In this document: positions 1-64,000 of the stretch, one piece after another
Layout of the letters: every line of letters starts with the position of its first letter
How positions within the stretch are numbered: position 1 is the stretch's first letter
Source of the DNA: Modestobacter sp. DSM 44400
GTDB lineage: Bacteria; Actinomycetota; Actinomycetes; Mycobacteriales; Geodermatophilaceae
Direction of reading: 5' to 3'
Assembly: GCF_900107175.1 (NCBI RefSeq)
Contig: NZ_FNOZ01000010.1
Span: 62,001 to 126,000 of the forward strand
DNA: 64,000 nt
The notes under the pieces: model-generated
Told to the model about the DNA's origin: nothing
Database searches by the model: none
Seen by the model: the letters and a program-made list of their open reading frames with translations, nothing else
Position numbers and translations under genes: made by a program

Positions 1-1120
1 GACGCCCGGCGATCAGGGTGACCCGGTCGCCGACGGCCTCGTGGAGCTGGAGGCGCAGCAGCGGGCGGACCTGCAGCACCGTGTCGCCGTCCAGGGCGGC
101 GGCCGCGGCGGACTGCGCCAGCGGTGCCACCGGCTGCGGACGCACCTGGCCCCAGGTGCGGGCGCGCAGCCGGTCGGCCACGTCGGCCGGGTCGATCCGG
201 TCCAGCCACCGGTGCAGCCCGGCCAGCACCGCGGCGACGTCCTCGGCGGCGGCGTCCGGATCGGCCAGGTCCACGCCCAGCGGCAGTGAGCCGCGCAGCT
301 CCTCGTCCTGGGCGGCCAGGGTGCGCATCAGGTCCAGGGCGGACTCCACCGCTCCCCACCGGGTGACGGGATGGACGCCGACGGTCAGGTGGGCACTGAT
401 CCGGCCCAGCGCGACGGCGGAGTGCAGATAGCCGCGCGGGAGGTAGAGGGCGTCGCCGGGCCGCAGCACCGTGTCGATCACCGGCGGGCGCTCCGCGGCG
501 GCGGCGACCTCGTCCGGCCGGTCGGTCCAGGGCTGGCTGCGCAGCGGGTCGGGAAGCACCGGCTCGTGGATGGTCCAGTGCTTCTCCCCGGCCACCTGCA
601 GCACGAACACGTCATGCACGTCGTAGTGCGGGGAGAACCCGCGCGAGGACGGCGGGGTGATGTAGGCGTTGACCTGCGTGGGATGCCCGAGGTCGGCGGC
701 GAGCTGGCCGGCGAAGTCGATCAGCGGCGGCCAGAGCCGGTGCAGGCCCTGCAGGACCACGGTGCTGCCCTCGGCGAACAGCCGGAGCACCGCGTCGGAG
801 GAGACCTGGTCGGCGACCTCGGCACCGGCGCCCTGCGGGCTGGTGAAGCGCGAGGGGTCGACGACGGCGCCGTCCTTGGCGATGCGCAGGAACGGGGTGC
901 GCAGCCCGCGGGTGCTCAACAGCTCGTCGACCGCGTCGAGGGTGAGCAGGTCGGTGAAGGTGCCCCTCAGTTCCGCGGCGCTGGAGAGCAACGGCCGGCG
1001 CGACCAGTGCTCCGCGGCGAAGACCTGCGGGTCGACGCGGATGCAGCGACGCAGGGCCGGGCGGGCGCCGCCCTTCGGGGAGGACGGCGCCCGGTCCTGC
1101 GTGGTCGGGCTCGTCGTCAG
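1..1120 (-). CDS. JmjC/cupin-fold 2-oxoglutarate oxygenase-like protein (3' end off the window)
   Basis: The translation carries a cupin/JmjC core: an HYD metal-binding motif (His165, Asp167, within HYDVHD) in a stretch beginning NAYITPP, and a distal His233 in YLPRGYLHSAV. These would form the Fe(II) triad of the ribosomal-oxygenase-like (YcfD/MINA-type) cupins, which hydroxylate proteins, often ribosomal ones. The N-terminal part (EHWSRRPLL) also fits this family. About 373 codons are visible and the C-terminus lies outside the window. No ATG or GTG is in frame near the front. The best start is a CTG overlapping the TGA of the upstream acidic gene, so the two are probably translationally coupled. 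The substrate cannot be told from sequence. Confidence 0.75.
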   Translation of the reverse strand, partial: MTTSPTTQDRAPSSPKGGARPALRRCIRVDPQVFAAEHWSRRPLLSSAAELRGTFTDLLTLDAVDELLSTRGLRTPFLRIAKDGAVVDPSRFTSPQGAGAEVADQVSSDAVLRLFAEGSTVVLQGLHRLWPPLIDFAGQLAADLGHPTQVNAYITPPSSRGFSPHYDVHDVFVLQVAGEKHWTIHEPVLPDPLRSQPWTDRPDEVAAAAERPPVIDTVLRPGDALYLPRGYLHSAVALGRISAHLTVGVHPVTRWGAVESALDLMRTLAAQDEELRGSLPLGVDLADPDAAAEDVAAVLAGLHRWLDRIDPADVADRLRARTWGQVRPQPVAPLAQSAAAAALDGDTVLQVRPLLRLQLHEAVGDRVTLIAGR

Positions 1121-1359
1121 GCGGAACCGTCCGCGCCGCCGTCGTGCTGGCCGGCGGCACCGCTGTCGGCAGCACCCGAGTCGGCGGGGCCTTCGGTGCC
1201 GCCCTTGGCACCGCCGTCCGCACCGCCGTCGGCACCGGCGTCCGCGCCGCCGTCCGCGCCGGCGTCCGCACCGGCGTCGTGCTGGCCGGGCTTGCCCTCG
1301 CCGGCACCGGAGTCGGCCGGGCCCTCCGTGCTGGTCATGTCGTCGTCGTCGAGCGCCAT
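1117..1359 (-). CDS. small acidic, low-complexity protein (80 aa)
   Basis: The ORF opens MALDDDDMTSTEGPADSG and then runs through repeated Gly-Ala-Asp units (GADGGADAG type) with two GQHD motifs. It is highly acidic, has no cysteine and no membrane segment, and is probably disordered. The ATG is preceded by a good GGAG Shine-Dalgarno sequence at the right distance, and the stop codon overlaps the presumed start of the oxygenase gene downstream, which argues that it is really translated. I do not recognise a family. A role as an expression leader or as a partner of the oxygenase is only a guess. Confidence 0.6.
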   Translation of the reverse strand: MALDDDDMTSTEGPADSGAGEGKPGQHDAGADAGADGGADAGADGGADGGAKGGTEGPADSGAADSGAAGQHDGGADGSA

Positions 1360-1507
1360 GGCTTCTCCGATCGTCGTCCCTGCGGCCGCCGGACGGCGAC
1401 CACCCCGGCCTGTTCTACCGCGACGACCGACTCTGCACACCTGCGGACCGCGCGCCGGTGGACGGTACCCAGCGTTTCTCGTTGTGCGCGGGGGGTAGCG
1501 CCTGCGG

Positions 1508-2508
1508 GTGTCGACCTCGCTGGACGCCGGTGAACAGGGCCGGGTCCAGCGCCAGGACGCCGTCTCGCGCGCGGCCTCGTCGTTCGTGGATCTCCTCGAT
1601 GCCGGCTGGTCCCTCCCGCTGCCAGGCTCCGGCGCCACCCTGCAGCGGTGGCGGGCCCTCGCCGAGCTCGGAGAACGCGACCTGCCGCTGGCCCGGCTGG
1701 CCGAGGGCCACGCCGACGCCCTGGCCGTCCTGGCCGACCTGGGGTTGCCCGTCCTGCCCCCGGGCGCGCGGCTGGGCGTCTGGGCGGCCGAGCCGCCCGG
1801 TCCCGCGGTGGTCGCCACCGAGGGGTCCGGCGGCTGGCGCCTGGACGGCCCCAAGTGCTGGTGCTCCGGCGCGCGGGTGCTCACCGGGGCACTGGTGACC
1901 GCGCAGGCACCGGACGGCCGACGGCTGTCCTCGTCGACCTGACCGCCGACGGCGTGCGGCCGGACCCGGGGGTCTGGGTCAACCCGGGGATGGCCGGCAG
2001 CGACACCGCGGACGTGCAGTTCGCCGACGTCCCGGCGGTCCCGGTCGGCGGGCCGCGCGCCTACCTGGACCGTCCCGGCTTCCGGCACGGCGGGATCGGG
2101 GTTGCCGCGGTGTGGCTCGGCGGTGCCCGCGGCGTCGCCGGCACGCTCACCGACGCCGCCGCCCGGCGCGGGCCGGACCCGCTCCGCGACGCCGCCCTGG
2201 GCGCGGTCGACGTCGCCCTGCACGCCGCCGGGACGGCGTTGGAGGCAGCCGCCGCGGAGGTGGACGCCGACCCGGCGGACCGGGGCGGCCACGCGCAGCT
2301 GCGCGCCCAGCGGGTGCGGGCGCTGGTGGCCCGGACCGGCGAGGAGGTGCTCGCCGTCGTCGGCCGGGCGCTGGGTGCCGCGCCGCTGGCGCACGACCGG
2401 GCGCACGCCGAGCGGGTCGCCGACCTCACCGTCTACCTCCGGCAGCACCATGGGGAGCGGGACCTCGCGGGCCTGGGTGCCCTGGTCCGCGAGCAGGCCG
2501 CCCGGTGA
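1508..2508 (+). pseudogene. acyl-CoA dehydrogenase-like gene with a -1 frameshift
   Basis: The N-terminal part (from GTG at 1508) and the C-terminal part are in different frames but together give one acyl-CoA dehydrogenase-like protein of about 333 residues. The first frame ends at 1942 after APDGRRLSSST. The continuation reads TAVLVDLTADGV, then GMAGSDTADVQF and a helical C-terminal domain. The break is near 1919-1921, where one base is missing (GGCCGACGG; a CGG codon would restore the frame). Family members are FAD enzymes desaturating acyl-CoA or acyl-carrier thioesters. The usual catalytic Glu cannot be placed with confidence. The stop overlaps the GTG of the PIG-L gene, so this is the first cistron of a four-gene operon. 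It may be a decayed gene or a sequencing error. Confidence 0.7.
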
Positions 2509-3265
2509 GCGGGGAGGACCGGATCGCAGCGCCTGGCACCGAAGAGTCGCGCTGGGCCGACTGGTTGCCCGCCCAGGACTGGCCCCGCTGGACGCCGGAC
2601 CCCTCATGGCGGGAGGTCGCCGTTTGCGCCGCCCACCCCGACGACGAGGTCCTCGGCGCCGGCGGGGTGCTGGCGGGACTGGCCGCCGCGGGCGTCTCCG
2701 TGCACCTGGTCGCGGTCACCGACGGGGAGGCCAGCCACCCGGGCAGCACCGCAGTTATCCCCACGGGGCTCGCGGAGCTGCGGGTGCTGGAGACCGACCG
2801 GGCGCTGGCGGCCCTCGGGGTCCGGGCCCGGACGACGCGGCTGGGCCTGCCGGACTCCGGGCTGGGGCGCTGCACGGCCGAGCTCGCCGCGGCGCTCGGG
2901 CCCGCGATCGTCGGGGCGGACGTTGTCCTCTCGACCTGGACCGGCACGCCCACCCCGACCACGAGGCCGTCGGCCGGGCCGCGCTGACCGCAGCCGGGGC
3001 GCACCGGCTGCCGGTATGGCAGTTCCCGGTCTGGGCCTGGCACTGGGCGGTCCCCGACGACGACCGGGTGCCCTGGGGGCGGGTGCGCGCCGTGCCGCTC
3101 ACCCCCGCCGTCCGGGCGGCCAAGCGCGCCGCCGTGGACTGCTTCGGCACCCAGGTCCGGCCACTCGGCCCGCTGCCGGACGACCGGGCCGTGCTGCCGC
3201 CGGAGGTGCTGGCGCACTTCGACCGCGATTTCGAGGTGCTGCTGGACATGAGCGGGCCGGCATGA
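2505..3265 (+). pseudogene. PIG-L family N-acetylglucosaminyl deacetylase-like gene with a -1 frameshift
   Basis: The reading frame from GTG 2505 shows the PIG-L zinc motif AHPDDE at about residues 43-48 (after VAVCA) and continues to VVLSTW. The second zinc-site motif HPDH (in DRHAHPDHEAVG) follows in another frame, and that frame continues to FEVLLDMSGPA. One base is missing near 2940, where TGGACC would read TGGGACC. PIG-L enzymes are zinc-dependent and remove N-acetyl groups from GlcNAc-containing lipids or small molecules such as mycothiol precursors. Total length of about 253 residues is normal for the family. The gene starts inside the dehydrogenase stop (GTGA) and ends inside the methyltransferase start (ATGA). 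All catalytic motifs survive, so only the frameshift breaks it. Confidence 0.8.
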
Positions 3266-3876
3266 GCCTGGACGCCGGCTTCTTCGACGAGATGTACGCC
3301 GTCGCGGACGACCCCTGGTCGATGCGCACCCGCTGGTACGAACGCCGCAAGTACGACCTGTCGACGGCGGTGCTCCCACGGCGGCGCTACGGAGACGGGC
3401 TCGAGGTGGGTTGCTCGGTGGGGGAGCTGACGGCCCGGCTGGCCGGGCGCTGCGACCGGCTGACCGCCTGGGACACCAGCGCGACCGCGGTGGCCCGCGC
3501 GACGGCCCGGCTGGCGGGGCACCCCGGTGTGCGGGTGGAGCAGGCCAGCGCCCCGGCGACGCCGCTGCCGTCGGTCGACCTGCTGGTGCTCTCCGAGGTC
3601 CTCTACTACCTGGACCCCGGGGACCTGCAGACGCTGCTGGGCCAGGTGCGCACGGCGCTGCGGCCCGACGGCACCCTGCTCGCCGTGCACTGGCGGCACC
3701 CGGTGCCCGAGTACCCGCAGACCGGGGACGCCGTGCACGAGACGCTGCGCGCGGGACTGCCCTGGCCGCGGGTGGCCACCCACGAGGAGCCGGACCTGCT
3801 GCTGGACTGTTGGGTCGCGGCGCCTGCCGCCGACGTCCGGGCGGCCTCGGTCGCCGCGGCGGAGCAGCTGTGGTGA
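3262..3876 (+). CDS. NodS-like SAM-dependent methyltransferase
   Basis: A 204-residue class I methyltransferase. The SAM-binding motif I is LEVGCSVGEL at about residues 47-56, followed by an acidic AWDTS loop and the motif LLVLSEVLYYL. The N-terminal FDEMYA and WYERRKYDL segments are characteristic of the NodS family, whose founding member N-methylates the deacetylated amino sugar of Nod factors. Here it follows a PIG-L deacetylase and precedes a glycosyltransferase, so N-methylation of a free amino group on a sugar is a reasonable inference but unproven. The ATG overlaps the TGA of the preceding gene. The frame is intact, unlike its two upstream partners. Confidence 0.85.
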   Translation: MSLDAGFFDEMYAVADDPWSMRTRWYERRKYDLSTAVLPRRRYGDGLEVGCSVGELTARLAGRCDRLTAWDTSATAVARATARLAGHPGVRVEQASAPATPLPSVDLLVLSEVLYYLDPGDLQTLLGQVRTALRPDGTLLAVHWRHPVPEYPQTGDAVHETLRAGLPWPRVATHEEPDLLLDCWVAAPAADVRAASVAAAEQLW

Positions 3877-4640
3877 CCGGGGCGGCCGGGGGGCCGGCGC
3901 GGGGGGTCGACGTCCTCGGCGTCCTGGTCCCCGCCCGCGACGAGGAGGAGCTGCTCCCCGCCTGCCTGGCCGCGCTGGCCGTCGCGGCCGCGGCGCCCGG
4001 GCTGGCCGGGGTGACCGTCGAGGTCGTGGTGGTCGCCGACGGGTGCTGCGACGGCACCGTCGACCGGGCTGCCGAGGCCGGGGCGACCGTGCTGAGCCGG
4101 AGCGCTCCCGGAGGGAATGTGGGAGCCGCCCGGGACCTCGGGGCGCGGCACCTGCTCGGCCAGGCCGCCCGCGGCCGGGTGCCCGCCGATCGGGTGTGGC
4201 TGGCCAGCACCGACGCCGACAGCCGGGTGCCCGAGAACTGGCTGGTGCTGCACCGGACCGCTGCCGAGGCCGGGGTGCAGGCGCTGTTGGGCACGGTGGC
4301 CGTTGCCGACTGGTCGGGTCATCCGCCCGGGGGGGCCGCGGAGTTCGCCCGTACCTACGACGCCTGGCGGGCCGGCGGTGTGGACGCTGTCCACCCGCAC
4401 GTGCACGGGGCCAACCTCGGCGTGCGGGGAAGTGCCTATCTCGATGTCGGGGGCTTCCCGCCGGTGGGCGAGGACGAGGACCGCGCGCTGGTGACCGCCC
4501 TGGTGCGGTCGGGTGCGGGGGTGCTGCGCACCCCGGCCAGCCCGGTGCTGACCTCCAGCCGGCGGGTGGCCCGGGCGCGGGCCGGGTTCGGCCGCGACAT
4601 GAGGCTGCTGGCCGTCCGGCCCGCGGCCGTCGCCCGCTAA
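3873..4640 (+). CDS. family 2 glycosyltransferase
   Basis: A 255-residue GT-A fold glycosyltransferase: an N-terminal LVPARDEEELLPACL nucleotide-binding strand, then VVVVADGCCDGT, the metal-binding DAD (Asp114 and Asp116 in STDADSRVPENW), HGANLGVRGSAY and an acceptor-side GEDEDRALV motif. No transmembrane segment is visible, so it is probably cytosolic. The GTG start overlaps the methyltransferase TGA; a second GTG one codon earlier is equally possible. As the last gene of the operon it may transfer the sugar that PIG-L and the methyltransferase modify. Donor and acceptor cannot be read from the sequence. Confidence 0.85.
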   Translation: MTGAAGGPARGVDVLGVLVPARDEEELLPACLAALAVAAAAPGLAGVTVEVVVVADGCCDGTVDRAAEAGATVLSRSAPGGNVGAARDLGARHLLGQAARGRVPADRVWLASTDADSRVPENWLVLHRTAAEAGVQALLGTVAVADWSGHPPGGAAEFARTYDAWRAGGVDAVHPHVHGANLGVRGSAYLDVGGFPPVGEDEDRALVTALVRSGAGVLRTPASPVLTSSRRVARARAGFGRDMRLLAVRPAAVAR

Positions 4641-4655
4641 GCTCATTCCTCGGAG

Positions 4656-4671
4656 TCGAACATGTGTTCGG
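4656..4671. promoter_or_regulatory. LexA-binding SOS box upstream of dinB
   Basis: The sequence TCGAACATGTGTTCGG matches the actinobacterial/Bacillus-type LexA operator TCGAAC-N4-GTTCGA at all but the final base, and its core CGAACATGTGTTCG is a perfect palindrome. It lies between the end of the glycosyltransferase gene and the dinB start, about 20 bases before the start codon. By known LexA biology, dinB would be repressed until DNA damage inactivates LexA. Confidence 0.85.
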
Positions 4672-4690
4672 TCGTTGGGGGGTGGGTGTG

Positions 4691-5968
4691 GTGTCCGAGC
4701 GGTCCGCCGGCTGCAGGGTGCTGCACGTCGACATGGACGCCTTCTTCGCCAGCGTCGAGGTCCGCCGGCACCCCGAGCTGGCCGGCACCCCGGTCATCGT
4801 GGGCGGGGCCGGCAACCGGGGGGTCGTCACCTCGGCCACCTACGAGGCGCGGCGCTACGGGGTGCACAGCGCCATGCCCACCGCCCGCGCGCTGCGGCTG
4901 TGCCCGACGGCGACCGTGCTGCCCGGGGACCTGGCCCTCTACAGCGAGGTGTCCCGCTCGGTGATGGCGCTGTTCCGGTCGATCACACCGCTGGTGGAGC
5001 CGTTGAGCCTGGACGAGGCGTTCCTCGACGTCTCCGGGTCCGGCCGCCGGCTGGGCGACCCGGTCGCGATCGGGGAGTACATCCGGGCCCGCGTCTTCGA
5101 CGAGCAGGGCATCACCTGCTCGGTCGGGGTGGCCGGCACTAAGTTCGTCGCCAAGCTCGCCTCCACCCGTTCCAAGCCCGACGGCCTGCTGGTGGTGCGC
5201 CCGGCCGAGGTCATGGAGTTCCTGCACCCGCTGCCGGTGAGCGCGCTGTGGGGAGTGGGTGCCAAGACCGAGGAGGTGCTGCTGCGGCTGGGGCTGCGCA
5301 CCGTCGGCGACCTGGCGCACGTGCCGGCGCGCACGCTGCAGCGGGCGGTCGGCCAGGCCGCCGGCACGCACCTGCACGAGCTGGCCTGGGGCCGCGACCC
5401 GCGCCGGGTGGTCCCCGACGAGCCGGACCGGTCGACCGGCGCGGAGGAGACCTTCGGCACCGACGTCGACGACCCCACGGTCATCCACCGCGAACTGCTG
5501 CACCTCGCGGAGCGGACGGCGGGCCGGCTGCGCTCCACCGGCCACCTGACCCGGACGGTGAGCATCAAGGTGCGTTTCGCCGATTTCACCACCATCACCC
5601 GGTCGCGCACGCTGAAGGTGCCGACCGACGTCGGCCAGGAGCTCTACGACACCGCCCGGGCGCTCTTCGACGCCCTCGGGCTGGACCGGGCGCGCATCCG
5701 GCTGGTCGGGGTCCGGGCGGAGGGGCTGGTGAAGGCCGACGCCACCGCCCGGCAGCTCGAGCTCGGTGCCCGGGAGCACGGCCGCCGGGACGCGGAGCTG
5801 GCCGCCGACCGGGCGGCGCGGCGGTTCGGTGCCGGTGCGGTGCGCCCGGCGACGTTGCTGACCCGCACGCAGGTCCCGAGGGCCGGCCGCCCGCCCGCGG
5901 CGGCGTTCCGGGAGCGCCCGGGAGACCCCGGGCAGGCCCGCGGACGGGCACCCCAGCCCGGCGGCTGA
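4691..5968 (+). CDS. dinB: DNA polymerase IV (Y-family translesion polymerase)
   Basis: A 425-residue Y-family polymerase. Catalytic acidic residues are visible in LHVDMDAFFASVE (Asp14) and SLDEAFLDVSGS (Asp108, Glu109). The helix-hairpin-helix segment LWGVGAKTEEVLLRLGLRTV and a little-finger domain (VSIKVRFADFTTITRSRTL) follow. The C-terminal tail beyond the little finger is Arg/Pro/Gly-rich and probably disordered. The enzyme extends past lesions with low fidelity. Start choice among clustered in-frame GTG codons (4682, 4688, 4691) is uncertain because the Shine-Dalgarno region is a run of G. Regulation by LexA is suggested by the SOS box just upstream. Confidence 0.93.
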   Translation: MSERSAGCRVLHVDMDAFFASVEVRRHPELAGTPVIVGGAGNRGVVTSATYEARRYGVHSAMPTARALRLCPTATVLPGDLALYSEVSRSVMALFRSITPLVEPLSLDEAFLDVSGSGRRLGDPVAIGEYIRARVFDEQGITCSVGVAGTKFVAKLASTRSKPDGLLVVRPAEVMEFLHPLPVSALWGVGAKTEEVLLRLGLRTVGDLAHVPARTLQRAVGQAAGTHLHELAWGRDPRRVVPDEPDRSTGAEETFGTDVDDPTVIHRELLHLAERTAGRLRSTGHLTRTVSIKVRFADFTTITRSRTLKVPTDVGQELYDTARALFDALGLDRARIRLVGVRAEGLVKADATARQLELGAREHGRRDAELAADRAARRFGAGAVRPATLLTRTQVPRAGRPPAAAFRERPGDPGQARGRAPQPGG

Positions 5969-6121
5969 CCCCGCGGCACCCCTCCGCAGGGGGAGTCGAC
6001 CCCCCACCCCGGTGTGTCGGTGACCGCTCGCCTTTCGCACCCCGCAATCGGCTCGTATCCTCGGTGGCACCACGGGCGGACAGCCGCCGGTGGTTCGAGC
6101 ACTGCGCAACTGGAGGTCGAC

Positions 6122-6538
6122 GTGCCGCTCTCCGAGCACGAGCAGCGCCTGCTGGAGCAGATCGAGCGCGCCCTCGTCGACGACGATCCCAAGTTCGCCT
6201 CGACCGTGCGCACTGGTGACCGCCGGCAGAAGGCCCGCCGCAAGCTGCAGATGGGCATCGCCCTGGTCGTCGTCGGCCTCGCCGGGCTGATCGGTGGTGT
6301 GGCGGTGCCCTCGGTCCCGCTGGGAGTGGTGGGCTTCCTGCTGATGTTCGGCGGCGTGGGCCTCGGCGTTTTGAACTACAAGGCCGCCACCGGTGCGATC
6401 GAGGCCGTGCCGGCCTCCGGCACCGGCCCCCGGCCGGCCGGTCGGGGCAGCACCAAGGCCGGCAAGGCCGGCAAGGCCCGCAAGCAGCCGCTCAAGGACC
6501 GCCTCGAGGAGCGTTTCCGCCGCCGCTACGACCAGTAA
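6122..6538 (+). CDS. DUF3040 family membrane protein
   Basis: A 138-residue protein starting MPLSEHEQRLLEQIERAL, the signature beginning of DUF3040 proteins, which are confined to actinobacteria. Two adjacent hydrophobic segments (about residues 43-60 and 65-82) form a short membrane hairpin. A Lys/Arg-rich cytoplasmic tail follows (KAGKAGKARKQ and a basic end RFRRRYDQ). A GGAGG Shine-Dalgarno sits just before the GTG start. The family's function is unknown. It is a single-gene unit with a possible TATCCT -10 element about 65 bases upstream and a hairpin terminator behind it. Confidence 0.85.
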   Translation: MPLSEHEQRLLEQIERALVDDDPKFASTVRTGDRRQKARRKLQMGIALVVVGLAGLIGGVAVPSVPLGVVGFLLMFGGVGLGVLNYKAATGAIEAVPASGTGPRPAGRGSTKAGKAGKARKQPLKDRLEERFRRRYDQ

Positions 6539-6559
6539 TCGCCCGCGACCCCCGCCGCA

Positions 6560-6585
6560 GCCGTCGTCCCGTCCGGGACGGCGGC
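6560..6585. terminator. bidirectional hairpin terminator
   Basis: An 11-bp stem (GCCGTCGTCCC with GGGACGGCGGC, one G-T pair) and a 4-base loop lie between two convergent genes, DUF3040 and the PRPP synthetase paralog. There is no T tract, which is common for actinobacterial terminators. A direct repeat of a GTCGGCAG..CCCGGTGT unit follows at about 6594-6628. Confidence 0.6.
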
Positions 6586-6631
6586 CACTGTGCCGTCGGC
6601 AGGCCCGGTGTCGTCGGCAGCCCGGTGTGGG

Positions 6632-7597
6632 TCAGCTGCCCGGCGCGGGAACGACGTCGAACAGGGCGCTGACCGACTCACCGTCGTGGATCCGCTGCAC
6701 GGCCTGGGCCAGCGCCGGGGCGATCGACAGAACGGTGAGCTTCGGGTGCGCGTCGGGCACCGGCACGGTGTTGGTGCAGACGATCTCCAGGACGTCCGGT
6801 TGCGCGCCGATGCGCTCCAGCGCGCCCGCCGAGAACAGCCCGTGGGTGCAGGCGACCCGGATGCAGCGCGCGCCGGCGTCCCGCAGCCGGTCGATCAGCT
6901 CCAGGACGGTGCTGCCCTTGGCGATCTCGTCGTCGAGCACGATGACGTCCCGGTCGGCGACCTCGCCGATCACCGCGCTGATACTCACCCGGTCGTCGGC
7001 GTAGCGCTGTTTGGCCCCGGCGGCCACCGGCACCCCCAGCCGCCGGGCGAAGGCAGCGGCCTCCTTGGCGTTGCCGAGGTCGGGGGAGACCACCGTGGTG
7101 TTCGACAGGTCCAGTGACCGGAAGTGGTCGGCGAGCTCGCGCAGCGCGTGCAGGTGGTCGACCGGCACGCTGAAGAACCCGTGCACCTGCGGCGAGTGCA
7201 GCGTCATCGCCAGCACCCGGCCGGCCCCCGCGGCCACCATCAGGTCGGCGATCAGCCGCCCGCCGATGGAGATCCGCGGAACGTCCTTCTTGTCCGAGCG
7301 CGCGTAGGCGTAGTGCGGCATCACCACGGTGATCCGCGAGGCCGAGGCGCCCCGGGCGGCGTCGATCATCAGCAGCAGCTCGACCAGGTTCTCCTGCACC
7401 GGGGTCACCAGCGGCTGCACCAGGAAGACGTCCCGCTCCCGGCAGTTGGCCTGCAGCTGCACCTCGAGACAGTCGTTGGCGAAGCGGGTCACCCGCACCG
7501 GGTGCAGCGGCACGCCGAGCTGGGCGCACATCTCCGCCGCGAGCTCGGGATGGGCGCTGCCGGCGAAGACGGCGATCTCACGCAACAGGGGCCCCAC
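6632..7597 (-). CDS. ribose-phosphate pyrophosphokinase (divergent paralog)
   Basis: A 321-residue protein with the two-domain phosphoribosyltransferase fold of PRPP synthetases, which make PRPP from ribose 5-phosphate and ATP. The N-terminal ATP-site motif reads HYAYARSDKKD (usual family form YARQDRK). The ribose-phosphate/PRPP loop reads LDDEIAKGSTVLEL, where canonical enzymes have DDxxDTxGT, so the loop has lost the second Asp and the Thr-Gly order. The start is a GTG before GPLLREIAVFAGSAHPEL. These deviations suggest a second-copy enzyme with altered activity rather than the housekeeping Prs, which would be elsewhere. Confidence 0.8.
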   Translation of the reverse strand: MGPLLREIAVFAGSAHPELAAEMCAQLGVPLHPVRVTRFANDCLEVQLQANCRERDVFLVQPLVTPVQENLVELLLMIDAARGASASRITVVMPHYAYARSDKKDVPRISIGGRLIADLMVAAGAGRVLAMTLHSPQVHGFFSVPVDHLHALRELADHFRSLDLSNTTVVSPDLGNAKEAAAFARRLGVPVAAGAKQRYADDRVSISAVIGEVADRDVIVLDDEIAKGSTVLELIDRLRDAGARCIRVACTHGLFSAGALERIGAQPDVLEIVCTNTVPVPDAHPKLTVLSIAPALAQAVQRIHDGESVSALFDVVPAPGS

Positions 7598-7648
7598 ATC
7601 GTCGGCGGGCTGAGCGGTCGCCGCGAACGGTAGCGAGGTCGTCCCCGC

Positions 7649-10000
7649 TCAGGCCGACCGGGGACGGCGCGGGGTATGCACGGCCAGCCACTCGCCGGCC
7701 GCGGACACCGTCGACGCCGGCCACAGCGCCGTGGTCAGCCGGCGCCGGCGGGACATCGTCCGCAGCAGGCCCCGCCGCACCTCCTGCAGGGCGTCCCGGA
7801 GCTCCGGCGTCGTCCCGGCCCCCGGTGGGCCGTACACCGATCGCTCCTCGGCCAGCGCCAGCTCCCGGACGGCGGACACCGCGGCCGGCGAGGCCCCGGA
7901 CATCAGCTCGGCCAGCTGCCGGGCCAGCGTGCGCGGCGTGGCGGTGCGCGGCACGGGAATGCCCAGGTCGGCGGTGGTGGACAGCAGCTCGTCCCACAGC
8001 GCGCCGGGCCGGCCGTCGGCGACCCGCTGGAAGCGCTGGCGGCGGCGCGCGGCCCACGGCACGGCGGCCAGCAGCAGGGCCAGCACGGCGAGCCCGCCGC
8101 CGGTCAGCCAGCTGGTGAGCGCGCTGCCCGGGTCCGTCGCGGGCAGGCTCAGCGGCGTGTACTGGTCGTCCCGGTTGATCTGGGCCTGCGGACCGGTCGG
8201 GACGGCCGGGGTCGTGCCGGGCACGGTGGGCTCGACAGTCGGGTCGGTGGTGGCGTCGGCCCGGGGTGCCCACGGCAGCGACACCGCCCGCCCGGCCGCC
8301 AGCGGGGTCGGGTCGAAGGTCACCCAGCCCAGTCCGGAGAACCACACCTCGACCCAGGCGTGCGCGTCGTCGGTGGTGACGGTGCGGGTGCGGCCGTTCT
8401 CGCCGTCGGCATCGGCCTGCCCCGGGGTGTATCCGAGCACCACGCGAGCCGGCACGCCCGCGGCGCGCACCAGCACGGCCATCGCGCCGGCGTACTGCTC
8501 GCAGTAGCCCCGCTTGAGGCGGAGGAAGTCGACGAGGTCATCCCCGGAGGTCCCCGGCGTCGTCGTCAGGCTGTAGGCGAACCCGTTGGCGCGGTCGGTG
8601 AGGTGGTCGTAGATGCCGAGCACCCGCTCGTAGGGCGACTGGGCGACGTTCGTCAGCTGGCCGACCAGGGCGGTGACGCTGGCGTCCAGCTGGGGCAGTT
8701 CCAGGTAGCGCCGCATGCGGTCCCCGGGCCCCAGCTCCGGCGCGGCGGCCAGCTGCTCGGCGGTGGGCCGGGGCTCCTCGGCCGATACCGACCAGGTGCG
8801 GCCGGAGGTGGTCACACCGCGACCGAAGACGGTGTCGGTGGTCGGGTCGATCCGCCAGGCGTCGTCCCCGCCCTGCACGTCGATCGACTGCGGCGCCGTC
8901 GGGGTGGGGAGGAACTGGTCATCGTGACCGATGGCGGTGAGGGTGGCGGTCACCTTCCGGGTGGACTCCCGGGCGGGAAGGGGAACCAGCGGGCCGTCCC
9001 CGGCGATGGACTCCTCCCCGTCGAGGTTGCTCATCCGCCAGCCGGCGCCGTCGTAGACGTCCAGCGCGACCGCCCGCAGGTAGCCGGGGTCCGGCACCGA
9101 GGAGGTGACCTCCAGCAGGTCCACGGGCTGGGGACGGTTGAGCTGCCCGCGCAGTTCGGCGACCGGGTCCAGGGCGGCACCGGTGCTGCTCGTGCCGTCG
9201 CCGCCCGCGCCCAGCCCGGTGGCCAGCGAGCCCTCGGCCAGCGTCGGCACCAGCACCGGCAGCAGGAGCCCGACCACCAGCGCCAGCGCCCCGGTGCGGA
9301 CGGCGGCCAGCGTGCCGGTGCCCAGCGGTGCGCCGGAGCCGGCGCGGCCGCCGCCGGCCAGCCGGGTGCGCTGGTCAGCCCACAGCAGGACGCCGAACCC
9401 GACCGCCGGACCGAGGAAGGAGACCAGGGCGACGTCCCCGCTGATGGTGCTGACCGGCACGCAATAGAGGACCAGCAGCCCGATCCCGCCGAGTGCCGGC
9501 TGGCGCCCGGCCACCGCCACGAGGTCCACGGCCAGCGCGACGAGGGCGATGAACACGGTGGTCAGCGCCACCAGCCCGGTCAGCGGCAGGGCCGGGGTGG
9601 CCTGCTCGCGGATCTCGGCCATGCCGTCGGACAGCACGGTGCCCAGCTCGCCCAGGCTGGTGGGGGTCGGGACCAGGCCGGCGAACGCGTCGTCCGGGGT
9701 GAACACGACGGTCAGCAGGAAGAGCACGGCGAGCACCTGGACCACCGGCACGAGGACGCCCGACACGCCGGCCAGCCGGGCAGAGCCACCGTCGGCGGGC
9801 AGCAGCCGGGCCACGCCGGCGCGCAGCGCCGCCCCGCCCAGACCGACCACGGCGATGGCCAGGACGACGGGCGCCAGCCACGTGCGGGCGGCGAACACCG
9901 GGTCCAGGGCCAGGGCGCCCAGCGCGACGGCGACCGTGGCGGCCACCGCCGTCCCGGTCCGGCCACCCACGGTGCCCTCCAGCGGGGTGGTCCCGGTCAT
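7649..10000 (-). CDS. TgpA-like transmembrane transglutaminase-domain protein
   Basis: A 783-residue protein. The N-terminal third holds about six to seven hydrophobic segments. An extracytoplasmic transglutaminase-like domain follows, with Cys in RGYCEQYAGA, His in TDDAHAWVEVWF and Asp in GWVTFDPTP, the papain-like triad. Another membrane segment (AVLALLLAAVPWAA) precedes a C-terminal cytoplasmic DUF4129-like helical tail. The ATG overlaps the DUF58 stop (ATGA), so MoxR, DUF58 and this gene form one operon. Such trios are widespread; the ATPase is thought to act as a chaperone for the partner proteins. The substrate in the envelope is unknown. Confidence 0.88.
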   Translation of the reverse strand: MTGTTPLEGTVGGRTGTAVAATVAVALGALALDPVFAARTWLAPVVLAIAVVGLGGAALRAGVARLLPADGGSARLAGVSGVLVPVVQVLAVLFLLTVVFTPDDAFAGLVPTPTSLGELGTVLSDGMAEIREQATPALPLTGLVALTTVFIALVALAVDLVAVAGRQPALGGIGLLVLYCVPVSTISGDVALVSFLGPAVGFGVLLWADQRTRLAGGGRAGSGAPLGTGTLAAVRTGALALVVGLLLPVLVPTLAEGSLATGLGAGGDGTSSTGAALDPVAELRGQLNRPQPVDLLEVTSSVPDPGYLRAVALDVYDGAGWRMSNLDGEESIAGDGPLVPLPARESTRKVTATLTAIGHDDQFLPTPTAPQSIDVQGGDDAWRIDPTTDTVFGRGVTTSGRTWSVSAEEPRPTAEQLAAAPELGPGDRMRRYLELPQLDASVTALVGQLTNVAQSPYERVLGIYDHLTDRANGFAYSLTTTPGTSGDDLVDFLRLKRGYCEQYAGAMAVLVRAAGVPARVVLGYTPGQADADGENGRTRTVTTDDAHAWVEVWFSGLGWVTFDPTPLAAGRAVSLPWAPRADATTDPTVEPTVPGTTPAVPTGPQAQINRDDQYTPLSLPATDPGSALTSWLTGGGLAVLALLLAAVPWAARRRQRFQRVADGRPGALWDELLSTTADLGIPVPRTATPRTLARQLAELMSGASPAAVSAVRELALAEERSVYGPPGAGTTPELRDALQEVRRGLLRTMSRRRRLTTALWPASTVSAAGEWLAVHTPRRPRSA

Positions 10001-11367
10001 GCCGGCACCTGAGCGCCCGTCCAGCGGGCGGCGCCCGGGGTGCCGGCCGCGGCCAGCTGGCTCCACGCATCGTCCACAGTCTGGTCCGGCCGGGCGAGGA
10101 GGACCTGCCAGCCGGCCCCCCGCAGCAACCGCACGGCGGCGTCGGACCGTTCCACGACCTCGGCCCGCGCGCTGGCGCTGAGCGGCCGGCGCCCGCGCAG
10201 CGCCCCGGCGGCCAGCCAGCTCGCCGGGTCGGTCACCACGGCGACGTCGCTGCCGGGCCCGGAACGGGCACGGATCAGCGCGGCGACGTCGTCCGGGCCG
10301 ACCAGCCCGAGCAGGCAGACCGCCGGGCCGTCGACGGCCGACCGGCGCAGTGCCTCCACGGCGAGGTCCAGGCTGCCCAGCCGGGAGGGGCTCAGCTCGG
10401 CGAGCCGGTCGAGCAGCTCGGCGGTGCCCAGCGCACCCCCGGAACCGGGCCCGCTGAGGTCGCCGGTGTCGGCCACCACGCGCAGGCCTGCGCCGCGGCG
10501 CAGCAGATGAGTGCCGATGCTGGCCGCCGCCTCCACGATCCACTCCAGGGTGTCGGTCGGGGGCGCCGGGTCGCCGGCCGGGCCGGCGACGCTGCCGCCG
10601 GTTAGGTGGGCGGTCCCGCGGGTGTCCACCAGCAGAGTGGCCGCCGACCGCCAGGGGCGCTCCTCCAGCCGGACCATCAGCTCCCCGGTCCGGGCGGTGG
10701 CCCGCCAGTGCACCATCCGCAGGTCGTCGCCGTGCCGGTACTCCCGGGTACTCACGTCGTCCTCGCCGTGGACGGCGATCGACCGGCGCGCGCCCTTCCC
10801 GCCGTTCCCACCACCGCCGGCCAGCCCGCCGGACCCCGACAGCGGGCGCACCCGGGGCACCACCAGCAGCGCGGCGGTGTCGCTGCCGGCGGCGGTGCGC
10901 AGCACCAGGCCGAACGGGTCGACCAGACGCAGTCGCAGCGGGCCGAGCGGGAACCGGCCGCGCCGGCCACCGTGCAACTGGTAGCGCAGCGCGGCGGTGG
11001 CGCCGCTGGACAACCGCTCCACCACGAACCGCGGACGGCGGCCGAGCTCGGTCGGCAGCTGCTCGGTCAGCTCCCACAGCCCGCCGGCCCGCCGGTCGGT
11101 GTTGGTCACCTCGAGCAGCACCTCGGCGTCGCCGCCCCGGGGCAGTCGCGAGGGGCTGACCGTCCGGCGGGAGGCCAGCCGGAAGCGCTGCCGGGCCACC
11201 CCGACCGCCGACAGGACCGGCAGGGCGAGCACGAAGAGGGCGAACTGGACCAGGGCGCGCTCACCGAGCAGCGCACCGAGCAGGCACAGCGTCACGCCTC
11301 CGGCGACCAGGCAGCGGCCGCGCAGGGTCAGGGACGAGGCGGCGTCCGCCAGCCGGCTGCGGGTCAC
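9997..11367 (-). CDS. DUF58 domain-containing protein
   Basis: A 456-residue protein with two N-terminal membrane segments (about residues 18-60), a beta-rich middle, and the DUF58 signature from VSTREYRHGDDLRMVHW onward (the R-x-Y-x-x-GD-x-x-R-x-x-HW motif), then a von Willebrand A-like C-terminal half. DUF58 proteins are encoded with MoxR ATPases and may receive its action at the membrane. The GTG start lies six bases downstream of the MoxR stop, and the stop overlaps the transglutaminase gene start. Confidence 0.9.
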   Translation of the reverse strand: MTRSRLADAASSLTLRGRCLVAGGVTLCLLGALLGERALVQFALFVLALPVLSAVGVARQRFRLASRRTVSPSRLPRGGDAEVLLEVTNTDRRAGGLWELTEQLPTELGRRPRFVVERLSSGATAALRYQLHGGRRGRFPLGPLRLRLVDPFGLVLRTAAGSDTAALLVVPRVRPLSGSGGLAGGGGNGGKGARRSIAVHGEDDVSTREYRHGDDLRMVHWRATARTGELMVRLEERPWRSAATLLVDTRGTAHLTGGSVAGPAGDPAPPTDTLEWIVEAAASIGTHLLRRGAGLRVVADTGDLSGPGSGGALGTAELLDRLAELSPSRLGSLDLAVEALRRSAVDGPAVCLLGLVGPDDVAALIRARSGPGSDVAVVTDPASWLAAGALRGRRPLSASARAEVVERSDAAVRLLRGAGWQVLLARPDQTVDDAWSQLAAAGTPGAARWTGAQVPA

Positions 11368-11373
11368 GTCGGC

Positions 11374-12390
11374 TCAGCGCCCGCGGGGAACCGGCACGGC
11401 GGCCAGCAGGTCGGTCACGACCCGCTGGGCATCCCGGCGGGCCAGCGCGGCGTCCGGGGTGAGCAGCAGCCGGTGGGCGAGCACCGGCACCGCCATCGCC
11501 TGGACGTCGTCGGGCAGCACGTGGTCACGGCCGGCCAGCGCGGCGGCGGCGCGGGCGGCGCGCAGCAGCTGCAGCCCGGCGCGCGGGGAGGCGCCCAGGC
11601 GCAGGTCGGGGGAGTGGCGGGAGGCCTCGACCAGCGAGACGATGTAGCGGCGCAGCGGCTCGGCGACGTGCAGCAACCCGACCGCCGCGACCAGCGCCCG
11701 AACGGTGGCGGCGTCCGCGACGGGGGTGAGGTCGGTCAGCGGGTCGGAGGTGGCCCGCTCGTCGAGCATGGCCAGCTCGGCGTCGCGGTCGGGGTAGCCC
11801 ATGGAGACCCGGGCGGTGAACCGGTCCCGCTGGGCCTCGGGGAGGGGATAGGTGCCCTCCATCTCCAGCGGGTTCTGCGTCGCCAGCACCATGAACGGCC
11901 GGGCCAGCTCGTAGGTGACCCCGTCGACGGTGACCTGCCGCTCTTCCATGCACTCCAGCAGTGCGGACTGGGTCTTGGGAGAGGCCCGGTTGATCTCGTC
12001 GGCCACGACCAGGTTGGCGAAGACGGCGCCGGGCTTGAACTCGAAGGCGCGGGTCTCCTGGTCGTAGACGGCCACGCCGGTGACGTCGCTGGGGAGCAGG
12101 TCCGGGGTGAACTGGATCCGCCGCACGGTGCCGTCGATGGACCGGGCGAGCGCCTTGGCCAGCGTCGTCTTGCCGACGCCGGGGACGTCCTCGATCAGCA
12201 GGTGTCCCTCGGCCAGCAGCACCACCAGTGCCAGCCGGACGACGTCGGGCTTGCCCTGGACGACGCGGCTGATCGACGCGGCGATCCGGGCGCCCTCCGC
12301 GGCTACGTCGAGATGGGTGGGATCGAGGGCCGCGGGATCGAGCTCCGTCGCGCCTCGTCCGGACTGCAGCTCTGCCGTCCCGTCGGTCAC
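11374..12390 (-). CDS. MoxR family AAA+ ATPase
   Basis: A 338-residue AAA+ protein. Walker A is EDVPGVGKTTLAKAL, Walker B is LVVADEINRASPKTQ, sensor region LATQNPLEMEGTYPLPEAQ, and the C-terminal lid (AAA_lid) follows. The start is GTG before TDGTAELQSG; a longer in-frame extension reaches back over the mraZ promoter and is rejected because the MoxR family normally begins about 40 residues before Walker A. MoxR ATPases assist maturation of partner proteins carrying vWA domains, which fits the DUF58 gene next to it. Transcribed away from mraZ. Confidence 0.92.
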   Translation of the reverse strand: MTDGTAELQSGRGATELDPAALDPTHLDVAAEGARIAASISRVVQGKPDVVRLALVVLLAEGHLLIEDVPGVGKTTLAKALARSIDGTVRRIQFTPDLLPSDVTGVAVYDQETRAFEFKPGAVFANLVVADEINRASPKTQSALLECMEERQVTVDGVTYELARPFMVLATQNPLEMEGTYPLPEAQRDRFTARVSMGYPDRDAELAMLDERATSDPLTDLTPVADAATVRALVAAVGLLHVAEPLRRYIVSLVEASRHSPDLRLGASPRAGLQLLRAARAAAALAGRDHVLPDDVQAMAVPVLAHRLLLTPDAALARRDAQRVVTDLLAAVPVPRGR

Positions 12391-12540
12391 GCGACCACGG
12401 TACGTGGCGGAAGTGCCCTGGCGGGGGCCTCGCGGGACGGCGTGGGGCCGTAGCCGCGGGAGACGGGTCGGCGGGGCCGGCCGGGGGCTGCCGGGCAGAT
12501 CGGTGGGGCGCGGAGAGGGACAGGGGGCGACACGGGTCAG

Positions 12541-12590
12541 AGTGGTGTCCAGTGGGGGCCAGTGGGTTAATGTGTCGCCCAATGGGGAGG
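12541..12590 (+). promoter_or_regulatory. MraZ operator: five decamer-spaced half-sites
   Basis: Five consecutive 10-base units line up exactly: AGTGGTGTCC, AGTGGGGGCC, AGTGGGTTAA, TGTGTCGCCC and AATGGGGAGG. Each begins with an (A/T)(A/G)TGG-like core except the fourth, which is degenerate. MraZ is an octameric ring that binds short TGGG-type repeats one helical turn apart in front of its own gene. The position, 58-108 bases before the mraZ start, fits an autoregulatory operator for the whole division cluster. The promoter elements themselves are not obvious. Confidence 0.75.
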
Positions 12591-12648
12591 CGGGGTCCAC
12601 TCGGGGGCCCAGCACGACCACGGGAGGACCGATGCAGGAGGTGAACCG

Positions 12649-13083
12649 GTGTTCGTCGGCAGCTACGTGTTGCGGCTCGACGAGAAGGGCCGGCTCGCCC
12701 TCCCGGTCCGCTACCGCGAGCTCGTGGCCGACGGCATGGTGATCAAGAAGGGTCAGGAACGCTGCGTCTACGGGCTGACCATGGCCCGGGTCGCCGAGCA
12801 GAGCGCCGCCCTCAAGGCCATGGCCCCCGCCGACACCAACGCCGCCCGCATGCACTCCCGGATGAGCTTCGGCTCGATGGTGGAGATCGAGGCCGACAAG
12901 ACCGGCCGCATCACCATCCCCGCCGGCCTGCGGGAGTACGCCGGCCTGGACCGCGACGTGGTCGTGGTCGGCGTCGACACCCGATTCGAGATCTGGGACG
13001 CACCGAGCTGGGACGCCTACGTCGCCGAGCAGGAAGCCGTCTTCGCGGCCATGGAGAGCGAGGGGATGCCGACCCTGTCCTGA
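12649..13083 (+). CDS. mraZ: transcriptional regulator MraZ
   Basis: A 144-residue protein with two SpoVT/AbrB-like DNA-binding repeats, at about residues 5-47 (YVLRLDEKGRLALPVRYRE) and 75-118 (VEIEADKTGRITIPAGLRE). The GTG start has a strong AGGAGGTG ribosome binding site. MraZ represses the division and cell wall operon by binding tandem repeats in front of it, and a matching repeat array lies just upstream. It is the first gene of the dcw cluster here, as is usual. Confidence 0.97.
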   Translation: MFVGSYVLRLDEKGRLALPVRYRELVADGMVIKKGQERCVYGLTMARVAEQSAALKAMAPADTNAARMHSRMSFGSMVEIEADKTGRITIPAGLREYAGLDRDVVVVGVDTRFEIWDAPSWDAYVAEQEAVFAAMESEGMPTLS

Positions 13084-13126
13084 GCCGCCCGCCCCTCCGA
13101 CCGCCCCACCCCGCCCCACCTCCCGT

Positions 13127-13247
13127 CCGAGCCGACTTCCCTGCGGCTCGACCGGACCCCGCACCGAGCCGGCTTCCCTCCAGCTCGGCGCACTCGCACC
13201 ACCCGCTCCGAGCCGGCTTCCCTCCAGCTCGGCGCACTGGCACCACC
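13127..13247. repeat. 44-bp direct repeats with internal hairpins between mraZ and rsmH
   Basis: Two copies of a roughly 40-base unit, starting at 13164 and 13208, differ at very few positions. A third, shorter and more diverged copy starts at 13127. Each copy contains CCGAGC and GCTCGG arms about 13 bases apart, so each can form a short hairpin. The unit period between the two full copies is 44 bases. The rest of the 347-base gap between mraZ and rsmH is C-rich, with no gene seen. The array could attenuate transcription between mraZ and rsmH or be a local repetitive element. Confidence 0.7.
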
Positions 13248-13430
13248 GCCCCCGTGAGCGGGGCTCCTCCTGGTACCGCTTCCCCGGCGCCAGGCGGGCC
13301 CCGCCCGGGTGGGACAGGGCGCTTCCGCTCCACCGCACCACCACCCGCGCTCCACTCCGGCCCGCCCGCACCACTGGCCCCACCCTCAGCCCCCGCCCAG
13401 CCCCGGCGAACCACCGGAGAGGAGACGTCG

Positions 13431-14405
13431 ATGAGCCCCGAGCCCACTGGGCCCGCGGTGCACGTCCCCGTCCTCCTCGACCGGGTCACCGAGCTGCTCG
13501 GCCCCGCGCTGCAGGCCGACGGCGCCGTCCTCGTCGACGCGACCCTCGGGCTGGCCGGCCACTCCCTGGCCCTGCTCACCGCCCACCCCGGCCTGCGCCT
13601 GATCGGCCTGGACCGCGATCCCGACGCCCGCGCGGAGGCCGCCGCCCGGATCGAGACCGCCGGCTTGACCGACCGGGTCACTCTCGTCCCCGCCGTCTTC
13701 GACGAGCTGCCCGACGTGCTGGCCGACCACGGCGTCGACGAGGTGCAGGGGGTCCTGTTCGACCTCGGCGTCTCCTCCCTCCAGCTGGACCGCCCCTCCC
13801 GCGGGTTCAGCTACTCCACCGACGCCCCGCTGGACATGCGGATGGACCCCAGCGGCCCGCGCACCGCCGCCGACGTGGTGAACACCTACTCCCGCGGCCA
13901 GCTCACCCGGGTGCTCAAGGTCTACGGCGAGGAGCGGTTCGCCGGCCGGATCGCCGCCGCCATCGAGCGCGAACGGGCCCGCGAGCCGTTCACCGGCACC
14001 GCCCGGCTGGCCGAGCTGGTCCGCGACTCCATCCCGGCCGCCACCCGGCGCACCGGCGGGCACCCCGCCAAGCGCGCGTTCCAGGCGCTGCGCATCGAGG
14101 TCAACGACGAACTCGGCGTGCTCACCCGCGCGCTCCCGGCCGCCATCGACGCACTCGCCGTCGGTGGCCGGGTCGTGGTCATCACCTTCCATTCCCTCGA
14201 GGACCGCATCGTGAAGCAGACGCTCGTCGCCGAGGCCACCGACCGCACCCCCCCGGAGATGCCCGTGCCCATGCCCGAGCACGCCCCCGTCCTCCGGATG
14301 CTCACCCGCGGCGGTGAGGCACCCAGTGAGGCCGAGACCGCCCGCAACCCGCGCGCCGCCTCGGCCCGGGTCCGCGCAGCCGAGCGCATCCGGCGGGCGG
14401 CATGA
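13431..14405 (+). CDS. rsmH: 16S rRNA (cytosine1402-N4)-methyltransferase
   Basis: A 324-residue RsmH/MraW. It opens with HVPVLLDRVTELL, followed by LVDATLGLAGHS (SAM motif), LIGLDRDPDA, GVLFDLGVSSLQLD and the late VVITFHSLEDRIVK signature. It N4-methylates C1402 of 16S rRNA in the decoding centre. The chosen ATG has a GGAGA Shine-Dalgarno; an in-frame extension upstream over the repeat array is low-complexity and not conserved in the family. The stop overlaps the ftsL ATG. Confidence 0.96.
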   Translation: MSPEPTGPAVHVPVLLDRVTELLGPALQADGAVLVDATLGLAGHSLALLTAHPGLRLIGLDRDPDARAEAAARIETAGLTDRVTLVPAVFDELPDVLADHGVDEVQGVLFDLGVSSLQLDRPSRGFSYSTDAPLDMRMDPSGPRTAADVVNTYSRGQLTRVLKVYGEERFAGRIAAAIERERAREPFTGTARLAELVRDSIPAATRRTGGHPAKRAFQALRIEVNDELGVLTRALPAAIDALAVGGRVVVITFHSLEDRIVKQTLVAEATDRTPPEMPVPMPEHAPVLRMLTRGGEAPSEAETARNPRAASARVRAAERIRRAA

Positions 14406-15157
14406 CCCGGTCGGCACGGGCGGAGGGCCCCCGGACGGCGGCCGCCCGGACGACCAGCCCGCGGACCGGCAGCACCCGGACGGCGAGCTCCCGCACGGTC
14501 AGCCCTCGCACGGCCAGCGCCCGCACGGCCAGCGCCCGCACGGCCAGCTCCCGCACGGCCAGCTCAGGCACGGTGAGCCCCCGGCCCACCCCGCCCCCCA
14601 CCGGCCGACCGACCGCGGACACCGGCCCCCTGCAGGTCTCCCACGCCCTGCGTCTGTCCCGGCCGCCGTCCTCGCCGACCCGACGGAGCGGCCAGGTGCA
14701 CAGCCGTCCGCAGCTGCGCCTGGTGCCGCCGGTGCGCACGCCTGCCCGGACCCGCCGTACCGCGACCGGGTCGCGCCGCGCGCCGTTCGTCGTCCTCGTG
14801 GTCGGCCTGCTGGTCGTCACCACGCTGGCGCTGCTGCTGCTCAACACCGCCATCGCGGTGGACTCCCTGGACGCCACCCAGCAGCGGGCGGCCAACGCCG
14901 AGCAGGCCCAGCAGGTCGCCGAACTCGAGCGCCAGGTCGTCGACGGCAACACCGCCGCCGCGCTGGCCCGGGCGGCCGCCGTCGCCGGCCTGGTGCCCGC
15001 CGGTGCCGCGGCCCATCTGGTGCTCGGCCCGGACGGGGAGTCCGCCGTGCGCGGCACCGCCGCGCCTGCCCCCGCGCCCCCCGCCGCGCCGGCCTCCGCC
15101 GCCTTACCCGCCCCGGTGCCCGCACCGGTGACGCCGACGCCGACGTCCGGGGGCTGA
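14402..15157 (+). CDS. ftsL: FtsL-like septum formation protein with long repetitive N-terminus
   Basis: A 251-residue bitopic protein. The first 120 residues are Ser/Arg/Thr/Ala-rich and include RTASA/RTASS pentapeptide repeats. One transmembrane helix spans about residues 127-148 (FVVLVVGLLVVTTLALLLL). A short periplasmic coiled coil follows (AEQAQQVAELERQVVD), then a Pro/Ala-rich tail. Position between rsmH and ftsI, topology and the coiled coil identify it as FtsL, the partner of FtsB/FtsQ that activates FtsW-FtsI. Sequence identity in FtsL is always low, so the call rests on synteny and topology. The start ATG overlaps the rsmH stop. Confidence 0.82.
   Translation: MTRSARAEGPRTAAARTTSPRTGSTRTASSRTVSPRTASARTASARTASSRTASSGTVSPRPTPPPTGRPTADTGPLQVSHALRLSRPPSSPTRRSGQVHSRPQLRLVPPVRTPARTRRTATGSRRAPFVVLVVGLLVVTTLALLLLNTAIAVDSLDATQQRAANAEQAQQVAELERQVVDGNTAAALARAAAVAGLVPAGAAAHLVLGPDGESAVRGTAAPAPAPPAAPASAALPAPVPAPVTPTPTSGG
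14461..14580 (+). repeat. 15-bp tandem repeat inside ftsL
   Basis: About eight 15-base units, best seen as CCGCACGGCCAGCGC/CCGCACGGCCAGCTC between 14491 and 14565, encode the RTASA/RTASS pentapeptides of the cytoplasmic N-terminus. The 15-base unit preserves frame, so copy-number change would only lengthen or shorten the tail. Confidence 0.85.
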
Positions 15158-15160
15158 CCC

Positions 15161-17044
15161 GTGCCCGACGACGGACGCACGCTCGGTCCGCGGCGCAGCT
15201 CCACCGGCCGGGCCAGCGGGCCGGTCGGCCGAGGGGGCGGCGTGCGGTCCCGCCGGTCCTCGCCGGTCGGCGCGCCTCCCGGCCGTCCCGGGCGGGGCAG
15301 GCGAGGCTCGGCTCCCGTGACGGCCGCGCGCGAGCAGCGCAACCGCTGGGGTCTGCTCTTTCTGATCACCCTGCTGGTCGTCGTGGTGGCCAAGCTCGTT
15401 GTACTGCAGGGCGTCGACGGCGCCGCCTACGCGCAAGCCGCCGAGGACGCCCGGATGCGCACGTTCCCGATCACCGCCGTCCGCGGGGAGATCACCGACC
15501 GCACGGGTCACGTGCTGGCCTACTCCGTCGACGCCGAGCGGGTCGTCGCCGACCCCGCCGTGGTGACCGACCCGGCGCGCACCGCGCTGGCGCTGACCAC
15601 GCTGCTGGACGTGCCCGCCTCCGAGCTCACCGAGAAGCTCTCCCGCGACGGTCGCTACGTCGTGCTCGCCCGCCGGATCCCCACCGACGTCACCGACCGC
15701 ATCCGGGCGCTGCCGGCCACCACCCGGGCCGGGCTCTCCTTCGAGCAGGACCCGGCGCGTCTCTATCCGGCCGGCGCGGTCGGCGGGCAGGTGGTCGGCT
15801 TCGTCGGCGCGGAGGGCACCGGCCTGGCCGGCATCGAGCAGACCTTCTCAGACCAGCTCGCGGGCACCGACGGGGAGGAGCGCGTCGAGGTCGACGGCCG
15901 CGGCAACCCGATCCCGTCGGGCATCGACGACACCACCCCGGCCACCGACGGCGCCACGGTCGCCCTCACCCTCGACGAGGACCTGCAGTTCGTCGTGCAG
16001 CAGCGGCTGGACGCCGCGTGCGCCGACGGCGCCACCAGTTCGGCCTCCGCGGTGGTGCTCGACGTGCACACCGGAGAGGTCGCCGCCATGGCCTCCTGTC
16101 CCGGCTACGACCCGGGCCACTACAACGAGACCGACCCCGACCTGCTCGGCAACCGAGCCGTCTCCGACGTCTACGAGCCCGGCTCGGTGATGAAGGCGGT
16201 GACCCTCTCCGCGGCGATCGAGGAGGGCAAGGCCGAGCCGGACACGGTGCTGCAGGTCCCCGGGCACATCCAGGCCGGCGACACGGTCGTCACCGACGCG
16301 CACGACCACGCCCCGATCGGCTTCACCGTCACCGGCATCCTGGCCAAGTCCAGCAACGTCGGGGCGATCATGCTCGCCCGGGAGATCGGCGACCAGAAGC
16401 TCGAGCAGTACCTGCGGGCCTTCGGCATCGGTTCGGAGACCGGCATCGAGCTGCCCGGTGAGAGCGGGGGCATCCTGCAGGACTCGGCGGACTGGACGAA
16501 GAGCCGGGCGGGGAACATCCCGATCGGCCAGGGCGTCTCGGTGACCACCCTGCAGATGGCGTCGGTGTACCAGACCCTGGCCAACGGCGGGGTGCGCATC
16601 CCGCCGCGGGTGATCAGCTCGGTCACCGCCGCCGATGGCACGGTCACCGACACCGCACGCCCGGAGGGCATCCGGGTGGTCAGCGAGTCCACCGCGGACA
16701 AGCTGACCTACATGCTCGAGGCCGTCGTCGGCAAGGGTGGCACCGCACCGTTGGGCGAGGTCGACGGCTTCCGGGTCGTCGGCAAGACCGGCACGGCGCA
16801 GCGGGCCAACCCCGACTGCAGCTGCTACGCCGGCGGCGGCTACTTCACCACCTTCGTCGGCTACGCCCCCGCCGACGACCCGCAGTACGTGGTGGCCGTG
16901 GACCTGGAACGACCGACCAGCTCGGCCGAAGGCGGCCAGGTCGCCGCGCCGGTGTTCGCCGACGTGATGCGGTACGCCCTGACTGCCGGCGGGGTCGTGC
17001 CCTCCGGATCGCCGCGACCGGACTTCACCCTCACCGTCCCCTGA
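15161..17044 (+). CDS. ftsI: septal peptidoglycan transpeptidase FtsI (PBP3-type)
   Basis: A 627-residue class B penicillin-binding protein. A basic, Gly-rich cytoplasmic tail of about 60 residues is followed by one membrane helix (about residues 63-82), the PBP dimerisation domain (VRGEITDRTGHVLAYS, RLYPAGAVGGQVVGFVG), and the transpeptidase domain. The active-site serine is Ser342 in PGSVMK, the SxN motif is SSN, and the KTGT motif begins at Lys542. It crosslinks septal peptidoglycan together with FtsW. The GTG start lies three bases after the ftsL stop. Confidence 0.95.
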   Translation: MPDDGRTLGPRRSSTGRASGPVGRGGGVRSRRSSPVGAPPGRPGRGRRGSAPVTAAREQRNRWGLLFLITLLVVVVAKLVVLQGVDGAAYAQAAEDARMRTFPITAVRGEITDRTGHVLAYSVDAERVVADPAVVTDPARTALALTTLLDVPASELTEKLSRDGRYVVLARRIPTDVTDRIRALPATTRAGLSFEQDPARLYPAGAVGGQVVGFVGAEGTGLAGIEQTFSDQLAGTDGEERVEVDGRGNPIPSGIDDTTPATDGATVALTLDEDLQFVVQQRLDAACADGATSSASAVVLDVHTGEVAAMASCPGYDPGHYNETDPDLLGNRAVSDVYEPGSVMKAVTLSAAIEEGKAEPDTVLQVPGHIQAGDTVVTDAHDHAPIGFTVTGILAKSSNVGAIMLAREIGDQKLEQYLRAFGIGSETGIELPGESGGILQDSADWTKSRAGNIPIGQGVSVTTLQMASVYQTLANGGVRIPPRVISSVTAADGTVTDTARPEGIRVVSESTADKLTYMLEAVVGKGGTAPLGEVDGFRVVGKTGTAQRANPDCSCYAGGGYFTTFVGYAPADDPQYVVAVDLERPTSSAEGGQVAAPVFADVMRYALTAGGVVPSGSPRPDFTLTVP

Positions 17045-17104
17045 CCAGGAAAGGCGTTCGGTGCAGCCGGGGCATGGCGCTCTCGGGGCGCAGCCCGTCG
17101 CCGG

Positions 17105-17119
17105 TAGATTGGACACTCG
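17105..17119 (+). promoter_or_regulatory. possible leaderless promoter of murE
   Basis: TAGATT (17105-17110) fits the actinobacterial -10 consensus TANNNT, and the GTG of murE begins nine bases after the start of the gap, where transcription should start. No Shine-Dalgarno precedes the GTG. No clear -35 box is visible. The call depends on the spacing alone. Confidence 0.45.
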
Positions 17120-18687
17120 TGAGTCCGACCGCCTCCGGGCCGGTCCCCCGGCCTGCGGGGACCCGCCCGCTCTCCCTCGCCGACCTGAGCGACCTCATCG
17201 GCGACCCCGTGGCCGGCGAGCCCGGCACCGCGGTGACCGGTGTGACCCTCGCTTCGAACGACGTCGTTCCCGGTGACCTGTACGCGGCGCTGCCCGGTGC
17301 CCGGACCCACGGCGCCCGCTACGCCGCGGACGCCGCGTCGCGTGGGGCGGTCGCCGTGCTCACCGACCCCGCGGGCGAGGAACTGGCCCGCGCCACCGGG
17401 CTGGCCGTGTGCGTCGTCGCCGACCCCCGCGGGCTGCTGGGCAGCGTCGCGGCCCTGGTGTACGGCTCACCCAGCGAGCACCTGGCCGTCCTGGGCATCA
17501 CCGGCACCAACGGCAAGACGACGACGGCCTTCCTGGTCGAGGCCGGCCTGGCCGCGGCCGGCTGGCCCAGCGGCCTCATCGGCACCGTGCAGGCGCGCAC
17601 CCGCGGCCGGGATGCACACGGTGGCCCCGTCACCACCGCCTTCCCCAGCGTCCGCACCACCCCGGAGGCGCCGGATCTGCACGCCCTGCTCGCCACGATG
17701 GTCGGCTCCGGCGTGCGCGCGGTGGTCATGGAGGTCTCCAGCCACGCCCTCGTCCAGGGCCGGGTCGGCGGGGTCCGCTTCGCCGCCGCCGGGTTCACCA
17801 ACCTCTCCCGCGACCACCTGGACTTCCACGGCGACGTGGAGAGCTACTTCCGGGCCAAGGCACTGCTCTTCGACGGGCGGGCCGCCGTCGAGGTGGTCGA
17901 CGTCGACGACCCGGCCGGCCGCCGTCTGATGAGCCCGGGCACGGTTACCGTCTCCACCGCCGGCGCGACCGACGCCGACTGGTCGGCCACCGACGTGGCC
18001 GCCCTCCCCGCCGGCGGGTCGACGTTCACGCTGCACGGCCCCGGCGGGCGCAGCTGGCCGGCGCGGCTGCGGCTGCCCGGGGGCTTCAATGTGGCCAACG
18101 CGGTACTGGCCGTCGCTCTGCTGGACGCCATCGGAGTGCCGGTCGAGGACGCGGTGGCCGGGCTCTCCCAGACCGTCGTCCCGGGTCGGATGGAGCCGGT
18201 GGACGCCGGCCAGCCGTTCATGGCCGTCGTCGACTACGCGCACACCCCCGACGCGGTCGCCACCGCCCTGGCTGCGCTGCGCGTTGCCACCCCCGGCCGG
18301 CTGCTGACCGTGCTGGGCTGCGGCGGTGACCGGGACGCCGGCAAGCGCCCGGGGATGGGCGCCGCGGCGGCCGCCGGCAGCGACCTGCTCGTCGTCACCG
18401 ACGACAACCCCCGATCCGAGGACCCGGCGGAGATCCGCCGGGCCATGCTCACCGGTGTGCAGGACCTCCCTGCCGACCGCCGGGCCGAGGTGCTCGAGAT
18501 CGGCGACCGGCGCGCCGCGCTGGCCGCCGCCGTGCGGGCGGCCCGGGCAGGGGACACCCTGCTGGTGGCCGGCAAGGGCCACGAGACCGGACAGGAGGTC
18601 GGGGACCGCGTGCTGCCCTTCGACGACCGCGCCGTGCTGCGCGAGGTGCTGGCCGAGCTGGCCGCCGACCCCGAGGTGACCGGGTGA
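17119..18687 (+). CDS. murE: UDP-MurNAc-tripeptide synthetase (meso-diaminopimelate-adding)
   Basis: A 522-residue Mur ligase. The ATP loop is GTNGKTTT (residues 129-136), the central domain holds VVMEVSSHAL and FTNLSRDHLDFHG, and the C-terminal domain has VVDYAHTPDA and TVLGCGGDRDAGKR. The DNPR motif (residues 429-432) is the family mark for meso-diaminopimelate as substrate rather than lysine, so the wall should be A1gamma-type with meso-DAP. It adds the third residue of the stem peptide in the cytosol. A longer frame upstream exists, but the GTG with the TANNNT box just before it is preferred. The stop overlaps murF. Confidence 0.94.
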   Translation: MSPTASGPVPRPAGTRPLSLADLSDLIGDPVAGEPGTAVTGVTLASNDVVPGDLYAALPGARTHGARYAADAASRGAVAVLTDPAGEELARATGLAVCVVADPRGLLGSVAALVYGSPSEHLAVLGITGTNGKTTTAFLVEAGLAAAGWPSGLIGTVQARTRGRDAHGGPVTTAFPSVRTTPEAPDLHALLATMVGSGVRAVVMEVSSHALVQGRVGGVRFAAAGFTNLSRDHLDFHGDVESYFRAKALLFDGRAAVEVVDVDDPAGRRLMSPGTVTVSTAGATDADWSATDVAALPAGGSTFTLHGPGGRSWPARLRLPGGFNVANAVLAVALLDAIGVPVEDAVAGLSQTVVPGRMEPVDAGQPFMAVVDYAHTPDAVATALAALRVATPGRLLTVLGCGGDRDAGKRPGMGAAAAAGSDLLVVTDDNPRSEDPAEIRRAMLTGVQDLPADRRAEVLEIGDRRAALAAAVRAARAGDTLLVAGKGHETGQEVGDRVLPFDDRAVLREVLAELAADPEVTG

Positions 18688-20153
18688 TCGCCCTGGACCT
18701 CGACGAGCTGGCCGCCGCGGTCGGCGGTGAGCTCGTGCTGCCCCCAGGCAGGGACACCCCGGGGGCCGTGAGCGGTTCCGTCACGGTCGACTCCCGCGCC
18801 GTGGGCGCCGGTGACCTGTTCGTCGCGCTGCCCGGCGAGCGGGCGGACGGCGCCGACTTCGTGCCGGCCGCGGCCGCCGCCGGCGCGGCGGCCGCGCTGA
18901 CCACCCGGCCGGACCCGTTGCTGGCCTGCGTGGTCGTCGCCGACCCGGTGTACGCCCTGGGCCGGCTGGCCGCCGCCGTGCACGAGCGGCTGGTCACCGC
19001 CGGCCTGCTCACCGTCGGCATTACCGGCTCCTCGGGCAAGACCTCCACCAAGGACCTGCTGGGCCAGGTGCTGGCCGCCGCCGGCCCCACGGTTAGCCCA
19101 CAGGGCTCCTTCAACAACGACATCGGCCTGCCGCTGACGGTGCTCACCGCCGACACGCGGACCCGCTTCCTGGTGCTGGAGATGGGCTCGCGCGGGCCGG
19201 GGCACATCGCCCGGCTCTGCGCCATCGCCCGCCCGCAGGTCGGAGTGGTCCTCAACGTGGGCTCGGCGCACCTCGGGGAGTTCGGCAGCGCCGAGGTCAT
19301 CGCCGCCAGCAAGGGCGAGCTGGTCGAGGCGCTGCCCGCCGGGGGCACCGCCGTCCTCAACGCCGACGACCCGCGGGTCGCCGGCATGGCCCCGCGCACC
19401 CGCGCCCGGGTGGTTACCACCGGCGTGACGACGACGACCGCCGACGTGCGTGCCCTCGACGTCGAGCTCGACGAGGCCGCCCGAGCCCGGTTCACCCTGG
19501 CCGCGGCGGGGGAGGAGCACCCGGTGACGCTGCAGGTCGTGGGCGCCCATCAGGTCGCCAACGCGCTGTCCGCGGCCGCCGCGGCGCTGGCCGCCGGCCT
19601 GGCACCGGCCCAGGTCGCCGAGGCGCTGTCGGCCGCCGGTCCGCGCAGCCGCTGGCGGATGGAGGTGACCCGCCGGGCCGACGGCGTCACCGTGGTCAAC
19701 GACGCCTACAACGCCAATCCGGAGTCCATGGGCGCCGCGCTGGCAGCGCTGGCCGGCCTGGCCGGGCAGCGGCGGATCGCGGTCCTCGGCGCGATGGGGG
19801 AGCTGGGCCCCGGGGCGGACGCCGCCCACGCCAAACTCGGCCGCGACGCCGTCCGGGCGGGGGTCGACGTGCTGGTCTCGGTCGGTCCGGACGCCATCGG
19901 CGTGCACACCGGTGCGCTGGCCGAGGGGTCGGCCGACGGTGGTGCGGACGCCGGTCACGACCTCGGCCGGGCGGTGCACGTCGCCGACCGCGCCGCGGCC
20001 GGCCGGCTGCTCGCCGGGCTGCTCGCACCCGGGGACGTCGTGCTCGTCAAGGCTTCCCGGTCCTATGGTCTGGAGCTGCTGGCCGCGCAACTGGTGGACC
20101 CAGACCTGCTCGCCGACGGCACCACCGGCAGCACCGGGAAGGGAACTGCGTGA
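18684..20153 (+). CDS. murF: UDP-MurNAc-tripeptide:D-Ala-D-Ala ligase
   Basis: A 489-residue Mur ligase: N-terminal VTVDSRAVGAGDLFVALPG, ATP loop GITGSSGKTSTKD, then SFNNDIGLPLT, LNVGSAHLGEFGS and the C-terminal VVNDAYNANPESM and AVLGAMGELG motifs, all typical of MurF. It adds D-Ala-D-Ala to complete the pentapeptide precursor. The GTG start overlaps the murE TGA, and the stop overlaps the mraY GTG, so the three genes are coupled. Confidence 0.95.
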   Translation: MIALDLDELAAAVGGELVLPPGRDTPGAVSGSVTVDSRAVGAGDLFVALPGERADGADFVPAAAAAGAAAALTTRPDPLLACVVVADPVYALGRLAAAVHERLVTAGLLTVGITGSSGKTSTKDLLGQVLAAAGPTVSPQGSFNNDIGLPLTVLTADTRTRFLVLEMGSRGPGHIARLCAIARPQVGVVLNVGSAHLGEFGSAEVIAASKGELVEALPAGGTAVLNADDPRVAGMAPRTRARVVTTGVTTTTADVRALDVELDEAARARFTLAAAGEEHPVTLQVVGAHQVANALSAAAAALAAGLAPAQVAEALSAAGPRSRWRMEVTRRADGVTVVNDAYNANPESMGAALAALAGLAGQRRIAVLGAMGELGPGADAAHAKLGRDAVRAGVDVLVSVGPDAIGVHTGALAEGSADGGADAGHDLGRAVHVADRAAAGRLLAGLLAPGDVVLVKASRSYGLELLAAQLVDPDLLADGTTGSTGKGTA

Positions 20154-21229
20154 AGTCGGTCCTGATCGCGGCCACGTTCGCCCTGGTCATCTCCATCCTG
20201 CTCACCCCGCTGGCGATCAAGACCTTCCGGCGGCGCGGCTTCGGTCAGGAGATCCGGGACGACGGGCCGGAGAGCCACCTGTCCAAGAAGGGGACGCCCA
20301 CGATGGGCGGCACCGTGATGGTGCTGGCCACCGTCGGCGGGTACCTGATCGCCCACCTCTTCCTGCTCAACCAGACCGGGCGCGGGGTCACCGCCACGGG
20401 CCTGCTGCTGCTGTTCCTGCTGATCGGGTTGGGCACCGTCGGCTTCCTCGACGACTACCTGAAGATCCGGTACCGCCGCAGCCTGGGCCTGAACAAGACC
20501 GCGAAGCTGGTCGGCCAGCTCGTCATCGGCGTCGCGTTCGCCGTCCTCGCGCTGTGGGCCAAGGACGACGACGGCGTGCCCGTGGCCTCCGCGGCGGTCT
20601 CCTTCGTCCGGGACATCGCGCCGCTGACCCTGCCGGTCGTCGTGTTCGCCGTGCTGGCCTACCTGTTCATCGCCGGCTTCTCCAACGCGGTGAATCTGAC
20701 CGACGGGCTGGACGGGCTGGCGGCCGGCTGCTCGGCGATGGTCTTCGCCTCCTACGTGATCATCTCGTTCTGGCAGTTCGGCCACGACTGCAGCACCGCG
20801 CTGGTCGACGGTTGCTACACCGTCCGCAACCCGCTGGACGTCACTCTGGTCGCCGCCGCCGCGATGGGCGCGTGCCTGGGCTTCCTGTGGTGGAACACCT
20901 CCCCGGCCCGGATCTTCATGGGCGACACCGGCTCCCTCGCCCTGGGCGGGCTGATGGCCGGGCTGGCGATCGTGACCCGTACCGAGCTGCTGCTGGTGGT
21001 CCTCGGCGGGCTGTTCGTGGCGGTCACCCTGTCGGTGGTCATCCAGGTGGCGTTCTTCCGGGCCACCCGACGCCGGGTGTTCCGGATGGCGCCGCTGCAC
21101 CACCACTTCGAGCTCGCCGGCTGGGCGGAGAGCACGGTCATCGTGCGGTTCTGGCTGGTCACCGGCATGGCGGTGGCCTTCGGGATAGGGCTGTTCTACT
21201 CCGACTGGCTGGACTTCGCCGGCCTCTAG
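20150..21229 (+). CDS. mraY: phospho-MurNAc-pentapeptide translocase (lipid I synthase)
   Basis: A 359-residue polytopic membrane protein with about ten hydrophobic segments. Family motifs are GTPTMGG, the aspartate pair in VGFLDDYLKIR, the catalytic loop NAVNLTDGLDGLA, FMGDTGSLALGG, and the histidine-rich MAPLHHHFEL loop. It transfers phospho-MurNAc-pentapeptide to undecaprenyl phosphate. The GTG start overlaps the murF stop. The gene is not followed by murD, which is its usual neighbour. Confidence 0.97.
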   Translation: MKSVLIAATFALVISILLTPLAIKTFRRRGFGQEIRDDGPESHLSKKGTPTMGGTVMVLATVGGYLIAHLFLLNQTGRGVTATGLLLLFLLIGLGTVGFLDDYLKIRYRRSLGLNKTAKLVGQLVIGVAFAVLALWAKDDDGVPVASAAVSFVRDIAPLTLPVVVFAVLAYLFIAGFSNAVNLTDGLDGLAAGCSAMVFASYVIISFWQFGHDCSTALVDGCYTVRNPLDVTLVAAAAMGACLGFLWWNTSPARIFMGDTGSLALGGLMAGLAIVTRTELLLVVLGGLFVAVTLSVVIQVAFFRATRRRVFRMAPLHHHFELAGWAESTVIVRFWLVTGMAVAFGIGLFYSDWLDFAGL

Positions 21230-21246
21230 GCAGCCGGCCGGCCCGA

Positions 21247-21272
21247 TCCGCAGAAATGGCCATTTCTGCGGA
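21247..21272. repeat. perfect 26-bp palindrome after mraY
   Basis: A fully self-complementary sequence centred on GAAATGGCCATTTC, flanked by TCCGCA and TGCGGA arms. It lies 18 bases behind the mraY stop, in the 185-base gap where murD would be expected. It could form a cruciform or terminator stem, but there is no loop and no T tract, so a repetitive element or a protein-binding site is just as likely. Confidence 0.8.
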
Positions 21273-21414
21273 CCGGTCGTTCATCACTGGCGCGACACGC
21301 CCCGTCGGTCCAGCGCGCGGCGCCCCGCAGCGGCGACCATGGGGCTGTGGTGACGGATGGGGAGCACGTGCTGAGAAGGGTCCGCGCTGCCGCCGTCCAC
21401 CAGGGGACCGGCCG

Positions 21415-23076
21415 GTGACCGCCGGGACCCGTCAGCGCCCCGTCCGTGAGCGCGCCGCCCGGGAGGGCATCGTGCGGCGGCGCAACGCCGGGGCGGACGA
21501 CGAGCCGGGGAGCCTCGCGGCGTTCGGCCTGCGGCTGCGCGGGCCGGCCTGGCTCGACGGGCCGATGACGACCTCGAACCTGGTGCTCGGATCGGCCGGC
21601 ATGCTGCTGGCGATCGGGCTGATCATGGTCTTCTCCGCCTCCGCCATCGAGGCGGCCACGGCCGGCCAGCCGGCCTGGCTGCCCGGGGTGCGCCAGATCG
21701 CCTTCGCGGTTTTCGGCCTGATCGGCATGCTCGCCGCCATGCACCTGCCGGTGGGCCGGGTCCGCCGGCACTCCGGCCACGCCATGCTCGTCGTCGTCGC
21801 CCTGCTGGTGCTCGTGCTGGTGCCCGGATTGGGGCTCAGGCTCAACGGCTCGCGGGCCTGGTTCGACCTGGGCGTCACGAACTTCCAGCCCTCGGAGGTC
21901 GGGAAGCTGGTGTTCGCGCTGTGGGGCGCGCACGTGATCGCGACCCGCGATCGGTACCTGACCACCAAATCGCTGCTCGTGCCGGTGCTGCCGGTCTTCG
22001 GGGTGTTCTCCCTGCTGCTGCTCGCCGAACCGGACATGGGCGCGGTGGTGAGCCTGGGCCTGGTGCTGGCCGGGCTGGTGTGGGCCGGCGGGCTGTCCCG
22101 GCGCTGGATCGGTGCCGCCGTCCTGGGCACGGTGGCCGTCGTGTTCCTGATGGTGAACGCCGCCGACTACCGGATGGCCCGGTTCACCTCCTTCCTCGAT
22201 CCGTGCGCCGACGCCTCCGACGGCGGTTATCAGGCCTGTCACGGGCTGTACGCACTGGCCACCGGCGGCTTCTGGGGCGTCGGGCTGGGCAACAGCGCGA
22301 TGAAGTGGAACCTGCTGCCGCACGCCGAGTCCGACTACATCTTCGCGATCATCGGCGAGGAGCTGGGCCTGGTCGGCTGCGTCGTGGTGGTCGGCCTGTA
22401 CGGGATCCTCGCCTACGCCGGGTTCCGCATCGCCCGCCGCTCGACCGACCGGTTCATCCAGCTGGCCAGCGTCGCGATCACCGTCTGGCTGATCGGCCAG
22501 GCCGCCATGAACATGGGCTACGTCGTGGGGCTGCTGCCGGTCACCGGCGTCCAGCTGCCCTTGATCTCCGCCGGTGGCACGTCGCTGGTGCTCACCCTGT
22601 TCATCGTCGGGCTGTTGGCCCGGTTCGCCCGATCCGAGCCCGACGCGATCGCCCACCAACGCGCCCAGCGCCGAGGCCCGCTGACCCGGCTGCTGATGCC
22701 GGTGCCCGCGGCCGCCGTGGACGCGCTGCCGGGCCGCCGCCGGAAGGTGCGCCGTCCCCACCCGGACGAGCGGCCGGCCCGGGACGACGGCCGGACCGTG
22801 ACCCGGGTGCCGCCCCGGCGCCCTGCGGCGGCCGCAGGCTCCCCACGGGCACCGCAGCGACCGGCCCCGCGGCCGTCCGGGCGCGACCAGTCCACCACCC
22901 CGCCCGAGCAGGCCTCCCGCCGCGACCGGCAGACTGCCCGCGGCCGGCTCCCTGCCGGTGACCGCCCGCCGCCCCGCAACCGGCCGCCCGTGCCCGGTGA
23001 ACCGCCCGCCGTCCGCGGGCGACCGGCAGCCCGGTCCCATCCTCCGAGAACCGAACGGCCAGGACGTCCGCAGTGA
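21415..23076 (+). CDS. ftsW: septal peptidoglycan glycosyltransferase FtsW (SEDS family)
   Basis: A 553-residue SEDS protein with about ten membrane segments from residue 60 onward. Motifs include [14 protein letters not shown] and FQPSEVGKL, the Asp of [28 protein letters not shown], and the C-terminal [15 protein letters not shown]. It polymerises lipid II into septal glycan with FtsI. The tail from about residue 420 is long, basic and Pro/Arg-rich and reaches the murG start. The GTG start overlaps a short upstream reading frame (21345-21418), not a recognised gene. Confidence 0.94.
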
Positions 23077-24218
23077 CCCACCCCCAGCCCGCCCCCGGGC
23101 CGACCGGCCCGGGGCGCCCGCTGTCCGTCGTCCTCGCCGGAGGCGGCACCGGCGGGCACATCGAGCCGATGCTCGCCCTCGCCGACGCCCTCACCCGCCG
23201 GACCGGTGCCCCCGGCGGCACGCCGCGGGTCACCTGCCTGGGCACCGCCCGCGGCATGGAGACCCGGCTGGTGCCGGCCCGCGGCTATGACCTGCGGCTG
23301 ATCCCACCGGTGCCGCTGCCCCGCAGGCCCACGCCGGACCTGCTCCGGGTGCCCGGCCGGGTGCGCCGGTCGGTCGCCGAGACCCGCGCACTGCTGCGCG
23401 AGCTGGACGCCGACGTCGTGGTCGGCTTCGGCGGCTACGTCGCGCTGCCGGCGTACCTGGCCGCCTGGCGCAACTCCGTCCCGGTGGTCGTGCACGAGCA
23501 GAACGCGCTGCCCGGGCTGGCCAACCGGGTGGGTGCGCGGTTCGCCGCCCGGGTGGCGGTGACCGTGCCGGGCACCCCGCTGCGCGGCGCCGAGCACGTG
23601 GGCATGCCACTGCGGCCCCAGCTGACCTCGCTGGACCGGGCCGGGCTCCGCGCGGAGGCGCGGACGCACTTCGGCCTGGGCGCCGCCCGCCCGACGCTGC
23701 TCGTCTTCGGCGGCTCGCAGGGCGCGGCGTCGCTCAACCGGGCCGCCGTCGGCGCGGCCGACGCGCTGACCGCGGCCGGCGTCGCGGTGCTGCACGCCCG
23801 CGGCCCCAAGAACACCGACGTGACGGTGCCGGCCCGCGCCCCGGGCAAGGCGCCGTACGTGGTCGTCGACTACCTGGAACGGATGGACCTCGCCTACGCC
23901 GCGGCCGATCTGGCGCTGTGCCGGTCGGGGGCGGTCACCGTGGCGGAGTTGTCCGCCGTGGGGCTGCCCGGGGTCTTCGTGCCGCTGCCGATCGGCAACG
24001 GCGAGCAGCGGCGCAACGCCCAGCCGCTGGTGGCGGCCGGCGGAGGACTGCTGGTCGAGGACGCCGAGCTGTCGCCGTCCTGGATCGCCGAGCACGTCGT
24101 CCCGCTGGTGACCGACCCGGCCGCACTGGCCGGCTACGCCGCGCACGCCAAGGCGGCCGGGTCACCGGACGCCGACGAGCGGCTGGCGGACATCGTGCTC
24201 CAGGCGGCACAGCGGTGA
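23073..24218 (+). CDS. murG: UDP-GlcNAc:lipid I N-acetylglucosaminyltransferase
   Basis: A 381-residue GT-B glycosyltransferase. Lipid-binding loops are [14 protein letters not shown] (about residues 19-32) and [11 protein letters not shown]. The UDP-GlcNAc side shows [29 protein letters not shown] and the terminal NAQPL region. It makes lipid II on the inner face of the membrane. The GTG start overlaps the ftsW TGA and the stop overlaps murC. Confidence 0.96.
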
Positions 24219-25675
24219 GCGCCGCGGACGTCGCCGCCTGGCGCGACCCGATCCCCTCGTTGGCCGAGCTCGGCGCCGTGCACTTCGTCGGCATCGGTGG
24301 AGCCGGCATGAGCGGCATCGCCCGGATCCTGCTCGCCCGCGGGGTGACCGTCTCCGGCAGCGACCGGCGGGAGACGCCCACGCTGCGGGCGCTGGCCGCC
24401 CTCGGCGCCCGCGTCGCGGTGGGCCACGAAGCGGCGAACCTGGGGGCCGCGGACACCGTGGTGGTCTCCACCGCCATCCGCCCGGACAACCCGGAGCTGG
24501 CCACCGCCCGCGAGCGGGGGCTGCGGGTCCTGCCGCGGGCCGTCGCGCTCGCCGCGGTGATGGCCGGCCGGCGCAGCGTCGCGGTGGCCGGCACGCACGG
24601 CAAGACCTCCACGACCTCGATGCTCACCGTCGCGGTGCAGGCCTGCGGTGTCGACCCGTCGTTCGCGATCGGCGGGGACCTCAACGAGTCCGGCTCGAAC
24701 GCCCACGAGGGGGAGGGCGACGTCTTCGTCGCCGAGGCCGACGAGAGTGACCGCTCCTTCCTGCTGCTGGCCCCGTTCGGGGCGATCGTCACCAACGTCG
24801 AGGCCGACCACCTGGACAACTACGGCGACCTCGCCGCGGTCGAGGCCGCGTTCGACATCTTCATGGGCACGGTCGACGCCGGCGGCTTCGTCGTCCTGTG
24901 CGCTGACGACCCCGGCGCCGGCCGGCTGCGCGGTGCGCCGACGGCGGCGGCGCGGGTACGGACCTACGGCCTGAGCGCGGACGCCGACCTGCAGCTGTCG
25001 GACCTGGAGGTCGGGCGCGACGGGACGCGGTACACCGCAGTGCTGGACGGCGAGCCCCTCGGGCCGGTGCAGATCCAGCTGCCGGGGGCCCACATGGCCC
25101 TCAACAGCGCCGCCGCGCTGCTGGCCGGCCTGGAGCTCGGCCTGCCGGCCGCCGGCCTGCTGGCCGGCCTGGCCCGCTTCGGCGGCGTCCACCGCCGGTT
25201 CGAGCTCAAGGGCACCGCGGCCGGCGTCCGCGTCTACGACGACTACGCGCACCACCCCACCGAGGTCAGCGCTCAGCTGCGGGCCGCCCGGGCGGTCGTT
25301 GGCGAGGGGCGGCTGGTGGTGGCCTTCCAGCCGCACCTGTACAGCCGGACCGCCGAGTTCGCCGCCGGCTTCGGGGAGGCCCTCGGGCTGGCCGACGAGG
25401 TGGTGGTGATGGACGTCTACGGCGCCCGGGAGGATCCGGTGCCGGGCGTGACCGGGGCGCTGGTCGCCGACGCCGTCCCGCTGCCGCCGGGGCAGGTGCT
25501 GTTCGAGCCGTCCTGGTCCGCCGCCGCGCCGGCGCTGGCCGCGCGGGCCAGATCGGGCGATCTGGTCCTGACCATGGGCGCCGGGGACGTGTCGATGGTC
25601 GGCCCCGAGGTGCTCGCCGCGCTGAGCTCGCCGGCGGGACCCGAGGGGGACGGCGCGGAGGTCGGGCTCCGGTGA
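24215..25675 (+). CDS. murC: UDP-MurNAc:L-alanine ligase
   Basis: A 486-residue Mur ligase: [14 protein letters not shown] at the N-terminus, ATP loop [24 protein letters not shown] and [12 protein letters not shown] in the central domain, [12 protein letters not shown] and FQPHLYSRT in the C-terminal domain. These are diagnostic of MurC, which adds the first residue of the stem peptide. GTG start overlaps murG. MurC, E and F are all present in the cluster, which makes the absence of MurD stand out. Confidence 0.95.
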
Positions 25676-26484
25676 GTCGGGCGGCGACCACCCGCGACCG
25701 CACCCGCTCGCCCCGTGGGAGGGGGAAGGCCGGCCCGGGCGGCGCCGCGGTCACCTCACTGCGCAGCCGGCGCCGCCGGGCCGGCCGCCGCGCCGACCCG
25801 CGTCGCCGGTTGCTCACCGTCGCCGCGGTGCTGGTGGTCGTGCTGGCGGCCGGCGCCTGGGTGCTGCTGGCCAGCCCGCTGCTGGCCGTTCGCACCGTGC
25901 AGATCGACGGCGCCGGCTCGTTGACCGACGACCAGGTCGAGCAGGCCGCCGGGATCGAGGCCGGGACGCCGCTGGTGCGGGTGGACACCGCGACCGCCGC
26001 GGCCCGGGTCGCCCAGCTGCCCCAGGTGGCCTCGGTCGAAGTGACCCGCGGCTGGCCGCAGACCGTGGTGGTCACCCTGGTCGAACGGGTCGCGGTCGCC
26101 GTCGTCGACCAGGCCGGCACCCGCTCGCTGGTCGACCGCGAAGGAGTGCTGTTCGACACGATCACCGGCGGCGCTCCCGCCGACGTCGTCCCGCTGACCG
26201 TGCCCCGCCCAGGCCCCGACGATCCGACCACCGCCGCCGCGCTGGGCGCGGTGGTGGCGTTGCCCGCCGACGTCCGCCGGGAGGTCACCGGGGTCACCGC
26301 CGGCTCGCCGGACGACGTGACGCTGACCCTGACCGACGGCCGCACCGTGCTGTGGGGGAGCGCCGAGGCCACCCCGCGCAAGGCCCGGGTCCTGGCCGCC
26401 CTGCTGGACCAGATCGACGCCGGGACCCTGGACGAGGCGGACACGCTGGACGTGAGCACACCGGACGCCGTCGTCCTCAGGTGA
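25672..26484 (+). CDS. ftsQ: cell division protein FtsQ
   Basis: A 270-residue bitopic protein: a basic 45-residue cytoplasmic N-terminus, a membrane helix at about residues 46-68 (LLTVAAVLVVVLAAGAWVLL), a POTRA domain beginning VRTVQIDGAGSLTDDQV, and a FtsQ beta domain (GWPQTVVVTLVERVAVAVV). It scaffolds FtsL and FtsB at the septum. The start overlaps the murC stop. Unlike the usual order, ftsZ does not follow directly. Confidence 0.93.
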   Translation: MSRAATTRDRTRSPRGRGKAGPGGAAVTSLRSRRRRAGRRADPRRRLLTVAAVLVVVLAAGAWVLLASPLLAVRTVQIDGAGSLTDDQVEQAAGIEAGTPLVRVDTATAAARVAQLPQVASVEVTRGWPQTVVVTLVERVAVAVVDQAGTRSLVDREGVLFDTITGGAPADVVPLTVPRPGPDDPTTAAALGAVVALPADVRREVTGVTAGSPDDVTLTLTDGRTVLWGSAEATPRKARVLAALLDQIDAGTLDEADTLDVSTPDAVVLR

Positions 26485-26495
26485 AGCCTCTCCGA

Positions 26496-26607
26496 AGTGC
26501 CTCGCCTCGGCTCCGCCGAGCGTATGGACGTTCCGCCCGACCGAGGTGCGGGATGCTCCGCATGCCGCACCGGTCGACCGGGCTCGGCGCAGCCGAGGCC
26601 TGGCACT
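26496..26607. repeat. 112-bp inverted-repeat element between ftsQ and the AhpD-like gene
   Basis: The outer arms (26496-26521 and 26582-26607) are complementary at 23 of 26 positions, with ends AGTGCC and GGCACT. Inside lies a second inverted repeat, with arms like GTGCGGGATGC and GCATGCCGCAC around a TCC loop. The whole element could fold into one long hairpin. It has no coding potential that I trust. It resembles a small repetitive or MITE-like element; no flanking target duplication is evident. Confidence 0.7.
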
Positions 26608-26627
26608 CCCGGTGACAGAGTCACGGG

Positions 26628-27212
26628 GTGGATCAGCAACGGATCAGCCGCTTCCCGCTCGTCGCCGCCGCCGACCTGCCGGCGGACCTCCAGGCGCGTT
26701 TCGCCGAGGTCGCCGACGCCAGTGGCTTCCTGCCCAACGTCTTCGCCGCGCTGGCCTGGCGCCCGGCCGAGGCGCGGGCGTTCTTCGCGCTGCACGACGC
26801 GCTGATGGACAAGGACACCCCGGGCCTGAGCCAGGCCGACCGGGAGGTGGTCGTGGTGGCCACCAGCGCGGCCAACGACTGCCTCTACTGCGTGGTGGCC
26901 CACGGTGCGCTGGTGCGGATCCGGGCGCGGGACCGGTACCTGGCCGACCAGGTGGCCGTCGACTGGCGCAAGGCCCCGGTGTCCGAGCGGCTGGCCGCCG
27001 TCCTCGAGGTGGCCATGCGTCTGGCGCTGGAGCCCGCGACGGTGGCTGAGCCCGACCTGGCCGCACTGCGCGCCCAGGGGCTCACCGAGGACGACGTGTG
27101 GGACGTCGGGGCGATCGTGTCGCTGTTCGCGCTGTCCAACCGGCTGGTGCACTGGGCCGCCGTGCCGCCGAACGAGGAGTTCTATGTGATGGGGCGCGTG
27201 CCGCGGAGCTGA
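26628..27212 (+). CDS. AhpD-like carboxymuconolactone decarboxylase family protein
   Basis: A 194-residue all-helical protein with the AhpD-type redox motif CLYC in NDCLYCVVAHGALV (about residues 85-98), preceded by LSQADREVVVVATSAAN and followed by a C-terminal domain with ALSNRLVHW. These peroxidase-related proteins use the Cys-x-x-Cys pair and nearby His to reduce peroxides or act as disulfide adaptors. The GTG start is followed by DQQRISRFPLV. It interrupts the normal ftsQ-ftsZ adjacency, and lies just after the 112-bp inverted repeat, so it may be an insertion into the cluster. No link with division is known. Confidence 0.85.
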   Translation: MDQQRISRFPLVAAADLPADLQARFAEVADASGFLPNVFAALAWRPAEARAFFALHDALMDKDTPGLSQADREVVVVATSAANDCLYCVVAHGALVRIRARDRYLADQVAVDWRKAPVSERLAAVLEVAMRLALEPATVAEPDLAALRAQGLTEDDVWDVGAIVSLFALSNRLVHWAAVPPNEEFYVMGRVPRS

Positions 27213-27544
27213 GCCGCGAGCAACAGCACACCGCGCCGCCGCGCACCGGATCCGACACGCCCGGGTAGAAATTGACCTTTCCGGCGTTGTGGTCGGGCGC
27301 GTCCTACGCGGTCGGCAGGTCTGGACCCGGGCATGAGACGGTAGGCAGGCAAGTCGTCACGAACCGTGAGTCAGATGTGACAGATGCGCTGGACGAGTTC
27401 CGTGTGATCCGTCCAGCCGGACACGCCGAGCCCCGGAGGGTGCTTGCTGGCCCGGTCGGACCCACCTAACTTCGTCCACATCGCCGAAGTTGACATAACT
27501 ATAAGGCTCAACCTGAGGATGAGGGTCCAGTTGGGGAGTGCAGC
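27213..27544 (+). other. 332-bp ftsZ leader region, no gene seen
   Basis: No convincing coding frame is present. The stretch holds a TTGACC box at about 27274, several short inverted repeats, and the AT-rich element near 27489-27512 just before ftsZ. It is the only long leader inside the cluster, so ftsZ probably has its own promoters here. Confidence 0.6.
27489..27512 (+). promoter_or_regulatory. AT-rich ftsZ-proximal element (probable promoter)
   Basis: The sequence contains GTTGACATAACTATAAGG and ends TCAAC. TTGACA is a consensus -35 hexamer, and TATAAG looks like a -10, but the two are only four bases apart and cannot belong to the same promoter. GTTGA and TCAAC form an inverted repeat around them. 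It lies about 33-56 bases before the ftsZ start in a GC-rich genome, where such AT-rich runs are rare. Whether it is a promoter, an operator or both cannot be decided. Confidence 0.55.
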
Positions 27545-28822
27545 ATGACACCTCCGCACAACTACCTTGCGGTCATCAAGGTCGTCGGCATCGGCGGCGG
27601 CGGGGTGAACGCGGTCAATCGCATGATCGAGGTCGGCCTCAAGGGGGTCGAGTTCATCGCGATCAACACCGACGCACAGGCACTGCTGATGAGCGACGCC
27701 GACGTCAAGCTCGACGTCGGCCGTGAGCTCACGCGGGGCCTGGGCGCCGGCGCCCAGCCCGATGTTGGCCGGCAGGCCGCCGAGGACCACCGCGAGGAGA
27801 TCGAAGAGGTGCTCAAGGGCGCCGACATGGTCTTCGTGACGGCCGGTGAAGGAGGTGGCACCGGAACCGGCGGCGCCCCCGTGGTCGCCTCGATCGCCCG
27901 CAAGCTGGGCGCGCTGACCATCGGCGTGGTCACCCGTCCGTTCTCCTTCGAGGGGAAGCGGCGGGCGGTCCAGGCCGAGTCCGGCATCGAGGAACTGCGC
28001 AACGAGTGCGACACGCTGATCGTCATCCCGAACGACCGGCTGCTGCAGCTGGGCGACCGGAACGTCAGCGTGATGGACGCCTTCCGCACCGCCGACCAGG
28101 TGCTGCTGTCCGGTGTCCAGGGCATCACCGATCTGATCACCACGCCCGGCCTGATCAACCTGGACTTCGCCGACGTCAAGTCGGTCATGTCCGGGGCGGG
28201 CTCGGCGCTGATGGGCATCGGCAGTGCCCGCGGGGACAACCGCGCGCTGCTGGCCGCCGAGCAGGCGATCGCCAGCCCGCTGCTGGAGGCCTCGATGGAG
28301 GGCGCCCACGGCGTCCTGCTGTCGATTTCCGGCGGGTCGGACCTGGGCCTGTTCGAGATCAACGAGGCCGCCTCGCTGGTTTCCGACGCCGCCCACCCGG
28401 ACGCGAACATCATCTTCGGCGCGGTGATCGACGATGCGCTCGGCGACGAGGTGCGGGTGACCGTCATCGCCGCCGGCTTCGACAGCGGCAAGCCGGCCAA
28501 CCGGCGAGACGGGCACGCGAGCGCGGTGACGGCCGCGGCGCCGGCTGCCCCGGTCGCGGCAACCCCCGCGCCGCCGGCGCGCCCGGCGATGCCGGCCCAG
28601 ACCGGCGAACGGCTGGTCAGCCAGCCCGAGTCGCGGCCCGCGCCTGCGCAGGCCCCAGCACCGGCGCCCACGGCACCTCGGCCCGGTCAGCCCGGCGCGC
28701 AGGGCGGTGGCATCACCGTGCCGCCGCTCCCGCCGATCCCGGGGAACGGCAGCCGCCGTCCGCTGGCGTCGGAGGACTTCGAGGAGGAGCTGGACATTCC
28801 CGAGTTCCTCCGCAGTCAGTGA
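27545..28822 (+). CDS. ftsZ: cell division GTPase FtsZ
   Basis: A 425-residue FtsZ. The GTP-binding elements are [15 protein letters not shown], the tubulin signature GGGTGTG (residues 103-109), and the T7 synergy loop [11 protein letters not shown]. The linker (about 320-395) is Pro/Ala-rich. The C-terminal peptide ends DIPEFLRSQ, matching the actinobacterial consensus that binds SepF. Position 71 is Gln in GAGAQPDVG, where most bacterial FtsZ have Asn. The ATG has a weak GGGGAG Shine-Dalgarno nearby. It polymerises into the Z ring. Confidence 0.97.
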
Positions 28823-28826
28823 AGAA

Positions 28827-28879
28827 GGCCTGCTCCGCCCCACCGCTCGCAAGCTCGCAGCGGGTCCCGGGAGCAGGCC
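28827..28879 (+). terminator. strong hairpin after ftsZ
   Basis: Perfect 10-bp arms GGCCTGCTCC and GGAGCAGGCC enclose an inner hairpin (CCGCT...AGCGG). It begins four bases after the ftsZ stop. With no T tract it may terminate partly, separating high ftsZ expression from pgeF and yggS downstream. Confidence 0.6.
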
Positions 28880-28928
28880 GCTCCGGCACGTCACCTTGCT
28901 CGGGGCGGCCCCCGGGACAGGGCCGTAG

Positions 28929-29663
28929 GTGGTGAGTGCAGGTCCGGCCGCCCCGCAGGCGGTGCGACCCCGACGGGTCGTCACCGACCGACGGGGCGGC
29001 CATTCTGCGTCCCCGTACGACTCCTTCAACCTCGGCGACCACGTCGGTGACGACCCGGCGGCGGTCGCGGCCAACCGGGGCCGGCTGGCCCAGGAGATCG
29101 GCGTGCCCGGGGCCTCGCTGGTCTGGATGACCCAGGTGCACGGCACCGGGGTGGCCATAATCGAGGACGCCGGGGAGAACCCGGTGGTCGACGTGGACGC
29201 GCTGGTCACGGCCACGCCGGGGCTGGTGCTGTGCGTGCTGGTGGCCGACTGCGTGCCGGTGCTGCTGGCCGATCCGGTCGCCGGCGTGGTGGCCGCGGTG
29301 CACGCCGGCCGGGAGGGCGTGCGGCGGGGCGTCGTCCCGGCGGCGCTCGCGGCGATGACCCGGCTGGGCGCCCGCCCCGCGAACGTCGAAGCGCTGCTCG
29401 GCCCGGCCGTCTGCGGCGCCGACTACGAGGTGCCGCAGGCTCTGCAGGCCGAAGTGGCCGGGGTCGCGCCGGCCAGCGCGGTGCGCACCCGGACGGGCAC
29501 GCGGGGCCTGGACCTGCGGGCCGGCATCGCCGAGGTGCTGCGCGGCGCGGGCGTCGGTCAGGTCGTCCACGACCCGCGGTGCACCGTGGAGGACCGCCGG
29601 CTGTTCAGCCACCGGCGGGACGGCGTCACCGGCCGGCAGGCCGGCGCCGTCTGGCTCGAGTGA
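28929..29663 (+). CDS. pgeF: PgeF/YfiH family multicopper-fold protein (laccase domain)
   Basis: A 244-residue protein of the family formerly called polyphenol oxidases. Metal-binding residues lie in WMTQVHGTG, LVADCVPVLLADP and AAVHAGREGV (the family usually has HAGWRG). In E. coli the member YfiH/PgeF corrects wrongly built peptidoglycan precursors by removing L-Ser from UDP-MurNAc-L-Ser; other members have adenosine phosphorylase activity. Position behind ftsZ is conserved in actinobacteria. The start is one of two adjacent GTG codons (28929 or 28932). The stop overlaps the next gene. Confidence 0.87.
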   Translation: MVSAGPAAPQAVRPRRVVTDRRGGHSASPYDSFNLGDHVGDDPAAVAANRGRLAQEIGVPGASLVWMTQVHGTGVAIIEDAGENPVVDVDALVTATPGLVLCVLVADCVPVLLADPVAGVVAAVHAGREGVRRGVVPAALAAMTRLGARPANVEALLGPAVCGADYEVPQALQAEVAGVAPASAVRTRTGTRGLDLRAGIAEVLRGAGVGQVVHDPRCTVEDRRLFSHRRDGVTGRQAGAVWLE

Positions 29664-30418
29664 GCGGGCCGGACCCGGGCTTGGCATCATCGTCGTCCGT
29701 GGACCGGCTCGAGGAGAACCTGCGCGCCGTCCGCGAGCGCATCGCCGCCGCCGCCCGCGCCGCCGGCCGCGACCCGGCCGGCGTCCGGCTGCTCGCGGTG
29801 AGCAAGACGTGGCCCGCCGAGGACGTCGCGGCGCTCGCGGCGCTGGGCCAGCGCGAGTTCGCCGAGAACCGCGTGCAGGAGCTGACGGCCAAAGTGGCCA
29901 CATTGGCCGGGGACGCGGCGACCGCGGACCTCCGATGGCACCTCGTCGGTCAGGTACAGCGCAACAAGGCCGCGGCCGCCGTCCGGCTCGATGTGGTGGT
30001 GCACTCGGTCGACCGGGTCCCGCTGGCCGAGGCGCTGGCGCGCGCCGCGCTGACCGCCGGGCGGGTGCTCGACGTCTTCGTCCAGGTGGACCTCGGCGGC
30101 CCTCCGGGCCGGGACGGCGCCCGCGGCGGAGTGCCGCCGGGGGAGGTGCCCGCGCTGGCCGACGCCGTGGCCGCCAGCGAGGGGCTGCGCCTGCGGGGCC
30201 TGATGGCCGTCGCTCCCCGGGGCGAGGACCCCGCGCCCGCGTTCGCCCGGCTGGCCGACGTGGCCGCCCGGGTGTGCGCCGACCATCCGGACGCCAGGGA
30301 GTTATCGGCAGGCATGAGCGCCGACCTGGAGGCTGCTGTGACAGCTGGTGCCACTGTGGTGCGTGTCGGAACCGCTCTGTTCGGCTCCCGCCCCCTAGCC
30401 TCCGACCGGGGCGAGTGA
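29660..30418 (+). CDS. YggS family PLP homeostasis protein
   Basis: A 252-residue alanine-racemase-fold protein that binds pyridoxal phosphate. The PLP lysine is in LLAVSKTWP, followed by [40 protein letters not shown], and [14 protein letters not shown] with [11 protein letters not shown]. YggS/PipY proteins buffer PLP and amino acid pools and are not racemases. The GTG start overlaps the pgeF stop; an internal GTG at 29699 before [10 protein letters not shown] is an alternative start. Common between ftsZ and sepF. Confidence 0.92.
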
Positions 30419-30515
30419 CCACCCGTCACTCGTGCCTCACCTGTTCCACCCGATCGATGCGGCCACCCGTTCGATGCAGCACAGAGTCGACGACGAGACC
30501 AGAGGGAGACGTCCG

Positions 30516-31211
30516 ATGGCCGGAGCCATGCGAAAGATGGGGGTCTACCTCGGCCTCGTCGAGGACGACGACGCCCGCGGCGGGTACGACCGGTACCCCG
30601 CCCGGCAGACCGACTACGACGACCGCGGCTACGACCGGTACTCCCCGGCCGGGGAGTACGACGACGCCGACGGCGACTACCCCGCCGACGGCTACGCGCC
30701 CGCGGGCTACGACGAGCCGGTCGAGCCGCTGCCCGAGCCCGAGCCGGCACCGCTCATCCGCCGTCCGGTGGCCGCGCGCTCGCTGGGGCTGGCCGCCAGC
30801 CCCGCCGCGGCGCCATCGGCCGGCACCGGGTCCACCCGGCTCGGCGGCGGGTCCGCCGCTGCCGCCGGGCTGGCCGTGCGCGAGCCGGTCGCCGTCACGC
30901 CGGCCCCCACGCCGGCCCCGCTGACCCCGAAGCCCTACCGGATCACCACGCTGCACCCGCGCACCTACAACGAGGCCCGCACCATCGGTGAGCGCTTCCG
31001 CGAGGGCCTGCCGGTGATCATGAACCTGACCGAAATGGACGACGCGGACGCGAAGCGACTGGTGGACTTCGCTGCGGGCCTGTCCTTCGGGCTGCACGGT
31101 AGTATCGAGCGCGTCACGGCCAAGGTGTTCCTGCTCAGTCCGCAGGACGTCGACGTGACGGCTGAGGACAAGGCCCGCATCCGTGAGGGCGGCTTCTTCA
31201 ACCAGTCCTGA
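30516..31211 (+). CDS. sepF: cell division protein SepF
   Basis: A 231-residue protein. It begins [17 protein letters not shown], the amphipathic membrane-binding helix. A long disordered linker rich in Tyr, Asp, Pro and Ala follows ([16 protein letters not shown]), and the conserved SepF core starts near residue 145 ([40 protein letters not shown]). SepF tethers FtsZ to the membrane in actinobacteria lacking FtsA and ZipA. The ATG has an AGGGAGA Shine-Dalgarno; an upstream extension is not conserved. Confidence 0.95.
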
Positions 31212-31241
31212 ACCTGTGCGCCCCCCGAACGAGCGAGGACC

Positions 31242-31538
31242 GTGGCTCTCCTACTGCAGATCCTGTCATCGGTGCTGCTCGTCTTCCTGATCCTGCTGTT
31301 CGCCCGGTTCGTCATCGACTGGGTGATGGTGTTGGCGCGCAGCTGGCGTCCGCAGGGCATCGTCGCCGCCGGCCTGGAGGTCGTCTACGCGACCACCGAC
31401 CCGCCGCTGAAGGCGGTGCGCAAGGTCATCCCGCCGCTGAACCTCGGGACCATCCGCCTGGATCTGGGGTTTATGGTGCTCCTGTTCGCCGTGTTCATCC
31501 TGCGTGGCCTGCTCAACAGCGCGATCGCAGTGGTATGA
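31242..31538 (+). CDS. YggT family membrane protein
   Basis: A 98-residue protein with two membrane helices (about residues 4-28 and 75-95) and a loop holding TDPPLKAVRKVIPPLNLGTIRLDL, the YggT family core. Its exact role is unknown; it is linked to division and osmotic shock resistance. It lies between sepF and divIVA, its usual place in actinobacteria. GTG start. Confidence 0.9.
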   Translation: MALLLQILSSVLLVFLILLFARFVIDWVMVLARSWRPQGIVAAGLEVVYATTDPPLKAVRKVIPPLNLGTIRLDLGFMVLLFAVFILRGLLNSAIAVV

Positions 31539-31650
31539 GCGCGTGCCCGTGCCATCCGTGCCCACCCGGAACGGGAGGGGGACCGAGGATGGTCCGCTGT
31601 CCGTCTGAGTCCGTCTCCCCGTTCCACTCGTCCGACCTGAGGTGAGCCCC

Positions 31651-32391
31651 ATGCCACTGACGCCCGCCGACGTGCACAACGTCGTCTTCAAGAAGCCGCC
31701 GATCGGCAAGCGCGGCTATGACGAGGACGAGGTGGACGCCTTCCTCGACGTCGTGGAGGCCGAGCTCGCCCGCCTCATCGAAGAGAACAACGACCTGCGC
31801 GCCTCCGGCGACAGTGGTGCGCGCACCGACGAGCGTCCGGTCGAGTCGGCGCCGATGACTGTCGCCGCGCCGCCCCCGCCGCCGGCGGCCGCCCCCGCGG
31901 CGCCCCCGGCCCGCGAGGACGACTCCATCCGCGCCTCGCGGATGTTGTCCCTGGCCAGCGAGACGGCCGAGCGCTACGTCAACGAGGCCAAGGCCCAGGC
32001 CGACCAGATGGTCGGCAGCTCGAAGACCAACAGTGAGCGGATGCTCGCCGAGGCGCGCGCCAAGAGCGAGCAGATGGTGGGCGAGGCCAAGTCCCGCGCC
32101 GATGCCATGATCGGTGACTCCCGCACGCGCGCCGACACGATGGAGCGCGAGGCCCGGGCGAAGGCCGCGGCGCTCAATCAGGACGCCGAGCGCAAGCACG
32201 TCGAGGCGATGGGGTCGCTGGAGGAGAAGCGCGCCAGCCTGGAGCGCAAGGTCGACGAACTGCGTACCTTCGAGCGCGAGTACCGCACCCGCCTGCGGTC
32301 CTACCTCGAGTCGCACCTGCGCGACCTGGACAGCCGCGGCTCGGCCGAGCCGTCGTCCAACAGTCGGCAGAACCAGCACGTCGGCGCCTGA
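31651..32391 (+). CDS. divIVA: polar growth/septum protein DivIVA (Wag31)
   Basis: A 246-residue coiled-coil protein. The N-terminal DivIVA domain ([38 protein letters not shown]) binds curved membrane. An Ala/Pro linker follows at about residues 75-90, then a long coiled coil ([19 protein letters not shown] and repeats of [12 protein letters not shown] type). In actinobacteria it directs polar cell wall growth. The ATG with GAGGTGAG at eight bases is preferred over a GTG nine bases earlier, which overlaps that ribosome binding site. Confidence 0.94.
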
Positions 32392-32416
32392 TCGCCCGCA
32401 CGCCCCGCGCCCCCGC

Positions 32417-32453
32417 ACAGAGCCCCGCCGGGCCTGGTTCGGCGGGGCTCTGT
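32417..32453. terminator. terminator after divIVA
   Basis: A perfect 14-bp stem (ACAGAGCCCCGCCG with its complement) around a nine-base loop, 25 bases behind the divIVA stop, marks the end of the division cluster. It has no long T tract. Confidence 0.8.
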
Positions 32454-32501
32454 CGTGTTCGCCGTCCGGTTGCCCCGGCGCCGCCCCGCTAGCATGCGGT
32501 T

Positions 32502-33107
32502 GTGATCTTGCTCGCGGCCTTCCTGCTGCTCGTCGCCGTCGGGTGCCTGGTCGTCGGGCTGGCGGAGGGGTCCACGGCACTGCAGTGGTCCTCCTTCGCG
32601 GCCAGCGCGCTGGCCGCGGTCGTGCTGGCCGCGGGGGAGGTGCGCCGGCGCCGGGCCGGGCGGCGGGGGCCGGCGGACGTTCCCACGACCACCGCGACCA
32701 CCACCGGGGCCACCATCACTGCCGCGGCCGGCCCGGCAGGCCCCGTGCCGCCCGAGTCCGCAGCGCCCGAGCCAGTGCTGCCCGCGCCCCCGGCTCGAGC
32801 CGAGCCCCCGGCGGTCGCCCACGCCCCGGCCATGCATGCGCCGGCCGGCACCGGTCCGGACGGCGAGCCGCCGGTCGAGGAGGTCGAGGTCACCGACCTG
32901 CTCGTCGTCCTCGACCTCACCGACGAGGTGTTCGTCATTGACGAGCACCCGCGATACCACCTGGCCGGCTGCCCGTACCTGGCTGGCCAGCCGACCTTCC
33001 CGATGCCGATGGTCGAGGCGCGGACCGACGGGTTCACCCCGTGCGGCACCTGCGCCCCCGACCGGCATCTGGCCCGGGTGGAGAGGTCGCGCCGGTCCGG
33101 TCGCTAA
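32502..33107 (+). CDS. membrane protein with Cys/His-rich C-terminal motif
   Basis: A 201-residue protein. Two membrane helices lie at about residues 2-22 and 29-46, followed by a basic stretch, a Thr/Pro/Ala linker, and a C-terminal domain with the pattern HLAGCPYLAG ... GFTPCGTCAPDR. This H-x3-C ... C-x2-C spacing resembles the zinc-binding module of Ada-type proteins and could hold one metal ion. I do not recognise a named family. A TAGCAT box seven bases before the GTG suggests a leaderless transcript. Confidence 0.75.
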   Translation: MILLAAFLLLVAVGCLVVGLAEGSTALQWSSFAASALAAVVLAAGEVRRRRAGRRGPADVPTTTATTTGATITAAAGPAGPVPPESAAPEPVLPAPPARAEPPAVAHAPAMHAPAGTGPDGEPPVEEVEVTDLLVVLDLTDEVFVIDEHPRYHLAGCPYLAGQPTFPMPMVEARTDGFTPCGTCAPDRHLARVERSRRSGR

Positions 33108-33119
33108 CCCGCCCTGTGA

Positions 33120-33137
33120 GGCCCCCTCCAGGGGGCC
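33120..33137. terminator. short G+C hairpin between convergent genes
   Basis: GGCCCCC-TCCA-GGGGGCC forms a seven-bp stem with a four-base loop, placed between the membrane protein gene and ileS, which read toward each other. Confidence 0.55.
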
Positions 33138-33174
33138 CCCGAGCCTGCGAGGGGACCCAGGAGGGGGTTCTTCC

Positions 33175-36100
33175 TCAGTCGCCGGCGCCGGCGCGGGCCA
33201 CCCAGAACAGGGAGCCATGCGGCCCCTCGATCCCGGCGCCGTCGCCGGCCTGACCGGCGTGCACGGTGGTGGTCAGGACCTCACCCGCCAGCTGGTCGGC
33301 GCGCTCGCTGAGCGCCTGGGCCACCGCACCGTCGGCGGTCCACCACAGCTCGATCCGGTCGCTGACCGCCAGGCCCGCGTTCTTGCGGGCCTCCTGGACC
33401 AGCCGGACCACCTCGCGCATCAGGCCGGCACGCTCCAGCTCTGGGGTGAGCGTGAGGTCCAGCGCCACGGTCAGGCCACCGGCCGAGGCCACCGTCCAGC
33501 CCTCGCGCGGGGTCTCGGTGACCACCAGGTCGCCGTCCTCGAGCGGGACCGTTGCGCCGTCCACCTGCACGGTGGCGGCGCCGGCCCGGTAGGCGGCGAC
33601 GAGGTCGGCGGCGTCGGCGGCGGCCACCGCGGCGGCGACAACCTGGACCTGCTTGCCCAGCCGGCGTCCGACGGCGCGGAAGTCGACCTTCGCCGACACG
33701 TCGACCAGCCCTCCGACCACCGCCGACAGCTCGGTCAGCTCGGCGACGTTGAGCTCGTCGGCGACCTCGGCGACCAGGTCCCGCGGGAGTTGCGCCCACC
33801 CGGGGGCGGCGACCAGGGCGCGGGCCAGCGGCTGCCGCGTGCGTGCTTTGGCGGCGGTGCGCGCCGAGCGGCCCAGCTCGACCAGCCGGCGGACCAGCGC
33901 CATCTGCTCGACCAGCGCGTCGTCCCGGGCCGCCGCGTCCACGGCGGGCCAGCTGGCCAGGTGCACGGAGTCGACGGCGTCGGCCGTCCCGGGTGACACC
34001 GCGGTGCTCCAGACCCGCTCGGTGACGAAGGGGGTGAAGGGGGCCATCAGCCGGGTGAGGCCGTCGAGCACCTCGTGCAGGGTGGCCATCGCTGCCGGGT
34101 CGCCGTCCCAGAACCGGCGCCGGCTGCGCCGGACGTACCAGTTGGACAGGTCGTCGACGAAGCCGGCGAGCAGCCGCCCGGCGGTCTGGGTGTCGAAGGA
34201 CTCCAGCGCGTCGGTCACCCCGGCGGTCACCGAGGCGAGCTCGGCCAGCGCCCAACGGTCCAGCAGCGACCGGTCCGCGCGGGCGGGCGCCGGCGTGGAC
34301 TGCGGGTCCCAGCCGTTGGTCTCGGCGTACAGGGTGAAGAAGCTGGCGGTGTTCCAGTAGGTGAGCAGCACCTTGCGGACCACCTCGGACAGCGTCTCGT
34401 GGCCGACCCGGCGGGCCGACCACGGTGAGCCGCCGGCCAGCATGAACCAGCGGACGGCGTCCGCGCCGTGCCGGTCCATCAGCGGGATCGGCTCGAGGAT
34501 GTTGCCCAGGTGCTTGCTCATCTTCCGGCCGTCGTCGGCCAGGATGTGGCCCAGGCACAGCACGCTCTCGTAGGAGCTGCGCTCGAAGACCAGCGTGCCG
34601 ATCGCCATCAGCGTGTAGAACCAGCCGCGGGTCTGGTCGATCGCCTCGGCGATGAACTGCGCCGGGTAGGCCGCCTGGAACTCGGCCTCGTTCTCGTGCG
34701 GCGCGCCCCACTGGGCGAACGGCATCGAGCCGGAGTCGTACCAGGCGTCGATGACCTGGCGGACCCGGCGGTAGGTGCCCTCCTCCCCGGGCACCGCGAA
34801 GGTGATCTCATCGATGAACGGCCGGTGCGGGTCCAGGCCGGCGAGGTCGGTGCCGGTCAGCTCCGACAGCTCGGCCAGCGACCCGACCACCACCATCCGG
34901 CTCGGGTCGGCGTCGTTGCGCCAGATCGGCAGCGGCGTGCCCCAGTAGCGATCCCGGGACAGCGCCCAGTCGACGTTGTTGCGCAGCCAGTCGCCGTACC
35001 GGCCCCACTGGACGTTCTCCGGGTGCCAGGAGGTCTTCTCGTTCTCGGCGAGCAGCTGGTCCTTGATCGCGCTGGTGCGGATGTACCAGGAGGGCTGCGC
35101 GTAGTACATCAGCGGCGTGTGGCAGCGCCAGCAGTGCGGATAGCTGTGCTCGTAGCGCAGCTCGCGGTACAGCACCCCGCGCTCGGCGAGGTCGGCGACC
35201 AGCCGGGAGTCGGCGGACTTGAAGAAGTGGCCGCCGACCAGCGGCACCTCGGGCAGGAAGTGGCCGCTGGCGTCGATCGGGTTGACCACCGGCAGGCCGT
35301 ATCCGCGGCACACGGCGAGATCGTCGGCGCCGAAGGCGGGGGACTGGTGTACCAGGCCGGTGCCGTCCGCCGTGGTCACGTAGTCGGCGAGGACGACGTA
35401 GTGCGCGTCGGTCGGCTGTCCGGACTCGTCGGTGGGGAACTCCACGAGCTCGAAGGGGCGCTGGTAGTGCACGAACTCCCAGTCCCGGCCGGAGGTGCGC
35501 GCCAGCACCTCCACGTCGGCGTCCCCGAACACCGCGCCGACCAGCGGCTCGGCGACGACCAGGATGTCCTCGCCGGACCGCACGACGGAGTAGGTGACCT
35601 CGGGGTTGACCGCGACGGCGGTGTTGGACGGCAGGGTCCAGGGGGTCGTCGTCCAGACCAGCAGGTCGGCCCGGCCGGCCCACTCGCCGCTGGTGACCGG
35701 TAGCCGGACGTACACTGACGGGTCGGTGATCGACTCGTAGCCCTGGGCGACCTCGTGGTCGGACAGACCCGTGCCGCACCGCGGGCAGTAGGGCGCCACC
35801 CGGTGGTCCTCGACCAGCAGCCCCTTGTCGAAGACCTGCTTGAGGGACCACCAGACGCTCTGGATGTAGCTGGAGTCCATGGTCCGGTACGCGGTCGACA
35901 TGTCGACCCAGTAGCCCATCCGGTCGGTCAGCTCGGCGAAGGCGTCGACGTGCCGCTCCACCGACTCCCGGCACTTGGCGTTGAACTCGGCGATGCCGAA
36001 CCGCTCGATGTCGGGCTTGCCGGCGAAGCCGAGCTCCTGCTCCACGGCGATCTCCACCGGCAGGCCGTGGCAGTCCCAGCCGGCCCGGCGGGGCACGTGC

Positions 36101-36378
36101 CAGCCCTGCATCGTCTTGAACCGGGGAAAGACGTCCTTGAAGGCACGGGCCTCGATGTGGTGGGTGCCCGGCCGGCCGTTGGCGGTCGGCGGCCCCTCGT
36201 AGAAGACCCACTGCGGCTTGTCGGCCGAGCCCTCGAGCGTGCGGGCGAAGACCTTGCCGGCCTCCCACTGCTCGAGGACCTCGTGCTCGAGGGCAGGGAG
36301 GTCGACCTGCGGGGGGAGTGCCCGGAACGGGCTCTGGTGTTCGGGCTGTGCGGCGGGGCTGCTCACGAGGTCCATCAT
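33175..36378 (-). CDS. ileS: isoleucyl-tRNA synthetase (IleS2-like, about 1067 aa)
   Basis: A class I aminoacyl-tRNA synthetase. The HIGH equivalent is [11 protein letters not shown], the editing (CP1) domain holds [12 protein letters not shown] and [13 protein letters not shown], and the KMSKS loop is [12 protein letters not shown]. The length and this motif form match the longer, eukaryote-like IleS2 group, which lacks the C-terminal zinc finger of E. coli IleS; that group is often mupirocin-tolerant. It charges tRNA-Ile in the cytosol. Starts at two consecutive ATG codons (36378 or 36375) and a GTG (36366) are all possible. Read toward the divIVA side. Confidence 0.96.
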
Positions 36379-36492
36379 CCCAGCCGCCGACAAGCGCGCG
36401 GTCGCCCGGATCACCTGCCCTGTGGAGGGCGCCTGTGCCGGAACCCTCACCGGGCGGGCTCACAGGTCGCTGTTGCGGCTAGCGTGGTGAGC

Positions 36493-37158
36493 GTGGTGAG
36501 CGTGCCCGGATCTATCACGCGCGGAACGCTCGCCCTCGCTACCTGCCTGACCCTCGCCAGCTGCGGAGGCTCTGGCCAGCCTGCTGACAGCTCGTCGCAG
36601 GACGGCGGCTCATCGGGCAGCACGATCACGATCAACGGCAATGACGCGCTGACGTGGGGCGACGGGGCGTACGGTGTCGTGCTGGCTCATGGCGCGGCGT
36701 TCGACGCGGCCAGCTGGGCGCAGCAGGCGACCGCGATCGCCGAACAGGGAGCGACGGTGATCGCGGTTGAGGACGTCAGCCCCGCGGCGATCCGGGACGC
36801 GGTCGAGCATCTTCGGGACGCCGGGATCAGCGAGGTCGCCCTGGTCGGCGGCAGCGCCGGCGCCGACGCCATCCTCGACCTCGCGAGCCGGGAGCCGGAC
36901 CTCCCCGATCAGCTGATCCTCCTGTCGCCGAACGGGACGGTCGAGGGACTGGGCGAGGAACCCAAGCTCTTCATCGCCAGCGAGGACGAGGCGGTCGCCG
37001 ATGTGTCCAGCGAGCTGGCCGAGTCTGCCCCGGGCGACGAGAACGAGGCGAAGATCCTGCCCGGTTCGGCTCATGCCCAGAACATCTTCGACACCGACCA
37101 GGCGGAGCCGGTCCTGGACGCGATACTCGAGCGGCTGGAGCGCTTCGCGGCACAGTGA
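36493..37158 (+). CDS. lipoprotein with alpha/beta-hydrolase fold
   Basis: A 221-residue protein with a type II signal peptide: TLALATCLTLASCGG, lipobox LASC with Cys24 as the lipidated residue, so it is anchored outside the membrane. After a Ser/Gly-rich linker comes a small alpha/beta-hydrolase: YGVVLAHGAAFD, nucleophile elbow GGSAGAD (Ser121), a probable acidic residue in IASEDEAV, and His in LPGSAHAQN. The substrate is unknown. Several in-frame GTG codons (36484-36502) could start it. A TAGCGT box just before them suggests leaderless transcription. Confidence 0.8.
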   Translation: MVSVPGSITRGTLALATCLTLASCGGSGQPADSSSQDGGSSGSTITINGNDALTWGDGAYGVVLAHGAAFDAASWAQQATAIAEQGATVIAVEDVSPAAIRDAVEHLRDAGISEVALVGGSAGADAILDLASREPDLPDQLILLSPNGTVEGLGEEPKLFIASEDEAVADVSSELAESAPGDENEAKILPGSAHAQNIFDTDQAEPVLDAILERLERFAAQ

Positions 37159-37331
37159 ATTCGCGGCACCCGTGAAAGAGCCTTCCGGGGCGGGCCAGCA
37201 CCCCGCTGACCTACGGCGTTCCGGCGAGCCGTCAGGCTACTGGTACATGCCTGGCCGACTATGGCAGCTGAGCGAGGAAGGGATCAACCACGCCGCGGAA
37301 CGACTCGGGTCGCTCGACCCACGGATGGTGG

Positions 37332-37411
37332 CCGCAGTGCTCGATCACCGCAGTGCTCGATCACCGCAGTGCTCGATCACCGCAGTGCTCGATCACCGCA
37401 GTGCTCGATCA
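37332..37411 (+). repeat. 16-bp tandem repeat, five perfect copies
   Basis: CCGCAGTGCTCGATCA is repeated five times without a mismatch. Since 16 is not a multiple of three, each copy shifts frame, and expansion would destroy any gene across it. Perfect identity implies recent expansion, so copy number probably varies between strains. Confidence 0.95.
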
Positions 37412-37740
37412 CCGCGGCGCGACCGTGGGGGAACGAATCGCTGCGGCGAGGACAGGGCAAGGTCGGTGCTCGCGTCCTGCGCGCCGGCGACGCCAGCGTC
37501 GGTGCAAGCATCCGGTCCAGCTGATCTGTCAGGTCATCGGGTGGCTGAGAGACCAACACTGCGGCTGGCTCGCCGTTTGCGGGTGATGTCCACGTGCTCG
37601 TGGGTGGTGGCGATGGCGGATACGAGTTCGGACAGCCGCGCCTTGGCGGCCGTGACGTTCACCCTCTGCGACCCGGTTCGAATTCCAGTCCGGTGGGGCG
37701 CGGCAATCGGTTGGTGACTCTGTTCGTGCACGTTCGTCAT
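37377..37740 (-). pseudogene. Phd/YefM-type antitoxin gene with a +1 frameshift
   Basis: The N-terminal frame contains VNVTAAKARLSELVSAIA and THEHVDITR, the signature of Phd/YefM antitoxins (helix-strand DNA-binding domain plus the ITRNGxPAAVL strand). It then runs out of frame after ITRK. The other frame continues NGEPAAVLVSQPPDDLTDQLDRM, so one extra A in CGCAAACGG near 37578 breaks it. No toxin gene is seen on either side. The tail beyond LDRM is not typical of the family. A GGTTCC/GGAACC inverted repeat lies just before the presumed ATG and could have been the antitoxin operator. Confidence 0.65.
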
Positions 37741-37884
37741 GGTTCCCGCGGCGGAACCGTTGGGTGCCCGGTGTGGCAGGTGATCGAGGCCTGCCCGACC
37801 ACCAGCGGGCTGGGACAAGATCGTTGTTCGCCGTCAGACTCGGACGCGGAGGTGGCCTGCTCATCGTCGTCACCGGACAGGTCC

Positions 37885-37929
37885 CTCCCGGATATGTCCT
37901 GCTACGGGAGACTGCCCCCATGAGGGGGC
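37885..37929 (+). promoter_or_regulatory. paired hairpins over the antiporter ribosome binding site
   Basis: Two consecutive stems are visible: CTCCCG/CGGGAG (37885-37910), and GCCCCC-ATGA-GGGGGC (37914-37929). The second stem ends four bases before the GTG start, and its 3' arm is the only G-rich stretch that could serve as Shine-Dalgarno. The gene may therefore be controlled at translation. I could not match it to a named riboswitch. Confidence 0.5.
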
Positions 37930-37933
37930 GCGG

Positions 37934-39445
<1,512 letters not shown>

Positions 39446-39458
39446 GCAAGTGCACTGA

Positions 39459-39484
39459 CCACGCGGTCCGGACGACCGCTGTGG
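39459..39484. terminator. hairpin between antiporter and mqo
   Basis: CCACGCGGTC pairs with GACCGC-T-GTGG around a short loop, with one bulged base. It lies between two convergent genes and could end both transcripts. Confidence 0.5.
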
Positions 39485-39597
39485 CCTGCCGGCGCGGGGG
39501 CCGGAGGTTTCCCGCTGGCCGGGCTCGCAGCAGCTCAGCGCAGCTGGGGAACGGCTGCTGGCCGCGGTGTCGTCCGGAGGACGACGAGGTGCTCAGC

Positions 39598-41079
39598 TCA
39601 GCCGTTGAGCTCCAGCGTGCGCATCGTCTCCTCGCGGACGTCGGCCAGCAGCACGGGCTCGGTGGAGAGCTTGTGTCCGTAGGAGGGGATGGCCTCCTGG
39701 ATCAGCGGGCGCCAGGTGTCCACCCGGTCGGGGAAGCAGCGCTCGAGCAGGTTGAGCATGGCCGCGACGGCGGTGGAGGCGCCGGGGGAGGCGCCCAGCA
39801 GGCCGGCGATCGAGCCCTCGCCGCCCACGACGAGCTCGGTGCCGAACTGGAGCACGCCATGGCCGGCCGGGTCCTTCTTGATGACCTGCACGCGCTGCCC
39901 GGCGGTGATGAGTTCCCAGTCGCGCTGCTCGGCCAGCGGCACGAAGTCGGTCAGCGAGGCGTGCCGCGCCTTGCGGGACTGCAGCACCTGGCCGATCAGG
40001 TACCTGGTCAGCGGAATGTTGTCCCGGCCGACCCCCAGCATCGAGCCGAGGTTGTTCGGCCGCACGGACTTGGGCAGGTCCCAGAACGAGCCGGCCTTGA
40101 GGAATCTGGGGGAGAAACCGGCATAGGGGCCGAAGAGCAGCGACTGGTCGTTGTCGATGTTGCGCAGGTCCAGGTGCGGCACCGACATGGGCGGCGCGCC
40201 GACCGCAGCCTGGCCGTAGACCTTGGCCTGGTGGCGGGTGACCAGCTCCGGCGAGCGGGTGCGCAGGAACTGACCGCTGACCGGGAACCCGCCGAAGCCG
40301 CGGATCTCGCGGATGCCGGACCGCTGCAGCAGCGGCAGCGCGCCGCCGCCGGCGCCGACGAAGACGAAGCGGGTGCGGACGGTGCGGCGCTCGTCGGTGC
40401 GGGTGTCGCGGGCGGTGACCGTCCAGCGGCCGTCGCGCTCGCGCCGTAGGTCCTCGACCCGGTGGTCGGTGTGCACGTGGACCCCGCGGGCGATGGCCTG
40501 GTCGAACAGCAGCCGGGTGAGAGCGCCGAAGTCGACGTCGGTGCCGGCGACCGAGCGGGTCGCCGCGGCGATCTGGGCGGGGTCGCGGCCCGCCATCATC
40601 AGCGGGATCCAGGAGTTCAGCTCCGCGGTGTCCTCGGTGTACTCCAGCCCGGCGAACAGCGGCTGGGCGGCGAGTGCCTCGTGGCGGGCGCGCATGTAGC
40701 TGCGGCCGGCCCCCCCGGTGACGAAGCTGACGTGCGGCACGGAGGTGATGAAGTCCTTGGGCGAGCCGGTCAGCCCGGCGTGCACGAGGGAGGACCAGAA
40801 CTGCCGGGACAGCTGGAACTGCTCGTTGATCGTGACGGCCTTCGTGGTATCCACCCGGCCGTTGGGGCTGGCCGGCGTGTAGTTCAGCTCGCACAGGGCC
40901 GAGTGGCCGGTGCCGGCGTTGTTCCACGGGTCGGAGCTCTCCCCGGCCACCAGCGGCCCGGACTCGAAGACCGTGACGGTCCAGTCGGGGGCCACGACAC
41001 CGAGCAGTGCGCTCAGGGTGGCGCTCATGATGCCGCCACCGACCAGCACTACGTCGGGGTTCGCGGAATCCTCGGTCAC
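39598..41079 (-). CDS. mqo: malate:quinone oxidoreductase
   Basis: A 493-residue FAD-dependent dehydrogenase. The dinucleotide-binding motif VVLVGGGIMSATLSALL is at the N-terminus, followed by FESGPLVAGESSDPWNNAGTGHSALCELNYTP, the family signature, and VFVGAGGGALPLLQ. It oxidises malate to oxaloacetate at the membrane and passes electrons to quinone. The GTG start has a GGAGGCAG ribosome binding site. Confidence 0.96.
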   Translation of the reverse strand: MTEDSANPDVVLVGGGIMSATLSALLGVVAPDWTVTVFESGPLVAGESSDPWNNAGTGHSALCELNYTPASPNGRVDTTKAVTINEQFQLSRQFWSSLVHAGLTGSPKDFITSVPHVSFVTGGAGRSYMRARHEALAAQPLFAGLEYTEDTAELNSWIPLMMAGRDPAQIAAATRSVAGTDVDFGALTRLLFDQAIARGVHVHTDHRVEDLRRERDGRWTVTARDTRTDERRTVRTRFVFVGAGGGALPLLQRSGIREIRGFGGFPVSGQFLRTRSPELVTRHQAKVYGQAAVGAPPMSVPHLDLRNIDNDQSLLFGPYAGFSPRFLKAGSFWDLPKSVRPNNLGSMLGVGRDNIPLTRYLIGQVLQSRKARHASLTDFVPLAEQRDWELITAGQRVQVIKKDPAGHGVLQFGTELVVGGEGSIAGLLGASPGASTAVAAMLNLLERCFPDRVDTWRPLIQEAIPSYGHKLSTEPVLLADVREETMRTLELNG

Positions 41080-41389
41080 GATCTGCCTCCAAGCTCAGGA
41101 CGTCTCGTCCCCATCGTCGTCCGAGCGTCGGGTCCCGATGCCCCAGAACGATGTGATGAGGGCCTCCCGGCCGCATGAGATGTGTCACACGATCGGCCCG
41201 GCCGACCACTGACCTGCGGTTCCGCAGGCCCACCGGTCGCCGGTGCAGTGCCTACCCAGCTCGGCGGTCGCTGACCCCTGCCCGTTCCCCGGGGCGCGTC
41301 CCCGGTGCGTTCCGGGCTGCGCCGCAGGACGGCGCGGCTATCGTCCTCGGCGACGTGGCGGTAGGCGCCGCGAGTTCGGAGGGGCGACG
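41080..41389. other. 310-bp divergent intergenic region (mqo / lspA)
   Basis: No gene is seen. A TGTGTCACA palindrome lies near 41174, about 95 bases before the mqo start. A TATCGT box at 41339-41344 could be the -10 of lspA. Short inverted repeats such as CTGCGGTTCCGCAG occur near 41214. Confidence 0.45.
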
Positions 41390-41980
41390 CTGTCCGACCA
41401 GCCCGAGCCACCGACCCCGTCGCCGGCTCCCGCCACCGGCCCCGCGCGGCGCCCGCGCACGCGGCTGCTGCTCGGCATCGCCGCCGCCGTCCTGGCTGTC
41501 GACCTGGTCAGCAAGCTGGTCGTGGTCGCCACCATCGACCGGGGTGACAACCTCCGGCTGCTCGGGGGACTGGTCTACCTCACCTACACCCGCAACACCG
41601 GCGCGGCGTTCAGCTTCGCCCAGGGCTTCACCATCGTCTTCACCCTGGTCGCGGTCGTCGTGGCCGTGGTCATCGTGCGCACCGCTCGGCGGCTGTTCTC
41701 CGTCGGGTGGGCGGTGGCGCTGGGGCTGGTCCTCGGCGGCGCCCTGGGAAATCTGGTCGACCGGGTGTTCCGGTCCCCGGGCTTCCTGCGCGGCGGCGTC
41801 GTGGACTTCATCTCCGTCTTCGGGCCCAACGGCGAGAAGTATCCGATCTTCAACCTCGCCGACTCCGCCATCGTCTGCGGCGGCGTGCTCGGCGCCCTCC
41901 TCGCCTTCCGCGGCATCGAGTTCGACGGCAGCCGCGGCCGCACGGACGACGGGCCCCGGGACGACGCCGTACCCGTCTGA
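41390..41980 (+). CDS. lspA: lipoprotein signal peptidase II
   Basis: A 196-residue membrane aspartic protease with four helices. The catalytic aspartates are Asp124 in GNLVDRVF and Asp158 in FNLADSAI, and [13 protein letters not shown] is the third conserved box. It removes signal peptides from lipidated prolipoproteins. No ATG or GTG is available near the family's usual start. A GGAGGGG ribosome binding site stands five bases before a CTG, so CTG (before [10 protein letters not shown]) is the likely start codon. Confidence 0.9.
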
Positions 41981-42026
41981 GCCTGCCTCGGCCAGGGTGT
42001 CGGGGGGTGCGGTCACAATGGGCCCC

Positions 42027-42980
42027 GTGACCAGCAGCCTCAGCCCGGGGACCCCCGGTGAGCACCGCGCGTTGCCGGTGCCCGACGGTCTCGAGGGCCA
42101 GCGGGTCGACCAGGCGCTGTCCCGGCTGTTCGGGCTGACCCGGACCGTCGCGGCCGAGCTCGCCGATGCCGGGCTCGTGGTCGTCGACGGCCGCGCCCGC
42201 GGCAAGGGTGACCGGCTGTCCGGCGGCAGCTGGCTGGAGGTCGAGCTGCCCGCGTCTCCGGGGGAGCCCGCCGTCCCGGAGCCGGTGGCCGGGATGCACG
42301 TGGTCCACGACGACGACGACATCGTCGTGGTCGACAAGCCCGTGGGCGTGGCCGCGCACGGCAGCCCCGGCTGGAATGGCCCGACCGTCGTCGGCGGCCT
42401 GGCCGCGGCCGGCTACCGCATCTCCACCAGTGGCGCGGCCGAGCGCCAGGGCGTCGTCCACCGGCTGGACGCCGCGACCACCGGCCTGATGGTGGTGGCC
42501 AAGAGCGAGCGCGCCTACACGGTGCTCAAGGCCGCGTTCAAGGAGCGCACGGTCGACAAGGGTTACCACGCACTGGTGCAGGGCCACCCCGACCCCTCGA
42601 AGGGCACGATCGACGCCCCGATCGACCGGCACCCCAAGCACGACTGGCGCTTCGCCGTGGTCACCGGCGGCCGTCCCTCGGTGACCCACTACGAGGTGAT
42701 CGAGGCCTTCCCGGCGGCCAGCCTGGTCGACGTCCACCTGGAGACCGGGCGCACCCACCAGATCCGCGTGCACTTCTCCGCGCTGCGCCACCCCTGCGTC
42801 GGCGACATGACCTACGGCGCCGACCCCACACTGGCCGCCCGCCTCGGGGTCACCCGGCAGTGGCTGCACGCCGTTCGGCTCGGCTTCGCCCACCCGGCCG
42901 ACGGCCACTGGGTGGAGTTCACCAGCGAGTACCCGGTCGATCTGGCCGGCGCGCTGGCCGTGCTGCGCGCCGAGAACTGA
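42027..42980 (+). CDS. rluD: RluD-family pseudouridine synthase
   Basis: A 317-residue protein: N-terminal S4 RNA-binding domain ([18 protein letters not shown]), then the RluA/RluD catalytic core with [13 protein letters not shown], the active-site Asp148 in [10 protein letters not shown], and [12 protein letters not shown]. Members convert uridine to pseudouridine in 23S rRNA helix 69 or related sites. Its place directly after lspA is conserved in actinobacteria. ATG 42018 is an alternative start, but a CACAAT box before GTG 42027 favours the latter. Confidence 0.93.
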
Positions 42981-42984
42981 GCCC

Positions 42985-43785
42985 ATGACCGCGCTGGCGG
43001 AGGGCCTGGGCGGGTCGTTGCCGCAGTCGCTCGCCGACTGGGGGCCCGCGCAGCTCGCCGCGGTGGTCATCGCCGGCTACCTGGTTGTCGGGGAGCCGTT
43101 CGTCGGCCACGTCCTGCACCGGCGGTTCGAGGGCCGGCTGAAGGTCGACCCGGCCGCCCGCCAGTCGCTCTACCGCCGCCTGCTCGTGCTGGAGTGGGGC
43201 CTGGCGGTCGTGGCCCTGGTGGTGTGGCTGTCCGCGCCGGACGTCGGCGCGCCGCAGGTCGGCCTGGCCTGGCCGCGCCAGTGGCCCGGTCCCGTGACGC
43301 TGGCGGTCTGCCTCGCCCTGCTGGTGCTCGTCGTCCTGTCCACCCGTACGTTGCGCTCGGGCGCGCTGGCCGGACCCCCGCCCCCGGCCCGGCCGGGGGA
43401 GGGACGGCACGCCGAGCCCCCCGGGCACACGACCCTCGCCCTGCTGCCGCGCACCGGCCTGGAGCGCCGGCTGTTCGCCGTCGTGGGCGTGACGGCGGGG
43501 GTGTGCGAGGAGTGGCTCTACCGCGGCTTCTTCCTGGCCGTGGTGGCCGCGCTCGCCCCCGGGCTGCCCGGCGCCCTCCTGGTCCTGGTCGCCGCGGCGG
43601 GGTTCGGGCTGGCGCACGCCTACCAGGGCCCGGGTGGCGTCCTGACCACCGGCGTGCTCGGCGGAGTGCTCGCCGCGGTGTACCTGCAGAGCGGGTCGCT
43701 GCTGCTACCGGTGCTGCTGCACGTGCTCATCGACCTGCGCTTCCTGATCGTGCCGGCCTCCTCGCTGCCGGCGGCGGCCCGATGA
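42985..43785 (+). CDS. CPBP family intramembrane metalloprotease
   Basis: A 266-residue protein with about seven membrane segments. The CPBP (Abi/Rce1-like) motifs are EEWLYRGFF, FGLAHAYQG and HVLIDLR near the C-terminus, which supply the Glu and His metal ligands. Such proteases cleave within the membrane; in other bacteria they mature bacteriocins or give immunity. The substrate is unknown. ATG start four bases after the rluD stop; its own stop overlaps the next, broken gene. Confidence 0.85.
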   Translation: MTALAEGLGGSLPQSLADWGPAQLAAVVIAGYLVVGEPFVGHVLHRRFEGRLKVDPAARQSLYRRLLVLEWGLAVVALVVWLSAPDVGAPQVGLAWPRQWPGPVTLAVCLALLVLVVLSTRTLRSGALAGPPPPARPGEGRHAEPPGHTTLALLPRTGLERRLFAVVGVTAGVCEEWLYRGFFLAVVAALAPGLPGALLVLVAAAGFGLAHAYQGPGGVLTTGVLGGVLAAVYLQSGSLLLPVLLHVLIDLRFLIVPASSLPAAAR

Positions 43786-44179
43786 CCGCGCCGCGCGGCG
43801 TGCTCGCCACCGCCGACGGCCGGCCCGAGGTGGCCGAGCTGCGCCACCGGGCGGGCCGGGGCGGGCGCTGATCGGCCGGATGGCCGCCGAGGCCGCGGTC
43901 CGCGGCCGGGGGCACGGCGCCGCAGTGCGCGCTGCGCTGCACCGCGCCGCGGTCGACGCAGGGCAGCGCAGCGTTGAACTGCACGCCCGGGTGGCCGCCC
44001 GCCGGCTCTACGAGCGGGCCGGCTACACGGCGGTCGGCGGCGAGTACGAGGAGGCCGGGATCACCCACATGACGATGGTCCGCGCGCTGGGCGCCGGGGA
44101 CTCCGGTGCGGGCCCCGCGACGGATGTGACGGATCGGTCCGCGGTGGCGGAGACACGTCGTGTCAGACCCTCGGAGTAG
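43782..44179 (+). pseudogene. ElaA-like GNAT acetyltransferase fragment with a frameshift
   Basis: The C-terminal frame reads ALIGRMAAEA, VELHARVAARRLYERAGY, and ends VGGEYEEAGITHMTMV, which is the typical end of ElaA-type GNAT enzymes. The N-terminal frame from ATG 43782 reads MTAPRGVLATADGRP but stops at 43871 after AGRGGR. One base is missing in the G run near 43864. The acetyl-CoA loop is incomplete and the expected N-terminal 30-40 residues are absent, so this is a decayed gene. The ATG overlaps the CPBP protease stop. Confidence 0.7.
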
Positions 44180-44316
44180 GACCTCCGTAGTGCGAGGATC
44201 GAGTCCGGTCCCCGCACTGCACCGAACGGCCTTCCCCGCCGGTCCGCAGGAGCGACTCGTCCCACCCCGGTCGGGAGGGTGGGCGACAGCACGACCCGTG
44301 AGGAGCACACCGCACC

Positions 44317-47300
44317 GTGAGCAGCAGCACCCCGTCGTCAGGGTCATCGTCGGAGAACTTCGTGCACCTGCACGTGCACACCGAGTACTCGATGCTCGAC
44401 GGGGCGGCCAAGCTCGGTGAGGTGACGAAGGCCGCGGCGGACCAGGGGATGCCGGCGCTGGCGATGACCGACCACGGCAACGTGTTCGGCGCCTACGACT
44501 TCTACAAGAATGCCAAGGCCGCCGGCATCAAGCCGATCATCGGCATGGAGGGCTACTACACGCCCGGCTCCCGGTTCGACCGCGCCCCGTTCGAGTTCGG
44601 CGACAAGCTGATCGACGAGGAGGGCGACGGCGGGTCCAACCGCGGCAAGGCCGCCTACACGCACATGACCCTGCTGGCCAGGACCACCGAGGGCATGCAC
44701 AACCTGTTCCGGCTCTCTTCGCTGGCCAGCCTGGAGGGGCAGTACCGCAAGCCGCGCTTCGACCGTGATCTGCTGGAGAAGTACGGCAAGGGCCTGATCG
44801 CCACCACCGGGTGCCCGTCCGGCGAGGTGAACATGTGGCTGCGCGCCGGCAAGGTCGAGCGGGCCCGCCAGGCCGCCGCGGACTTCCAGGACATCTTCGG
44901 CCGGGAGAACTTCTACGCCGAGATCATGGACCACGGGCTGTCCATCGAGAAGAAGACCAAGCCCGCGCTGCTGGAGATCGCGCGCGACCTCGGCATCCCG
45001 CTGCTGGGCACCAACGACCTGCACTACACCCACCGCGAGGACGCCGAGGCCCACGACGCCCTGCTGTGCATCCAGACCGGCTCCCGGCTCAACGAGACCA
45101 ACCGCTTCAAGTTCAACGGTGACGGCTACTACCTGAAGTCCGCCGCCGAGATGCGCGCGCTGTTCGCCGAGCACCCCGAGGCCTGCGACAACACACTGCT
45201 GATCGCCGAGCAGTGCGAGATCGCCTTCACCGAGGGCGCGGACCTGATGCCCCGCTTCCCGCTGCCGGAGGGGGAGGACGAGACCTCCTGGTTCATCAAG
45301 GAGGTCGAGCGCGGGCTGCACCGGCGGTGGCCTGGCGGCATCCCCGACCACGTGCGCAAGCAGGCCGACTACGAGGTCGGGATCATCGTCCAGATGGACT
45401 TCCCGGGGTACTTCCTCGTGGTCGCCGACTTCATCAACTGGGCCAAGGACCAGGGCATCCGGGTCGGCCCCGGCCGTGGCTCGGCGGCGGGCTCGCTGGC
45501 CGCCTACGCGATAGGCATCACCGACCTCGACCCGCTGGCGCACGGGCTGATCTTCGAGCGTTTCCTCAACCCCGAGCGCGTCTCCATGCCCGACGTTGAC
45601 ATCGACTTCGACGACCGGCGCCGCGGTGAGGTGATCCGCTACGTCTCGGACAAGTACGGCGAGGAGCGGGTCAGCCAGATCGTCACCTACGGCACGATCA
45701 AGGCCAAGGCCGCGATCAAGGACGCCGCACGTGTCCTGGACCGGCCGTACTCGGTGGGCGACGAGCTGACCAAGCTGATGCCGCCGGGTGTGATGGGCAA
45801 GGACATCCCGCTGTCTGGGATCTTCGACCCCAAGCACGAGCGGTACAAGGAGGCCACCGAGTTCCGGGCCCGCTACGAGTCCGACCCCGGCGCCGCCGAG
45901 GTCATCGACCAGGCCCGCAAGCTCGAGGGGCTGAAGCGGCAGTGGGGCGTGCACGCGGCCGGGGTGATCATCGGCCGCTTCCCGCTGATCGACAGCGTGC
46001 CGATCATGCGCCGCGAGGCCGACGGCGCGGTGATCACGCAGTTCGACTACCCGACCTGCGAGACGCTCGGCCTGCTGAAGATGGACTTCCTGGGCCTGCG
46101 CAACCTCACCGTGATCGACGACGCGCTGCGCAACATCGTGATCAACGGCAAGGCGGCGATCGACCTCGACGAGCTCAGCAAGGACCTCACCGACCCGGCC
46201 ACGTACGACCTGCTGGCCCGCGGGGAGACTCTCGGGGTCTTCCAGTTCGACGGCGGCCCGATGCGGTCGCTGCTGCGGCTGATGCGGCCGGACAACTTCG
46301 AGGACATCTCCGCCGTCGGCGCGCTGTACCGGCCGGGGCCGATGGGCGCGAACTCGCACACCAACTACGCGTTGCGCAAGAACGGCCAGCAGGAAATCAC
46401 CCCGATCCACCCGGAGCTGGCCGAGGCGCTGGAGGAGATCCTCGGCCAGACCTACGGCCTGATCGTCTACCAGGAGCAGGTCATGGCCATCGCGCAGAAG
46501 GTCGCCGGGTACTCCCTCGGCAAGGCCGACCTGCTGCGCCGGGCCATGGGCAAGAAGAAGAAGTCGGTCCTGGACGCCGAGTACGTCGGGTTCGAGGCCG
46601 GCATGAAGGAGAACGGGTTCTCCGCCGCTGCGGTCAAAACACTGTGGGACATCCTGGTGCCCTTCGCCGACTACGCCTTCAACAAGGCGCACTCGGCGGC
46701 GTACGGCCTGATCTCGTACTGGACGGCCTACCTCAAGGCGAACTACCCGGCCGAGTACATGGCCGCCCTGCTGACCAGCGTGGGCGACGACAAGGACAAG
46801 CGGCCGATCTACCTGGCCGAGTGCCGCCGGATGGGCATCAAGGTGCTCCCGCCCGACGTCAACGAGTCCTCGGCCGACTTCACCGCCGTCGGCACCGACA
46901 TCCGTTTCGGGCTGGCCTCGGTGCGCAACGTCGGCCACAACGTGGTCGATGCCATCGCCCGGGCCCGGGACCAGAAGGGCGCCTTCACCGGGTTCGCCGA
47001 CTTCCTGCGCAAGATCGACGTGGTGGCCTGCAACAAGAAGGTCATCGAGTCCCTGGCCAAGGCCGGCGCGTTCGACTCCCTCGGCCACTCCCGGCAGGGC
47101 ATCGCCGCCATCCACGCCAACGCGGTCGACCAGGCGATGGGCCTCAAGCGCAAGGAGGCCGAGGGACAGTTCGACCTGTTCGGCGGCTTCGGCGCCGGGG
47201 GGGACGACGACGGCCCCGACCCGTTCGGCTCTTCGTTGGACATCGCGATCCCCACCGCGGATTGGTCGAAGTCGGAGAAGCTGGTGTTCGAGCGCGACAT

Positions 47301-47901
47301 GCTCGGCCTGTACGTCTCCGACCATCCGCTGCACGGCGTCGAGCACGTGCTCACCTCGCACGCCGACACAGCGCTGGCCGAGATCATCGCCGGCGGCGTC
47401 GAGGACGGCGCCAACGTGACGGTGGCCGGCATCCTCACCGCCGTCGGGCCGCGCACCAACAAGCAGGGCGCGCCGTGGGCCATCGCCACGATCGAGGACC
47501 TCGAGGCCGGCCTGGAGGTGCTGTTCTTCCCCAAGACCTGGGCCCAGGTGTCGGACAAGGTGGTCCGCGACCAGATCGTCGTGGTCAAGGGGCGGGTCAG
47601 CCGGCGCGACGACACCCCGTCGCTGTTCGCCTCCGAGGTCTCGATCCCCGAGCTCACCGAGGGCCCGCGCGGCCCGGTGCTGGTGTCCATGCCGGCCGCC
47701 CGCTGCACCCCGCCGGTGGTCGAACGGCTGCGCGAGGTGCTGGGCAGCCACCCGGGCACCACCGAGGTGCAGCTCAAGCTGCTCAACGGCGGCCGGGAGA
47801 CCGTGCTGCGGCTGGACCAGGGGCTGCGGGTGCGTCCGAGCACCGCGCTGATGGGTGACATCAAGGCGCTGCTGGGGCCGACCAGCGTCGCCCTGCTGTG
47901 A
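44317..47901 (+). CDS. dnaE: DNA polymerase III subunit alpha
   Basis: A 1194-residue replicative polymerase (DnaE1 type). The PHP domain begins VHLHVHTEYSMLDGAAKL, the polymerase active site has PDVDIDFDD with Asp428 and Asp430, and GPGRGSAAGSLAAYA, VHAAGVIIG and FNKAHSAAYGLISY follow. A tandem helix-hairpin-helix region and an OB-fold domain (NVTVAGILTAVGPRTNKQG) are near the C-terminus. The GTG start has a GAGGAG ribosome binding site. No exonuclease domain; the PHP residues retain several histidines. Confidence 0.97.
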   Translation: MSSSTPSSGSSSENFVHLHVHTEYSMLDGAAKLGEVTKAAADQGMPALAMTDHGNVFGAYDFYKNAKAAGIKPIIGMEGYYTPGSRFDRAPFEFGDKLIDEEGDGGSNRGKAAYTHMTLLARTTEGMHNLFRLSSLASLEGQYRKPRFDRDLLEKYGKGLIATTGCPSGEVNMWLRAGKVERARQAAADFQDIFGRENFYAEIMDHGLSIEKKTKPALLEIARDLGIPLLGTNDLHYTHREDAEAHDALLCIQTGSRLNETNRFKFNGDGYYLKSAAEMRALFAEHPEACDNTLLIAEQCEIAFTEGADLMPRFPLPEGEDETSWFIKEVERGLHRRWPGGIPDHVRKQADYEVGIIVQMDFPGYFLVVADFINWAKDQGIRVGPGRGSAAGSLAAYAIGITDLDPLAHGLIFERFLNPERVSMPDVDIDFDDRRRGEVIRYVSDKYGEERVSQIVTYGTIKAKAAIKDAARVLDRPYSVGDELTKLMPPGVMGKDIPLSGIFDPKHERYKEATEFRARYESDPGAAEVIDQARKLEGLKRQWGVHAAGVIIGRFPLIDSVPIMRREADGAVITQFDYPTCETLGLLKMDFLGLRNLTVIDDALRNIVINGKAAIDLDELSKDLTDPATYDLLARGETLGVFQFDGGPMRSLLRLMRPDNFEDISAVGALYRPGPMGANSHTNYALRKNGQQEITPIHPELAEALEEILGQTYGLIVYQEQVMAIAQKVAGYSLGKADLLRRAMGKKKKSVLDAEYVGFEAGMKENGFSAAAVKTLWDILVPFADYAFNKAHSAAYGLISYWTAYLKANYPAEYMAALLTSVGDDKDKRPIYLAECRRMGIKVLPPDVNESSADFTAVGTDIRFGLASVRNVGHNVVDAIARARDQKGAFTGFADFLRKIDVVACNKKVIESLAKAGAFDSLGHSRQGIAAIHANAVDQAMGLKRKEAEGQFDLFGGFGAGGDDDGPDPFGSSLDIAIPTADWSKSEKLVFERDMLGLYVSDHPLHGVEHVLTSHADTALAEIIAGGVEDGANVTVAGILTAVGPRTNKQGAPWAIATIEDLEAGLEVLFFPKTWAQVSDKVVRDQIVVVKGRVSRRDDTPSLFASEVSIPELTEGPRGPVLVSMPAARCTPPVVERLREVLGSHPGTTEVQLKLLNGGRETVLRLDQGLRVRPSTALMGDIKALLGPTSVALL

Positions 47902-47953
47902 CCCCCGGGCGGCCGCGCGCCGGCTGCACAGCCCGACGGGTGACACTGCACTG

Positions 47954-48643
47954 GTGAGCGAGATGGGAGAGCAGCAGACCGGGGCGTCCGGGGCCGGGGC
48001 GTCCGGGGCCGGGGCGTACGGGGCCGGGGCGCACGCGGCCGGGGAGTCCGGGCAGTCTCCGGCTGCCCGGCCGGTGCGTTGGGGCGGACTGCAGGGTGCC
48101 CGCGCGGACCTGCGCAGCGGCCTGCTCACCGTGCTCGCCCTTGCGCTGGCCGGGCTGCCCGCCGGCCTGGTGTGGAGGTGGCTGGCGCCCCGTGCCGCGT
48201 TCCGGGTCACCGCCGGCGGTGTGGAACCGATCGGGGTGGCGCCCTCCCCGGAGCTGTTCATGGCCGACGACGGCGTCTACGTGCTGGTGCTCGCCACGCT
48301 GGGCCTGCTGGCCGGGCTTGCGGTCTGGCTGCTGCGCCGGCACCGCGGCGTGGTCGTGCTGGCGGCGCTGGCCGCGGGGATGATCGCAGCCGCGCTGGTC
48401 GCCTGGCAGCTGGGGCAGCTCGTCGCCGCGAGCCCCACCGACACCGAGCTGGCCGAGGTCGGCGGCACCGTCACCACCGGCCTGCGACTCGGCGCGGTCG
48501 CGGCGGTCGCGGTCGGCCCGTTCGTCGCGGTCCTCACCTACCTGGTGGCCACCACGCTGACCTCCCGGGACGACCTCGGGCGCGACGACGTGGTCAGCCA
48601 GCCCGCCGCGGTACCTGCCGCGGAGGAGCAGCCCGCGCGCTGA
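47954..48643 (+). CDS. membrane protein (possibly DUF2567-like)
   Basis: A 229-residue protein with a short repetitive N-terminus (GASGAGASGAGAYGAG, from 12-base DNA repeats), then four membrane helices at about residues 50-70, 95-118, 122-145 and 170-195, with a loop TDTELAEVGGTV. The topology and this loop recall the DUF2567 membrane proteins of actinobacteria, but I am not certain. Function unknown. The GTG start is preferred over an internal ATG three codons later. Confidence 0.65.
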   Translation: MSEMGEQQTGASGAGASGAGAYGAGAHAAGESGQSPAARPVRWGGLQGARADLRSGLLTVLALALAGLPAGLVWRWLAPRAAFRVTAGGVEPIGVAPSPELFMADDGVYVLVLATLGLLAGLAVWLLRRHRGVVVLAALAAGMIAAALVAWQLGQLVAASPTDTELAEVGGTVTTGLRLGAVAAVAVGPFVAVLTYLVATTLTSRDDLGRDDVVSQPAAVPAAEEQPAR

Positions 48644-48661
48644 GCGCTCAGTTCGCCGTCA

Positions 48662-49519
48662 TCAATTCACGGTCATAGGGGTGGCGAACTGGCGCAGCGG
48701 TACCGGGACCGCTCCGACCGCGCGCAGCAGGGTCAGCTCCCGGCGCAGCAACCGCGACTCCATGGTCAGCCGGCGCCGGGTCGCGGACTCGGCCAGCAGC
48801 GCCTGACGGTCCTCGGCGGTGAGCAGAGCGGCCGAGGCGACCAGGTAGGACAACCCCCGGGCGTCGTCGGTCACCTCGCGGTGCAGCTCGGCCATCACGT
48901 CAGGTTCGCCGCCGCCGGCAGGGTCCGGGTCGTCGATGTCCGCAGTCTCGCCGATCTGCCGGCGGGTCACCTCGGCGACGTACTGGGCGAACAGGTCGCG
49001 CACGTTGCCGGTCAGGACCCCGAGCGAGCCGCGGGCCACTGAGCTCGCCACCTCGTCGGGCATCCCATCAGCGCCGACCAGGCCCTCGGCGTCGCCGGCG
49101 GCCTCCTCGGCGGCCTCCTCCTCGTGCAGCCACTCGACCTCGGCGCGCAGGTAGGGCGGGTCGGCCGGGTCGTCACCGGGCACGAGCACGTCGAGCAGCC
49201 GGAAGCGGTCGGTCCCTACGGCGACCACCTGGTAGCCGCCGTCGGCCTGCGCGGCGACCGCGCCCACGACGGCGGTGCAGCCCACGTCGTACAGCGCCTC
49301 GGCGGGGGCGACCCGCTCGACCTCCCAGCCCTGCCGGATCGACACCACGCCGAAGCGGCGCAGCTCGCTGTCGGCGGGCAGCGCGGTCAGCTCGGCCATC
49401 AGCCGCCGGTAGCGCGGCTCGAAGACGTTCAGCGGCAGGACGACGCCGGGGAAGAGCGGGGTTTCCAGCGGGAACAGCGGGATGACCTCGGTGCTGCCCT
49501 GCCGTGCCCGGTCGTCCAC
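48662..49519 (-). CDS. LON N-terminal (substrate-binding) domain protein
   Basis: A 285-residue protein starting close to [30 protein letters not shown], the LAN/LON substrate-binding domain, with [11 protein letters not shown] and [11 protein letters not shown] following. There is no AAA+ or protease domain, so this is a standalone LON-domain protein of a type common in actinobacteria. An acidic insert ([13 protein letters not shown]) lies near residue 130. Function unknown. A TAGGCT box seven bases before the GTG suggests leaderless transcription. Divergent from hisD. Confidence 0.85.
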
Positions 49520-49615
49520 GCCGGGGAGCCTACGGGCCGCGCACCCGGACCCAGAGCCGTCGGGCCCGCCCCTACTACCCTGAGGTGTTCCCGTTTCCCC
49601 TCTCGGAGGTCCTCC

Positions 49616-50920
49616 GTGCTCAGCCGCATCGACCTGCGCGGGTCCGCGTTGCCCGGAGCGCGCGAGCTCGCCGCCCTGCTGCCCCGGGCCACCACCGACA
49701 TCGACTCGGTGCTGGCCGTCGTGCGCCCCATCTGCGACGACGTCCGCGACCGCGGCGCGGCGGCGGTCCGGGAGATCACCGCCCGGCTCGACCGCGTCGA
49801 CGTCCCGGACGCCGCCGTTCCACAGTCGGCCCTGGATGACGCGCTGGCCGCCTGCGACCCCGCGGTGCGCGCCGCGCTCGAAGAGGCGATCTCGCGGGTC
49901 CGCACGGTGCACGCCGACCAGCGGCGCACCGACGTCACCACCGATGTCGCCCGCGGAGGCACCGTGACCGAGCGCTGGGTGCCGGTGCGCCGGGTCGGGC
50001 TCTACGTCCCGGGTGGGCTGGCGCCGCTGCTGTCCTCGGTGGTGATGAACGTGGTGCCGGCGCAGCTCGCCGGGGTCCTCTCGATCGCCGTCGCGAGCCC
50101 GCCGCAGCGCGACCACGGCGGCCTGCCCGACCCCGGCGTGCTGGCCGCCTGCGCGCTGCTCGGGGTCACCGAGGTCTACGCCGTCGGCGGCGCCCAGGCG
50201 ATCGCGATGTTCGGTTACGGCGCGGGCGCCTGCGAGCCGGTCGACATGGTCACCGGGCCCGGGAACGTCTACACGACCGCGGCCAAGCGCCTGCTGCGCG
50301 GGTTGATCGGCATCGACTCCGAGGCCGGGCCCACCGAGGTGGCCGTCCTCGCCGACGACACCGCAGACCCGGTGCACGTCGCCGCCGACCTGATCAGCCA
50401 GGCCGAGCACGACCCGCTGGCCGGCGCCGTCCTGGTGACCACCAGCGAGCGGCTCGCCGACGCCGTCCTCGAGCTGGTCCCGGGGCAGGTGGCGGCCACC
50501 AAGCACTCGGACCGGATCACCACCGCGTTGTCCGGCACGCAGTCCGGCGTCGTCCTGGTCGACGACGTGGACGCCGGCCTGGCCGTGGTCGACGCCTACG
50601 CCGCCGAGCACCTGGAGATCCAGACCCGCGATGCCCGTGACGTGGCGATGCGGGTGCGCAACGCCGGGGCGGTCTTCGTCGGTCCGTGGGCGCCGGTCTC
50701 GCTGGGCGACTACTGCGCCGGCTCGAACCACGTGCTGCCCACCGGGGGCTGTGCGCGGCACTCCAGCGGGCTGTCCGTGCAGTCGTTCCTGCGCGGCATC
50801 CACATCGTGGAGTACGACGAGCAGGCGCTGGCCGAGGTCTCCGGGCACATCGACGCCCTCGCCCACGCCGAGAACCTGCCCGCGCACGCGGCCGCCGTCC
50901 GGGCGCGGCAGCGGTCGTGA
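49616..50920 (+). CDS. hisD: histidinol dehydrogenase
   Basis: A 434-residue enzyme oxidising histidinol to histidine in two NAD-dependent steps. Motifs are [57 protein letters not shown] (catalytic region) and [19 protein letters not shown]. The GTG has a GGAGGTCC ribosome binding site. First gene of the hisD-C-B block; the 73-base gap to hisC holds a repetitive spacer. Confidence 0.96.
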
Positions 50921-50993
50921 CCGAGCGTGCGAGGTCGCCAAGGAACAGGGCACCGATGGGCGCGCGGCTGACGAGCGCCAGCGAGGAGGGCGC
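50921..50993 (+). repeat. hisD-hisC spacer with the shared GACGAGCGCCAGCGAGGAG element
   Basis: The spacer shares a layout with the ridA-hisF spacer at 60360-60432: a CGTGA-CGAG start at the upstream stop, an ATGGGCGC block, and the closing GACGAGCGCCAGCGAGGAGG, which supplies the Shine-Dalgarno of the next gene. The two copies are similar but not identical. Confidence 0.8.
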
Positions 50994-52106
50994 GTGACCA
51001 CCATGGAGGAGCTCCCGCTGCGTCCGGAGCTGCGCGGACGCACCGCCTACGGCGCACCGCAGCTGCAGGTGACCCACCGGCTGAACACCAACGAGAACCC
51101 CTACCCGCTGCCGGAGTCGCTGCTGGCCGACCTGGGGACGGCGCTGGCGGAGGCCTCCCGCGGATTGAACCGGTACCCCGACCGCAACGCCGTCGACCTG
51201 CGCGCGGACCTGGCCACCTACCTGACCCGCACCAGCGGGGAGCCGGTCGGCCCGGCCCAGGTGTGGGCGGCCAACGGTTCCAACGAGGTGCTCCAACAGC
51301 TGCTGCAGACCTTCGGCGGGGCGGGCCGGACGGCGCTGGGCTTCACGCCGTCCTACTCGATGCACCCGATCATCAGCTCCGGCACCGGCAGCGGCTGGGT
51401 CGACGGGCACCGCCGCGCGGACTTCACCATCGACACCGCCGCAGCCGTTGCCCAGCTGCGTGAGGTGCGCCCGGACGTCATCTTCGTGACCAGCCCGAAC
51501 AACCCGACCGGCACCGCGGTCGACCTGGACACCATCGGGGCGCTGTACGAGGCGACCACCGGTGTGCTGGTCGTGGACGAGGCGTACGCCGAGTTCGCCC
51601 GGCCCGGCACCTCGTCGGCGCTGTCGCTGCTGCCCGGCCGGCCGCGGCTGGTGGTCAGCCGCACGATGAGCAAGGCCTTCGGCATGGCCGGGCTGCGGCT
51701 GGGCTACCTGGCCGCGGACCCAGCGGTGGTCGAGGCCCTGCAGCTGGTCCGGCTGCCCTACCACCTGTCCAGCCTCACCCAGGCCGCCGCACGCACCGCG
51801 CTCGCGCACACCGACGAGCTGCTGGCCACGGTGGACGCGGTGAAGGCCGAGCGCGACCGGATCGTCGCCGCGCTGCCCGCGATGGGGCTGACGAGCGTCC
51901 CGAGCGACGCCAACTTCGTGCTGTTCGGCCGGTTCGCCGACGCCGCGGCCGCATGGCAGGCACTGCTGGAGCGCGACGTGCTGGTCCGCGACGTGGGGTT
52001 GCCCGGCTGGCTGCGGGTGACCGCCGGAACGCCGGAGGAGACCGACGCCTTCCTCACCGCGCTGGGTGAGGTGGCGGCGGCCCACCGCCTCGGTGAGGGA
52101 GGATGA
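50994..52106 (+). CDS. hisC: histidinol-phosphate aminotransferase
   Basis: A 370-residue fold-type I PLP enzyme. Features are [35 protein letters not shown], and the PLP lysine in [14 protein letters not shown]. It transaminates imidazole acetol phosphate to histidinol phosphate. The GTG start uses the GAGGAGGG at the end of the spacer. The stop overlaps the hisB ATG. Confidence 0.95.
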
Positions 52107-52723
52107 CGGGCATGACCGCCATGTCAGGGCACCGCACTGCGCGCGTCGAGCGGGCCACCAGCGAGACCAAGCTCGTCGTCGAGGTCGACCTGGACGGCAC
52201 CGGCGCGGCCGACGTCGCCACCGGGGTCGGGTTCTACGACCACATGCTGACCTCACTGGCCAAGCACAGCGGCATCGACCTGACCGTGCGCGCCGACGGC
52301 GACCTGCACATCGACGCCCACCACACCGTCGAGGACGTGGCGATCGCCCTCGGCCAGGCCTTCGCCGAGGCGCTGGGCGACAAGCGGGGCATCACCCGCT
52401 ACGGCGATGCGACCATCCCGATGGACGAGGTGCTCGTGCAGGCGGCCGTCGACCTGTCCGGCCGGCCGTACTTCGTGCACGCCGAGCCCGCCGACATGAC
52501 GCCGATGATCGGCCCGGACTACCCGACCAGCCTGACCAGGCACGTGCTGGAGTCCTTCGCCTTCAACGCGCGGATCAGCCTGCACGTGCGGGTGCTCTAC
52601 GCCGGCCGGGACGCCCACCACATCGTCGAGGGGCAGTTCAAGGCGCTGGCCCGCGCGCTGCGGACGGCGGTCGCGCTGGACCCGCGGGTGACCGACGTCC
52701 CCTCGACCAAGGGCGCTCTGTAG
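52103..52723 (+). CDS. hisB: imidazoleglycerol-phosphate dehydratase
   Basis: A 206-residue monofunctional HisB. The two manganese-binding repeats are visible as [11 protein letters not shown] and [13 protein letters not shown], with [13 protein letters not shown] at the front. It has no phosphatase domain, as in most actinobacteria, where a separate enzyme makes histidinol. ATG overlaps the hisC stop; two further ATGs (52112, 52121) could serve. Confidence 0.96.
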
Positions 52724-52727
52724 GCCC

Positions 52728-52904
52728 GTGCCCCTCGGCAGCGTCCTCATCGCGCTCGGCCTGTTCCTGCTCGGCGGCTCGTACAGCATCTTCCGGGCCG
52801 ATCACGACGTGAAGGGCCGCACCGGCGCGCAGGTCGGCTTCGCGGTGGTGCTCCTGCTGGCCGGGCTGCTGGCCATCGGTGGTGGCGTGCTGCGGCTGAT
52901 CTGA
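52728..52904 (+). CDS. small two-helix membrane protein (58 aa)
   Basis: The frame from GTG 52728 translates to a 58-residue protein with two hydrophobic helices (LGSVLIALGLFLLGGS and VGFAVVLLLAGLLAIGGG) and a short charged loop (FRADHDVKGRTG). It starts four bases after the hisB stop, so it is probably co-transcribed with the his genes, and a strong hairpin follows its stop. The family is not one I recognise. Too short for most gene finders. Confidence 0.7.
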   Translation: MPLGSVLIALGLFLLGGSYSIFRADHDVKGRTGAQVGFAVVLLLAGLLAIGGGVLRLI

Positions 52905-52911
52905 ACAAGGA

Positions 52912-52957
52912 CCCCGTCCTGCGTCCCTTCGCAGGCTCAGGGACGCCCTGGACGGGG
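52912..52957. terminator. bidirectional terminator after the hisDCB block
   Basis: Outer arms CCCCGTCC/GGACGGGG and inner arms GCGTCCCT/AGGGACGC form a long two-part stem around a ten-base loop. It lies between the small membrane gene and the convergent MerR gene. Confidence 0.75.
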
Positions 52958-52977
52958 CCGAAGCCGGGCTCGTCGAA

Positions 52978-53328
52978 TCAGCCCAGGCGCGCGGCGAACT
53001 CCTCGGCGGTGCGCAGCTGCCGGCGCAGCGTGGCGACCCGCTCGGCGGCCTGCTCGCGGAAGGCGGCCAGCCGGACGGGGTCGGCGTCCGGGCCGGTGTC
53101 CAGGAGCTCCAGCAGCTCGCGCGTCTCCTCGAGGCTGAAGCCCAGCGGCTTCATCTGCATGATCATCCGCAGCCGGTCCACGTCCTCGGCGGCGTAGAGC
53201 CGGAACCCGCCCTCGGAGCGGGCCGACGGCACCACCAGCCCGACCTCCTCGTAGTACCGGATGGTGCGCAGGCTCAGCCCGATCTGCTCGGCGACCTCCC
53301 CGATCCGCATCCGCCCGGCGGCGTTCAC
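52978..53328 (-). CDS. MerR family transcriptional regulator
   Basis: A 116-residue regulator. The winged helix-turn-helix is MRIGEVAEQIGLSLRTIRYYEEVGLV, then GFRLYAAEDVDRL, and a dimerising helix with CGFSL-type LGFSLEETRELLELL. It has no cysteines, so a metal sensor role is unlikely. Its GTG overlaps the sulP stop, so it is the second gene of a sulP-merR operon and may regulate it. Confidence 0.9.
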   Translation of the reverse strand: MNAAGRMRIGEVAEQIGLSLRTIRYYEEVGLVVPSARSEGGFRLYAAEDVDRLRMIMQMKPLGFSLEETRELLELLDTGPDADPVRLAAFREQAAERVATLRRQLRTAEEFAARLG

Positions 53329-54800
53329 TCCCCGCCGCCCAGCCGGCCGGCCAGCCGCTGGTGGTAGTGCCCGCTGACGTCGGTGAGACCGGTGATCTCC
53401 ACGGTCTTCCCGCGGGTGGCGTACTTGTGCTCGATGGCGTCCAGGACGGCGACCGACGAGGCGTCCCAGATGTGCGCGCCGGACAGGTCGACGACGACGC
53501 GGTCGGGGTCACTGGCGTAGTCGAACTGGCCGACGAGGTCGTTGGTGGAGGCGAAGAAGAGCGCGCCGGACACGACATAGACGCGCGTGCCGTCCGGGGA
53601 CTCGGTCGGGGTGACGGTGACCAGGTGAGCGACGCGGCGGGCGAAGAGCACGCAAGCGACCAGGACGCCGACGCCGACACCGATCGCCAGGTTCTCCGTC
53701 GCCAGCACCACGGCGACCGTCACGAGCATCACCGCGGTCTCGCTCCGAGGCATCCGGGGGAGCGTGCGCAGGCTGTGCCAGTCGAACGTGGCGATCGATA
53801 CGAACACCATCACGGCGACCAACGCGGCCATCGGGATGGCCGCCACCACCGGGCTGAGCACGACGACGAGGATCAGCAGGAAGACCCCGGCCAGGAACGT
53901 CGACAGCCGGGTACGGGCGCCGGAGCGCACGTTGATCATCGTCTGGCCGATCATGGCGCACCCGCCCATGCCGCCGAAGAGGCCGGTGACCAGGTTCGCG
54001 ATGCCTTGGCCGACCGATTCGCGGGTCTTGCTGGAGGGGCTGTCGGTGAGCTCGTCGACCAGCTTGGCCGTCATCAGCGACTCCATCAGCCCCACCAGGG
54101 CGATGCCCAGCGCGTACGGGGCGATGATGCCCAGCGTCTCCAGCGAGAAGGGCACGTCGGGCAGGGAGAGCGAGGGGAGGCTGTCGGGCAGCGCGCCCTG
54201 GTCGCCGACGGTGGGGACAGCGATGCCCGCGGTCACGGTGAGCACGGTCAGCACGATGATCGCCACCAGCGGTGCGGGGACGGCGGTGGTCAGCCGGGGC
54301 AGCCCGAAGATGATCGCCAGCCCGGCAACGGCCAGCGGGTAGACCAGCCACGGGACGTCGACGAGCTGCGGCAGCTGCGCGCTGAAGATCAGGATCGCCA
54401 GTGCGTTGACGAACCCGACCATCACGCTGCGCGGCACGAAGCGCATCACCCGGGCAACGCCGAGCAGCCCCAGCCCGACCTGGAACACACCGCCCAGCAG
54501 CACCGCCGCGACGAGGTAGTCCAGGCCGTACTCACGCGACAGTGGTGCGATGACCAGTGCGATCGCCCCGGTGGCTGCGGAGATCATCGCCGGGCGTCCG
54601 CCGGTGAAGGAGATGGTGACGGCCATGGTGAAGGCGGCGAAGAGACCGACGCGAGGGTCGACGCCGGCGATGATCGAGAACGAGATTGCCTCGGGGATCA
54701 GCGCCAGGGCGACGACCAGACCGGCGAGGACCTCGGTACGGGCGACCCGCGGTGACAGCCAGGCGGGGCGGGACAGGCGGGCAGGCAGGGCGGCAGTCAT
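53325..54800 (-). CDS. SulP family anion transporter with STAS domain
   Basis: A 491-residue transporter with about ten to twelve membrane segments: VLAGLVVALALIPEAISFSI, GVDPRVGLFAAFTMAV, GGRPAMISAATGAIALVIAPL, GLFGGMGGCAMIGQTMIN. A C-terminal STAS domain (VVVDLSGAHIWDASSVAVLDAI) is present. Substrate may be sulfate, bicarbonate or another anion; the short form and the STAS domain do not decide it. The start ATG lies near 54800; an in-frame extension upstream is not hydrophobic and is rejected. Confidence 0.92.
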   Translation of the reverse strand: MTAALPARLSRPAWLSPRVARTEVLAGLVVALALIPEAISFSIIAGVDPRVGLFAAFTMAVTISFTGGRPAMISAATGAIALVIAPLSREYGLDYLVAAVLLGGVFQVGLGLLGVARVMRFVPRSVMVGFVNALAILIFSAQLPQLVDVPWLVYPLAVAGLAIIFGLPRLTTAVPAPLVAIIVLTVLTVTAGIAVPTVGDQGALPDSLPSLSLPDVPFSLETLGIIAPYALGIALVGLMESLMTAKLVDELTDSPSSKTRESVGQGIANLVTGLFGGMGGCAMIGQTMINVRSGARTRLSTFLAGVFLLILVVVLSPVVAAIPMAALVAVMVFVSIATFDWHSLRTLPRMPRSETAVMLVTVAVVLATENLAIGVGVGVLVACVLFARRVAHLVTVTPTESPDGTRVYVVSGALFFASTNDLVGQFDYASDPDRVVVDLSGAHIWDASSVAVLDAIEHKYATRGKTVEITGLTDVSGHYHQRLAGRLGGGE

Positions 54801-54866
54801 GGCACCGTTCGTTCGAAGAGGGGCCGGCAGTCGAACCGCTGCGCTGCGGGAGCCGGACAGAGTTGA

Positions 54867-54889
54867 CCTTACCCTACCCTCACGTAAGG
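54867..54889. promoter_or_regulatory. CCTTAC-N11-GTAAGG dyad upstream of sulP (possible MerR operator)
   Basis: CCTTAC and GTAAGG are exact inverted repeats 11 bases apart. TTGACC overlaps the left arm on the plus strand, as in MerR-type promoters where the dyad sits between -35 and -10. No good -10 follows on either strand, so the orientation is uncertain. It lies between sulP-merR and the acetyltransferase gene. Confidence 0.5.
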
Positions 54890-54956
54890 AGAGAGTAGGC
54901 GGCCGGGGAGGGCGCCGATGGCTCGTGGTGCGTGCGGCGTGTGCCAGGGTCGTGCG

Positions 54957-55433
54957 GTGCGTCTGGCAGAGCTGGTCCCGGCGACCGACGAACGCGTCGC
55001 CGCCCGGTTGCTCGCCGTGCAGCGGTCGGCCCGCGCCGTGGAGGCCGCGTTGATCGGCAACGACCGGATCCCGCCGCTGCACGAAGACGTGGCGGCGCTG
55101 CGCGCAGCACCGCTGGAGTGGCTCGGCGCCTTCATGGACGATCGGCTCGCCGGGGCCGTGGCGGTACGGGATGCGGGCGACGGACTGGACATCGACCGCC
55201 TGGTGGTGGCGCCCCCCGCGCATCGCCGAGGCGTCGGCTCGGTGCTGGTCCGCGCAGTTGTGAACCGGGCGTCGAGTCGTCGCATCACGGTGTCCACCGG
55301 CTGCGACAACACTCCGGCGCGCACCCTTCACGAGCGCCTGGGCTTTGACCATGTCGGCGACGAGGAGGTTCTGCTGGGCCTGTGGGTGGCCCATCACCTC
55401 CGTGCCGGCGGCAACGAGGAGGCCGGCGCGTGA
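54957..55433 (+). CDS. GNAT family acetyltransferase
   Basis: A protein of about 158 residues with the GNAT core: LAGAVAVRDAGDGLDIDRLVVAPPAHRRGVGSVLVRAVV holds the acetyl-CoA loop (R-R-G-V-G-S), and HERLGFDHVGDEEV ends the fold. Substrate unknown. The start could be ATG 54918, GTG 54939 or GTG 54957; the last is preferred because it opens directly on the fold (RLAELVPATD). The stop overlaps the next gene. Confidence 0.8.
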   Translation: MRLAELVPATDERVAARLLAVQRSARAVEAALIGNDRIPPLHEDVAALRAAPLEWLGAFMDDRLAGAVAVRDAGDGLDIDRLVVAPPAHRRGVGSVLVRAVVNRASSRRITVSTGCDNTPARTLHERLGFDHVGDEEVLLGLWVAHHLRAGGNEEAGA

Positions 55434-56038
55434 ACCGCGACGAGCGCCGGTTCCTGGAGCTGGTGCTGGCCAACCCGACGGTCGCCCCCGTGCTGGGCCG
55501 GGCGCCGGAGCTGGGGGTGGGCGACTGGTGGCTGACCGCCGGCGTGCTGTTCCAGTCGGCGTGGAACGCGCTCACCGGGCGCGACCCGGCCGCGGGGATC
55601 CGGGACGCCGACCTCTTCTACTTCGACCCGGACACCTCCTGGGACGCCGAGGACGCCGTCATCCGCCGGGGCGCCGAGCTGTTCGCCGACGTGCCGGTGC
55701 CGGTCGAGATCCGCAACGAGGCGCGGGTGCACCTCTGGTACGCCGACCACTTCGGCCGGCCGGCTCCGCAGTTCCGGAACTGCCGGGACGCCATCGACCA
55801 CTTCGCTGCGGTCTGCTGCTGCTACGGGGTGCGGGTCACCGCCAGCGGCCGGCTGGAGGTGTACGCACCGCATGGCTACGCCGACCTGTTCGACATGGTG
55901 GTGCGGCCGAACCCGCGGCTCGCGCCGCGGTCGGTGTACGAGGCCAAGGCCGCCCGCTGGTCGACCGTGTGGCCGGAGCTCACCGTGCTGCCGTGGCCGG
56001 ACGGGAACACAGCGACCGCCGGCCGGGCTGATGGGTAG
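55430..56038 (+). CDS. nucleotidyltransferase family protein (DUF925-like)
   Basis: A 202-residue protein: the [15 protein letters not shown] motif with several acidic residues is the probable metal-binding nucleotidyltransferase loop, and [20 protein letters not shown] and the terminal [10 protein letters not shown] fit the DUF925 group of predicted nucleotidyltransferases. Function unknown. GTG overlaps the acetyltransferase stop. Its stop is followed after ten bases by hisH, so the two may be expressed together. Confidence 0.8.
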
Positions 56039-56048
56039 CGTGGCTGCT

Positions 56049-56687
56049 GTGAAGAAGGTCGTCGTTTTCGACTACGGCTCGGGCAACCTGCGCTCGGCCG
56101 AGCGGGCGCTGTCCCGGGTCGGCGCTGACGTGACCGTGACCGCCGACCCCGATGCCGCGCGGGAGGCCGACGGCCTCGTCGTCCCCGGCGTGGGCGCCTT
56201 TGCGGCGTGCATGGACGGCCTGCGCGCCGTCGACGGGCCGAAGGTGATCGGCCGCCGGCTGGCCGGCGGGCGCCCGGTGCTCGGCATCTGCGTGGGCATG
56301 CAGGTGCTCTTCGAGCGGGGCGTCGAGCACGGCCAGGACGCCGAGGGGTGCGGCGAGTGGCCCGGCGTCGTCGAACAACTGCAGGCACCCGTGCTGCCGC
56401 ACATGGGCTGGAACACCGTTGAGACGCCGGCGGACAGCACGCTGTTCGCCGGGCTCGCCGACCAGCGCTTCTACTTCGTGCACTCCTATGGCGTGCGGCA
56501 CTTCCCGCTGGCTGAGTCAGGCGTGACCGGACGGCTCACGCCGCCGTCGGTCACCTGGGCCGAGCACGGCGACCGGTTCGTCGCCGGGGTGGAGAACGGC
56601 CCGCTGTCGGCGACCCAGTTCCACCCGGAGAAGAGCGGCGACGCGGGGGCGCAGTTGCTCACCAATTGGCTCGGCTCGCTGGACTGA
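56049..56687 (+). CDS. hisH: imidazole glycerol phosphate synthase glutamine amidotransferase subunit
   Basis: A 212-residue class I glutamine amidotransferase. The nucleophile is Cys81 in LGICVGMQ (GICLGMQ in most), with [13 protein letters not shown] at the front and His and Glu in FHPEKSG. It feeds ammonia to HisF. TAGCGT seven bases before the GTG at 56049 suggests a leaderless message; ATG 56031 is an alternative start. It is separated from hisB by five unrelated genes, unlike a normal his operon. Confidence 0.93.
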
Positions 56688-56762
56688 GACGCCTGGGCCG
56701 CCCGGGCGCCGCGGCCTCCAGGGTGACGCGGTCGCTCGCCGTCCGGGAGGGCCGTCCCGGGA

Positions 56763-57134
56763 TGTCCAGTGCGCGCCGGTCGTCGTGCGGACTCGCGGCC
56801 CTTGCTGGGCGGGCTGGCGGCGCTCAGCATCGTCGTCCCCCAGCCCCGGCCTCCTCGGACGCGGCGGCCGGCCGGTTCAGCGCGACCCCACCCACGTCAC
56901 CGGCAGCGCGGCCCAACGACGACGTCCGGGACCACGTGGTCACGACGCTGGCCGACCTCGGTTTGCAGGACCGGGGGCGGAGGACGGGCCGGTGACCGTG
57001 CGGGCGCTGGACGGCAGCGACGGCCGGTCCGGCCTGCCCGGGTTCGTGCCCCTCGGACGCCGGGGTCGCCGGCACGCACACCTCGGACCTGCCGGTGGTG
57101 GCGACCAGGCGGACAGCGTCCTGACCGGTGTGCC
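56763..57134 (+). pseudogene. M28-type metallopeptidase N-terminal fragment
   Basis: In the 450-base gap between hisH and an oxidoreductase, a frame reads RFSATPPTSPAARPNDDVRDHVVTTLADLGLQ. Another frame supplies the HVTGSAAQ part that fits ahead of it. Together these resemble the RFSA-x-RAH-x-HV ... N-DEVRDHVV-x-T-L-x-x-LGL opening of M28 family membrane metallopeptidases. No metal-binding segment or the rest of the enzyme is present. It is a short, shifted remnant. I have modest certainty in the family assignment. Confidence 0.45.
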
Positions 57135-57137
57135 TGC

Positions 57138-57917
57138 TCAGCTGCGCAGGTAGCTGGCCCCGTTGACGTCGATGATCGTCCCGGTCGAGAACCGGGCGGC
57201 CGGCGAGGCCAGCCACAAGACCGCGGCGGCGACCTCTTCGGGCCGGGCCACCCGGCCGTAGGGCGACTGCGCCCGGACGGCATCCCCGCCCGGGCCGTCG
57301 AGCACCTCGCGGGCCATCTCGGTCTGCACGAACCCCGGCGCGACGCAGGTGACCGAGATGTTCTGCGGCGCGAGCGCGAGGGCCATCGACTGGGCGAAGG
57401 CGTTCATCCCGGCCTTCGATGCCCCGTACGCCGGGTTGTTCGGCTCGCCTCGGAAGGCACCGCGGCTGGAGACGTTGACCACAGCGCCACCGCCGGCGGC
57501 GACCAGGTGCGGTACCGCCCGGAAGGTTGCGTTGGCCGCGCCCACCAGGTTGACCGCCAGCGTCGTCGACCATGCCGCCTGCCAGTCGGCCCACGAGGTC
57601 TCCAGTGGCGGGTGGGCGGTGAAGACGCCGGCGTTGTTGACCAGCACGTCGAGCCGGCCGAGCTGCCGGGCGGCGTCGTCGACCATCGCGCCAACGGCCT
57701 CGCCATCGGCGAGGTCGGCCTGGACCAGCACGTGCCCGTCGCCGGCCAGCTCGTCGCGCACCTGCTCGGCGCGCTCGCGGGAGGTGCTCCAGTGCACCGC
57801 GACCCGGTCGCCCTGCGCGGCGAAGGCCAGCGCGATGGCGCGGCCGATGCCCCGGGAGGCGCCGGTGACCAGCACGGCACGGGGGTGGGGGACGTCGGAC
57901 TGCGGAAGGGTCGGCAC
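57138..57917 (-). CDS. short-chain dehydrogenase/reductase
   Basis: An SDR of about 259 residues. The NAD(P) loop is VLVTGASRGIGRAI, the NNAG motif is VLVNNAGVF, the catalytic Tyr-x3-Lys is YGASK preceded by Ser in VVNVSSRG, and the family tail VTCVAPGFVQTEMA follows. It reduces a ketone or oxidises an alcohol, of unknown identity. The start is GTG before PTLPQSDVPHPRAV; a TTG 12 bases earlier is also possible. Lies 19 bases from the nitroreductase gene, probably co-transcribed. Confidence 0.85.
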   Translation of the reverse strand: MPTLPQSDVPHPRAVLVTGASRGIGRAIALAFAAQGDRVAVHWSTSRERAEQVRDELAGDGHVLVQADLADGEAVGAMVDDAARQLGRLDVLVNNAGVFTAHPPLETSWADWQAAWSTTLAVNLVGAANATFRAVPHLVAAGGGAVVNVSSRGAFRGEPNNPAYGASKAGMNAFAQSMALALAPQNISVTCVAPGFVQTEMAREVLDGPGGDAVRAQSPYGRVARPEEVAAAVLWLASPAARFSTGTIIDVNGASYLRS

Positions 57918-57936
57918 GTCGCGAGTCAACCAGGGG

Positions 57937-58539
57937 TCACCAGCGCCCGCGGTGCACCACCTCCTCGACGCCGCGCCGGCCGCGCCGCAGCGAGGGTGAC
58001 CGCACGTCCTCGGTGCCCTGGTAACCGATGGAGAGGCAGCCGATGGGGGTGTACCCCTCGGGCACGCCGAAAACGGTGCGCAAGCGGGTCAGGTGCTCGG
58101 GCGGGACGCCGAAGAAGCAGGCTGCAAGGCCCTCGTCGACGGCCGTGAGCAGCATCAGCAGCGACGCCATGCCGGTGTCGATGTCCCAGTAGGGCACCGG
58201 CCAGCGTGTCTCGTCGCGGTCGGTCCAGCCCTTGTCGGACTCGGCGTAACGCTCGAGGTAGGCCGCCTTGTGCGACAGCGGGACGATCAGCAGCGGGGCA
58301 CGGCGCATCCGGGTGAGCCACCGGTCGGCGGCGTCGCTCGCGTCGGTCGTCGCCGTCCAGAAGCGCTCGCGCTCCTCGGGTGACTCGAGCGCCAGGAACG
58401 CCCAGCCCTGGCTGAAGCCCGCCGAGGGCGCTCGGATGGCGTGCTCGAGCAATCGCTCCCGGACGTCGGCCGGCACCGGCCGGTCGGGGTCGTAGTCGCG
58501 GACCATGTGCCGGCGGCGGACGACGTCCCGGAACTCCAT
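57937..58539 (-). CDS. nitroreductase family protein
   Basis: A 200-residue FMN-dependent nitroreductase-fold protein. [22 protein letters not shown] is the FMN-binding opening (R-R-x-x-R-x-Y/F), followed by [13 protein letters not shown], and the end GCLSIGYQG. The usual substrates are nitro compounds, quinones or flavins. It runs with the SDR gene and overlaps the front of the broken SDR fragment on the other strand. Confidence 0.88.
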
Positions 58540-58581
58540 ACCGGTCACCTTGCCGCAGCGGTCCGACAGAAGTGTCGTCAC

Positions 58582-59215
58582 CGCCGCCTGGACGTGCTGG
58601 TGAACGACGTGTGGAAGGTGAGCACCTGTTCACCCGCGACGTCCCCGTGTGGGAGCAGGACCTGGCCGCCGGGCTGCGCCTGTTCCGGCTCGCCGTCGGG
58701 ACCCACCTGGTCACCAGCCACCATGCGCTGCGGCTGCTGTCGCGCCGGGCGGGGTGGTGGTCGAGATGACCGACGGGCCAGCGGCCTACCGCGAGGTCAC
58801 CTACCGGGTCTCTGCGTTTTACGACCTTGCGAAGGTGGCGGTCACCCGGTTGGCCTTCTCCCAGGCGCACGAGCTGCGCCCGCACGGCGGGACGGCGGTG
58901 GCGCTCACCCCCGGCTGGCTGCGCTCGGAGATGATGCTGGACGCCTTCGGGGTCACCGAGGAGAACTGGCGCGACGCGACGGCAACCCAGCCGCACTTCT
59001 GCATCTCGGAGAGCCCGCGGTTCGTGGGCCGGGCGGTGGCCGCGCTCGCCGCCGACCCCGACGTCGGCCGGTGGTCCGCGCAGTCGCTCCCCTCCGGGCA
59101 ACTGGCGCAGGTGTACGGGTTCACCGGCCCCGACGGCATCCGGTCCGACTGCTGGCGGTACCTGACCGAGGTGGTCGACGCCGGTCGGACGCCCGGGGAC
59201 GAGGGCTGCAGGTGA
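58582..59215 (+). pseudogene. truncated SDR oxidoreductase with two frameshifts
   Basis: The fragments, read in order across three frames, give [11 protein letters not shown], then [18 protein letters not shown], then [36 protein letters not shown] and [18 protein letters not shown]. This is the central and C-terminal part of an SDR of the DUF-style family with a DVPVWEQ segment and FYDLAK as YxxxK. The N-terminal NAD-binding region of about 85 residues is absent. Both frameshifts lie in G runs and are one-base losses (TGG-AAGG near 58611, CGGGGTGG near 58750). It ends three bases before the hisA promoter region. Confidence 0.75.
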
Positions 59216-59223
59216 GCGGTCCC

Positions 59224-59238
59224 TACGCTGGGCGCGTG
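59224..59238 (+). promoter_or_regulatory. possible leaderless promoter of hisA
   Basis: TACGCT (59224-59229) fits TANNNT, and six bases separate it from the GTG of hisA. There is no Shine-Dalgarno. This gives hisA its own transcript start despite the fragmented gene order upstream. Confidence 0.5.
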
Positions 59239-59970
59239 CCGAAGCTGCAGCTGCTCCCCGCCGTCGACGTCGCCGACGGCCTCGCCGTCCGTCTGGTCCA
59301 GGGGGAGGCCGGCAGCGAGACCTCCTACGGCGACCCGCTCGAGGCCGCGATGACCTGGCAGCGCGACGGGGCGGAGTGGGTGCACCTGGTCGACCTGGAC
59401 GCTGCCTTCGGTCGCGGCTCCAACCGCGAGCTGCTGGCCCGGGTGGTCGGCGAGCTCGACGTCGACGTGGAGCTCTCCGGCGGCATCCGGGACGACGAGT
59501 CGCTGGCCGCTGCCCTGGCCACCGGGTGCCGACGGGTCAACCTGGGCACCGCCGCGCTGGAGTCGCCGGAGTGGTGCGCCCGCGCGATCGCCGAGCACGG
59601 CGACCGGATCGCCGTCGGCCTCGACGTGCGCGGCACCCGGCTGGCCGCCCGCGGCTGGACCAAGGAGGGCGGCGAGCTGTACGAGACGCTGGCCCGGCTC
59701 GACGCCGAGGGCTGCGCGCGGTACGTGGTCACCGACATCACCAAGGACGGCACGCTGCGCGGCCCGAACCTGGAGCTGCTGAGCGAGGTGTGCGCGGCGA
59801 CGACCCGTCCGGTGGTCGCCTCCGGTGGGGTCAGCTCGCTGGCCGACATCCGTGCGCTGGCCGGGTTCGTGCCGGTGGGCGTGGAGGGCGCGATCATCGG
59901 CAAGGCGCTGTACGCGGGATCGTTCACGCTGCCCGAGGCGCTGGCGCTGACCGTGGAGGTGGCCGGATGA
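59236..59970 (+). CDS. hisA: ProFAR isomerase (HisA/PriA type)
   Basis: A 244-residue TIM barrel. Catalytic acids are in [10 protein letters not shown] and [12 protein letters not shown], with the phosphate-binding LSGGIRDD and ASGGVSS loops. It converts ProFAR to PRFAR. In actinobacteria without a separate TrpF this protein (PriA) also serves tryptophan synthesis; whether it does so here depends on the genome lacking trpF. Leaderless GTG start. Coupled to ridA by ATGA overlap. Confidence 0.94.
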
Positions 59971-60359
59971 GCGCGGTGCGGATCGGCTCCGGCGCGCCGT
60001 GGGAGGACGTCATCGGCTACAGCCGCGTCGTCGTCGCCGGTGACAGCGCCTGGGTGAGCGGGACGACCGCGACGGTCGGCGGCGCGGTGGTGCACCCGGG
60101 GGGCGCGGGCGCGCAGGCGCGGGTGGCGCTCGAGGGCATCAGCAGGGCGCTGGAGCAGGCCGGGTTCTCCCTCGGTGACGTCGTGCGCACGCGCATGTTC
60201 GTGACCGACATCAGCCGCTGGGAGGAGGTCGGCCGCGTGCACGGCGAGTTCTTCGGCGAAGTCCGGCCGGCGACGTCCATGGTGCAGGTGGCAGCGCTGA
60301 TCGACCCGGCGATGCTGGTGGAGATCGAGGCCGACGCGGTGCGGGGAGCCGGCTCGTGA
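59967..60359 (+). CDS. RidA family protein (enamine/imine deaminase-like)
   Basis: A 130-residue YjgF/YER057c/UK114 protein: [43 protein letters not shown] and [18 protein letters not shown] with the family Arg in RPAT. It may hydrolyse reactive enamines made by PLP enzymes, which is a reasonable house-cleaning role in an amino acid operon. ATG overlaps the hisA stop. Confidence 0.87.
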
Positions 60360-60432
60360 GCGAGCTCGCGAGCTCACGCATGGGCGCAGCAGCCTGGCGA
60401 ACGCCGCCGACGAGCGCCAGCGAGGAGGCACA
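60360..60432 (+). repeat. ridA-hisF spacer with the shared GACGAGCGCCAGCGAGGAG element
   Basis: A second copy of the spacer seen before hisC: same order of CGTGA-CGAG, ATGGGCGC and closing GACGAGCGCCAGCGAGGAGG. A GAGCTCGCGAGCTC palindrome at about 60363-60376 is present here and not in the hisC spacer. Confidence 0.8.
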
Positions 60433-61227
60433 GTGAGCCTCGCGGTGCGGGTCATCCCGTGTCTGGACGTCGACGCTGGCCGGGTGGTCAAGGGCGTGAA
60501 CTTCGTGGACCTGGTCGACGCCGGGGATCCGGTGGAGATGGCCCGCGTCTACGACGCCGAGGGCGCCGACGAGTTGACCTTCCTCGACATCACGGCCAGC
60601 TCCGGGGACCGGGAGACCACCTACGACATCGTCCGCCGCACGGCGGAGAGCGTGTTCATCCCGCTCACGGTGGGTGGTGGGGTGCGCAGCGTCGAGGACG
60701 TCGACCGACTGCTGCGCGCGGGGGCGGACAAGGTCGCGGTGAACACCGCCGCGGTGGGCCGGCCGGACCTGATCGCGGAGATCGCGCACCGGTACGGCAA
60801 CCAGGTGCTGGTGCTGTCGCTGGACGCGCGCCGCTGCCAGGACGGCGCGGTGACCGACTCGGGCTTCGAGATCACCACGCACGGCGGGCGCCGGGGGACC
60901 GGGCGGGACGCGGTTCAGTGGGTGGTCCAGGCGGCGGAACTCGGGGTGGGTGAGGTGCTGCTCAACTCGATGGACGCCGACGGGACGCGGGCCGGCTTCG
61001 ACACGGAGCTGATCCGGGCGGTGCGGCGGGAGGTCTCGGTGCCACTGATCGCCAGTGGGGGAGCGGGCACGGTCGAGCACTTCGCGCCCGCGGTGGCGGC
61101 CGGCGCGGACGCGGTGCTGGCGGCCAGCGTCTTCCACTTTGGCCAGCTGCGGGTGGGCGACGTGAAGGACGCGCTGGCGGCGGCGGATGTGCCGATCCGG
61201 CGGGAGACCGACCACCCGCTGGACTGA
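60433..61227 (+). CDS. hisF: imidazole glycerol phosphate synthase cyclase subunit
   Basis: A 264-residue TIM barrel. Catalytic acids are in [15 protein letters not shown] and LNSMDADGT, and phosphate loops are VGGGVRS and ASGGAGT. It combines PRFAR with ammonia from HisH to make IGP and AICAR. GTG start with the spacer's GAGGAGG as Shine-Dalgarno. Last his gene in the window. Confidence 0.97.
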
Positions 61228-61641
61228 GCCCCACTCGTCGCTCGGACCGCCCTGGGGTGGTCGGCCACGCAGCGTGCTCTACTGCCACCTATCGCATCTC
61301 ATTACGGGCCTCATCAACACCGTTATGAGTTCGTCACGTGAATCGGCGTAGTCGGTGGCACGCGACTGGCTAGCGCCCCGCTGAGCTGGAGATATGATCT
61401 CCGCCGCGGCGAAGTGAGATGACGCACTGTCACTGGGGCGGCCGATTTATGTCTATTTTTAAGTGCGCGTCGACGCGGAGTGTGAAGTCGCCACTCCTTT
61501 GCGCGACCACAATCTGTAACGACGCGTCGTGGCACCCCGCGGCCCGAGGTAGCTTCGCCAGGTGTCATGAGGCGTCTGACAACGACGTGCGCCTGAGTGA
61601 ATCGGTGCTTCCGTTGCTTCCGTTGTTGGGCAGGGGTGGGG
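61228..61641. other. 414-bp lower-GC intergenic gap
   Basis: No convincing gene. It includes an AT-rich run (GATTTATGTCTATTTTTAAG near 61443), a perfect 15-bp inverted repeat GGAGATATGATCTCC at 61388-61402, and a purine-rich GGGGTGGGG ribosome binding site at its end. The composition change marks the boundary from the histidine region to the surface-polymer locus. Promoters for the next operon are probably here. Confidence 0.6.
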
Positions 61642-62145
61642 ATGCTACGTGCGCTGAGCCGTGCCAGTGGTACGGGGTTCGCCCTCGTCGGGCTGGCCAT
61701 GACCGTGCTCCATCTGGCGGTCTTCAGACTGCTGGCGACGAGGTCGGTGGCTGAGGTCGCGAACGTCGGCGCCTTCGTCATCGCCACGCAGGTGAACTTC
61801 GCGATCAGCTACTACTGGACCTGGTCCTCCCGGCGCCTCGTGGGCGAGGAGACGGCCCGCTCCGTCGCCCGTCGGGCGATCGTCTTCAACGGGTCCGCCG
61901 CCCTCGGCTTCGGGGTCAACGCCGCGGTCTTCTCGACGGCCTACCGGCTCCTCGGGACCTCGCCGATGGCGAGTGCCCTCGTGGGGACCGTGGTCAGCGC
62001 CGCGGCCTCCTTCTTCCTCAGCTCCCGCGTCGTCTTCAGGCGCCCGCGGCTTTTGGACGACGGCGTCCCGGTGCTGGCGCCGACCCTCGCGGGTCCCGTG
62101 CCCCAGCTGGCTCTCGGGGGCCCGGCCGGCGGGCAGCGCGCATGA
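61642..62145 (+). CDS. GtrA-like family membrane protein
   Basis: A 167-residue protein with four membrane helices (about residues 10-30, 40-60, 77-97, 105-125), with NFAISYYWTW in the second helix region and a positive RVVFRRPR after the fourth. This is the GtrA/DPMS family, thought to help flip undecaprenyl-linked sugars made by the neighbouring glycosyltransferase. The ATG with GGGGTGGGG is preferred over a start 45 bases upstream. The stop overlaps the next ATG. Confidence 0.85.
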   Translation: MLRALSRASGTGFALVGLAMTVLHLAVFRLLATRSVAEVANVGAFVIATQVNFAISYYWTWSSRRLVGEETARSVARRAIVFNGSAALGFGVNAAVFSTAYRLLGTSPMASALVGTVVSAAASFFLSSRVVFRRPRLLDDGVPVLAPTLAGPVPQLALGGPAGGQRA

Positions 62146-62930
62146 CCTCGTTCCCGAGCAACACCCCGCTCGACCTGTCCTTGAAAGGTGGCATCCCGGT
62201 GAACACGTCAGAGATCGATCTCGACATCGTCGTTCCTGTCTTCAACGAGGAACAGCGACTCGGGGCGACGTTGCGCGCCTTGACCGCGCACACCGCCACC
62301 CTGCCGCTGAGCGTCCGGATCACCGTGGTGGACAACGGCTCCGTCGACCGCACGGCAGAGGTGGTCGACGAAGCGGCGGGACGCTCTGCGGGCAACACGG
62401 CGGTGCGCCTCATCGGCTGCTCGCGTCAGGGCAAAGGGGCGGCGGTGCGCCGGGGCCTCCTGGCCAGCACCGCCCGGTGGCGGGGCTTCTGCGACGCAGA
62501 CCTGTCCACCCCGCCGGGGGTCCTCACCGACGTCGTCGCCCACCTCGAGGAGGGACGGCCGGTCGTCATCGGCTCGCGGCGTGTGCCGGGCGCCGGTTAC
62601 GTCGTCCCCCAGCCGCTCGTCCGGCGGCTGGGCTCGAGCACCTTCCGGGTGTTGACCCGTCCCCTCGTCGGCGGGGTGGCGGACACGCAATGCGGCTTCA
62701 AGTTCTTCTCCGCCGAGGCGGCTGAGCAGATCTTCAGCCGGGTGACCGCCAACGGCTTCGCCTTCGACGTCGAGGTCCTCGCCGTGGCCGCCCGCCTCGG
62801 GATGCCGGTCGTCGAGGTGCCGGTCCGCTGGACGGACCAGGAGGGCTCCTCCTTCCACGTGTGGACCCACGGCCGGCGGGTCTTCTCCGAGGTGCGTGCG
62901 GTCCACGCATCGCTGGCGAGGATGGCCTGA
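62142..62930 (+). CDS. family 2 glycosyltransferase (dolichol-phosphate mannosyltransferase-like)
   Basis: A 262-residue GT2: VVPVFNEEQRLGATL, VDNGSVDRTAEVV, QGKGAAVRRGL, the DXD in FCDADLSTPP, and TQCGFKFFSAEAAEQIF. These match polyprenyl-phosphate sugar transferases, which load a hexose onto undecaprenyl or polyprenyl phosphate at the membrane. No C-terminal membrane helix is seen. ATG overlaps the GtrA-like stop. A GTG at 62199 with AAAGGTGG before it is another possible start. Confidence 0.87.
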   Translation: MTSFPSNTPLDLSLKGGIPVNTSEIDLDIVVPVFNEEQRLGATLRALTAHTATLPLSVRITVVDNGSVDRTAEVVDEAAGRSAGNTAVRLIGCSRQGKGAAVRRGLLASTARWRGFCDADLSTPPGVLTDVVAHLEEGRPVVIGSRRVPGAGYVVPQPLVRRLGSSTFRVLTRPLVGGVADTQCGFKFFSAEAAEQIFSRVTANGFAFDVEVLAVAARLGMPVVEVPVRWTDQEGSSFHVWTHGRRVFSEVRAVHASLARMA

Positions 62931-64000
62931 TGCCGGCGGCACGGGGCTCCCGCCTGGTCATCCTGAACTGGCGGGACCGTCGTCACCCGGCAGCCGGCGC
63001 GGCGGAGCTCTACTGCGAGCGGGTCGCGCGTGAGTTTGCCCGGCGTGGCCGGTCCGTCGTTCTGGTGACCAGCCGGCCCGCCGGAACCGAGCCGCGCGAG
63101 CGGACCGATGGGTACGACATCCGGCGGCTCGGCGGCGAGTGGACCGTGTACCCGCTCGCGTTGCTGTGGCTCCTCAGGCACCGTTCCTCGATCGGCGCGG
63201 TCGTCGACTCGCAGAACGGGATCCCGTTCTTCAGCCCGCTGGTGATCGGGCGCCACACCCCCGTGGTGCTGCTCGTGCACCACGTCCACCAGGACCTGTT
63301 CGGTCGGGCCCTACGCCCGCTGGCCGCGCGGCTGGCGCGGTGGCTGGAGGGGCCGGCGAGTCGCCACGTGTACCGGCGGCGGACCGTGATCGCCCTCTCC
63401 CCGTCGGCGCGGGCCGCGGTCAGGCGGCGGCTGCGGTTCGACGGCCCCATCAGGGTGGTGCCGTGCGGTGCCGACAGCCTCGGCGCGCGTCCCCGGCGTT
63501 CGGTCTCGCCGCGGGTCGTCGTCGTGGGGCGCCTCACACCGCTCAAGCGGCTCGAGTGGCTCATCGACGCGATGGCCCGGGTCCAGCAGCAGCGGCCGGA
63601 CGCCGAGCTCCACCTGGTCGGGGACGGACCCGCGCGCCGGGACCTGGAGGACCGGGCGCGCGCTGTCGGTGCCCAGGTCGTCTTCCACGGCCGCCTCTCC
63701 GACGCCCGGCGCGACGCGGTGCTCGGCTCCGCATGGCTGACGGTCAGTGCCTCCGACGGCGGGGACTGGGGCCTGTCGCTCATCGAGGCCAACGCCGCCG
63801 GGGTGCCGGCACTTGCCCGGCGCGTCCGCGGCATGACGGACTCGGTGCGCCACGGCCGGACAGGGTGGTTGGTCGACGGGTCGTCCCAGGAGCTCGGCGC
63901 ATCCGTGGCCGGGGCGCTGGCCACCCTCGCCGACCCCGCCGTCGCCCGGACGATGGCCGAGCGTGCCCGGACGTGGGCCGCCCGGTTCACCTGGGCGCGG
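62930..64000 (+). CDS. family 4 glycosyltransferase (3' end off the window)
   Basis: The visible 357 codons show a GT-B enzyme: LVILNWRDRRHPAAGAAELY at the front (a GT4 acceptor-side opening), then VVVVGRLTPLKRLEWLIDAM, ELHLVGDGPARRDLE, and SLIEANAAGVP with Glu before the donor site. It probably adds a sugar from a nucleotide donor to a membrane-linked glycan. The ATG overlaps the TGA of the preceding gene. No stop is reached. Confidence 0.88.
   Translation, partial: MPAARGSRLVILNWRDRRHPAAGAAELYCERVAREFARRGRSVVLVTSRPAGTEPRERTDGYDIRRLGGEWTVYPLALLWLLRHRSSIGAVVDSQNGIPFFSPLVIGRHTPVVLLVHHVHQDLFGRALRPLAARLARWLEGPASRHVYRRRTVIALSPSARAAVRRRLRFDGPIRVVPCGADSLGARPRRSVSPRVVVVGRLTPLKRLEWLIDAMARVQQQRPDAELHLVGDGPARRDLEDRARAVGAQVVFHGRLSDARRDAVLGSAWLTVSASDGGDWGLSLIEANAAGVPALARRVRGMTDSVRHGRTGWLVDGSSQELGASVAGALATLADPAVARTMAERARTWAARFTWAR

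What the first reader, a model, noticed from the sequence alone, without database searches (positions are those of the whole stretch)
1508..4640. Uncharacterised four-gene sugar-modification operon: acyl-CoA dehydrogenase-like, PIG-L, NodS-like methyltransferase, GT2
The four genes overlap by 4-bp stop-start sites, so they form one unit. The three later enzymes are the classes that would deacetylate, N-methylate and transfer an amino sugar, and the methyltransferase is close in pattern to NodS of rhizobial Nod-factor synthesis. A dehydrogenase acting on an acyl chain fits the same idea. No NodC- or NodA-type gene is present, so this is not a Nod system, but it could make a small N-methylated amino-sugar conjugate. 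The first two genes are frameshifted in this strain.
Basis: partly seen in the sequence, partly recalled or inferred. Interest (0 to 1): 0.72.

Follow-up and report, generated by a model that had tools for sequence, protein, structure and literature searches.

The report
Stress-linked amino-sugar methylation operon, broken here
A four-enzyme operon, which probably builds a small N-methylated amino-sugar compound, is conserved from actinobacteria to Acinetobacter and tracks with drying and oxidative-stress genes there; its product has not been described in any paper I could find, and two of the four genes are broken in this strain.

Summary
Four genes overlap by 4 bp: an acyl-CoA-dehydrogenase-fold flavoprotein (ACD), a PIG-L deacetylase, a NodS-family methyltransferase (MT) and a small GT2. 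ACD and PIG-L are frameshifted; relatives carry intact copies.

The unit is real. In 23 genomes of the genus all four genes occur in the same six, between a JmjC gene and dinB. In 296 actinobacterial genomes ACD and MT co-occur in 28 of the 34 with either. Of 88 collected loci, 58 hold all four (Actinomycetota, Pseudomonadota, Deinococcota); 17 others have a CE4 (NodB-class) deacetylase instead of PIG-L, and none has both. PIG-L and MT share one reading frame in 15 loci. These patterns support de-N-acetylation followed by N-methylation.

Corrections: MT is not NodS (separate clade, far below the NodS cut-off). ACD is probably not an acyl dehydrogenase: its catalytic Glu is an invariant Gln, and by sequence it is closest to flavin monooxygenases such as DszC and nitrososynthases.

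New: in Acinetobacter baumannii the operon is co-regulated with otsAB and catalase (published RNA-seq); in Comamonas it lies between otsA and otsB. Best reading: a cytosolic stress-protectant pathway. Product and substrates are unproven.

The parts
1508..1942 (+). 5' fragment of the ACD-like flavoprotein gene (homology to intact orthologues runs to about 1927)
   Evidence: 66-67% identical to intact orthologue L081
1927..2508 (+). 3' fragment of the ACD-like gene in another frame, ending in the TGA that overlaps the PIG-L start
   Evidence: 76% identical to L081; carries the invariant YxRQ in place of the acyl-CoA-dehydrogenase EGT
2505..2987 (+). 5' fragment of the PIG-L deacetylase with the AHPDDE motif (homology runs to about 2933)
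   Evidence: (PF02585, 67.6 bits)
2948..3265 (+). 3' fragment of the PIG-L deacetylase in another frame, with the HPDH motif
   Evidence: 72% identical to L081; the frameshift separates the two halves of the active site
3262..3876 (+). intact NodS-family SAM methyltransferase, 204 aa
3873..4640 (+). intact GT2 glycosyltransferase, 255 aa, with DAD (114-116) and ED (202-203) motifs
4691..5968 (+). dinB (Y-family DNA polymerase): right border of the operon site, not part of the pathway
   Evidence: present at this site in genus members with and without the operon
1120..1361 (-). Asp/Gly-rich repeat peptide gene, left border of the operon site together with the JmjC gene (2 to about 1108, minus strand); not part of the pathway

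Best explanation
The operon encodes a soluble biosynthetic pathway for a small N-methylated amino-sugar conjugate made as a stress (drying/oxidative) protectant. Proposed steps: the GT2 transfers an N-acetylhexosamine from a nucleotide sugar to a small acceptor; PIG-L (or the analogous CE4 enzyme) removes the acetyl group; the NodS-family enzyme N-methylates the freed amine; the ACD-fold flavoprotein oxidises this amine or the acceptor, with reduced flavin from an NAD(P)H reductase that is encoded inside the CE4-type operons. Shown here: gene linkage, two interchangeable deacetylase types, shared PIG-L/MT reading frame, loss of the acyl-CoA-dehydrogenase base, stress-gene neighbours in several lineages. 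From a published table: co-regulation with otsAB and catalase in A. baumannii. Inferred: sugar, acceptor, order of steps, oxidation chemistry, protective role. In this strain the pathway is probably broken, because PIG-L and ACD are frameshifted. Confidence by layer: conserved functional unit about 0.97; deacetylation plus N-methylation of an amino sugar about 0.65; ACD-fold oxidase or monooxygenase rather than acyl dehydrogenase about 0.7; stress-protectant role about 0.5. The figure given is for the whole statement.
For: Linkage: all four genes in the same 6 of 23 genus genomes; ACD and MT together in 28 of 34 genomes with either, among 296 Actinomycetota; 58 of 88 collected loci have all four. 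Deacetylation: PIG-L catalytic motifs invariant; nearest solved structures are diacetylchitobiose deacetylases, LnmX, BshB, MshB; 17 loci carry CE4 instead of PIG-L, none both. Deacetylation and methylation as consecutive steps: one PIG-L/MT frame in 15 loci; independent GT2-NodS-like-CE4 fusions in Sulfitobacter and Mesorhizobium. Oxidation: ACAD Glu is Gln in 29/29; closest solved sequences 5gj7/5z8t, DszC, MsuC, nitrososynthases KijD3, ORF36, DnmZ (Foldseek); ferredoxin-reductase-type flavoprotein gene between MT and GT2 in 8/8 CE4-type loci examined. Stress role: A. baumannii ACICU_02432-02435 ('operon e') falls 31-62-fold together with otsA/otsB and catalase (PMC5660220 Table 2); operon between otsA and otsB in Comamonas, beside otsAB, catalase and an iron-containing redox enzyme on an Acinetobacter plasmid, near Ku/LigD in Bradyrhizobium, near catalase or PA2169-family genes in Cupriavidus and Sphingobium.
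Against: No substrate or product is known. GT2 matches only generic soluble GT-A enzymes with different donors. PIG-L and CE4 families also act on other amides. The fold alone does not separate the ACD from true acyl-CoA dehydrogenases (VIA Z 29-31 for both). Some relatives sit among other glycosyltransferases and UDP-galactopyranose mutase, which could mean a surface glycan. The A. baumannii expression data come from colistin-dependent mutants, not from a drying experiment. In the window's own genus no stress gene adjoins the operon except perhaps dinB.
Confidence: 0.5

Rival explanations
1. The operon modifies a cell-surface glycan or glycolipid: GT2 adds an amino sugar to a lipid-linked or outer-membrane acceptor, and deacetylation plus N-methylation makes it a cationic decoration.
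For: In Polymorphobacter, Deinococcus gobiensis, Sphingobium and Jiella other glycosyltransferases and/or UDP-galactopyranose mutase are neighbours; distant GT2 profile matches include ArnC-type transferases; the A. baumannii operon responds in colistin-dependent mutants.
Against: The commonest form is four enzymes with no transporter, flippase or polymerase annotated beside them; the GT2 is small (about 215-255 aa) and modelled as one globular GT-A domain; in A. baumannii it falls with cytosolic stress genes (otsAB, katE).
Confidence: 0.22
2. A Nod-factor-like signal: N-methylated, deacetylated chito-oligosaccharide made by a Nod-type pathway.
For: Same three enzyme classes as NodC/NodB/NodS, most literally in the CE4 form (GT2, CE4, NodS-family MT).
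Against: MT outside the NodS clade and far below the NodS cut-off; no NodA acyltransferase or NodIJ exporter seen; wide occurrence in non-symbionts; the GT2 is small, and NodC is not among the families it matches.
Confidence: 0.03
3. The unit is a thiol-cofactor-like pathway (mycothiol/bacillithiol type): GT plus MshB/BshB-type deacetylase, then decoration of the amine with methyl instead of cysteine.
For: PIG-L is nearest BshB1/MshB among NCBIfam models; the order GT then deacetylase is the same by established knowledge of MshA/MshB and BshA/BshB.
Against: All thiol-family cut-offs are missed by more than 100 bits; no ligase gene; GT2 rather than the GT4 of MshA/BshA.
Confidence: 0.1
4. The frameshifts are assembly errors and the operon is intact and working in this strain.
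For: Broken pieces are about as constrained as intact genes (dN/dS 0.32-0.44 against 0.28-0.41 in the same stretches of intact relatives); draft of 182 contigs.
Against: Neighbouring dinB is intact; 25 acyl-CoA-dehydrogenase domain matches in the same genome have no stop inside; 12 genus members lack the operon at this site and G002 keeps only a 63-residue ACD remnant there, so loss occurs in the genus.
Confidence: 0.35

Closest known systems
NodS (rhizobial Nod-factor N-methyltransferase, PDB 3OFJ/3OFK)
   Same: Same Pfam family PF05401, same SAM-methyltransferase family, linked to a GT2 and a de-N-acetylase
   Different: True NodS is a separate clade on a long branch (100/99); NCBIfam NodS cut-off missed (61.6 against 300); no nodA/nodC/nodU around
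PDB 4ISC, 'Methyltransferase' with no function named in the entry
   Same: Member of the operon MT family, 8.4e-63 to the profile, inside the operon clade
   Different: No function assigned in the entry; its genomic context was not examined
Class D flavin monooxygenases of acyl-CoA-dehydrogenase fold: DszC/TdsC, MsuC/SfnB, nitrososynthases KijD3, ORF36, DnmZ
   Same: Closest solved relatives by sequence of the ACD-like protein; nitrososynthases act on amino-sugar amines (established knowledge)
   Different: About 17-22% identity in structure alignments; shorter (about 330 aa); acyl-CoA dehydrogenases align equally well by fold; activity untested
PIG-L/LmbE deacetylases: diacetylchitobiose deacetylase, MshB, BshB
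   Same: AHPDDE and HPDH catalytic motifs, family above Pfam cut-off
   Different: Below every equivalog cut-off; substrate unknown
GT2-NodS-like-CE4 trifunctional proteins (Sulfitobacter, Mesorhizobium plasmids)
   Same: Same three catalytic classes on one chain
   Different: CE4 instead of PIG-L, no ACD; the MT domain is a different branch, nearer NodS in the tree
A. baumannii ACICU_02432-02435 ('operon e' in PMC5660220)
   Same: Same four enzyme classes in the same order, judged from the annotation (the Acinetobacter plasmid copy L066 was aligned directly)
   Different: No functional study found; only listed in a transcriptome table

Membership tests
NodS | Score above the NCBIfam NodS equivalog cut-off | tested here: not met
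   61.6 bits against 300
NodS | Falls in the clade of rhizobial NodS | tested here: not met
   Four rhizobial NodS form their own clade, 100/99, branch length 1.85; window MT groups with operon MTs
NodS | NodS-family SAM methyltransferase domain | tested here: met
   PF05401 58.9 bits, cut-off 24; NodS structure is a profile match at 8.1e-30
NodS | Genomic context of nodA/nodC/nodU | tested here: not met
   Controls have nodC, nodA or nodU adjoining; the window site has a JmjC gene and dinB
Acyl-CoA dehydrogenase | Catalytic Glu of the C-terminal EGT motif | tested here: not met
   Invariant Gln in 29 of 29 operon proteins, aligned with four canonical dehydrogenases of the same genome; the alternative Glu position of isovaleryl-CoA-type enzymes was not tested separately
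Acyl-CoA dehydrogenase | Fold | tested here: met
   Model pLDDT 92.9, VIA Z about 30 to dehydrogenases
Class D flavin monooxygenase | Closest sequence and fold relatives | tested here: inconclusive
   Top sequence matches include DszC, MsuC and nitrososynthases, but fold scores tie with dehydrogenases
Class D flavin monooxygenase | Oxygen-dependent hydroxylation with reduced flavin from a reductase | not testable with these tools
   A reductase-type gene lies in CE4-type operons only
PIG-L deacetylase | Family score and catalytic residues | tested here: met
   67.6 bits, cut-off 28.2; AHPDDE core and HxDH invariant in 20 aligned; in the window they lie on two frames
GT2 glycosyltransferase | Family score, DXD motif, GT-A fold | tested here: met
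Mycothiol/bacillithiol deacetylase (MshB/BshB) | Equivalog cut-offs | tested here: not met
   BshB1 64.8 against 182.5; MshB 27.6 against 224.35

The most novel reading that the evidence does not exclude
An undescribed, horizontally mobile metabolite pathway: two deacetylase-swapped operon types (PIG-L or CE4) make a new class of N-methylated, flavoenzyme-oxidised amino-sugar protectant, used from Deinococcus and actinobacteria to Acinetobacter as part of the dry-survival and oxidative-stress response alongside trehalose.
Probability: 0.35. Interest if true: 0.85.

Novelty: new variant of a known kind. Interest (0 to 1): 0.64.

Why it matters
Desiccation survival of bacteria, including hospital Acinetobacter, is explained by trehalose, hydrophilins, catalase and DtpC; a co-regulated small-molecule operon of unknown product in the same set would be a missing component, directly testable by gene removal and metabolomics. 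The replacement of PIG-L by a NodB-class deacetylase with the other enzymes kept points to the chemistry without biochemistry. It also suggests that the usual annotation is wrong: these 'acyl-CoA dehydrogenases' lack the catalytic base. The scatter across phyla and on plasmids suggests selection for it in many lineages, while this genus loses it repeatedly.

Tried and rejected
Nod system: rejected. Acyl-chain dehydrogenase: disfavoured on the catalytic residue; fold comparison alone could not decide. Decay by relaxed selection of the broken genes: no sign. GT2 donor from profile, NCBIfam and fold searches: no specific answer. N-terminal domain of the Deinococcus ACD: no Pfam, NCBIfam or PDB sequence match; it is homologous to a stand-alone protein in the Polymorphobacter cluster. 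Literature: eight searches combining the enzyme names with Nod, stress, trehalose or Acinetobacter terms led only to two incidental A. baumannii mentions of the four genes; a further search by locus tag and one on stress terms led to no description of the pathway. Only open-licence papers are held, so absence of a description is not proof. Gammaproteobacteria: only 1 of 229 sampled genomes has the MT, so it is rare there.

Full report
Observation. At 1508-4640 four genes run on the + strand with three 4-bp stop/start overlaps. They are an acyl-CoA-dehydrogenase-fold protein (ACD), a PIG-L deacetylase, a NodS-family methyltransferase (MT) and a GT2. ACD and PIG-L are each split over two frames; MT and GT2 are open. 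In PIG-L the split separates AHPDDE from HPDH, the two halves of the active site, so the pathway is probably not functional in this strain. Intact copies exist in relatives.

Is it a unit? Within the genus all four genes are in the same six genomes, G000, G001, G007, G016, G017 and G020; the only other hit above threshold is an ACD remnant in G002. The site is fixed: JmjC gene, repeat peptide, operon, dinB. Of the 13 genus members without the operon that were examined, 12 have the same flanks and no detectable operon gene, and G002 keeps a 63-residue ACD remnant beside dinB, so loss is common. Among 296 Actinomycetota genomes ACD is in 30, MT in 32 and both in 28. Of 88 loci collected, 58 carry ACD, PIG-L, MT and GT2; 17 carry ACD, CE4, MT and GT2. 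The loci were gathered mostly by MT similarity, so these are not frequencies in nature. Hosts include Cryobacterium, Cellulomonas, Oerskovia, Actinomadura, Nocardia and Gordonia and Deinococcus, Acinetobacter, Comamonas, Bradyrhizobium, Sphingobium and Kitasatospora plasmids. GT2 comes first in Williamsia, Nocardia and Gordonia.

Chemistry. PIG-L and MT share one stop-free frame in 15 loci. In Rubrobacter (L064), Solirubrobacter (L107) and further same-phylum genomes, mostly of one family (f32, Rubrobacteraceae by a matching contig length, inference), the PIG-L gene is replaced by a CE4 polysaccharide deacetylase, the NodB class; no locus has both. Unrelated fusions of GT2, NodS-like MT and CE4 exist in Sulfitobacter and Mesorhizobium. 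Two unrelated deacetylase families serving the same position is the best evidence that an N-acetyl amino sugar is deacetylated and then N-methylated. PIG-L's nearest solved relatives are diacetylchitobiose deacetylases, BshB and MshB.

The ACD. It is not found by PF00441 in its own genome, where 25 other domain matches are. The catalytic Glu of the EGT motif is an invariant Gln in 29 of 29 aligned members from three phyla and more. Closest solved sequences are 5gj7/5z8t, DszC, MsuC and the nitrososynthases KijD3, ORF36 and DnmZ; Foldseek ranks DszC and DnmZ first, but VIA Z-scores tie with true dehydrogenases. CE4-type operons carry a ferredoxin-reductase-type flavoprotein gene between MT and GT2 in 8 of 8 examined. 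An oxidase or monooxygenase acting on the amine or acceptor is therefore more likely than acyl-chain desaturation, without proof.

The methyltransferase. It is in Pfam NodS but scores 61.6 against the NodS cut-off of 300. In a 64-row tree the four rhizobial NodS form a 100/99 clade on a branch of 1.85, and the window MT lies with the operon proteins and PDB 4ISC.

Physiology. In A. baumannii, ACICU_02432-02435 are annotated as the same four enzymes (glycosyltransferase, methyltransferase, LmbE, acyl-CoA-dehydrogenase-related) and fall 31-62-fold with otsA/otsB, catalase and other genes in colistin-dependent mutants (PMC5660220, Table 2); the same set beside blsA is noted in PMC6240043. On an A. 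johnsonii plasmid the operon is near catalase, an iron-containing redox enzyme and otsAB; catalase KatE and the diiron-oxidase-like DtpC are desiccation factors in A. baumannii (PMC13232832; that the plasmid protein is a DtpC homologue is my reading of the annotation, not tested). In Comamonas it sits between otsA and otsB, in Bradyrhizobium near Ku/LigD, in Cupriavidus and Sphingobium near catalase or PA2169-family genes. This suggests a stress protectant; the evidence is association only.

Frameshifts. Both broken genes evolve much like their intact relatives (dN/dS 0.32-0.44 against 0.28-0.41), so the breaks are recent or are assembly errors. Neighbouring dinB and 25 acyl-CoA-dehydrogenase domain matches elsewhere in the genome show no stop inside, which favours real breaks without settling it.

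Verdict. A real, widespread, apparently uncharacterised operon; broken in this strain; amino-sugar N-methylation likely; not NodS and probably not an acyl dehydrogenase; linked to stress genes in several lineages.

Noticed in passing
window 2-1361, minus strand: JmjC_2 (ribosomal-oxygenase-like) gene preceded by a small Asp/Gly-rich peptide gene, MALDDDDMTSTEGPADSGAG...(GGAD)n...QHDGGADGSA; the repeat number varies strongly between genomes. The pair is found at this site in nearly all genus members checked, with or without the sugar operon. It looks like a hydroxylase with a repeat substrate, possibly RiPP-like.
   Followed up: partly
L072:4396-7476 and L076:4498-7410: Trifunctional GT2 / NodS-like methyltransferase / CE4 deacetylase proteins on Sulfitobacter and Mesorhizobium plasmids; their MT domains sit nearest NodS in the tree.
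   Followed up: partly
L062:1193-3532, L075:2896-5244, L069:2448-4820: Deinococcus ACD carries an extra N-terminal domain of about 400 aa without any family match, homologous to a stand-alone protein beside UDP-galactopyranose mutase in L106 (9552-10688); by eye it resembles a TIM-barrel glycosidase.
   Followed up: partly
L128-L133, L107, L150, between MT and GT2: CE4-type operons contain a ferredoxin-reductase-type (Pyr_redox_2) gene, a possible electron partner of the ACD-like enzyme.
   Followed up: partly
L057 and L033: The operon is also frameshifted in Cryobacterium breve ERMR7:08 (PIG-L/MT; open in C. breve TMT4-23) and in Blastococcus sp. TML/M2B (MT).
   Followed up: no
L115 (G002) 4126-4314: Only a 63-residue ACD remnant is left beside dinB at the operon's site.
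   Followed up: yes
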